From the NCBI GenBank assembly GCA_009843735.1, contig VYCW01000081.1:1-33111 (forward strand): DNA of 33,111 bases, written 5' to 3'. Shown here in pieces: positions 1 through 33,111 of the stretch. Origin of the DNA: Acidimicrobiaceae bacterium. GTDB lineage: Bacteria > Actinomycetota > Acidimicrobiia > Acidimicrobiales > Aldehydirespiratoraceae. The notes beneath the pieces were generated by a model, which saw only the letters and a program-made list of their open reading frames with translations, did not search any database and had not been told where the DNA came from. Within the stretch, counting starts at the first letter, position 1; the number at the start of each line of letters is the position of its first letter. The translations under genes and the position numbers were made by a program.

Positions 1-1477
1 GCAGTCGCCCGCCGAGGTACTTCTGGATCAGCTTCTGGCACCAGCCGGCCAGCTCTGCCCAGGTGCGCGGCGCCGGGCGGGGGTCGAGGTCGGCGTGGAG
101 TTCTTCGACGAAGCTCAGCAGTTCGCGGGAGCGCTCGGCGCTGCGCCGATGCCTGTCGCCGCGCCATGCCTGCTCCTCGTCGGCGGCGTGGTGGTCGGCC
201 TCGGCGGTGCAGTCCTCGGCGTACCGGGTGAGCCTGCGTCTCCAGCTGTCGATCCCGGACTCCACCCGGGCAGCTCGGGCCTCGCGCTCCCATGCCGCGC
301 TCGGCACGCCCTGCCATCGGTGTCGGGCCTGCTGCTCGTGGCTGCCGGCCTCGCCGTCGGGTCCGCCGGCGTCCGGGTCGCGCCGCCTGACGCTCACCGG
401 GGCGCCGGCCAGCCAAGCCATCACGACCCGCCGGGAGAACCCGCGCTCTGGTAAGGCCAGCATCTCGAGCAGCGACCGTCCCAGCAGCGACGTCTCCACC
501 GTTCGGGAGGTGGCGCCGCAGCGGGGGATGCCGGCCGCGTCGAGTGCGTCGCTGATCAGGCGCACGTAGGGGCTTTCGATGCCGTAGACGACGGCGCATC
601 GCCCCAGAGGGGTGCCGGCTTGGGCTGCCTCGACCACAGCCCGCACGGCATGGCGCACCTCGTCGTCGGCGTCGGAGACGCTGAGGGCCTCCACCGTGGC
701 CCGAGCTTTGTCGCGCCCGCCTCGCGGCGCCGGGGCGTCCAGCTCGGCGCCGAGCCGGCGAATTGAGGCGACCACCGCGGCGTCGGCGTCCTCGGCGCCG
801 GTCGCGCCCGCGACGATCGTCGTGTCCGTCGCCTCGGCGACCGCTCGCAGCAAGCCTGCCTGGCTGCCCGTGATCCTCTGCGGCAGGAACACGATCATCG
901 GACCGAGCTGGCGCGCCACGGCGGAGGGATCGGCCCGCACCGCCGCCACCGCAGCCCGCGACAGCTGCTGCTCGTTGCTGAAGCGCGCTTCGAGATCGGC
1001 CGCGACCTGTTGGTGGATCCTCACCACGTCGGCAGCCCGCGGCGACTGCGCCGCCAGCGCCCGGAGCTGCCCGCCCTCGAGTTCGGACAGCTCGCGGTGG
1101 GCTCGGGTTAGGGCCCGCTCGGTGGCCGGATGGGTCTCGACGCCCCGGAAATGGCCGGGATCGCGCCGCAGCACGGTGCGGACCGCGGCGGCGATGACCG
1201 TCATGGTCACGCCCCGGCGCCCCTGGGCGGCCATCCCGGCCCCTCCGAGACGCTCGGCGAGGTCGTAGGCGGTGTGGAAGGCGACCGCGGCAACCCCCCG
1301 GGTGCCGTTGTGCTCGCGTCGGCCCAGCGCCCGCCGGGCCGCCAGGCCCACGTAATGGTTGGGCACGACGACGGTGACCGGGACCAGCGGGTCGCCGCCC
1401 TTGGCGTGCGCCACAGCCTGGGCCAGCGCCTCATGGGCAGCGGGGCCGTAAGCCGTTGTAACGCAGTCGATCGTCAC
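1..1477 (-). CDS. AddB/RecB-like PD-(D/E)XK nuclease family protein, N-terminal part (runs off left edge)
   Basis: An open frame of about 492 codons reads from a GTG at 1477 to the left edge without a stop, so the C-terminus is outside the window. The first residues resemble the actinobacterial family annotated as PD-(D/E)XK nuclease or RecB-family exonuclease: an Ala/Val-rich start with TVVVPNHYVGLAARRALG, then a region like the inactive helicase half of AddB. Such proteins are thought to help process double-strand breaks, and the catalytic nuclease domain is C-terminal, so it cannot be checked here. The start was chosen because the reading continues into the family motif within 40 residues; no strong ribosome binding site is visible. 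It is divergent from the oxygenase operon across about 130 bases. The family assignment is from memory of the N-terminal pattern; the exact function is uncertain. Confidence 0.8.
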   Translation of the reverse strand, partial: MTIDCVTTAYGPAAHEALAQAVAHAKGGDPLVPVTVVVPNHYVGLAARRALGRREHNGTRGVAAVAFHTAYDLAERLGGAGMAAQGRRGVTMTVIAAAVRTVLRRDPGHFRGVETHPATERALTRAHRELSELEGGQLRALAAQSPRAADVVRIHQQVAADLEARFSNEQQLSRAAVAAVRADPSAVARQLGPMIVFLPQRITGSQAGLLRAVAEATDTTIVAGATGAEDADAAVVASIRRLGAELDAPAPRGGRDKARATVEALSVSDADDEVRHAVRAVVEAAQAGTPLGRCAVVYGIESPYVRLISDALDAAGIPRCGATSRTVETSLLGRSLLEMLALPERGFSRRVVMAWLAGAPVSVRRRDPDAGGPDGEAGSHEQQARHRWQGVPSAAWEREARAARVESGIDSWRRRLTRYAEDCTAEADHHAADEEQAWRGDRHRRSAERSRELLSFVEELHADLDPRPAPRTWAELAGWCQKLIQKYLGGRL

Positions 1478-1609
1478 GGGTGCGCACCCTACGGCAGCGG
1501 TACGACACCGGCCGGGGACGGTGTCGCGAGCGACGGCCCCGAAGCGGTGCCGTCCATGGCGCTGGCATAGGCTTGGCCCTGAGCCGGCGGTTGAAGGGGG
1601 CGGCAAGGC

Positions 1610-2611
1610 ATGGCGGTCGCAGCGGGAGTGGTGTCGCGGGTGCCGTTGGTGGACCTGTCGGGGGCGTTCGAGCCGGGGCCGCGCCGCGACGAGGCCACCG
1701 ATGTGATCAGGCGGGCCTGCGAGGACGTGGGCTTCCTGGTCATCACCGGGCACGGCGTGTCCGAGGAGGCAGTGACCCGGATCGACACCGCCGCCCGACG
1801 GTTCTTCGCCCTGCCGCTGGCCGACAAGATGGAACTCGTCTGTGACTTCGGCAACCGCAGGGGCTACAAGCCCCTTCAGAGTTCGACGCTGGCGCTCTCC
1901 CGAGACCAGGAGACGCCGCCGGACCTCGCCGAGCTCTACCTTGTCAACCGCTTCGACGACCGTGACGCGGCCCGCCGAGCCGGGCTGCGCGAGGGGCGCG
2001 AGGAGTTCTTCGCCCCCAACGTCTGGCCCGACCCGGACATGGTGCCCGGCTTCCGAGAGTCGTTCCTGGCCTACTACGCGGTCATGGAGGACCTCGCCGC
2101 CAAACTGATGCGGTTGATGGCGCTGGCGTTGGACCTGGACGAGCACTGGTTCGACGACAAGATCGCTGACCACGTGACCGGCCTGGCCGCCCTCCGGTAC
2201 CCGGCGCTGGAGACGGCGCCCTTGCCGGGGCAGTTCCGCCGGGGGCCGCACTCGGACTGGGGCAGCCTCACGATCCTTTACGGCGACGGCGTGCCCGGCC
2301 TGCAGATCCTGTCGCCCGAGGGCGAATGGGAGGACGTGCCCGCGGTTGCCGGTTCCTTTGTCATCAACCTCGGTGATCTCATGGCGGCCTGGACCAACGA
2401 CCGCTGGGTGTCCACCCTCCACCGGGTGGTGGCCGCCGACGGCGCCTGGGGCGAGCGCATCTCGGTGGCGTTCTTCCACCAGCCCACCTACGACGCGGTC
2501 ATCGAGTGCATCCCCACCTGCACCTCGCCCGACGACCCGCCCCGCTACGAGCCCATCACCTCGGGTGAGTGGCTGGACGCGATGATCCGCAAGACCACCA
2601 CCTACAGCTGA
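1610..2611 (+). CDS. Isopenicillin N synthase-like 2-oxoglutarate/Fe(II) oxygenase, copy 1
   Basis: 333 residues, typical for the family. The N-terminal half matches the non-haem dioxygenase N-domain (VPLVDLSGAF, then GFLVITGHGV near 41-50). The C-terminal jelly roll has the iron ligands H214 and D216 in HSDWGSLTIL and H271 in STLHRVV, and the co-substrate-binding RxS (R283, S285). It should oxidise a small organic molecule with O2, usually with 2-oxoglutarate; the substrate cannot be read from the sequence. It is the first gene of a unit with a paralogue and an ABC importer. The ATG at 1610 has a GAAGGGGG about 12 bases upstream; a GTG at 1631 would match the paralogue's start exactly but has no well-spaced ribosome binding site. 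Confidence 0.9.
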   Translation: MAVAAGVVSRVPLVDLSGAFEPGPRRDEATDVIRRACEDVGFLVITGHGVSEEAVTRIDTAARRFFALPLADKMELVCDFGNRRGYKPLQSSTLALSRDQETPPDLAELYLVNRFDDRDAARRAGLREGREEFFAPNVWPDPDMVPGFRESFLAYYAVMEDLAAKLMRLMALALDLDEHWFDDKIADHVTGLAALRYPALETAPLPGQFRRGPHSDWGSLTILYGDGVPGLQILSPEGEWEDVPAVAGSFVINLGDLMAAWTNDRWVSTLHRVVAADGAWGERISVAFFHQPTYDAVIECIPTCTSPDDPPRYEPITSGEWLDAMIRKTTTYS

Positions 2612-2620
2612 GGAGTCGTT

Positions 2621-3595
2621 GTGTCACGGGTGCCGCTGGTGGACCTTTCGGGGTCGTTCGAGCCGGGATCCCGCCGCGACGAGGCCGTCGACGCGATCGG
2701 CCGGGCGTGCGAGGACGTGGGCTTCCTGGTGATCACCGGCCACGACGTCGATTCCGAAGTGGTGCAGGGGATCGACGACGCGTCGCGACAGTTCTTCTCC
2801 CTGCCCCACGAGGAGAAGCTGGCCTATGTGGGCACCACCGGCGTGTACCGGGGCTTCACCCCTTCTCAGGGTTCGGCCCTGGCGCTGTCGCGCGACGACG
2901 AGTCGCTGCCCGACCTGTGCGAGCTCTACACCGTCAACCGGTTCGACGACCCGGAGGTCGCCCGGCGGGCCGGTCTGCGCGAGGGGCGGGAGGGGTTCTT
3001 CGCTCCCAACATCTGGCCCGATCCCGCTCGGGTCCCGGGCTTCAAGGAGGCCTTCGAGGCCTACTACGAGGTGATGGAGGGCCTGGCCGTCAAGCTCATG
3101 CGGCTGATGGCGCTGGCGCTGGACCTCGACGAGCACTGGTTCGACGGCAAGGTCGCCGACCACATCACCAACCTGACCGTCAACCACTATCCGGCCCTCG
3201 ACGCCCCGGCCGCGCCGGGCCAGTTCCGGCGGGGCGCCCACTCGGACTGGGGCAGCCTCACGATCCTGTACCACGACGGCGGGCCCGGTCTGCAGATCAA
3301 GTCGCCCGAGGGGGACTGGGAGGACGTGCCGGTGGTGTCCGGCTCCTTTGTGGTCAATCTGGGGGACCTGATGGCGGCGTGGACCAACGACCGCTGGGTG
3401 TCGACCCTTCACCGGGTGGTAACCCCCACCGGCGACCTGGGCGACCGGATCTCGATCGCTTTCTTCCACCAGCCCACCTACGACGCCCGCATCGAGTGCA
3501 TCCCCACCTGCACGTCCCCTGACGATCCGCCCCGTTACGAGCCGACCACCTCGGGCGGGTGGATCCTCTCCATGATCGAGAGGACCCTCTACTGA
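2621..3595 (+). CDS. Isopenicillin N synthase-like 2-oxoglutarate/Fe(II) oxygenase, copy 2
   Basis: 324 residues and a tandem paralogue of the preceding gene, with long identical stretches of protein and DNA. The iron triad is H207, D209 and H264, and the RxS pair is R276/S278, so both copies look catalytically intact. The GTG start at 2621 follows AGGAG at 2611-2615, which overlaps the stop codon of copy 1; the nine-base gap implies translation from one message. Differences cluster at residues 64-83 (LAYVGTTGVYRGFT against LVCDFGNRRGYKPL in copy 1), a region that commonly shapes the substrate pocket in this fold, so the two may act on different substrates or on successive steps. The substrate is unknown; the neighbouring importer suggests that it is taken up from outside. 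Confidence 0.9.
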   Translation: MSRVPLVDLSGSFEPGSRRDEAVDAIGRACEDVGFLVITGHDVDSEVVQGIDDASRQFFSLPHEEKLAYVGTTGVYRGFTPSQGSALALSRDDESLPDLCELYTVNRFDDPEVARRAGLREGREGFFAPNIWPDPARVPGFKEAFEAYYEVMEGLAVKLMRLMALALDLDEHWFDGKVADHITNLTVNHYPALDAPAAPGQFRRGAHSDWGSLTILYHDGGPGLQIKSPEGDWEDVPVVSGSFVVNLGDLMAAWTNDRWVSTLHRVVTPTGDLGDRISIAFFHQPTYDARIECIPTCTSPDDPPRYEPTTSGGWILSMIERTLY

Positions 3596-3646
3596 GACGT
3601 GCAAGCCGTTCGCCCCGAGCTGACAGCAGGGAGGAGTTGCTCGCCT

Positions 3647-4408
3647 GTGGGTGATGTCGCTCCTGCCCTGAAGTTCGAGAGGATCTCCAAGACGTTCCCC
3701 GACGGCACGGAAGCCCTCGACGGGATCAGCTTCAGCGTCTCGATGGGCGAGTTCGTCACCATCGTGGGCCCGTCGGGCTGCGGCAAGTCCACCCTGCTGA
3801 GGATCGCTTCGGGCCTCTTGGAACCTACCTCGGGACGGGTGGAGGCCGATCGTGAGCGCATCGGTTACGTCTTCCAGGACGCGACGCTGCTCGATTGGCG
3901 GAACGTCCAGAACAACGTCGAGTTGCTCCCCCAGCTTCACGGTTTCCCGAAGGCCGAGAGGAAACGGCTGGCCAGCGAGGCAATCGAGCTCGTCGGGCTG
4001 CAAGGATTCGAGCGCCACTACCCCAAGTCTCTGTCGGGGGGCATGAAGATGCGGGTGTCGCTGGCGCGTACTCTGACTCTTGCTCCGCCGCTGTTCCTGT
4101 TCGATGAGCCATTCGCGGCGGTGGACGAGATCACTCGTCAGAGACTCAACGAGGAGACGCAGGCGCTCTTTCAGCGCGAGGGATTCGCGGGCCTGTTCAT
4201 CACCCACTCGATCAGCGAGGCCGTGTTCATGTCCACCCGGGTGATGGTCATGTCAGCCCGGCCCGGACGGATCCTGTCCGAGCATGACGTCCCGTTCAGC
4301 TACCCGCGCCAGGCGGACCTGAGGTTCGACTCGAAGTTCGGGGAACTCTGCGGCGAGGTGTCGGCCGCCCTCGAGGGCGCCCATGGATCGGAGGACGGCC
4401 ATGAGTGA
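3647..4408 (+). CDS. ABC transporter ATP-binding protein, nitrate/sulfonate/taurine type
   Basis: 253 residues from the GTG at 3647, chosen because GGGAGGAG at 3629-3636 sits ten bases upstream; an in-frame GTG at 3599 would add 16 residues unlike the family. All ABC motifs are present: Walker A GPSGCGKST (41-49), Q-loop Q77 in YVFQDATLLDW, signature LSGGMKMR (129-136), Walker B LFLFDEP (149-155) and H-loop H187. The sequence resembles SsuB, TauB and NrtD, the ATPases that energise import of sulfonates, taurine, nitrate and related small anions or heterocycles. Its stop overlaps the permease start by eight bases, so the two are probably translationally coupled. The transported compound cannot be deduced. 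Confidence 0.93.
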   Translation: MGDVAPALKFERISKTFPDGTEALDGISFSVSMGEFVTIVGPSGCGKSTLLRIASGLLEPTSGRVEADRERIGYVFQDATLLDWRNVQNNVELLPQLHGFPKAERKRLASEAIELVGLQGFERHYPKSLSGGMKMRVSLARTLTLAPPLFLFDEPFAAVDEITRQRLNEETQALFQREGFAGLFITHSISEAVFMSTRVMVMSARPGRILSEHDVPFSYPRQADLRFDSKFGELCGEVSAALEGAHGSEDGHE

Positions 4409-5279
4409 GCACGAGCCCGGGAGCGAGCCGGTCCACGGTCAGGTCGAGACCGACGACGAGGAAGACAAGGCCGGCAAGGGTGCGGCACTGTGGACATACA
4501 TCGCGCCGCTCATCACGTTCGTGCTCATCATCGGCATCTGGTACCTCATCTCCTACGGGCGGATGGATGCGGTCAGACGCCGTACCGCACTGCCGGCGCC
4601 GCACACCGTCTTCGAGGACGGCCTGCTCGTGTGGGAGGACCGAAAAGGACTGAAGCCGATCCTCGAGGCGCTGCTGGTCACGAGCCGCGTCGCGCTCATC
4701 GGGCTGGGGATATCGATCGCGATCGGGGTCCTGCTGGCCGTCGTGATGAACACGGCCAAGTGGGCCGAGCGGTCGATATTCCCGTACGCGGTGATCATCC
4801 AGGTGACCCCGATCCTCGCTCTGGTGCCGTTGATCCGGAACTGGTACGGCTTCGGCATCAGCGCCCGGGTGGTGGTGTGTGTCCTGATCGCGATCTTCCC
4901 GGTCATCACCAACACGCTGTTCGGGCTGCAATCGGCCAAGGAGGGCCATCACGACCTGTTCACGCTCCATCACGCCAATTGGCTCACCCGCCTGTGGCGT
5001 CTGGAAATGCCCGGGGCCATGCCCGCCTTCTTGACCGGCATGAGAATCGCGGCGGGCGGCTGCGTGATCGGGGCCGTGGTTGGCGACTTCTTCTTCCGTC
5101 AGGGTGAGATCGGGCTGGGCCGGCTGATCGACAACTACCAGAAGGACACCAGGATCCCGGAGTTGTTCACCGCGACGATCGTTGCGTGTCTCTTCGGGAT
5201 CGCGATCTTCCTCATTGTGGGGTGGATCTCGAATCGCACGCTCAAGCACTGGCATGAATCTGCACGGAACTACACGTGA
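4401..5279 (+). CDS. ABC transporter permease, nitrate/sulfonate/taurine type
   Basis: 292 residues from the ATG at 4401, which has GGAGG about seven bases upstream; an in-frame ATG at 4383 lacks this. A charged cytoplasmic head (residues 1-28, rich in E, D and K) precedes about six hydrophobic segments. The coupling (EAA-like) loop is recognisable around LHHANWLTRLWRLEMPGAMP, followed by the usual Gly and Arg of binding-protein-dependent permeases. It forms the membrane channel for the ATPase upstream and the binding protein downstream, probably as a homodimer. Family relatives are SsuC, TauC and ThiX. Confidence 0.92.
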   Translation: MSEHEPGSEPVHGQVETDDEEDKAGKGAALWTYIAPLITFVLIIGIWYLISYGRMDAVRRRTALPAPHTVFEDGLLVWEDRKGLKPILEALLVTSRVALIGLGISIAIGVLLAVVMNTAKWAERSIFPYAVIIQVTPILALVPLIRNWYGFGISARVVVCVLIAIFPVITNTLFGLQSAKEGHHDLFTLHHANWLTRLWRLEMPGAMPAFLTGMRIAAGGCVIGAVVGDFFFRQGEIGLGRLIDNYQKDTRIPELFTATIVACLFGIAIFLIVGWISNRTLKHWHESARNYT

Positions 5280-5294
5280 GCTGCCCCGGCAGCT
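5279..5294 (+). other. Short inverted repeat between permease and binding-protein genes
   Basis: AGCTGCC and GGCAGCT are perfect complements separated by two bases, starting at the permease stop codon. A hairpin here could stop or stabilise transcript ends, so that the binding protein, usually needed in excess, is expressed differently from the membrane parts. No U-tract follows, so it is not a typical terminator. Confidence 0.3.
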
Positions 5295-5327
5295 GCGGCA
5301 TTTCACCTAAACAAAGGGGGACAACCA

Positions 5328-6464
5328 ATGGCACCTAGACACATCGCAAGGTACGTCGCCGTGCTCCTAGCGGTCGGCCTCGTGGCTGCGGCTTGCAGCG
5401 GCGGCGACGACGACGAATCGGCCAGTTCGACGGTCTGCCCGACGAACCTGGTGATCCAGACGGACTGGTGGCCTGAGATTGAGCACATCGGCACGTACCA
5501 GCTGATCGGTCCGAATGGCACGTCCGACCCGGAGACGTTCCGCTACAGCGGTCCAATCCAGGAGCAGTACAAGGTCGGCGGCATCGAGACGGTCGAGATC
5601 CGAGCCGGTGGAGACGCCATATCGTTCAGCCCGGTCACCTCAGTGATGTATGAGGACAGCGACATCACGCTCGGCTATGTCAACACGTCGGACGCGGCCA
5701 AGGACGCCGGGACCAACGCCGTCATCGGTGTGGCCAAGACGCTCGACATCAACCCGCAGATGGTGATGTGGAACCCGGCGCTCTACGACATCTCCGAGCC
5801 GGCCGACATGGCCCCGACCGGGGCCCGGTTCCTGTACTTCGACGGCTCGACCTATGTCGACTTCATCGTGAGTTCGGGGTTCATGACCGAGGACCAGCTC
5901 GACCCGTCGTACGCGGGCGCGCCCGACCAGTTCATCGAGAGCAACGGCGGCATCATCCAGCAGGGCTTCGCCACCAACGAGATCTACAAGTACGAGAACG
6001 AGATCGAGTGGAACAATGGCGCCCCGGCCGATGTGTCGTTCTTCCTCATCCACGATCTGGGCTTCGAGGACTATCCGGCCATGTACAGCGTCCGCGCCGA
6101 CCGGCTCGAGGAGCTCTCGCCTTGTCTCGAACTGCTGGTGCCCATGCTGGCCCAGGCCTGGGTCGACTTCTTCGAGAACCCCGGCCCCATCGCCGACGCG
6201 CTCATCTCGCTGAACGCCGAGTACAACACCTACTGGGAGCTGTCGACCGGCATCAACGACAAGGCTCTGGAGATGTTCGCCGACGGCATCATGGCTAACA
6301 GCCCCGACGGGACGTACTGCTCGATGGACGAGGGCCGCGTCAACGGGCTGATCGAGATCCTCAAGCCGACCTTCGACAACCGGGGCATCGAGTATCCCGA
6401 CGACCTGTCGGCGGCCACCGTAGTGGACAACTCCTTCTGCGCGGGCGCTCCCGGTCTCAGCTGA
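5328..6464 (+). CDS. ABC transporter substrate-binding lipoprotein (NMT1/SsuA-like)
   Basis: 378 residues with a good ribosome binding site (AAAGGGGGA about eight bases before the ATG). The N-terminus is a lipoprotein signal: basic residues, a hydrophobic stretch and the lipobox LVAAAC with C23 as the lipidated cysteine, followed by an acidic Gly/Asp linker. The mature part begins with LVIQTDWWPEIEHIG and has the two-lobe layout of NMT1/SsuA-type periplasmic binding proteins, with GGDAISFSPVTSVMYEDSDI resembling the first-lobe binding strand. It would capture the substrate outside the cell and deliver it to the permease. Tryptophans and acidic residues near the pocket suggest a cationic or aromatic ligand rather than a simple anion, but this is speculation. 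Confidence 0.88.
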   Translation: MAPRHIARYVAVLLAVGLVAAACSGGDDDESASSTVCPTNLVIQTDWWPEIEHIGTYQLIGPNGTSDPETFRYSGPIQEQYKVGGIETVEIRAGGDAISFSPVTSVMYEDSDITLGYVNTSDAAKDAGTNAVIGVAKTLDINPQMVMWNPALYDISEPADMAPTGARFLYFDGSTYVDFIVSSGFMTEDQLDPSYAGAPDQFIESNGGIIQQGFATNEIYKYENEIEWNNGAPADVSFFLIHDLGFEDYPAMYSVRADRLEELSPCLELLVPMLAQAWVDFFENPGPIADALISLNAEYNTYWELSTGINDKALEMFADGIMANSPDGTYCSMDEGRVNGLIEILKPTFDNRGIEYPDDLSAATVVDNSFCAGAPGLS

Positions 6465-6484
6465 TCCTGTTTAGGCCTTGACAT

Positions 6485-6529
6485 CGCCGCAGGCGGGGCG
6501 TCGCTCGTTCGGCGTCCCGCCTGCCGGCG
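6485..6529. terminator. Strong hairpin between convergent genes, likely bidirectional terminator
   Basis: Bases 6489-6500 pair with 6513-6524 over twelve positions with a single G-U wobble, and four more pairs (6485-6488 with 6526-6529) form after a one-base bulge. The loop is about twelve bases. It lies in the 69-base gap between the binding-protein stop and the convergent VOC gene stop. There is no U-tract, common for high-G+C actinobacterial terminators. Confidence 0.6.
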
Positions 6530-6533
6530 CGAC

Positions 6534-6890
6534 TCAACTCGTGTACGCGCACAGGTCGAACAGGTTCCCGTCAGGGTCGGCGAGGTTGGCGATGCTGCCG
6601 TAGGGCTCGGTGCGGGGCGGTTGGCATTCGGACGCTCCGAGGGCGAGCAGCCGGGCCAACTCAGCATCGAACTCGTCAGGGTGGCAGGCGAGGTCCAGGT
6701 GCACGCTCCCGGGGACATGGGCTCCCCGCTGGAGCCCGATCCGGCGCTGACCGTCGGGGCTGGCCAGCACGATCCAGCGGTCGCCGTCTTCGCGCTGCAC
6801 TTCGACAAGCCCGAGAGCTGCGCTCCAGAAGTCTGCGAGATCGTCGGTGTTGGGCGAGTCGATCGTTACTAGGTCGAACGCCGCAGTCAT
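6534..6890 (-). CDS. VOC-family (glyoxalase/bleomycin resistance-like) protein
   Basis: 118 residues, the length of a single vicinal-oxygen-chelate domain with its two beta-alpha-beta-beta-beta modules. Typical features are the opening FDLVTIDSPNTDDLADFWSA, SVHLDLAC in the second module, and the closing ADPDGNLFDLCAY that precedes the last strand. This subfamily is annotated as glyoxalase-like; members range from metal-dependent lyases to drug-binding proteins, and the substrate cannot be assigned. Candidate metal ligands are H65 region and the final acidic residues. It is the last gene of a minus-strand group with the PPOX gene 46 bases upstream. Confidence 0.85.
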   Translation of the reverse strand: MTAAFDLVTIDSPNTDDLADFWSAALGLVEVQREDGDRWIVLASPDGQRRIGLQRGAHVPGSVHLDLACHPDEFDAELARLLALGASECQPPRTEPYGSIANLADPDGNLFDLCAYTS

Positions 6891-6936
6891 GGCGGCAGTG
6901 TAAGCGGCCGAGATTCCCCGGTAAGAGTGCCCGGGC

Positions 6937-7368
6937 TCAGTCCCAGTCGGCTATGCCTCCGAAGCCCGCGATGCTGGTGGGCCGCAAGCGGACCACGCAC
7001 TCGCCGGGCACGCCGTTGCGGGCTCCGAAGGCCTCGGCCTGGTCGGCGCCCATGTAGCGGCCGCCGACGATGGTGGCCACCCGCCGCACCTCGTCGAGGT
7101 CCTCGGTCATGTCGACGGTGCCGTCGACCTTCACGAACGAGTAGGGCGGCTCCTCGACGTCGACCACCAGCGAGATGCTGGGGTTGCGCTGCATGGCCCG
7201 GGCCTTGCCGGTCCCGGCGGCGGTGTTGAACAGGATCTCGCCGTCCTCGACGATGAACCAGATCGGCGCAACATGGGGCCGCCCGTCGGAGGCGACCCAG
7301 GCCACCTTGCCCGTGCGGGTGCCGGTGCTGAGGAACTCCAGCGCCTCGGTGGCGGTCATCGTTCGCAT
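6937..7368 (-). CDS. PPOX-class flavin/F420-dependent oxidoreductase
   Basis: 143 residues with the split-barrel flavoprotein pattern of the pyridoxamine 5'-phosphate oxidase superfamily: GKVAWVASDGRPHVAPIWF early, then ILFNTAAGTGKARAMQRNPS, the phosphate-binding region, and VDGTVDMTED. Actinobacterial members of this type commonly bind F420 or FMN and reduce small molecules; the cofactor and substrate cannot be told here. The ATG at 7368 is used; a second ATG three codons later is equally possible. It lies downstream of the Nudix-DUF1445 fusion on the same strand with a 55-base gap. Confidence 0.88.
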   Translation of the reverse strand: MRTMTATEALEFLSTGTRTGKVAWVASDGRPHVAPIWFIVEDGEILFNTAAGTGKARAMQRNPSISLVVDVEEPPYSFVKVDGTVDMTEDLDEVRRVATIVGGRYMGADQAEAFGARNGVPGECVVRLRPTSIAGFGGIADWD

Positions 7369-7423
7369 GGGCGCCCTCTGCTCTTCCGAATTTCCGGCGA
7401 ATGAGGGGAACAGTTCCCCATTT

Positions 7424-8689
7424 CTACCGGAAGATCGGGTCGGCGGGCAGGTCGGTGATGAACATGTGGCCGGGCTCGTGGACGATGGCGATCTCGGGCG
7501 CGGCGTTGGCGATGGCCATCTGTGGGGTGACGCCGCAGGCCCAGAACATGGGCACCTCGCCGTCGTGGATGTCGACTCGGTCGCCGAAGTCCGGAGCGTT
7601 CAGGTCTGAGATGCCCAGCCCGGCCGGGTCGCCGACGTAGACCGGGCCGCCGTGGGCTTGTGGGTAGGCCCCGGTGATCCGCCGGGCCTGTTCGACCGCC
7701 GCGGCAGGCATGGGTCGCATCGACACCACCAGTGGGCCGGCGAAATCGCCCGCGGGTTCGCACTGGCGGTCGGTGATGTACATGGGCACGTTGCGGTCCT
7801 GTTCGATGTGCCGGACCGGCAGCCCGGCCCGCATGAGGGCGGCCTCGAAGCTGAAGCTGCATCCCAGCAGCACCGACGCCAGATCGTCCCGCCACCAGCC
7901 GGTGGCGTCGGCGGCCGAGTCGGTGTGGGCTCCGTCGACGAACAGGCGGTACTGGGGCACGTCGGTGCGCAGATCGCTATCGGGAGCGGAGTTCACTGCC
8001 TCGGTGCCGTGTTCGATGACCTCCACGATGGGGCATGGCTTGGGGTTGCGGTTCGCGAAGGCCACGAAGTCCGAGGCCACGGCCCGCGGCAGCACCACGA
8101 GGTTGGCTTGCACGCATCCCGGGGCCAGATGAGCGGTAGGCCCGGTGTGCTCGCCGGCCCGTATCGCCAGTCTCGCCTGCCGGGCCGGAGTTGACCGGGT
8201 TGCGGCGCGCTCGGCATCGCTGTCTTCGAGGACCTCGGCCAAGGCGTCCAGCAGCGGCATCTGCGCCTTGTGCAGCTTCGTCCGGGCCTGGTCGATCGTC
8301 CACCAGGCCGCCTTGTCCACTTCGGGGAACTCTTGGACCTTGCCGGAGCGGGGAGGCCATTCGAGTTCGAAGGTGTTGCTGGCGACGTGCGTAGCGTCGA
8401 AGTCCGCCTCCAGCGCCCATGCACTGACGCGTTTGCGCCCTGGCTGCCCGAACTCGCCGAGGAAACGCCTCGGCCCGGTGGGCGGTGGGGATCCCAGCTC
8501 CTCCTCGAACTCCCGCAAGGCCACCGTCTCGGCGTCCTCGCCCTCGGCGTACTCGCCCTTGGGGATCGACCAGGCGTGCTCGTCCTTCTTGGCCCAGAAC
8601 GGTCCGCCGGGATGCACGAGCAGCACTTCGATCTCACCGGTGGCGTTCTGGCGGTGGAGTATGAGGCCGGCGCTTCTCTTGCTTGCCAT
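7424..8689 (-). CDS. Fusion protein: Nudix hydrolase domain + DUF1445 (YcsI-like putative hydro-lyase)
   Basis: 421 residues from the ATG at 8689, where MASKRSAGLIL matches the usual start of this Nudix group; no clear ribosome binding site is seen. Residues 1-150 are a Nudix domain, with HPGGPFWAKKDEHAWSIPKG and a complete Nudix box at 45-67 (G x5 E x7 REFEEELG), which hydrolyses nucleoside-diphosphate-linked compounds. From about 165 to the end the protein matches the DUF1445/YcsI family (RAGEHTGPTAHLAPG, NRNPKPCPIVEV, GCSFSFEAALMRAG, RNVPMY, CGVTPQ, PGHMFITDL), annotated as putative hydro-lyase and related to the N-terminal half of mammalian D-glutamate cyclase. No stop or plausible internal start separates the two. 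The fusion could coordinate two steps of one pathway; the substrate is unknown. Confidence 0.85.
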   Translation of the reverse strand: MASKRSAGLILHRQNATGEIEVLLVHPGGPFWAKKDEHAWSIPKGEYAEGEDAETVALREFEEELGSPPPTGPRRFLGEFGQPGRKRVSAWALEADFDATHVASNTFELEWPPRSGKVQEFPEVDKAAWWTIDQARTKLHKAQMPLLDALAEVLEDSDAERAATRSTPARQARLAIRAGEHTGPTAHLAPGCVQANLVVLPRAVASDFVAFANRNPKPCPIVEVIEHGTEAVNSAPDSDLRTDVPQYRLFVDGAHTDSAADATGWWRDDLASVLLGCSFSFEAALMRAGLPVRHIEQDRNVPMYITDRQCEPAGDFAGPLVVSMRPMPAAAVEQARRITGAYPQAHGGPVYVGDPAGLGISDLNAPDFGDRVDIHDGEVPMFWACGVTPQMAIANAAPEIAIVHEPGHMFITDLPADPIFR

Positions 8690-8825
8690 GCGTGCCGCCA
8701 TTCTGCAGGCAGACCGACTGCTGGTGCGCGTCGAACCTAGCCCGGAGCGCAGGACGAGAGTCCGGTGAGAGCACCGCTGGACCGCCGTCCCGTACTCTGT
8801 GTTGGACAGTAGAGCTGAGGGAGCC

Positions 8826-9443
8826 ATGAGCGAGAAGGACCGGGCAGCCGAGCGAGCCGCGGCGGTCGCCGACGCGATGGACGACATCGCCAAGATCGAG
8901 GCCCACGGCCGCGAGCACGGCGGCATCGACCGGGCCGGCGTGGAGCGAATCAAGGAGCGGCTGCTGGAGCTGGCCGAGCTCGACGACCTGTTCGGCGACG
9001 ACGACTTCCCGCCCCCGGAGACTCCCGGTAGTTCGGTGAGCTACCGGATCGCGCAGAACGAGGACGACGAGTTGGCGCTGTACGTGCAGTGCGTGTCCGA
9101 CGGCACGTCTGCACCGCCGCACGAGCACAACACCTGGGCAGTGATCGTGGGGATGCGAGGCCGGGAGCTGAACCGCCTGTACGGCCCCTGCGCGGGCTCG
9201 GGCGAGCCCCAGGTGCAGCAGGAGGTGGTGGTCGAGCAGGGCACCGGCGTGGCGATGCTCAGCGACGATGTGCACTCGATCCACATAGAGGGCGCGGCCA
9301 CCAACTTCCACTGCTACGGCCTGGCCCTCGAGAGGCTCGCGGGCCGCCGCTTCTGGCACGCCCGCAGTGGCGAGTGGCGCCCCTACGACGATGTCGGCCA
9401 CATAGTCGAGGCCCGCCCCGACCGAGCCGCGCTGCCGGGCTGA
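8826..9443 (+). CDS. Cysteine dioxygenase-like cupin protein
   Basis: 205 residues. The ATG at 8826 follows GAGGGAG with good spacing; an in-frame GTG at 8799 would add nine residues without support. A helical N-terminal part (1-60, rich in Ala, Glu and Arg) precedes a cupin barrel with the iron ligands H99 and H101 in PPHEHNTWAVIVG and H150 or H153 in DDVHSIHIEG. The spacing fits the cysteine dioxygenase / 3-mercaptopropionate dioxygenase superfamily, which oxidises thiols to sulfinates with O2. It stands alone between convergent and divergent genes, so the substrate is not helped by context. Confidence 0.82.
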   Translation: MSEKDRAAERAAAVADAMDDIAKIEAHGREHGGIDRAGVERIKERLLELAELDDLFGDDDFPPPETPGSSVSYRIAQNEDDELALYVQCVSDGTSAPPHEHNTWAVIVGMRGRELNRLYGPCAGSGEPQVQQEVVVEQGTGVAMLSDDVHSIHIEGAATNFHCYGLALERLAGRRFWHARSGEWRPYDDVGHIVEARPDRAALPG

Positions 9444-9450
9444 GGGCCTT

Positions 9451-9469
9451 GCGGGCCGCTGGCGCCCGC
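9451..9469. terminator. Small hairpin between convergent genes
   Basis: GCGGGC at 9451-9456 pairs with GCCCGC at 9464-9469 around a seven-base loop. It lies in the 30-base gap between the convergent stops of the cupin gene and the MmcQ-like gene. No U-tract, so only a possible terminator. Confidence 0.35.
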
Positions 9470-9473
9470 CCCG

Positions 9474-9815
9474 CTAGTCCAGCTTCGCCAGCGTGCGCTT
9501 GGGCGCGATGAGGTGGAAGCTCTCGAGGATCAGGTCCTCGACGTGGCCCCAGTCCTCCAGGTCGGCGAGGTCCATCGTCACCCAGCCGTGCCGTCCCACG
9601 TACTTCGACGGGGTGAAGCGCCGGTCGGCGACGATGACCTCGGCGTGCGGCTTCTCCAGCTTGAATCCCACCGTCGGCCGGCCATCGGTCTCGCCGTAGC
9701 CGGCGAAGATCTTGTCGCCCACCCGGAAGTAGGGCGACCCCCAAGTCAGCGTCTCCTTGGTGTCGGGCAGCGCCAGGCAGATCTCCCGCACCTTCTGCAA
9801 TGCATCGCTTGCCAC
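9474..9815 (-). CDS. MmcQ/YjbR family protein
   Basis: 113 residues from a GTG at 9815, preferred over upstream starts because GGGAGG lies eight bases before it and the protein then begins MASDALQKVREICLALPDT, the usual family start. The rest (TWGSPYFRVGDKIFAGY, GWVTMDLAD, SFHLIAPKR) matches the small MmcQ/YjbR CyaY-like fold. These proteins are widespread and often called DNA-binding, but their role is not established. It is five bases downstream of the YdeI-like gene and probably co-transcribed with it. Confidence 0.87.
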   Translation of the reverse strand: MASDALQKVREICLALPDTKETLTWGSPYFRVGDKIFAGYGETDGRPTVGFKLEKPHAEVIVADRRFTPSKYVGRHGWVTMDLADLEDWGHVEDLILESFHLIAPKRTLAKLD

Positions 9816-9820
9816 GTCCG

Positions 9821-10321
9821 TCACCTCCCGCCTTCCAGACGAGGTACGCCCTGCTCGATTGCAGTCTGCACGATGCGCCCGATGCGACCGGCGCGGGTCT
9901 GCTCCCGCTTCGCGTCGGCGAGCCACACCAGCAACTCCTTGCGCCTCGACGGTGTCAAAGCCTTCCAGGCCGTAGTCGCGCCCTCCTCGGCCAGAGCCTC
10001 CTGCAGCTCTGGCGGTGTCTCCGGTGTGCGGTTGCTGCGATCAAGACGGATCCGCACCTCCACCGAGTCGCCCGCGCCCTTGCCGATTGCGGAGCGGACC
10101 GCGCTGTTCAGAAACAGCCGATGATGCCCACCACCGACCGGCACGAGCGTCGCGGCGAGTTCCATCCCATCGGCAGTGCCCACGACCGGGACATATCCCC
10201 GCAACCCAAACGCCTCTGACACGGCCACAGGAACATCAAGAGCCACGTTCATGATGTGCGCATAGTTCGACGCCAGCTCGTAGAGCACTCCCACAAACGT
10301 ATGCTCGCCCGACTCCGCCAT
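9821..10321 (-). CDS. DUF1905/YdeI-like (bacteriocin-protection family) protein
   Basis: 166 residues. Residues 1-95 match DUF1905, a small barrel with HHRLFLNSAVRSAIGKGAGD near its end. Residues 105-166 match the helical YdeI/OmpD-associated domain (TPSRRKELLVWLADAKREQTRAGRI), named for a possible role in resistance to peptides or bacteriocins. The biochemical role is not known. The stop falls five bases before the MmcQ-like start. No clear ribosome binding site is seen upstream of the ATG at 10321. It marks the left side of the accessory island: the next gene is visibly richer in A+T. Confidence 0.85.
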   Translation of the reverse strand: MAESGEHTFVGVLYELASNYAHIMNVALDVPVAVSEAFGLRGYVPVVGTADGMELAATLVPVGGGHHRLFLNSAVRSAIGKGAGDSVEVRIRLDRSNRTPETPPELQEALAEEGATTAWKALTPSRRKELLVWLADAKREQTRAGRIGRIVQTAIEQGVPRLEGGR

Positions 10322-10370
10322 TAGGACTTGAGGTCTTTCGGGCTTCTCCCGTGGCCTAATCCGTGGGTAC

Positions 10371-11360
10371 TCACAACGGCTCAGACTTCAGGAATGACGG
10401 TCGGATGGGAGGCTCATGAAGGTAGAGCCTTTCGTCAAAAGCTTCCGTTGCTCGCAGGCCAGAATCGTCGGGAAACAATCTCATGATTCCTGATGATTCT
10501 TCGTCGATTTGTTGGATTCGACGCCGTGCCTCTGCTTGCATAGCGGGAAACTGACGAGCCGCTCGGTCATAGAGATCGCCCATAATCCTGTGACCAGCAG
10601 GATTTGTGGTGGCGAATATCATGAAATACAACGATGACCCTCGAGTGTTCTTGAGTTCAAGAGGGTGAGTCCACTTATAGCCAAGATCCGCTTCTAGTCG
10701 CCAACGCATTAGGTTCAAGTATTCTTCTCTTGCCTGCTCGCCACTGAGCGATTTATCTAGCCGACGATCATAGATATGTCTCCATGACCCTACCCCGAAC
10801 ACAGCATCTATTGTGCCCTCATCTTCGGGCCGCAGGTCTCTGCCTCTCGTCGGCAAGATGCGGCTGAACATCTGGGGCGAAAATAGAAGGAATAGTTCAG
10901 TCTTGTACTTGCCAGTCCGGAACTTGGAGAGGCGTTTGAGTGTGCACCACTTTGCTTCCAAGCCATTTGGATCAATGAAGGCAAACGTCGGAGCCCATGC
11001 AAAGGCCCGCAGTTCGGCGAGAGCGCGGACGATTTTCTCATTGCAGTCTCCTCCATACACTTTGATGTCTCGCCCAGGGTTCGCTGCAAGAAGTGATGAT
11101 TCTAGTTCTCTTGCTTTATCCTTTACCTCAAAGAATCGAAGTCTGGTGAATGGCGGATTGCTCGTTGATAGAGCGATCTGTGCAGAACTCTGGATCTCTT
11201 CATTTGTGATCCGATCTCGGTTGTCTGTTTCGCCAGCAAACAGGTCAAGGTAGATTCGCTCGGATGGCGCTTTGTACTTGGTTGTCGTGGTAAAGGCATC
11301 CAGATAGTCCCGTAGTACGTCGAGTTTGCCGCGTGTCCAGTATCCCCAAGTTCGGCTCAT
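10371..11360 (-). CDS. tcmP: Three-Cys-motif partner protein TcmP
   Basis: 329 residues. It begins MSRTWGYWTRGKLDVL and continues with IYLDLFAGETDN, matching the family named three-Cys-motif partner TcmP, which is almost always next to a Gp37/Gp68-type three-Cys protein, as here. The DLFAG segment, the acidic FFEV strand end near 76-79 and FIDPNGLEAKW near 127-137 resemble motifs I, II and IV of Rossmann methyltransferases, so a SAM-dependent activity is possible but unproven. The start codon overlaps the stop of the upstream partner by one base (TGATG), implying coupled translation. Base composition is clearly lower in G+C than the genes at 1-10321, consistent with transfer. Such pairs are frequent in mobile elements and defence islands. 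Confidence 0.88.
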   Translation of the reverse strand: MSRTWGYWTRGKLDVLRDYLDAFTTTTKYKAPSERIYLDLFAGETDNRDRITNEEIQSSAQIALSTSNPPFTRLRFFEVKDKARELESSLLAANPGRDIKVYGGDCNEKIVRALAELRAFAWAPTFAFIDPNGLEAKWCTLKRLSKFRTGKYKTELFLLFSPQMFSRILPTRGRDLRPEDEGTIDAVFGVGSWRHIYDRRLDKSLSGEQAREEYLNLMRWRLEADLGYKWTHPLELKNTRGSSLYFMIFATTNPAGHRIMGDLYDRAARQFPAMQAEARRRIQQIDEESSGIMRLFPDDSGLRATEAFDERLYLHEPPIRPSFLKSEPL

Positions 11361-12109
11361 CAGACGGCTTCATGTACTGAAGGCATATCGTTGTGAAGTG
11401 ACCCGCCTAACTCTCGGCCGCCTGCCTTGGGGGTGCGGCCTCCCCACTGCTTGAAGAAGAAATCGACGCCGGCGGCTGCACACTGGTCGCGGAGATCGAT
11501 GGCCCACGCCTCGTCCATGGGGCGGGCGTTGTGACCGCTTTCGCCCCCTGCGATTAGCCAGTGGATGTCTGTGAGGTCCAGGTTCACCAACGGGCCCAGT
11601 AAGGGCTCGGCGCTGATGAAGCGGACTACTGCCGGGACAGTGCGCAGATGATCGATGCGGAAGGCGTAGCGTCTGGACTCGACGCTGACGCCCATCCAGA
11701 CGTTGGGGGGCCAGTCCAGTTGGCTAGCCAGAGACGCTAGGCGCTTCGAGCGCTTGGTGAGGATCTGGTAGGTGTGGCGAGGCGTGTCGGTCATGACCTG
11801 GAAGACGCGCTGGATGAAGTCAAGTGGCACGTCGGGATGGAAGAGGTCGCTCATGGAGTTCACGAAGACCACGCGTGGCGCTTGCCACCGGTGGGGGAGT
11901 TCCAGAAGGTCGTCGTGCAGTGTGAGTCCGAAGCCGGGACCGCTGTGCTTGGGGTCGCCGTCGTTCTGGTACCGGGGATTGCCCATCGCCTTGAGGCGCT
12001 TGGCGAGGGTGAGCGCGTAGCAGTTATCGCAGCCGTGCGACGTGCGATCGCAGCCGGTGCTGGGATTCCAGGTTGTCTCGGTCCACTCAATACCGGTCCG
12101 GTCGGCCAC
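11360..12109 (-). CDS. DUF5131 / phage Gp37-Gp68 family three-Cys-motif protein
   Basis: 249 residues from a GTG at 12109, chosen because the protein then starts like the family (MADRTGIEWTETTWNP) and AAGG lies five bases upstream; GTGs at 12115 and 12151 are in frame too. The signature is C-x6-C-x2-C in GCDRTSHGCDNCYA, followed by SMSDLFHPDVP, ILTKRSKRL, NVWMGVSVES and WLIAGGESG. The three cysteines resemble the cluster ligands of radical SAM proteins, and a distant relation has been proposed, but cofactor and reaction are unknown. It is translated just ahead of tcmP. The family is common in phages and mobile regions. Confidence 0.88.
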   Translation of the reverse strand: MADRTGIEWTETTWNPSTGCDRTSHGCDNCYALTLAKRLKAMGNPRYQNDGDPKHSGPGFGLTLHDDLLELPHRWQAPRVVFVNSMSDLFHPDVPLDFIQRVFQVMTDTPRHTYQILTKRSKRLASLASQLDWPPNVWMGVSVESRRYAFRIDHLRTVPAVVRFISAEPLLGPLVNLDLTDIHWLIAGGESGHNARPMDEAWAIDLRDQCAAAGVDFFFKQWGGRTPKAGGRELGGSLHNDMPSVHEAV

Positions 12110-12417
12110 AGCCACCTTCCCTTCTCGCCCACTTATCCACAGGGTACTCACCGGTTCGCAGACTACGGACCGGCTGTGACAGGCCCTAGCCTCTAGCCTC
12201 GCGCTCGACGGTGGGGGTCAGCGACTCCATGAGGGCTGAGTCTCGGCTAGGGCGGACTCGAGCTCACCGGCCATCGCGGCTAGGAGGTCGTCGAGTCAAG
12301 GCGTTTGGCCGTCGGTGCCGGCTCGCCTACCTTGCGTTCTGCTCGATGTCCCATCCATGGACGCAAAGCACCGCTACACTCCAACACCAACCAGAATCGA
12401 GCATATGGAGACCCCAG
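12110..12417. other. Intergenic region between divergent Gp37/Gp68 and Ubl operons
   Basis: About 308 bases that must hold the promoters of both units. No convincing -35/-10 pair was recognised for either; TACACT at 12374 is a possible -10 for the plus strand without a matching -35. The region contains a decayed hsdM-like tail (12218-12292, listed separately), an inverted repeat ACCGG/CCGGT with arms at 12150-12155 and 12167-12172, and a single TTATCCACA at 12133. Confidence 0.5.
12218..12292 (-). pseudogene. Decayed fragment resembling the 3' end of hsdM
   Basis: Read on the minus strand this piece gives DLLAAMAGELESALAETQ, which aligns with PAVLAAEIAEDLQSALAEIQ at the C-terminus of the intact HsdM encoded at 15471-16931. 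At DNA level TCGGCTAGGGCGGA (12243-12256) and GCGGCTAGGA (12276-12285) are identical to 15541-15554 and 15577-15586; their spacing differs by exactly three bases. After the shared part one base is missing, the frame shifts and a stop follows. Just upstream a TGA closes the frame, so only the tail survives. It lies in the same orientation as the intact gene. Confidence 0.5.
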
Positions 12418-12690
12418 ATGGCAGAACAAGGCCCAGAATCCAAAGATGGTAAGTTCACCTATAAGGTCAACGGTACTCAGTTCGACTCAAAATCCGAATT
12501 CCTAACCGCACGACAAATCCTAGAGATTGCGGCCAAAGCAAACGTCATTCCTGGCAAGCCCGATGAGTACTATCTTCAAGGTGACAAGGGACGCTATAAG
12601 GATGACGATAAAATTGATCTTCAGGAAGACAGCATCTTCATCACTATTCCGCATACTCCGACACCTGTAGCTTCACGAAATCGCGTATGA
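12418..12690 (+). CDS. Ubiquitin-like protein (single multiubiquitin-type domain)
   Basis: 90 residues from the ATG at 12418, with GGAG eight bases upstream. After a short charged head, residues 12-80 follow the pattern of the Multi-ubiq beta-grasp domain: FTYKVNGTQF (strands 1-2), TARQILEIAAKA (helix), YYLQGDKGRY, KIDLQEDSIFITIP (last strands). Many relatives carry several domains in tandem; this one has one. The C-terminal tail PHTPTPVASRNRV has no Gly-Gly, so if the tail is joined to targets it must be trimmed or used in another way. The stop overlaps the next start (ATGA). It is presumably the modifier used by the E2-like and JAB-E1 proteins encoded downstream. Base composition is low in G+C for this genome. 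Confidence 0.8.
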   Translation: MAEQGPESKDGKFTYKVNGTQFDSKSEFLTARQILEIAAKANVIPGKPDEYYLQGDKGRYKDDDKIDLQEDSIFITIPHTPTPVASRNRV

Positions 12691-13058
12691 GCGAAAGTGT
12701 CAGCCGCGTGCAGGCCGAACTAATCGATCTCGGTTATGAGACGGAATGTTTCGGTTCTGCTCAGGGCCAGGTAGTGGCGTTCAACTATACGATCGAAACT
12801 GGATCTCACAGGGGCGAGACAGTGACGGTTGGAGTGAGCTTCCAAGAGGAAGGATACCCAGAGTACCCACCCCACTGGATCCATGTTACACCGCCGATTA
12901 ATGATGGTCGCGGAGGGAGTGTGCAGGAATACCACGATGGGAGTGGTCGTGCATGGGTTGCTATGAGTCGTCCTCCTGGCAATTGGGATCGAATACCGAC
13001 CAAGACTATGCGCGCATACATTTCTGAACACTTGCGCCGTATTTGGGCTGATGTATGA
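12687..13058 (+). CDS. E2-like (Prok-E2_E type) protein of a ubiquitin-like system
   Basis: 123 residues. The core has the UBC-like signature EGYPEYPPHWIHVTPPI (residues 55-71), corresponding to the YPxxPP strand-turn of E2 enzymes, then GGSVQEYHDGSGRAWVAMSRPPGNWD and a C-terminal helix. This fits the bacterial E2 family found between Multi-ubiq genes and JAB-E1 fusions. The only cysteine is C21, near the N-terminus; none follows the PP motif, where canonical E2 enzymes have the catalytic cysteine. It may therefore be a non-catalytic adaptor or use another residue, such as H83 or a serine. Both ends overlap neighbours by four bases (ATGA), a sign of coupled expression. Assignment rests on motif and context. 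Confidence 0.72.
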   Translation: MSESVSRVQAELIDLGYETECFGSAQGQVVAFNYTIETGSHRGETVTVGVSFQEEGYPEYPPHWIHVTPPINDGRGGSVQEYHDGSGRAWVAMSRPPGNWDRIPTKTMRAYISEHLRRIWADV

Positions 13059-14524
13059 ACTACGATGTTGCCTTAACGCATGGAGCTCATAGCCTCGCTA
13101 GGCAGCATCTTCTTCAGCATTTCAATGTCGGACATCTTCAGGAAGATCTCTGCTTTGCCTTGTGGCGACCATCGACAGCAGCGAATCGTCTTACCGCTCT
13201 GATCGATGAGGTTCTGATTCCACAGGAAGAGGACCGGCTTCTTCACGGAAACACGAGCTTCACTCCAGACTATATGGCGCGGGCAATCACAAGCGCTCGT
13301 CGCATGAACACTGGACTGGCGTTCATGCACAGTCACCCTGGCACTGGTTGGCAGGATATGAGCCCGACGGATGTCGTTGCGGAACGCGATGTTCTGGCCT
13401 ATCCGGCCGCTGCAACAGAACAGCCGCTACTAGGGCTAACGATCGGTAGTGACGGCTATTGGAGTGCTCGTTTGTGGATACACAATGGTCAAGCATTTGA
13501 ACGCTATTGGTGTGACAAGGTGCGAGTCATTGGACCAAAAACATTCGAAGTTCAATTCGGTCGGTATGCTGCATCCCCTGACTCTCGCCGAAACGTACTT
13601 AGGCGCACGTTCGATACCTGGGGACTTCACGGGCAGCAAACACTCTCGCGTCTACACATTGGTATCGTCGGGCTAGGCAGCGTCGGAAGCTCCGTCGCAG
13701 AATCCATAGCGCGTCTCGGCGTGGAGCGGGTGACGATAGTGGATCCTGACCAAGTAGAAGAGCATAACCTCGATCGCCTACTCAATGCCACAATCGATGA
13801 CATCGGCAAACGGAAGGTCGATGTCGCCGCGAAAGCGATGCGGCAACATAGCACAGCAGCACATCCGCAGGTTCTCACATATGCCACATCGGTGCATAAA
13901 GCAGATGCTTACCGAGCGATCTTGGAGTGTGACGTCATCTTCAGTTGCGTCGATCGGCCGATCGCTCGTGATGTTCTCAATTATGTCGCAATCGCTCACC
14001 TGGTGCCGGTTATTGACGGTGGGATTGCCGTGCAACTTGATGCACTACAAGATGGCATTTTTTCGGCGCATTGGCGAACACAATTGGTCACGCCGTATCA
14101 CCGGTGTATGCGATGCAGTGAACAGTATAGCACGGGAATGGTCATGACTGAACTGGACGGGTCTCTCGATGATCCCAGCTACCTTAACACATTGCCGGAA
14201 GACGGCGCCAGTGCCGGTGCGAACGTGTTTCCCTTTAGCCAGAGCCTCGCTTCGATGGAAGTCAATCTTATGCTACGGTACTTGCTGGCTCCTAGTTGGT
14301 GGAAGGGAATTCATGGACAAACCCATCAGCTAGTTACTGGTGAGACATACATAGATGCAGAACGTTGTGAACCATCTTGCGCTTTCTCGAACCGTGTAGC
14401 TAAGGGCGACTTGGAACATCCGTTCTATTTGACGGCGTCCGTTGGTACTAGCGATAGACGACCCGCCAGGACTCGGTTATCACGGCTTGCTAGTTTCTTC
14501 GAAAGGATATTCGGGAGAACTTGA
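13055..14524 (+). CDS. JAB/JAMM peptidase-E1 (ThiF-like) fusion protein
   Basis: 489 residues with two enzymes in one chain. Residues 1-150 form a JAB/JAMM metalloprotease: a Glu at about 30 and HSHPGTGWQDMSPTD (H92, H94, D106), the zinc-binding signature of deubiquitinases. Residues 195-450 form an E1/ThiF adenylation domain: GLGSVG (206-211), D230 ending the second strand, NLDR (238-241), K254, FSCVD (296-300) and a probable structural zinc site C351/C354 with C438/C442. It should adenylate the C-terminus of the Ubl, and the JAB half should trim or remove it. No separate E1 catalytic cysteine stands out beyond the zinc pairs and C298. Its last 35 bases overlap the convergent DUF2971 gene. 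Confidence 0.88.
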   Translation: MNYDVALTHGAHSLARQHLLQHFNVGHLQEDLCFALWRPSTAANRLTALIDEVLIPQEEDRLLHGNTSFTPDYMARAITSARRMNTGLAFMHSHPGTGWQDMSPTDVVAERDVLAYPAAATEQPLLGLTIGSDGYWSARLWIHNGQAFERYWCDKVRVIGPKTFEVQFGRYAASPDSRRNVLRRTFDTWGLHGQQTLSRLHIGIVGLGSVGSSVAESIARLGVERVTIVDPDQVEEHNLDRLLNATIDDIGKRKVDVAAKAMRQHSTAAHPQVLTYATSVHKADAYRAILECDVIFSCVDRPIARDVLNYVAIAHLVPVIDGGIAVQLDALQDGIFSAHWRTQLVTPYHRCMRCSEQYSTGMVMTELDGSLDDPSYLNTLPEDGASAGANVFPFSQSLASMEVNLMLRYLLAPSWWKGIHGQTHQLVTGETYIDAERCEPSCAFSNRVAKGDLEHPFYLTASVGTSDRRPARTRLSRLASFFERIFGRT

Positions 14525-15449
14525 CGGCAGCCGCAGAGTAGAAGCCAAGCTTCTCGAGCGCCACTCGTATCGTACGCTCAAGGGCTTCTTGGGACGGTGC
14601 GGCAGGTCCAATCGTAATTGTCGATTCAGTAGCATCGAGCATCCCTTTCAGCTTCAGGCGGTCGTCATAGCAATAGTGTCTAACTGAAGATCCTCCGTGT
14701 GCTCGATCGAAGTCTATGTGAATGTTCGCGAGGGGCTGTTGCTGCTTCAAGACCACGAGTCTACATTCGTGCTCATACTCATAATCTTCTGACTTGTATA
14801 GATGACGAATTGAATTCAATGCCTCAGCTATTAGGTCAGCCAAGCGGGAACCTATCGGTGATGAGGGCTCGATAAGCGGGTCAACTTGACTGAGAAATCC
14901 TCGCAGGCTTTCGGCAGTAGCTTCCACTTCATATTGACCGTAGAGAACCTTCTGGAGACCTCGTGAGGAAGCTAAGAACTCGATGGAGCATCCGCGACCC
15001 GAATCGCCATATGTGCGCCAGTATACAAGATCATCGCGACATGGTCGGTCACTCTCGCTTGGATCTGAAATGACGAATGAGGCGATGTAGACCGGCATTG
15101 GTGTCGCAGCCTTAAGCCAACTATAGTCAGATAGCCATTGAGAGTGTTGATCAAAGTACGCGCCTTCGCTGGGGTCGTTGGAGTTGTCTGAGTCGTACAG
15201 CCTTATCCTCCCATTCTTAAACATCGAGAACAAGCATGACGCGCTTGTGTAGTGAACGACACGTTCTTGTGATTTCGCTAGCTCATGACGATGACTGACA
15301 ATCATGTGGAGAATGTCAGCTGCCACTGGCAGGATGAAGCTCTCCATGAATTGCGCGACACGGTACGTGTCACCAGTCTGATCGAAATTGTGCTGTGCGG
15401 CTTCGATCAACCTCTTGAGGTAATCGAGATCGGTATTCCTGTGTGTCAA
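14490..15449 (-). CDS. DUF2971 domain protein
   Basis: 319 residues from a TTG at 15449, supported by GGAG six bases upstream; no ATG or GTG start gives the full domain. Typical DUF2971 motifs are VVHYTSASCLFSMFKNG with HYT at 66-68, IRLYDSDNSNDPSEG (82-96) and LVYWRTYGDSGRGCSIEF (141-158). The family is frequent in defence islands and its function is not established. The HYT followed by spaced polar motifs resembles, loosely, the H-Y-[ET] layout of ADP-ribosyltransferases; this is only a hypothesis. It lies 21 bases after hsdM on the same strand and so probably belongs to the restriction-modification transcript. The gene is less G+C-rich than hsdM. It overlaps the JAB-E1 gene tail to tail by 35 bases. 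Confidence 0.83.
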   Translation of the reverse strand: MTHRNTDLDYLKRLIEAAQHNFDQTGDTYRVAQFMESFILPVAADILHMIVSHRHELAKSQERVVHYTSASCLFSMFKNGRIRLYDSDNSNDPSEGAYFDQHSQWLSDYSWLKAATPMPVYIASFVISDPSESDRPCRDDLVYWRTYGDSGRGCSIEFLASSRGLQKVLYGQYEVEATAESLRGFLSQVDPLIEPSSPIGSRLADLIAEALNSIRHLYKSEDYEYEHECRLVVLKQQQPLANIHIDFDRAHGGSSVRHYCYDDRLKLKGMLDATESTITIGPAAPSQEALERTIRVALEKLGFYSAAAVKFSRISFRRN

Positions 15450-15470
15450 TGGATTCTCCGCTCAAGGGCG

Positions 15471-16931
15471 TCACCCGACAGCTCTCGTGTCTGGCGCCGC
15501 GTCGGCTGTGGCGGAGAGGGAGTCGGTGAGGGCTTGGATTTCGGCTAGGGCGGATTGGAGGTCTTCGGCGATCTCGGCGGCTAGGACGGCTGGAGGTGGG
15601 AGGTTGCCGATGTCCTCGAGGCTGTCATCGCGGAGCCAGAAGAGGTCGAGGCTGACCTTGTCGCGGGCCATGATTTCGTCGTAGGTGTAGCGCTTGAAGC
15701 GTTCGGACTCTTGGCGCTGGTGGCGGTCGGTGGGGTTGTAGCAGGAGACGAAGTCGTCAAGGTCGGCCCTGGTCAGCGGGTTCTGTTTGAGGGTGAAGTG
15801 CTTGTTGGTACGCAGGTCGTAGACCCACAGCTCTCGGGTCCAGGCCTGCTCCGCGCCTTCCCGGCGGCGGAAGAACAGCACGTTGGCCTTCACGCCTTGG
15901 GCGTAGAAGATGCCAGTGGGCAGGCGTAGCAGGGTGTGGACCTCGCAGTCGTGTAATAGCCGGCGGCGGATGGTCTCGCCAGCGCCGGCTTCGAACAGAA
16001 CGTTGTCGGGCACTACGACAGCGGCCGCTCCGCCGACTTTGAGCAGGCCCACGACATGCTGAACGAAGTTTAGTTGCTTGTTGCGGGTCGTCGCCCAGAA
16101 GTCCTCGCGCTCGTAGCTGTCCGATGAGGACCGGCCGAACGGTGGGTTGGTGAGCACCATGTCGAAGCGCTCGCCGCCAGGATGGGAGCGCAGGGCATCG
16201 TCGATGTGGATGGGGGAGTCGGACTCGGGGCTCTCGATGCCATGGAGCAGCAGGTTCATTGCGCACAGCCGGGCCGGCAGGTCGGCTATCTCCCAGCCCG
16301 TGAACGCGCCGGAGCGCAGATGGGCCACCTGGTCGGGCTCCAGAGGAGTGAAGCGTTCGATGATCGAACGGTAGGCGCCCAAGAAGAAGCCGCCGGTGCC
16401 GCAGGCCGGATCGCAGATGCGGTCGCCGGGCTCGGGGAGCATCACGTCGACGATGGCCGAGATCAGCGCCCTCGGCGTGAAGTACTGGCCCGCTCCCCGG
16501 GCGCCCTCCTGAGCGGTCTTCTCGATCAGGCCCTCGTACGCGGCGCCCTTGACGTCGGCGTCGTAGCTGAGCCACTCATGCTTGTCGATGAAGTCCTTGA
16601 TGAGCTGCTCCAGCTTGGCCGGGGTCTGGATCCGGTTGCGGGCCTTGTGGAAGACCACACCCAACATGTCATCGCCCGCTCCGAGTTCCGAGAGGGCCTC
16701 GCTGTAGTGGGCTTCGAGCTCGGCGCCCGACCGGGAGAGCAGCGACTGCCAGTCGTGCTCGATGGGCACCACCCGCTCACCGCCCAGCAGCTCGTGCTGC
16801 TCGTCGGACATCTTCAGGAACAGTAGGTAGGTGAGTTGCTCCAGGTAGTCGCCGTAGGACAGCCCGTCGTCGCGCAATACATCGCAGAAGTCCCACAGCC
16901 TCTGCACCAGCACCTTCGCGTCGGAGGTCAT
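15471..16931 (-). CDS. hsdM: Type I restriction-modification system methyltransferase subunit
   Basis: 486 residues, normal for HsdM. The N-terminal helical domain (1-140, with YLEQLTYLLFLKMSDE) is followed by the adenine methyltransferase domain: YFTPRALISAIVDVM, the SAM-binding DPACGTGGF (174-182), and the catalytic NPPF (262-265). It methylates adenine in the sequence chosen by HsdS, protecting host DNA. The C-terminal helix (near 455-480) contains the segment that reappears in decayed form at 12218-12292. The start overlaps the hsdS stop by four bases (ATGA). Composition matches hsdR rather than the A+T-richer genes to its left. Confidence 0.95.
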   Translation of the reverse strand: MTSDAKVLVQRLWDFCDVLRDDGLSYGDYLEQLTYLLFLKMSDEQHELLGGERVVPIEHDWQSLLSRSGAELEAHYSEALSELGAGDDMLGVVFHKARNRIQTPAKLEQLIKDFIDKHEWLSYDADVKGAAYEGLIEKTAQEGARGAGQYFTPRALISAIVDVMLPEPGDRICDPACGTGGFFLGAYRSIIERFTPLEPDQVAHLRSGAFTGWEIADLPARLCAMNLLLHGIESPESDSPIHIDDALRSHPGGERFDMVLTNPPFGRSSSDSYEREDFWATTRNKQLNFVQHVVGLLKVGGAAAVVVPDNVLFEAGAGETIRRRLLHDCEVHTLLRLPTGIFYAQGVKANVLFFRRREGAEQAWTRELWVYDLRTNKHFTLKQNPLTRADLDDFVSCYNPTDRHQRQESERFKRYTYDEIMARDKVSLDLFWLRDDSLEDIGNLPPPAVLAAEIAEDLQSALAEIQALTDSLSATADAAPDTRAVG

Positions 16932-18211
16932 GCCGTAACTTTCTGTCGCTTCGGCGTGGCCGTGCGGGAGGCCGCGATGCGTTCTAGCAAGACCGACGCG
17001 GGCTCGTCGTAAGGGCTCTGCGGCACAAGTTGGCCTGCGAACGCGGCGGCGAGAACAGCTCGTCGGAGCGAGTCTGCCCGTTGGCGAGCGCTACTCACGC
17101 CGGCCTGGACTTCCATAACGGCCTTGATCTCCTGGGAGACCCGCCCAACAATCGTCTGTTGTTCTGCAATCGACGCAGGAATCGGAATCTCAAGTTCCTC
17201 TATTGTTCTCTGGCTTATCTTTGGCATCGAGCCTGCTATTCCCTGAGCCGAAAGGCGGAAGTAGCGGCGGACACTTGACGACCGCAAAGCGAACTCGAGG
17301 TATGCCGGCAGCAGGGTGTGGTCGGTCCTAACGCGAATGAGCAGGTCTGAGAATACTGCCCAGCCGCTTGGCCCAGAATACAGCGCAGCTGTCCCGACGA
17401 GTTCGGGCGTATTCGACCGCTGAACCAGTATGTCACCGGATTGCAGTGTCAGTTGGTCTCGCTGTGCCTGCGGTACGGCTGCAGTCCTCGTGTTGTCCTC
17501 GGTGAATGCGCGATTGGTCACGGCCGTAAGTGTCAAGACACGCGTATTCCCAGCAGACGAACGCGGCGGGGAGAACCCGTTACGAAGTGGCTCAGATAGA
17601 CGGTCGCCCAGTCGGTGTACTTGACCCCTCATCGCTTCGTTGATGACTGCTTGTTCCAGTACCTCCGTTTGTCTCGCAACACTCCGCAGGTTGGTGTAGA
17701 CGGCGTCGAGGCGGGAAAGGTTTTCTTCGATGGCGACGACGATCCGCTGCTGCTCCGCTAGCGGTGCAACCGGAATTGGTTGCTGCAGAATGGGGCCTGA
17801 CTTTGCTCGTGTGTGCGAGCCGGTGGCTCCTTCAACGGACAGCTTGATCCAGTCTCGGAAGCTCGGTGAGGACAGATACTGCTGAATGAAGCTCGACATT
17901 CGTGGCTCGTGCGGTCGAAGCACCAAGTATTCGGTGGACGCGATTTGTGGATTGCCCTCAGTTCTTCCGACGACCCACACGCGATTGATGCGTGGATTGA
18001 TCTTGCAGAGCAGCACGTCATCCGGCTCGACGCCTCGCTTGCCGCTCTTGATTTGAGTTCCGTCGATCCGCTCCGGGCGCCCCGAGGAGAACGTTGGCAC
18101 GCTATAGAGGTCGTAGGTAGTCCCGGGTTCTGGCGTCAGCTGACCACGGATCTCAACTCCGAGGTCGCTGAGCTTCGCCCATTCCCAGCCGGAGGGTAGG
18201 TCGGCCGTCAT
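16928..18211 (-). CDS. hsdS: Type I restriction-modification system specificity subunit
   Basis: 427 residues from the ATG at 18211, which overlaps the hsdR stop (ATGA). The protein starts MTADLPSGWEWAKLSDLG, typical for HsdS; the open frame continues upstream only inside hsdR and that part is not protein-like. Two target-recognition domains (about 1-150 and 205-360) are each followed by a conserved helical region: PLAEQQRIVVAIEENLSRLD and PASIAEQQTIVGRVSQEIKA. These set the distance between the two half-sites of the bipartite DNA target, which cannot be predicted by eye. The TRD-coding region (17100-18100) is less G+C-rich than the ends, as is common for exchanged recognition domains. Confidence 0.94.
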   Translation of the reverse strand: MTADLPSGWEWAKLSDLGVEIRGQLTPEPGTTYDLYSVPTFSSGRPERIDGTQIKSGKRGVEPDDVLLCKINPRINRVWVVGRTEGNPQIASTEYLVLRPHEPRMSSFIQQYLSSPSFRDWIKLSVEGATGSHTRAKSGPILQQPIPVAPLAEQQRIVVAIEENLSRLDAVYTNLRSVARQTEVLEQAVINEAMRGQVHRLGDRLSEPLRNGFSPPRSSAGNTRVLTLTAVTNRAFTEDNTRTAAVPQAQRDQLTLQSGDILVQRSNTPELVGTAALYSGPSGWAVFSDLLIRVRTDHTLLPAYLEFALRSSSVRRYFRLSAQGIAGSMPKISQRTIEELEIPIPASIAEQQTIVGRVSQEIKAVMEVQAGVSSARQRADSLRRAVLAAAFAGQLVPQSPYDEPASVLLERIAASRTATPKRQKVTA

Positions 18212-21057
18212 GCGGCTAGGGCGAGGGTTAGTTCTTCGAGCAGGGGGGTGAGGTCGTTGCCGAAGAGTTGGCGGGCGCGGCCTAGGCCGCCGTGGGTGCT
18301 GAAGGGTGGGTTCTGCAGGTCTGCGGGGGCGGCGGTGAGGCTTGCGGCGATGTGTTCTTTGATGAGGTGGAGGTAGGCGGTTTGTTCGTCGGTGAAGTGC
18401 CGGTCCAGTGTCTGTTGCTGGTGGAGCCAGGACTCGAAGCGCTCGTTTACCAGGTCGGGGTAGGCGACCAGTTCGTTCGTGTGGCCGAGCGTGTGGCGGA
18501 CGAGGCTCACGAGATCCGTGCTGACGCGGTGGCCTGAGCCTTTGACTTTGGAGGCGTCGAGGGTCTCGTAGGCCTGCCACAGCGCCTCCGTGGTCCAGCG
18601 ATGAGGTGGGCGGCCGATGGCCTGGGCCAGTTCCCTGATGTCGGTGTAGGTGAGCCCACCACCATAGGGCTGGCTGTAGAGAACCTGTAGGGCGGTGATC
18701 TCGTCCTTGTTGTCCTCGATGAACTGGCGAAACGACTGGGTCTGCTCCCGGGCCCGGTCAGCGGCCTCGCGGGAGTATTCGCCCGAGATCACCTTGTCTT
18801 TGGACGCGGTGTCCATCACCTGCTCGTAGCTGCGGCGGATGTCGATGAGCTTCTCCCGTAGTTCGGCATTGCCGGCAATCGGCTGCACTGCCTCGGTGAT
18901 CATGCGCTTGGCGGTGGCCTTCACCTGTTCGGGGGTTGGGTCGTCGGTTCCGGTCTCGGCTGCGGCCTCGGTGTGCTGGCGGTCGGGGTCTAGTGCGTCG
19001 GTGATCTGGCGGACCAGGTCGTCTAGCCCGATCCCGGCGACCTTCTCGACGGCGGCCCGGTCCTCCGCAGTGATTCGGCGGTTCAGGCGGGACAGGCGCG
19101 ACGCCACTGACGACACGACCGCCTCCTCGGTGGAGCCGACGCCGATCTGGTTCAGCAGCCGGTCGAAGCTGACGCCCTTCTTGCGTTCGAGCGGCACGGT
19201 GTCATGCAGGCCGGCGTCGGTCACCCCCACCGCGTCGACGATCACGAAGCGGTCCTTGACCCTGGCGTCGGGCGTCACGGCCCGCAGGTCGTTCTCGTCG
19301 ATCACCCGCACGCCCCGGCCCTTCATCTGCTCGAAGAAGTTACGGCTGCGCACCATGCGCATGAACACCACGCACTCGATCGGCTTCACATCGGTGCCGG
19401 TGGCGATCATGTCCACGGTCACCGCGATGCGGGTCGGATAGTTGGTGCGGAACTGCTGGAGCAGATCCTCGGGCTTGTTGCCGGCGTCACCGGACTTGTA
19501 GGTGATCTTCACTGCGCCCTCGTTGCTCAATCCGAACTCCTGGCGCACGACTTGGACGATGTCGTCGGCGTGGCTGTCGTCCTTGGCGAAGATCAGCGTC
19601 TTGGGAATGTGCGTGAGCAGGCCGTCGTCGCGGCGCTCACGGTCATCGAAGATCACCGGCAGCGAGTCGCGCAGGGTGCGCACCACGGTGCGGATCTGGT
19701 CGGGGGCCACCACCTCGCGGTCGAGCTCGGCCGCGTTGTAGTCGATGTCCTCGTCAACCTTCTCCAGGCGGAGCTGGCGGGTCTCTCGGTCACGGAACTC
19801 GGTCACGAAATCGGCCGGGACGGTGCCGCCGGATTCGGTGATCTCGGTGCGGATGCGGAACACGTCGAAGTCCACGTTCACCCGGTCGGCCACCGCCTGC
19901 TCGTGGCCGTACTCCATCACCATGTTCTGGTCGAAGAACGCGAAGGTCTGGATGCCCGGCGTGGCGGTGAGCCCCACGAGGAAGGCGTCGAAGTACTCCA
20001 GCACCTGGCGCCACACCCCGTAGATCGAGCGGTGGCACTCGTCGATGATGATCAAGTCGTAGAACTCGATGGGTACCTTCGGGTTGTAGGACACCTCCAC
20101 CGGCTGTTCGGGCGCAGTTTCGAAACCGGTCTGCTCGTCAAGGCTCTCGTCGTAGTCGTCGTCGCCTCGCAGGATCGAATACAGCCGCTGGATGGTGGAC
20201 ACATGCACCTTGGTGGCCGTCTCGTCGGCTATATCCAGCCGTGAGGTCGCGAGCCGGCGGACGTTGTACAACTCGGTGAACTTGCGGCGGTCGTCGGGAA
20301 CGGTGAAGTCCTCGAACTCCCGGACCGCCTGACGGCCCAGGTTGGCCCGGTCCACCAGGAACAGGATCCGCCGGGCACCGGCGTGGCGCACCAGCCGGTA
20401 GCAGACGTTGGCCGCGGTGAACGTCTTGCCCGCTCCGGTGGCCATCTGGATGAGCGCCCGAGGGCGGTTCTCCTGTAGAGACTCCTCCAGGTTGCGGATT
20501 GCCTCGGCCTGTGCCGGCCACAGCCCAGGCGCTTCGGGCTCCAGTTCAGGCAGCAGTGGCAGGCCGGCTCGCAGGGTGCTGTAGTCGCCCAGCCGCACAT
20601 GCTCGTCAACCCAGTGGGCCAGCATCTCGGGCCGGTGGAACGTGAACACCCGCCGGCTGGCCGGAACCGGGTCGAGTCCACAGGTGAAGCGGGTCTCGGC
20701 GCCGGTCGACTCGTAACCGAACGGCAGCGCCCCGTCCACCTCGAACGCGGGCAACCAGTCCGGAGAGGAGACTTGGTACTTGCGGGTCTGAGGCTCGACA
20801 CCGGTGAGCGTGCTGCCGGCCTTCTTGGCCTCGATCACCCCGACGGCCTGGCGATCCACGAACAGCACGTAGTCGGCCGGACCGGCGTCGGTGGGCACCT
20901 CACGCACCGCCACGCCCCGCGCGGCGGCCACGGCAGCGTGCTTGTAGTCCTGCACTTCCCAGCCGCACGCCACGAGCTGCTCATCGATCTCCATCCGAGC
21001 GCGCTGCTCTGGATCGAGATACTTCGACGACGGGTCGGAGGCGTCAGCGGAAGGCAC
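18208..21057 (-). CDS. hsdR: Type I restriction-modification system restriction subunit (EcoEI-like)
   Basis: 949 residues from a GTG at 21057. The N-terminal nuclease domain has D62 and E76-A-K78 (VIEAKK), a PD-(D/E)XK core. Then comes the SF2 motor: Walker A MATGAGKT (205-212), DECH (339-342), TATP (364-367), and later TGTDVKP and MKGRGVR. The C-terminal third resembles the EcoEI R C-terminal domain, which binds the methylase core. It translocates and cuts unmodified DNA when bound to HsdS and HsdM. It is the first gene of the R-S-M unit, with about 210 bases of non-coding DNA upstream toward hicA. No ribosome binding site is obvious. Confidence 0.94.
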   Translation of the reverse strand: MPSADASDPSSKYLDPEQRARMEIDEQLVACGWEVQDYKHAAVAAARGVAVREVPTDAGPADYVLFVDRQAVGVIEAKKAGSTLTGVEPQTRKYQVSSPDWLPAFEVDGALPFGYESTGAETRFTCGLDPVPASRRVFTFHRPEMLAHWVDEHVRLGDYSTLRAGLPLLPELEPEAPGLWPAQAEAIRNLEESLQENRPRALIQMATGAGKTFTAANVCYRLVRHAGARRILFLVDRANLGRQAVREFEDFTVPDDRRKFTELYNVRRLATSRLDIADETATKVHVSTIQRLYSILRGDDDYDESLDEQTGFETAPEQPVEVSYNPKVPIEFYDLIIIDECHRSIYGVWRQVLEYFDAFLVGLTATPGIQTFAFFDQNMVMEYGHEQAVADRVNVDFDVFRIRTEITESGGTVPADFVTEFRDRETRQLRLEKVDEDIDYNAAELDREVVAPDQIRTVVRTLRDSLPVIFDDRERRDDGLLTHIPKTLIFAKDDSHADDIVQVVRQEFGLSNEGAVKITYKSGDAGNKPEDLLQQFRTNYPTRIAVTVDMIATGTDVKPIECVVFMRMVRSRNFFEQMKGRGVRVIDENDLRAVTPDARVKDRFVIVDAVGVTDAGLHDTVPLERKKGVSFDRLLNQIGVGSTEEAVVSSVASRLSRLNRRITAEDRAAVEKVAGIGLDDLVRQITDALDPDRQHTEAAAETGTDDPTPEQVKATAKRMITEAVQPIAGNAELREKLIDIRRSYEQVMDTASKDKVISGEYSREAADRAREQTQSFRQFIEDNKDEITALQVLYSQPYGGGLTYTDIRELAQAIGRPPHRWTTEALWQAYETLDASKVKGSGHRVSTDLVSLVRHTLGHTNELVAYPDLVNERFESWLHQQQTLDRHFTDEQTAYLHLIKEHIAASLTAAPADLQNPPFSTHGGLGRARQLFGNDLTPLLEELTLALAA

Positions 21058-21195
21058 CGGCGGGCATCGTAGGCCGTCGAGTCACGCTGTGATCGATAAC
21101 GGCGACTACAGCGCCAGTTGCGAGACGTGGCGGCTCGGTAGGCGGCTACAACCGGGCTGTTGGCGGGCGGTGTGGCGCCATCCAACAGCGCTGCC

Positions 21196-21241
21196 ATAAT
21201 GCTCTGAATAGCAATAGAAATAGTTTATAATGCTGAGATTA
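21196..21241. repeat. Direct repeat ATAATGCT and inverted TAAT/ATTA upstream of hicA, possible operator
   Basis: ATAATGCT occurs at 21196-21203 and 21227-21234, and TAAT-GCTGAG-ATTA forms a small inverted repeat at 21229-21242. They surround the predicted promoter of the toxin-antitoxin pair, where an autoregulator could bind. The stretch is conspicuously A+T-rich for this genome. Confidence 0.35.
21204..21231 (+). promoter_or_regulatory. Likely promoter of hicA-hicB
   Basis: A perfect -10 TATAAT at 21226-21231 with a weaker -35-like CTGAAT at 21204-21209, separated by 16 bases. It lies about 40 bases before the hicA start in the only strongly A+T-rich intergenic stretch of the right half. 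Confidence 0.5.
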
Positions 21242-21270
21242 TCTTGAAAACTGCTGAGAATGGAGTCTCG

Positions 21271-21522
21271 ATGTCGCGGCATGAGAAGCGCCTAGCGAAG
21301 ATGAGACAGAATCCGAGCGACGTTGCATGGGCTGATCTCGTCGCTATGTGCGACCTATGCTTCGGCATGCCGCGACGGGGCAGGGGCAGCCACCTGATCT
21401 ACGACACTCCTTGGATGGATCATCCGCTGCTGGTGCTGCAGCCACGTAAGGGCAAGGCGAAGCCCTACCAGGTGCGGCAGGTTCTGCGGGCTTTGGACGT
21501 GATGGAGGGCAACGATGGGTGA
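21271..21522 (+). CDS. hicA: HicA-like toxin (mRNA interferase)
   Basis: 83 residues from the ATG at 21271, with GGAG six bases upstream; a TTG at 21244 is in frame but less likely. The dsRNA-binding-like HicA fold is suggested by RGRGSHLIYDTPW, where the histidine after Gly-Ser is the catalytic residue of the family, and by KPYQVRQVLRALDVMEG at the end. HicA toxins cut mRNA and stop growth unless bound by HicB. The stop overlaps the next gene by eight bases, a typical hicA-hicB arrangement. Confidence 0.82.
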   Translation: MSRHEKRLAKMRQNPSDVAWADLVAMCDLCFGMPRRGRGSHLIYDTPWMDHPLLVLQPRKGKAKPYQVRQVLRALDVMEGNDG

Positions 21523-21757
21523 GCATGGGTACCGCTACTGGACTGAGTGGTCCGAGGAGGACGGCGAATGGGTCGGCCTGTGCGACGGATTCCCTCTGAT
21601 CAGCTGGCTTGAACCGGATCGGGAAGCGGCGGAGGAAGGGATCCGGGCTGTGGTCGCCGAGGTGATCGAGCACCTGCGGGCGCAAGGCAAGGACTTGCCC
21701 GAGCCCGGCGTCGAATGGCCGCCGCGCCCCGCGGTCAAGCCCTCCCAGCTGGCCTGA
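21515..21757 (+). CDS. hicB: HicB-like antitoxin
   Basis: 80 residues with the HicB partial RNase H-like fold: YRYWTEWSEEDGEWVGLCDGFP, then SWLEPDREAAEEGIRAVVAEVIEHL and a short basic/proline tail. Classic HicB proteins often have a C-terminal DNA-binding domain; here the chain ends soon after the fold, so it may neutralise the toxin without binding the promoter itself. It overlaps hicA by eight bases. It is convergent with the lipoprotein gene and marks the right end of the accessory island. Confidence 0.8.
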   Translation: MGEHGYRYWTEWSEEDGEWVGLCDGFPLISWLEPDREAAEEGIRAVVAEVIEHLRAQGKDLPEPGVEWPPRPAVKPSQLA

Positions 21758-21803
21758 GTCTGGACTCGTCATCTGCAGGCTGGGATGATCTCTAGAGGGC
21801 TGC

Positions 21804-23534
21804 TCAGCAGACGGTGATGTCTTCGGCGACGGGGGAGAGGGCTGCCAGGTCGCAGAAGGTGGCCTTGGCGACGAACCACCGGCCCGCGATCAGGACCGCC
21901 TCGCCCTCGCGGCCGTCGAAGATGACCTGATCGTTGAGCAGTATCGAATAGACGATCCGGGCGGTCGCGGCCGAAGTTCGGGAGATCGAGTCGACCCGGA
22001 CGCGCACGCCTGCCCCGATCTCTGCGGTTGCCTCGAACATCAGCCGGGCCGCCTCGCGCATTCCGGGGAAGTCCTCGGCTTGGTCGATGCGCAACTCCAT
22101 ATCCTCGATCGATCCGTCCATGTAGGTCTCGAAAGCGGCCGTGATGGCCTGCGCTGTGATCTCGTCGATCGGGTGGCCCTCCACCGGTGCCGGATCCGCC
22201 GGAGCCTCAGGCAGAGCGGCGGTGGCGGCATCTACGCCGTCGTCCGGAGCGGCGTCGCACACGAGAGTCAGCGCAACCGCGGTGTGGTCGGACGGGAAGG
22301 CGAGGCCTCCGGCCGCGGGCTCGGCGTTGAACAGGCCGGTGCCCTCACCCACAGAGCAGTCCCGGCCCGGAGCCGAGTACAGCAGGTAGTCGATGCGGCT
22401 GCTCTGGCGGCTCGACGGATCGGCCATATCGGCCAGGGTGGTGTCCTCCCGGCCCGCGGTGCAGCCCGTCCCATTGGCCGGATCGCACTCGGCGTGGCCC
22501 GCGGCCAGGTGCGAGTCGACGTACCCGGCCCCGTCGAACACGGCCAGCGCGAAGCTTCCCGCCGAGTCGTTCAGGTCGCCGCCGACCACGGTCACGGCCC
22601 CGTCGAGCGCGACCGCCCGGGCGAACTCCAGGACCTGGCGGGCCTGGCACGTTCGCACGCTGCCGGTGGCGTCGCAGGGGGGCGGGCACAGTTCCGGGCT
22701 GCAGGCGCGGTCGTCGGCGCCGGCGGCCAGGTGGGTGGTCAGGAAGTCGATCACCCCGACCGGTGAGGCCACCCGTACCAGGTAAGCGGACCGGAACCGG
22801 TCGGCCAGCAACCGCCGCTGGGAGTCGACCACCTCCAGCGTGGTCAGCACGACTTCCCGGTCGAGGCCGGCGTCGCCGTCCCAGACGACCTGGTAGCCGC
22901 AGGCGTCGGCCTGGCCGGAGACCAGGCCGACGATCCGCTCGTTGGCCTCCTGAATCGATACAAGCTCGGGGCAGCCTGCGTCGATGAGTTGGGCCATGAA
23001 CAGCGACACCCGCTCGGCCACCTGGCAGGAATCGCTGTCCGCCGCGCATCCCACCCCGTGCAGGATGTTCTGGCTGACGAGACGCACCGAGGCGAGCGGT
23101 CGCTGAGAGACCGCCTCGTCGGCACTAGGCGGAGTCTCCTCGTCGGCACCAGACTCGGCGTCGGGCGCCGCATCTCCGGGCGCCGCATCGCCAGGCGCCT
23201 CAGCCTCCGGCTCCTCTGCGGCGGGCTCGGGAGCGACTGGCTCCGAGCGCTCCCGCTCAACCGGGTCCGCATCCGAGTCGCCCACGGAGTCGGCCGCGGA
23301 TTCCTCCACGTCCGCTGCGGCCTCCTCGCTGGGTCCGGGCTCTGCAGGAGTCTCCACCGCGGGGGGAGCAGGCTCGCCGCCGGGTTCGTCCGATCCGCAG
23401 GCCGACGCGGCGAGGGCCACGACGGCGGCCGCAGCCACCACGCGCCGAGGAAGGCGCCACCTGCGTGCGCCGGGACAGGACTGGTTCAGGACAGGCGGGG
23501 ACGGGCCCCGGTCACCATCGTCAGCGACAGCCAC
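21804..23534 (-). CDS. Lipoprotein with endonuclease/exonuclease/phosphatase domain
   Basis: 576 residues from a GTG at 23534; other in-frame starts upstream (23615, 23642) are possible and no strong ribosome binding site decides. Basic residues and a hydrophobic run end in the lipobox LAASAC (C46). A linker of about 95 residues rich in Pro, Ala, Glu and Asp follows. The EEP domain has SVRLVSQNILHG, PELVSIQEANE, DFLTTHLAAG, VVGGDLNDSAG, RIDYLLYS and FPSDHTAVAL, carrying the Asn, Glu, Asp-x-Asn and Asp-His residues of the active site. It may act outside the cell as a nuclease or phosphodiesterase. The last 120 residues look like an NTF2-like or Mce-associated type domain. Several paired cysteines suggest disulfides. 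Confidence 0.85.
   Translation of the reverse strand: MAVADDGDRGPSPPVLNQSCPGARRWRLPRRVVAAAAVVALAASACGSDEPGGEPAPPAVETPAEPGPSEEAAADVEESAADSVGDSDADPVERERSEPVAPEPAAEEPEAEAPGDAAPGDAAPDAESGADEETPPSADEAVSQRPLASVRLVSQNILHGVGCAADSDSCQVAERVSLFMAQLIDAGCPELVSIQEANERIVGLVSGQADACGYQVVWDGDAGLDREVVLTTLEVVDSQRRLLADRFRSAYLVRVASPVGVIDFLTTHLAAGADDRACSPELCPPPCDATGSVRTCQARQVLEFARAVALDGAVTVVGGDLNDSAGSFALAVFDGAGYVDSHLAAGHAECDPANGTGCTAGREDTTLADMADPSSRQSSRIDYLLYSAPGRDCSVGEGTGLFNAEPAAGGLAFPSDHTAVALTLVCDAAPDDGVDAATAALPEAPADPAPVEGHPIDEITAQAITAAFETYMDGSIEDMELRIDQAEDFPGMREAARLMFEATAEIGAGVRVRVDSISRTSAATARIVYSILLNDQVIFDGREGEAVLIAGRWFVAKATFCDLAALSPVAEDITVC
23163..23199. repeat. 15-base tandem repeat in the linker of the EEP lipoprotein gene
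   Basis: GGGCGCCGCATCTCC at 23163-23177 is repeated as GGGCGCCGCATCGCC at 23178-23192 and partly again to 23199. In the protein it gives PGDAAPGDAAPDA. The unit is a multiple of three, so copy changes would only alter linker length. Confidence 0.7.
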
Positions 23535-23624
23535 CGACCGCAATCGTAGAAGCCGGACCCGGGCGGCTGCCGGTCGGCTGCAACCCTCCCCGAGGTAAGC
23601 CTGGGCGGCGGCCATAATCGGGCC

Positions 23625-24980
23625 ATGCGGGGACACTCGCACTTCTGGGGGCCGGAGTGGGGCCCGAGGGCCATGTTGGAGGCATGGCGAAGCGACCGGG
23701 CACTGCAGGCGGTGCTCGTCTTTGTCGGCCTCGCGATCTTGGCTGCGGCGGTGGGCATGGCGCTGCTGTGGCCGACCGGCGCCGGCCGCGACGCCGCCCG
23801 CCAGCGCGCCGACGACATCGGCATCGTGTATGAACGCCTGGCCGCCACCGTGGTGGAGGTGAGCGACCGGGCGTGCAGCTACTCGGCGCCCGACGATCCC
23901 CAGGCGTGCCGATCCATCATCGTGCGCGTCGACGAGGGCCCCGACGCCGGCGCCCAGGTCGCCCTGCCGGAGTTCAGCCTCGAGTACGACCGCACCGCTA
24001 TCCGGATCTCGCCGGCAGACAAGGTGGTCCTCGGGTACGAGGCCTCCAACGACTACTACTTCTTCGTCGACCGTGACCGCCGCACGCCGCTGTTGTGGCT
24101 TGCCATCCTGTTCGCGGCGGTGGTACTGGCGCTGGGTCGCTGGCGCGGCGGGCTGGCCCTAGCGGGGATGGCCGCCACCCTCGTAGTGCTGATCGCCTTC
24201 GCGGCGCCGTCGGTGCTCGACGGCAACGACCCGGTGCTGGTGGCCGTGGTCGCCGCGGCGGTGATCGCGTTCGTCAGCCTGTACCTGACCCACGGGCTAA
24301 ATGTTCACACCACCGTGGCCCTCGCCGGCACCCTCGCCTCGCTCGGCCTCACCCTCGGGCTGTCGTGGATCTTCTTCGGGCTCGCCGACTTCACCGGACT
24401 GGCGACCGAGGAGGGCCTCACCCTGCCGCTGATCGCGGCTGACATCGATCTCGCTTCGCTGCTGCTGGGAGGGGCCATCATCGGCGCGCTGGGCGCGCTC
24501 GACGACGTGACGGTCACCCAGGTGGCCACAGTGGCAGAGCTGCGCTACCGCAGCCCCGACCTGAGCGTGCGCCAGCTCATCGCGTCGGGCATCCGGGTGG
24601 GACGCGAGCACATCGCGGCCACCGTCAACACCCTGCTGCTCGCCTACGTCGGCGCGGGCCTGCCGCTGCTGCTGCTGTTCGCCGTCTCGGACCAGTCGCT
24701 GGCCATGGCAGCCAACTCAGAGCTGATCGCGGTGGAGATCGTCCGGACGCTGTGCGGCTCGATGGGTCTGGTCGCCGCGGTGCCGGTCACGACCGTCCTG
24801 GCTGCGGTGGTTGCCGCCGGTTCCGGCGCCATCCCACCGGGCGAGCCGGCCGGCGGCACGCCGCACGAGGAGTCTGATGCGGCCCCGGCGGGCGAGGGCA
24901 GTGAGGGCGAGGTCACCGGACCCGGGCCGGCGCCCCGATGGGAGGACTTCGCTCCCGACGAAGACCAGACCCGGTGGTGA
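23625..24980 (+). CDS. YibE/F family membrane protein
   Basis: 451 residues. After one N-terminal membrane segment (near 28-50) comes an extracellular part of about 90 residues with three cysteines, then about seven more membrane segments. The family signature is GALGALDDVTVTQVATVAEL, with ELRYRSPDLSVRQLIASGIRVGREHIAATVNTLLLAYVG after it. The function of YibE/F proteins is not known; transport has been proposed. The hydrophilic C-terminus (from about residue 400) is Pro/Glu/Gly-rich. ATG at 23673 is an alternative start. The gene is divergent from the EEP lipoprotein gene. Confidence 0.87.
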   Translation: MRGHSHFWGPEWGPRAMLEAWRSDRALQAVLVFVGLAILAAAVGMALLWPTGAGRDAARQRADDIGIVYERLAATVVEVSDRACSYSAPDDPQACRSIIVRVDEGPDAGAQVALPEFSLEYDRTAIRISPADKVVLGYEASNDYYFFVDRDRRTPLLWLAILFAAVVLALGRWRGGLALAGMAATLVVLIAFAAPSVLDGNDPVLVAVVAAAVIAFVSLYLTHGLNVHTTVALAGTLASLGLTLGLSWIFFGLADFTGLATEEGLTLPLIAADIDLASLLLGGAIIGALGALDDVTVTQVATVAELRYRSPDLSVRQLIASGIRVGREHIAATVNTLLLAYVGAGLPLLLLFAVSDQSLAMAANSELIAVEIVRTLCGSMGLVAAVPVTTVLAAVVAAGSGAIPPGEPAGGTPHEESDAAPAGEGSEGEVTGPGPAPRWEDFAPDEDQTRW

Positions 24981-24983
24981 ACT

Positions 24984-25010
24984 CTCACCGGTAGGCACCG
25001 GCCGGTGGAG
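24984..25010. terminator. Overlapping inverted repeats between convergent genes
   Basis: CTCACCGG at 24984-24991 can pair with CCGGTGGAG at 25002-25010 with a one-base bulge, and CACCGGCCGGTG at 24996-25007 is a perfect palindrome. It lies between the convergent yibE/F-like and membrane-protein genes. No U-tract; weak evidence. Confidence 0.35.
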
Positions 25011-25059
25011 CCGGGCCCGGGTGTGGCCAGTTTTTGCGCGGGAATGCGACGAGGGCGCC

Positions 25060-25518
25060 TCAGCCTCCGGGCTGCCAGATCATCAGGATCAGCTGGACTG
25101 TGAACCCGATCGACAGCAGGGCCGAGCCCGCCTCGAGGCGCTTGTCGGTGCCCGCCGACGCCCCCTCGGCGCCCTGCGCCTTCAGGGCCGGCCTGATCAT
25201 GCCGTGGAGCACGCCGTTCATGATCACCCAGATCACGATGGCGGCGATCACCCAGCCCTCGGTCATCGAGATCGCGTCCTCGGACATCTCGACCAGGGCG
25301 ATGCCCAGCAGGCCCGCCACGATCAGCGCCGGGCTGTACAGCCGGCGTGCGTTGGCCGCCATAGCGACCACCAGCTGCTGGTGCCCGGACCCGCCCGCGG
25401 CCCGCATCTGCCTGCGCAGCAGCGGATGGACGAACACCGGGGCCAGGGCCACCAGGACGGTGAGGACATGGAGCAGTTCAACGATGTTGTATGCCGTTCT
25501 TCCGGCCGCGAAGAGCAT
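25060..25518 (-). CDS. Small integral membrane protein, DUF2269-like
   Basis: 152 residues with four hydrophobic segments (about 12-32, 58-76, 85-108 and 130-150) and a basic loop after the first (HPLLRRQMR). The opening AYNIVELLHVLTVLVALAPVFVHPLL resembles DUF2269 or related predicted four-helix membrane proteins; the match is only by pattern. No function can be given. It is convergent with the YibE/F gene and divergent from menF. Confidence 0.65.
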   Translation of the reverse strand: MLFAAGRTAYNIVELLHVLTVLVALAPVFVHPLLRRQMRAAGGSGHQQLVVAMAANARRLYSPALIVAGLLGIALVEMSEDAISMTEGWVIAAIVIWVIMNGVLHGMIRPALKAQGAEGASAGTDKRLEAGSALLSIGFTVQLILMIWQPGG

Positions 25519-25576
25519 GGGCCGACTCTAGCCGGGCGCTCCGGCCCGCCGGACGCAGCCTCCGTACACCCCTGAT

Positions 25577-25595
25577 CGCCACCTGATCGGTGACG
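25577..25595. promoter_or_regulatory. Imperfect inverted repeat upstream of menF, possible operator
   Basis: CGCCACC and GGTGACG flank TGATC with one mismatch per arm, ending 16 bases before the menF start. A second CTGATCG lies just upstream (25572-25578). MerR-like regulators bind such short dyads, and the menF product itself carries a MerR-like domain, so autoregulation is conceivable. Only inferred. Confidence 0.3.
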
Positions 25596-25611
25596 AACTG
25601 CGACTCCTAGC

Positions 25612-27462
25612 ATGGAGGGCGTGCCCGACGGCTTCCCCGCGTCCGATGTCCCCCGCGCCGGGCTCGTGCTCGACCGGGCCGGGCTGGCCGAACGGGCCGG
25701 CGTGCCCGCTTTCGTCGTGGATCTGGTGATCGATGCCGGTCTGATAACGCCGCTGGACAACGGCTCCGACGGCGAGCGCTTCGACTCCGACGATGTCGAG
25801 ATGCTGGTCGCCGCCCGCACCCTGGTCGGGGAGGGAGTGGCCGTCGAGGAGCTGGCCGCCCTGGCCATGCGTCACGCCACCAATGTGGAGAACCTGATCG
25901 AGGACGCCATCGACCTGGTCAAGCGCCACTTCGACCGGGAGGGCCGCGACAAGGCGGCGCTGGTCGCCAGCGTGAACCGGCTTGTGCCGGTGGCCACCAA
26001 TCTCGTGGTCGGTCATTTCGAGAAGACGCTGTGGGCGAGGGCGATGGCCCGCATAGGGGACGACCCGGCCCCCGCGGTGGGAGCCATCGTCGTCAAGGCC
26101 CGGCGCGTCGGCGGGCGCGTCGATCCTCTGGCGGCCTACGCCGCGGCCACCTCCGACCAGCATCGCAGTGTCTGGCTGCGCCCCGACGCCGGCATGGGGC
26201 TGGCCGCGTTCGGTGTGGTGGAGACGATTAGACCGGTCGGCAGCGATCGCTTCTCGGCTGCCTCGGCTGCTCGCGCCGTGCTCGCGGCCCGGATCCGGCG
26301 CGACCCGAATCCCAACGCCCCCGCGCCCGTGTTGGTGGGCGGATTCTCGTTTACGCCCACCGGCGCCGACACTGCTTCGCGGCAATCCGATCCCGGCGAC
26401 GGCGAGGATCGCCCCCCCTTCCCGGAGTGGACGGGATTCGGGGACTGCCGGATGGTGCTGCCCGAGTTGACGATCATCGACCACCCGGACGGTGCCTGGG
26501 TCCTGGCCGCCACCCGGGTCGGCTCCGACGGTGACGAGACGGCTGCCGAGGCCGTGCTCGACCAGCGCCTGACGTCGTTCCGGGTCGAACCGCCGCTGCC
26601 TGCCGCTGGTGATCCGGTCCGCCCGGCATCGGCGACGATCGACTGCGACCGCGACGACGACTACCCGGCCCTCGTCGCCGACGCCGTGGCCGCCATCCAG
26701 CGCGGTGAGTTCCAGAAGGTGGTGCTGGCCCGCACCGTCACGCTCGACCACGGACTCGATGTGGCCGCGGTGTTGGACCGGCTCCGGCAACGCAACCCGG
26801 CCTGCGCGATCTTCGCGGTCACCGCGGGCGAGTCCACGTTCCTCGGGGCCACCCCGGAAGAGCTGGTAACGCTCGACGGTCCCCGGCTCAACACGGTGGC
26901 CCTCGCCGGCACAGCACCCTGCAGCGACGATCCCGAGGCTGACGAGCGCTTCGGGGCGGGGCTGCTGACATCGGCCAAGAACCGCGCCGAGCACCGGTTT
27001 GTGGTGGACGGGATCATCGACGCGCTGTCCGGTCTGGGACTGGTGGACCCGGCCCCGGCTGAGCCCGGCCTCATGCGCCTCAGCCGTGTCCAGCATCTGC
27101 GCACGCCGATAACCGCCCGCGTCCAGCGCCGGCGCACGGGAGCGAGCGACATGGACGTGTTGCGGGCCGCGGGCGTGCTGCATCCGACCGCGGCCGTTGG
27201 CGGCACTCCCACCGGCGCGGCCCTCGAGTTCATCGCCGGCCGCGAGGGCTTCGACCGGGGCTGGTACGCGGCTCCGGTGGGATGGTGCGACCTCGACGGC
27301 AACGGCGAGGTGGGCGTCGCCCTGCGCTGCGCGCTGACCGGTCCGGACGCCGCCCACTTGTTCGCCGGGGCCGGGATCGTCACCGACTCCGATCCCGAGG
27401 ACGAGCTGGAGGAGACGGCGATGAAGCTCAGGGCCCTCCTGGACGTCATCGACGAGTGCTGA
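25612..27462 (+). CDS. menF: Isochorismate synthase with N-terminal MerR-like domain
   Basis: 616 residues, about 150-200 longer than usual. The C-terminal part (about 170-616) is an isochorismate synthase converting chorismate to isochorismate, the entry step to menaquinone: GEFQKVVLART with the base K369, ALAGTAPC, SAKNRAEHRFVVDGI, LHPTAAVGGTPTGAALEFI and APVGWCDLDGNGEVGVALR. The first 140 residues instead read like a MerR-type winged helix (LAERAGVPAFVVDLVIDAGLI, then FDSDDVEMLVAARTLVGEGVAVEELAALA) and a helical region. One continuous frame joins the two. ATG at 25612 is used; GTG at 25621 is also possible. It is followed by menD, menH and menC. Confidence 0.9.
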   Translation: MEGVPDGFPASDVPRAGLVLDRAGLAERAGVPAFVVDLVIDAGLITPLDNGSDGERFDSDDVEMLVAARTLVGEGVAVEELAALAMRHATNVENLIEDAIDLVKRHFDREGRDKAALVASVNRLVPVATNLVVGHFEKTLWARAMARIGDDPAPAVGAIVVKARRVGGRVDPLAAYAAATSDQHRSVWLRPDAGMGLAAFGVVETIRPVGSDRFSAASAARAVLAARIRRDPNPNAPAPVLVGGFSFTPTGADTASRQSDPGDGEDRPPFPEWTGFGDCRMVLPELTIIDHPDGAWVLAATRVGSDGDETAAEAVLDQRLTSFRVEPPLPAAGDPVRPASATIDCDRDDDYPALVADAVAAIQRGEFQKVVLARTVTLDHGLDVAAVLDRLRQRNPACAIFAVTAGESTFLGATPEELVTLDGPRLNTVALAGTAPCSDDPEADERFGAGLLTSAKNRAEHRFVVDGIIDALSGLGLVDPAPAEPGLMRLSRVQHLRTPITARVQRRRTGASDMDVLRAAGVLHPTAAVGGTPTGAALEFIAGREGFDRGWYAAPVGWCDLDGNGEVGVALRCALTGPDAAHLFAGAGIVTDSDPEDELEETAMKLRALLDVIDEC

Positions 27463-27520
27463 TCCGTGCCGGCCGTCACCAGCCCTGCGGCACCGCCATT
27501 GGAGCACTCACCCGCTGATC

Positions 27521-29323
27521 GTGACTGATCCCGTCTACGACGTCGTGGCCGCCTTCGCGGCCCGGTTGGCCTCGCTGGGGGTGACCGACGCAGTGATCAG
27601 CCCCGGCTCGCGCTCAGCTCCGTTGACCCTGTGCTTCCACGCCCAGCCCCGCATCCGCAGCTGGATACAGCTGGATGAGCGTGCCGCCGGCTTCTTCGCC
27701 CTCGGCCTGGGCCGGGCCACCGGCCGACCGGCCGTGCTCGTGTGCACGTCCGGAACCGCCGCGGCCAACTACATGCCCGCGGTGGTGGAGGCCTCCCATG
27801 CCGGGATTGGGGTCATCGTGTGCACCGCCGACCGCCCGCCGGAGCTGCGCGGCTGGGGCTCTCCCCAGACCATCGACCAGGTGGGCCTGTACGGGACGGC
27901 CGCCCGCTGGAGCGTCGACCTGCCCGTGCCCGGCGACGCCAGCGTTGAGGCCGCGATCGGGTGGGCCGAGACCGCCGCGCGCCTGTCCTCGGGCTCCGAT
28001 CCCGGACCGGTCCATCTCAACTGGCCTCTGCGCGAGCCCCTCGAACCGCTGGACGTCGTGCCCGCGCCCGAGCCCCGACCGGGCGACACGGGCAGTGACG
28101 ACGACCGGGCCCCGACACCGGACCCGGCCAGCATGGCCAGCCTGGCCGAGATCGTCACCGAGCACGAGCGGGGTGTGGTGGTCACCGGGCCGTGGCCGGC
28201 CGGCGGACTGGACCGTGAACTGGAGTGGGCCGCGCAGGCCGGGCGCTTCGCGGCCTGGGCCGGTTGGCCGCTCATCGGCGAGCCGATCACCCATGTCCGG
28301 GGCCGTTCCAACCGCTCCAGCAGTGACCGCGGCGGGGCATCGCCGGCGTGCGTGGTCGCCTCAGCCGAGCATCTGCTTGCCGACGGGGACCTAGCCGAAG
28401 CGTTGCGTCCTGATGCGGCCGTGCTAGTGGGCCGGACCGTGACCACCAAGCCGGTCCGGCTGTGGCTGGAGCGCACCCGGCCCCGCCACGTGGTGCTCGT
28501 GGACCCCGAGGACCGCTGGGAGCAGGCCGTGTTCCGGCTCACCGGCCATGTACCGGGTTCGGTGGAGTCGCTGGGTTCCATCACGGCAGGACACGTGCCT
28601 GTGGGCCGCGCCGCTCCCGGCGGATGGCTCGACACTTGGGCGAAACTCGACACGGCTGCCCGCGGCGCGGTCGAAGCCGCCGACCGCGGTGAGCTGCTGT
28701 CGGCTCGAGCCTCCCGGGTGCTGGTGGGCTCTCTGCCCGACGGCGCCGTGCTGGTGGCCACGAACTCGCTGCCGGTGAGGGATCTCGACGCCTTCGTGTT
28801 CGACACCGGATCGATCGTCTGCTGCGCCAACCGGGGCGCGGCCGGCATCGACGGCTCCGCCTCCACCGCGCTGGGCATCGCCGCCGTCGACCCGTCCAGG
28901 ACGGTTGCCCTCTACACCGGCGACCTGGCCCTGCTCCACGACTTGAGCGGACTCGCCGCGGCCGCCCGTCTGGGACTGCATCTGATCGCCGTGTGCGTGG
29001 ACAACGACGGCGGCGAGATCTTCTCCCTGCTGCCGGTGGCCGATCGGGTGCCCGCGGACCACTTCGAGCAACTGTTCCGCACTCCTCACGGCCTCGACCT
29101 GAGCCGACTCGACGGCTTCGGCGGTATCCGGGCCCGGCGGGTGGCCACCGCCGCAGAGCTGAGCGAGGCGGTCCGCACCGCGGCCGCGGCCCGGGCGCCG
29201 GGGGTGGACTTGTGCATCATCGACGTGTCCCGCGACGACGACGTGGCCCAGCGCAGATCCCTGACCGCCGCGGCCCAAGAGGCCGCCCGCAGGGTCTTGG
29301 CCGACGCTCAGCGCGCTCGATGA
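27521..29323 (+). CDS. menD: SEPHCHC synthase (2-succinyl-5-enolpyruvyl-6-hydroxy-3-cyclohexene-1-carboxylate synthase)
   Basis: 600 residues, starting at a GTG. It is a ThDP-dependent enzyme that joins isochorismate and 2-oxoglutarate in menaquinone synthesis. Recognisable parts are ISPGSRSAPLT (26-36), the catalytic glutamate in QLDERAAGFFALG (E53), CTSGTAAANYMPAVVEA, TADRPPELRGWGSPQTIDQ, and in the last third ANRGAAGIDGSASTALG and VDNDGGEIFSLLP of the ThDP/Mg site. The stop overlaps the menH start by four bases (ATGA). The 58-base gap from menF contains no clear ribosome binding site close to the start. Confidence 0.95.
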   Translation: MTDPVYDVVAAFAARLASLGVTDAVISPGSRSAPLTLCFHAQPRIRSWIQLDERAAGFFALGLGRATGRPAVLVCTSGTAAANYMPAVVEASHAGIGVIVCTADRPPELRGWGSPQTIDQVGLYGTAARWSVDLPVPGDASVEAAIGWAETAARLSSGSDPGPVHLNWPLREPLEPLDVVPAPEPRPGDTGSDDDRAPTPDPASMASLAEIVTEHERGVVVTGPWPAGGLDRELEWAAQAGRFAAWAGWPLIGEPITHVRGRSNRSSSDRGGASPACVVASAEHLLADGDLAEALRPDAAVLVGRTVTTKPVRLWLERTRPRHVVLVDPEDRWEQAVFRLTGHVPGSVESLGSITAGHVPVGRAAPGGWLDTWAKLDTAARGAVEAADRGELLSARASRVLVGSLPDGAVLVATNSLPVRDLDAFVFDTGSIVCCANRGAAGIDGSASTALGIAAVDPSRTVALYTGDLALLHDLSGLAAAARLGLHLIAVCVDNDGGEIFSLLPVADRVPADHFEQLFRTPHGLDLSRLDGFGGIRARRVATAAELSEAVRTAAAARAPGVDLCIIDVSRDDDVAQRRSLTAAAQEAARRVLADAQRAR

Positions 29324-30258
29324 GAATCGACCGGGCGCTCCGGATCCGGGCTGGCGGCGTGGAGCTCGCCGTGAGCGAGCACGGTCCGGAGGCCGGCGTG
29401 CCGATCCTCGTGCTGCACGGTTTCACCGGATCGGGAGCGGTGATGGAGCCCCTAGCCGTACGGCTCGCGGCCGGGCTGGGGACTCGCGTCATCTGCCCAG
29501 ACCTGATCGGTCACGGCCGTTCGGAGGCTCCCGGCGATCTGGATCTCTACCGGGTCGAGGCCATGGCTGGTCAGGTCGCGGCCCTCGCCGACACGCTCGG
29601 GTGCGAGACCCTCCACCTCGTGGGCTACTCGATGGGCGGCCGGGTGGCGCTCACGCTGGGATGCACACAACCGCAACGGCTGCAGTCATTGGCCCTCATC
29701 GGGGCATCGGCCGGAATCAGCGACCCCGCTGAACGGCGTCGCCGGGCTGGAGCCGACCGATCCCGCGCCGAACGTATCGTCGAGGACTTCGAGGCGTTCG
29801 TGGAGGGCTGGATGGCCGACCCGTTGTTCACCGGCCAGGCCGCGCTCGGCGACGCCCACCTGCAGGCCGCCCGGGCCCAGCGGCTCGCGTCGAGCCCGGC
29901 CGGTCTGGCCCGCAGCCTGCTGGCCGGCGGCACCGGCTCGATGACGCCGTTGCATCGCCGGCTAGCGGCCTGCGAGGTCCAGGTGCTGGCGCTGGCAGGC
30001 GCCCAGGACGCCAAGTTCTGCGCCATCGCCGAGGAACTCGCCGCCGCTCTGCCCAACGCCACCGCTGCCCGCATCGACGGCGCAGGGCATGCCGCCCACA
30101 TCGAGCAGCCCGACGCCACCGCGGCAGCTATCGCCCGATTCATCGCCAACACCGAGGCCCATCCGCCCGCCGTCCCGGCTCCGCCGGCCCCAGCCGCTGG
30201 ATCGGAGGCCCGTACGGGCGTGGAAGCCCACCCAGCCGGCCGAGCCGGCACCGGGTGA
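29320..30258 (+). CDS. menH: Alpha/beta hydrolase, SHCHC synthase MenH
   Basis: 312 residues from the ATG at 29320, overlapping menD. The alpha/beta hydrolase triad is S104 in GYSMGG, D230 in GAQDAKF and H257 in GAGHAAH; LHGFTGSG (32-39) forms the oxyanion region and DLIGHGRSEAP the next loop. MenH removes pyruvate from SEPHCHC to give SHCHC. The context between menD and menC supports this over other hydrolase roles. The last 35 residues are a Pro/Ala-rich tail not part of the fold. The stop overlaps the next start (GTGA). Confidence 0.92.
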   Translation: MRIDRALRIRAGGVELAVSEHGPEAGVPILVLHGFTGSGAVMEPLAVRLAAGLGTRVICPDLIGHGRSEAPGDLDLYRVEAMAGQVAALADTLGCETLHLVGYSMGGRVALTLGCTQPQRLQSLALIGASAGISDPAERRRRAGADRSRAERIVEDFEAFVEGWMADPLFTGQAALGDAHLQAARAQRLASSPAGLARSLLAGGTGSMTPLHRRLAACEVQVLALAGAQDAKFCAIAEELAAALPNATAARIDGAGHAAHIEQPDATAAAIARFIANTEAHPPAVPAPPAPAAGSEARTGVEAHPAGRAGTG

Positions 30259-31334
30259 CCGCCATGCGCGCCGAATTGCATCCCTTCCGGCTGGCTCTTC
30301 GCGCCCCGCTCGTCACCGGCGGCGTCTCGGTCCGCCACCGGGCCGGGTTCCTGGTGGCGTTGAGCGCGGACGGCATCACCGGCTGGGGCGAGGCCAGCCC
30401 GCTGCCGGGATGGTCGCGCACGACCCTGCTGGAGACCGAGGCCGCCCTGCGTCGCACCTTGGACGCCGTCAAGGCTGGCGGCGAGGCCGCGCTCGACGGC
30501 CTCCTCGACGATCTGGCCGGCACGCCCCACGCTCGGGCCGGCATCGCCGGCGCCTGGGCCGACCTCCAGGCCCGGCGGGCGGGCCGGTCCCTTGCGGAGC
30601 ACCTTGTGGCAGATCCGACCGGTGCTCCCGCCCGCTCCGTTCCTGTTTCTTCGGTGGCCGTCAACGCCCTCATGGCCGCACCTGCGCCGTCCGAGGTCGA
30701 GGCGGCTGCCAGGGATGCGGTCAATTCCGGTTTCAGCACGGTGAAGCTCAAGGTCGGCGCGGCCGACCTGGTTGTCGACATCGACCGGGTTCGAGCCGCT
30801 CGGGCCGGTCTGGGTCCCGCCGCTGAGCTGCGGCTCGACGCCAACGGCACCTGGGATCCGGCCACCGCGCTCGCCGTGCTCGACCGGGTTCAGGACTGCG
30901 ACATCGCCTACTGCGAGGAACCGGTCACCGGGATCGAGGCCATCGCAGCCGTGGGCGGGCGCAGTCCCGTCCCGGTGGCCGCGGACGAGTCGATCCGGGA
31001 CGAGGCTGGCGCGGTGCAGGCCCTGGAGCTCGGTGTGGGCACGCTGATCGTCAAGCCGCAGGCTCTTGGGGGCCCCGACGTGGCCCTCGCCATCTCAGCC
31101 CGCGCCCGCGAGGCGGGCGCCTCCGCCGTCGTGACGTCCTTCCTCGACTCGGCGGTCGGGGTCGCCCACGGCCTGCACGTGGCCGCGGCGGTGGACGCGG
31201 CCGCCTCCCGTCGGCGGGCCCACGGCTTGGCCACGGCATCGCTCCTGGCCACCGACGTTGCTGAGGTGCCTGTCGTGGTGGCCGGCGCCATGGCGGTACC
31301 GGCGGGCGGGGGCCTGGGACTGGCTCCCCGGTAG
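30255..31334 (+). CDS. menC: o-Succinylbenzoate synthase
   Basis: 359 residues from a GTG that overlaps the menH stop; an ATG three codons later is an alternative. It is an enolase-superfamily enzyme that dehydrates SHCHC to o-succinylbenzoate. The catalytic lysines K164 and K166 are in TVKLKVG, the metal ligands are D195 in LDANGTW, E221 in CEEP and D244/E245 in ADES, and the second base is K267 in LIVKPQALGG. The N-terminal capping domain (1-130) is complete. This completes the menF-D-H-C block; the CoA ligase and later steps are outside the window. Confidence 0.94.
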   Translation: MTAMRAELHPFRLALRAPLVTGGVSVRHRAGFLVALSADGITGWGEASPLPGWSRTTLLETEAALRRTLDAVKAGGEAALDGLLDDLAGTPHARAGIAGAWADLQARRAGRSLAEHLVADPTGAPARSVPVSSVAVNALMAAPAPSEVEAAARDAVNSGFSTVKLKVGAADLVVDIDRVRAARAGLGPAAELRLDANGTWDPATALAVLDRVQDCDIAYCEEPVTGIEAIAAVGGRSPVPVAADESIRDEAGAVQALELGVGTLIVKPQALGGPDVALAISARAREAGASAVVTSFLDSAVGVAHGLHVAAAVDAAASRRRAHGLATASLLATDVAEVPVVVAGAMAVPAGGGLGLAPR

Positions 31335-31435
31335 CCTCCGGCCAGGGCCCGAGCGGCCCGTGAGCGCAGCGAACAGGAGCGGGAATGGCAACGCCGAGCG
31401 GCGAAATGCTGGCGAACGGCATCGGGGCGCTCTAG

Positions 31436-32047
31436 ATGGAGTTGCTGGTGATCCGCCACGCGCGGCCTGTGCGCCACGAGGCTCCCGAGGGCGGATCGGC
31501 CGACCCGGTACTGGCCGAGATCGGTCACCTTCAGGCGCAGGCCACCGCCGGCTACCTCGGGCACGAGGGCATCGACCACATCGTGTCCTCCAGCATGAAG
31601 CGGGCCCTGCAGACCGCCGAGCCGCTCGCCGACCGCCTCGGACTTGGCGTCGAGATGCTCGACGACCTGCGCGAGTCCGACCATCGGTCCCAGATCTACG
31701 TGCCATCCGAGGAATGGAGCCGCGACGACCCCGCGGTCGCCCACTACTACGACGAGGATCGAGACCTCAGCGACACGATCTTCTCCGACGGGTACGAGGA
31801 GTTCCGTGACCGTGTCGGGCGCGGCTTCGAGCATGTGATCCGCAGTAACCGGTCCCGCACGGTGGCCGTGTTCTGCCACGGCATGGTCACCGGGGTGTAC
31901 CTGCAGATCCTCCTGGGCATCGACGACCCTCTGGCGCTGCTGGTCGACTACTGCGGGATCACCCGGGTAGCGGCGTCCAGCACCGGCGTGCGCACGGTGC
32001 GCTCCGTGAACGAGACCCACCATGTGCGCCACCTGCTGGAGCGCTGA
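31436..32047 (+). CDS. Histidine phosphatase family protein
   Basis: 203 residues. The phosphohistidine motif is RHARP (R7, H8), the usual RHG with Ala for Gly. SSSMKRALQTAEPLADRLG contains the second Arg, and VFCHGMVTGVYL has the second catalytic His near residue 144. The branch includes phosphoglycerate mutases, alpha-ribazole phosphatases and generic phosphatases, so the substrate is uncertain. It follows menC after 101 bases and may be co-transcribed, but there is no known link to menaquinone. No strong ribosome binding site precedes the ATG. Confidence 0.88.
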   Translation: MELLVIRHARPVRHEAPEGGSADPVLAEIGHLQAQATAGYLGHEGIDHIVSSSMKRALQTAEPLADRLGLGVEMLDDLRESDHRSQIYVPSEEWSRDDPAVAHYYDEDRDLSDTIFSDGYEEFRDRVGRGFEHVIRSNRSRTVAVFCHGMVTGVYLQILLGIDDPLALLVDYCGITRVAASSTGVRTVRSVNETHHVRHLLER

Positions 32048-32119
32048 GGGGGTGGCTCCGGTCCTTCCCGGTGAGCCAAGACCAACATCGAGCCGGCCAT
32101 GATGGGGCGCTGAGCAGGC

Positions 32120-32986
32120 GTGTTCACTCTGGTAGTGATGGCTGCGGGCATTGGCCGGCGCTTCGGCGGCGACAAGCAACTCGTGGAGGTGGGGCCGAAC
32201 GGCGAGACGTTCCTCGACTACGCCATCGACTCCGCGGCCCGGGCCGGCGCCGCGAAGGTCGTGCTGGTGGTGCGCGCCGCCATCGAGGCCGACCTGCGGG
32301 CCCACGTCGACGCTCGTCACCGCTCCCTGCAGAACGCCGGCGTTGCCTTCGCCTACGTCCGCCAGGACAAGCATGGCCCGGCCCGGGCCAAACCATGGGG
32401 AACCGCGCACGCGGTGCTGGTGACCGCGGGCGAGGTGAGCGGCCCGTTCGTGGTGTGCAACGCCGACGACTACTACGGCCCGGCCGCGCTGCGCACACTC
32501 GCCTCGGCCGCCGTCGAGCTCGGCGACGACGAGGCCTGCCTGTGCGGCTACGGCCTGGGACGCACCCTGTCGGCCACGGGCGCGGTCAGCCGCGGCGTCT
32601 GCGAGGTGTCCGGCGACCGTCTCGCCGGCATCGTGGAGCACCACGGCGTGGCCCGGCGGGCCGACGGCACCATCGCGGCGGCCGAACCCGCGGCGGAACT
32701 CGATGACGAAACCGTCGTGTCCATGAACCTGTGGGCATTCCCCGGGGCGGCGCTGGACTGGATCGGCGACAGCTTCGAGCGGTTCCTGGCCGATAACCGC
32801 GACGACCCCGACTCGGAGTGCCTGCTGCCGACGATCGTCGCCGAGCGCATGGCCACCCGTGCACTGTCGGTCAGGGTGGTGTCCACCGCCGAGCCCTGGA
32901 TCGGTGTCACCAACCCCGATGACCTGGAAGCAGCCCGGGCCGCGCTGGCCGCACAGACGTACGCAGACCCGGAAGCTGCCCCGTAG
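32120..32986 (+). CDS. Nucleotidyltransferase (sugar-phosphate nucleotidyltransferase-like)
   Basis: 288 residues from a GTG. The N-terminus has the nucleotide-binding signature MAAGIGRRFGGDKQL (G-x-G-x-R...K19), followed by GPNGETFLDYAIDSAARAG, KPWGTAHAVL (gives a purine or pyrimidine pocket) and NADDYYG with metal-binding Asp near residue 115. VSMNLWAF and LPTIV come later. This is the GlmU/RfbA-like fold; close relatives are annotated simply as nucleotidyltransferases and the sugar is unknown. The gene is 72 bases after the phosphatase. Confidence 0.87.
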   Translation: MFTLVVMAAGIGRRFGGDKQLVEVGPNGETFLDYAIDSAARAGAAKVVLVVRAAIEADLRAHVDARHRSLQNAGVAFAYVRQDKHGPARAKPWGTAHAVLVTAGEVSGPFVVCNADDYYGPAALRTLASAAVELGDDEACLCGYGLGRTLSATGAVSRGVCEVSGDRLAGIVEHHGVARRADGTIAAAEPAAELDDETVVSMNLWAFPGAALDWIGDSFERFLADNRDDPDSECLLPTIVAERMATRALSVRVVSTAEPWIGVTNPDDLEAARAALAAQTYADPEAAP

Positions 32987-33080
32987 ACGGCCGGCCAGGA
33001 ACTCCCCCCGATTTCATTCGACAGCGGCCCGAATCCGCGACAGGATGTCAGCCCCTACCGGTCAACACAGGGAGAAGCGC

Positions 33081-33111
33081 ATGACAGCTGTGACCCTGAC
33101 CGTCAACGGCA
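33081..33111 (+). CDS. Start of a further gene, possibly a [2Fe-2S] subunit of a molybdenum hydroxylase (cut by right edge)
   Basis: Only ten codons are present (MTAVTLTVNG), with a good ribosome binding site GGGAGAAG five bases before the ATG. Such a start is common in small [2Fe-2S] subunits of CO dehydrogenase/xanthine dehydrogenase-type enzymes, but ten residues cannot prove this. Confidence 0.4.
   Translation, partial: MTAVTLTVNG

Follow-up and report, generated by a model that had tools for sequence, protein, structure and literature searches.

Three overlapping genes in the window (the whole stretch analysed here, 33,111 nucleotides of an Acidimicrobiaceae bacterium genome) almost certainly form an operon of the Bub (bacterial ubiquitination-like) family, which corresponds to type 6e of Iyer 2006 and received its present name later (PMC13373217). 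They encode a single-domain ubiquitin-like protein (Ubl), an E2-like protein with an invariant serine and a JAB peptidase fused to an E1 domain, and in the subgroup of relatives around the window they are typically accompanied by a convergent gene of DUF2971 type (Table 1).

The cassette and its relatives

A preliminary description had listed three genes on the plus strand, linked through two ATGA overlaps, and the open reading frames and the letters themselves confirm this layout with overlaps at 12687-12690 (Ubl/E2) and 13055-13058 (E2/JAB-E1). Because that description ended at 14524, it missed the convergent DUF2971-type gene at 14490-15449. The low G+C that it ascribed to the cassette is borne out by values of 0.522 for the three genes and 0.540 for 10371-15449 compared to 0.688 for the window outside 10371-15449. 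A congener carries a cassette 91% identical to the window's (locus L018), and all four genes are under purifying selection, with dN/dS values between the two loci ranging from 0.09 (E2 and E1) over 0.15 (Ubl) to 0.20 (DUF2971). These low values and the recurrence of the gene order in relatives of many phyla place the operon beyond chance. A promoter scan of 12100-15600 found no promoter. Upstream of the cassette lie a TcmP-type gene (TIGR04474) and a DUF5131/radical-SAM gene (10371-12151, minus strand; PADLOC candidates PDC-M41A/M41B), and the congener has TcmP-type and DUF5131/radical-SAM-like genes in the equivalent position. On the other side, a type I restriction system (HsdM, HsdS, HsdR-like; 15471-21057, minus strand) adjoins the DUF2971-type gene.

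Table 1. Features of the cassette and of its predicted proteins, in positions of the window
Feature	Position	Strand	Remarks
Ubl gene (BubA-like)	12418..12690	+	90 aa, single ubiquitin-like domain, ORF
Ubl tail SRNRV behind T-P-V-A	12673..12687	+	five codons, which most relatives lack; putative site of JAB trimming
E2/UBC-fold gene (BubB-like) without E2 cysteine	12687..13058	+	123 aa, includes YPEYPPHWIHV
Ser94 codon	12966..12968	+	predicted acceptor at E2 cysteine position
JAB peptidase-E1 (ThiF) fusion gene (BubCD-like)	13055..14524	+	489 aa
JAB metal motif H92-S-H94 ... S103 .. D106	13328..13372	+	kept in 86, 87, 86 and 87 of 87
E1 adenylation region with two Cys pairs	13610..14410	+	C351/C354 and C438/C442, presumed zinc site
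Tail-to-tail overlap of E1 and DUF2971-type genes	14490..14524	.	35 bp
DUF2971-type gene, convergent	14490..15449	-	319 aa, TTG start; fourth cassette gene in the window's subgroup

The assignment to the Bub family follows most directly from the JAB-E1 protein, whose best match in the PDB is Citrobacter BubCD (9ea4), at E 4.8e-22 for the single sequence and at E 9.1e-33 for a profile of seven family members. Pfam found ThiF (5.6e-34) and no JAB in the window's protein, and the fusion of JAB with ThiF/E1 proposed from the sequence stands on these matches. Among the other families to which the preliminary description had pointed, Multi_ubiq matched the window's Ubl at E 0.043, below the family cut-off, and Prok-E2_E did not match the window's E2-like protein. 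Type II CBASS (Cap2/Cap3, with an E1-E2 fusion and a CD-NTase) was considered and rejected, given that the listed PADLOC E1-E2 matches (best 25 of 33) map to the ThiF/E1 part and no CD-NTase was found among the window proteins scanned with Pfam.

An E1 profile scan of genome contigs yielded 162 relatives. The 80 best of them, joined by the window, L007 and five plasmid loci, make up an analysis set of 87 E1s, 85 E2-like proteins and 85 Ubls. Loci L001-L006 and L008-L012 were dropped before counting as duplicates or more distant E1s (L006 without an E1), and the 87 E1s retain L017, which belongs to another branch, and the near-copies L028/L029 and L054/L055. L018 appears to be the same locus as G405/L009, with identical proteins, and L075 likewise the same as G320/L008. 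In a quick maximum-likelihood tree of 90 E1s, which is unrooted and has long branches flagged by the program in several of the outside rows, the window's branch (84 rows) is separated from six other rows with an SH-aLRT of 100. L025 and L084 stand outside this tree, and L029 and L055 outside the clustering of neighbours. DUF6527 adjoins the operon in five of the six rows outside the window's branch, L102 being the one without. The window's own subgroup comprises eleven loci, namely a ten-row set of the tree (support 99) and L025, which was placed there by 56% identity only.

Across the phylum, 8 of 396 genomes have an E1 match at 1e-40, and within the genus the cassette occurs in 2 of 16, counting the window's own. 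Another genome of the same genus (G409) carries a more distant E1 (L011, 29%) beside HTH and ImmA-like genes, which brings the E1 types of this sort in the genus to two or more. Further afield, the plasmid matches H11, H13-H15, H29 and H30 are haloarchaeal JAB-E1 relatives of about 28-32% identity. At G150:C1:952226-956277 (L109, L112) the E1 match is split in two with about 2.6 kb between the parts, perhaps an interrupted gene. Pattern scans of viral contigs found no relative of the E1 or DUF2971 type.

Ubl end, JAB-E1 fusion and the E2-like serine

On its own, the window's Ubl matched no PDB sequence at E up to 1, and a profile of 31 Ubl sequences, 6 of which match Multi_ubiq at E up to 0.01, found a multi-ubiquitin protein at E 0.0043. 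Its AF2 model (pLDDT 79.4) shows the beta-grasp order E-E-(E)-H-E-E-E expected from the preliminary description, with ubiquitin (E 1.0e-3) and the Citrobacter multi-ubiquitin filament (2.1e-3) as nearest Foldseek matches and none below E 0.001. The single domain to which that description drew attention is real but hardly unusual, considering that 36 of the 85 Ubls are single by a short frame and one profile match (among them L083, whose frame is cut short) and that Iyer 2006, in the part used here, already had one to three repeats. Of the others, 40 have a long frame or several matches, and in 9 the Ubl and the E2 form one protein. The window, its congener and some further loci owe their place in this group of 40 solely to an open frame that extends upstream of the likely start.

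The C-terminus of these Ubls is well conserved, with 65 of 76 standalone proteins ending exactly in V-[A/S] (V-A in 19 and V-S in 46), a Thr two residues before the Val in 54 of these 65, and a Gly-Gly end in none of the 76. Six Ubls have tails of 4-5 residues behind V-[A/S], comprising a five-residue extension behind TPVA in the window and L018 and 4-5 residues behind V-S in L027, L036, L048 and L056. The remaining ends are T-A-S (L066), T-S followed by two residues (L087), P-V-E (L007), E-G (L017 of the other branch) and the shortened frame of L083, and in all nine Ubl-E2 fusions the V-[A/S] motif continues straight into the E2. Activation of the C-terminus would first require that a tail or a fused E2 be taken off. 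The JAB, being in one polypeptide with the E1, is the evident choice for this step, and trimming of the Ubl tail by the JAB seems plausible; the Ubl-E2 fusions, if uncut, would argue against conjugation in those species.

The residues that such a pathway would need are largely present in the JAB-E1 protein. In addition to the metal motif (Table 1), JAB residue E30 is kept in 86 of 87 proteins, and D106 aligns with D104 of BubCD, for which a PDB entry names a D104A form. The E1 residues G206, D230, D232, N238, R241, K254 and D300 are found in 87 of 87, so that the JAMM and adenylation residues are near-invariant and the E1 ATP site is, by its residues, intact. The presumed zinc-site cysteines are similarly conserved (C351 in 87, C354 in 86, C438 in 82 and C442 in 85 of the 87 E1s). 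Other Cys columns kept in at least 30 of the 87 rows are C33 (61), C153 (67), C292 (82) and C298 (86), and no candidate for a crossover cysteine was found among the columns kept at this level, for which reason an E1 thioester was rejected. Ser395, seen in 76 of 87 and thus not invariant, is a possible E1 nucleophile.

The E2-like protein of the window has no match in Pfam and, searched alone, none better than E 0.84 in the PDB. A profile of 43 relatives (24 of which match Prok-E2_E, the window's own not among them) found Citrobacter BubB (9eae_C) at E 3.2e-6, with the next E2 at 0.043. The AF2 model of the window's protein (mean pLDDT 93.1) has helix, strands and helix in UBC order, and Foldseek ranked BubB 9eae_C first (E 0.056, prob 0.93, TM 0.49). 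Ubc12 and TSG101-UEV came next, an RWD domain was one of the weak matches, and unrelated folds ranked lower. The earlier notion of a UBC-like protein with YPEYPPHWIHV holds for the fold but leaves out that the protein has an invariant serine and no conserved cysteine.

This serine, Ser94, is present in 85 of 85 aligned proteins at what we take to be the classical E2 cysteine site (Y-P-x-x-P-P ... C ... W), and W100 behind it in 72 of 85. No cysteine at all is found in 42 of the 85 proteins, and in no alignment column does Cys reach 8 rows. Judged from this alignment, a thioester shared across the E2 family is excluded, and a classical cysteine E2, including that of Bil type, was rejected on the same counts. 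HMMER aligns Ser94 with the Ser of the BubB W-S-R motif. Since the serine is invariant and the Bub work reportedly involves oxyester chemistry, transfer of the Ubl as a Ser94 oxyester is likely, though Ser94 could have a structural role. In the part of Iyer 2006 drawn on here, this E2 is called inactive.

The convergent DUF2971-type gene and other neighbours

The fourth gene encodes a protein that matches DUF2971 (PF11185) at E 5.2e-4 with 21.7 bits, against a gathering cut-off of 22. DUF2971 matches were seen in 6 of 9 relatives of this protein at E up to 0.1, and the PADLOC candidate family PDC-S31 matches 8 of the 9 DUF2971-type proteins. An HMM of these nine proteins, run on the open frames of 98 sequences, detected the complete gene in the window and its duplicates, the congener, L019-L024 and L026, and nowhere else. 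This amounts to an intact gene in 9 of the 11 subgroup loci, a remnant in one and none at the 76 other loci, absences being weak at some loci with little sequence beyond the operon. The remnant (L025:1415-1615, from a Truepera MAG) is C-terminal only and lies behind a 56% identical JAB-E1, and L027 is the sole subgroup member without the gene.

All nine intact copies are convergent to the E1 gene, which they overlap by 35 bp in six cases (the window, L018, L019, L020, L021 and L023), by 41 bp in L022 and by 26 bp in L026, with a 10-bp gap in L024. They come from six phyla (Actinomycetota, Pseudomonadota, Latescibacterota, Chloroflexota, Gemmatimonadota and Nitrospirota), these labels being the filings of MAGs whose bins can contain foreign contigs. 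Several subgroup members (AqS3, SB06xx) are presumably sponge MAGs. Enriched restriction systems and lateral transfer among symbiont taxa are described in the part of a sponge MAG study available to us (PMC8163846). The DUF2971-type gene was found in 2 of 41 relatives' genomes, exactly the two with the cassette, and was missing from three others whose E1 matches are more distant; across the phylum it was found in 1 of 396 genomes, the window's own. Of 198 genomes in the class, one matched the Pfam family DUF2971 at 1e-5, an undercount because the window's own copy was also missed.

The DUF2971-type profile had no PDB match at E up to 1. An ADP-ribosyltransferase, guessed from the His-Tyr-Thr start and the E-x-E motif, is not claimed as an identity for this protein, the comparison with DarT giving only a faint hint: hhalign against five DarT proteins of eleven loci (the other six not found by the seed) reached a probability of 1.6% and an E of 0.033 in 19 aligned columns of DarT's N-terminal motif, compared to 0.06-0.62% for three unrelated controls. 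Also intended for comparison, the PTS_2-RNA family matched none of 148 genomes.

The neighbourhood upstream also sets the subgroup apart, with an ImmA/IrrE or XRE-type gene at 45 of 76 loci outside the subgroup and 0 of 11 within it, though at six of the regulator-negative loci less than 4 kb of sequence precedes the E1, and L025, one of the six, has next to none upstream. CapK/CapS seeds matched L083 only, where genes like the upstream hypothetical and winged-HTH genes of the Citrobacter operon, which we read as CapK/CapS-like, are found in Paractinoplanes (L083:3622-5137). At L045, L049, L053, L074, L077, L091 and L093, the upstream neighbour of the Ubl gene encodes a conserved and perhaps sigma-factor-like protein of about 200 aa.

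Proposed mechanism, alternatives and known systems

A Bub-family ubiquitin-like conjugation operon is, with its mechanism included, the explanation that we favour as a whole and consider reasonably probable. The N-terminal JAB of the fusion would cut the five-residue Ubl tail to leave ...T-P-V-A-COOH, the E1 domain, in which the ATP-site residues are present, would adenylate the exposed C-terminus, and the Ubl would then form an oxyester with Ser94 of the E2-like protein, with no E2 cysteine step. From there it may be transferred to targets or small nucleophiles, which the JAB could reverse, and the DUF2971-type protein, by its linkage, might be an effector, substrate or regulator in the same pathway. 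Because a type I restriction system adjoins, the setting suggests a role in phage defence or stress response; in the portion of the Bub literature cited here, phage protection by Bub operons is not shown as of 2026 (PMC13373217). We count against this explanation the inactive E2 of Iyer 2006, the missing E1 crossover cysteine, the presence of Ser395 in just 76 of 87 proteins, the lack of a Foldseek match below E 0.001 for either model and the absence of the DUF2971-type gene from L027.

The E2-like protein might instead be a non-catalytic adaptor of RWD/UEV type, which merely binds the Ubl or the target while targets receive the Ubl straight from the E1 adenylate. Such an adaptor would agree with the inactive reading in the part of Iyer 2006 used here, with the missing cysteine and with the weak Foldseek matches, which include TSG101-UEV and an RWD domain, yet it seems unlikely to us in view of a Ser94 kept in 85 of 85 proteins, with the Trp behind it in 72, while most of the protein varies (28% mean column identity, 43 rows). 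Even less credence, to the point of being improbable, is due to an Ubl that acts as a structural protein (filament or scaffold) or sulfur-type carrier and not as a covalent tag: the conservation of V-[A/S] at the end and an intact ATP site in the E1 favour C-terminal activation, although the Foldseek matches to the Citrobacter multi-ubiquitin filament and the lack of a Gly-Gly end would suit it. The Citrobacter filaments reportedly consist of proteins with three Ubl domains, and we count the one domain found here against this reading as well.

Regarding the fourth gene, an independent passenger of the island that happens to lie beside the operon would explain why L027 lacks it and L025 has a remnant, its tie to the operon being one of linkage. 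The same convergent site with a mostly 35-bp overlap in different phyla, and the confinement to genomes with the cassette among the 41 relatives and to the window's own among the 396 of the phylum, make such a passenger rather doubtful. The linkage supports a DUF2971-type gene that would be part of the operon unit in the window's subgroup; the portions of the published Bub accounts at hand name no effector or partner.

Taken further, and as a possibility that we hold somewhat short of probable, the operons could represent a second Bub branch in which the Ubl is activated on a C-terminal Ala/Ser and not on Gly and carried as a serine oxyester. One cross-phylum subgroup would have added a dedicated convergent DUF2971-type protein, its gene locked by the 3' end to the E1 gene. 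The result would be an immune module of four genes that passes from one phylum to another, perhaps in the microbiomes of sponges. With a Ubl without Gly-Gly and an invariant serine, the departure of E1-E2 systems from thioesters becomes addressable on three small proteins, which also bear on the purpose of a JAB fused to an E1, and the DUF2971-type gene offers a genetic handle on the role of this Bub subgroup.

Among known systems, the type 6e operons of Iyer 2006 comprise, in the part drawn on here, polyUbl, an inactive E2/RWD, JAB-E1 and a metal-binding protein Y. The cassette shares three of these four components and the N-terminal position of the JAB, and its one Ubl domain lies within the one to three repeats given there, with a solo Ubl in 'Amac'. 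It differs in the DUF6527-type gene, which was not found here and in whose place the convergent DUF2971-type gene stands. For this downstream DUF6527 or metal-binding protein Y, which is usual but not universal in type 6e, phmmer with the L017 protein returned L017 alone, and a scan for its Cys/His signature found none but also missed L017, being too strict. DNA-damage regulators (CapW, CapH+CapP or CapK+CapS) adjoin part of the Bub operons, 219 of 544 carrying CapW or CapH+CapP according to the part of the Bub account used here (PMC13373217). The ImmA/XRE-type neighbours resemble this CapH+CapP association, with the CapH/CapP identity being our own reading, and no ImmA/XRE or CapK/CapS match was found at the window's subgroup.

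With the anti-phage Bil operons (BilABCD), as far as the published material used here goes, the cassette shares the idea of combining Ubl, E1, E2 and JAB, but there E1, E2 and JAB are separate genes, whereas here one gene encodes JAB and E1 together and a serine occupies the E2 site. The cassette resembles Citrobacter Bub (BubA, BubB and BubCD; PDB 9ea4, 9ea5, 9eae and 9eav) in the JAB-E1 fusion, the beta-grasp Ubl, the gene order and the UBC-fold protein with a W-S-R motif. The Citrobacter plasmid relative L098, compared by eye, differs from the window in three Ubl repeats fused to the E2, in DUF6527 downstream of the operon and in the upstream hypothetical and winged-HTH genes, read as CapK/CapS-like, and its E1 is without either Cys pair, whereas the window's E1 has both.
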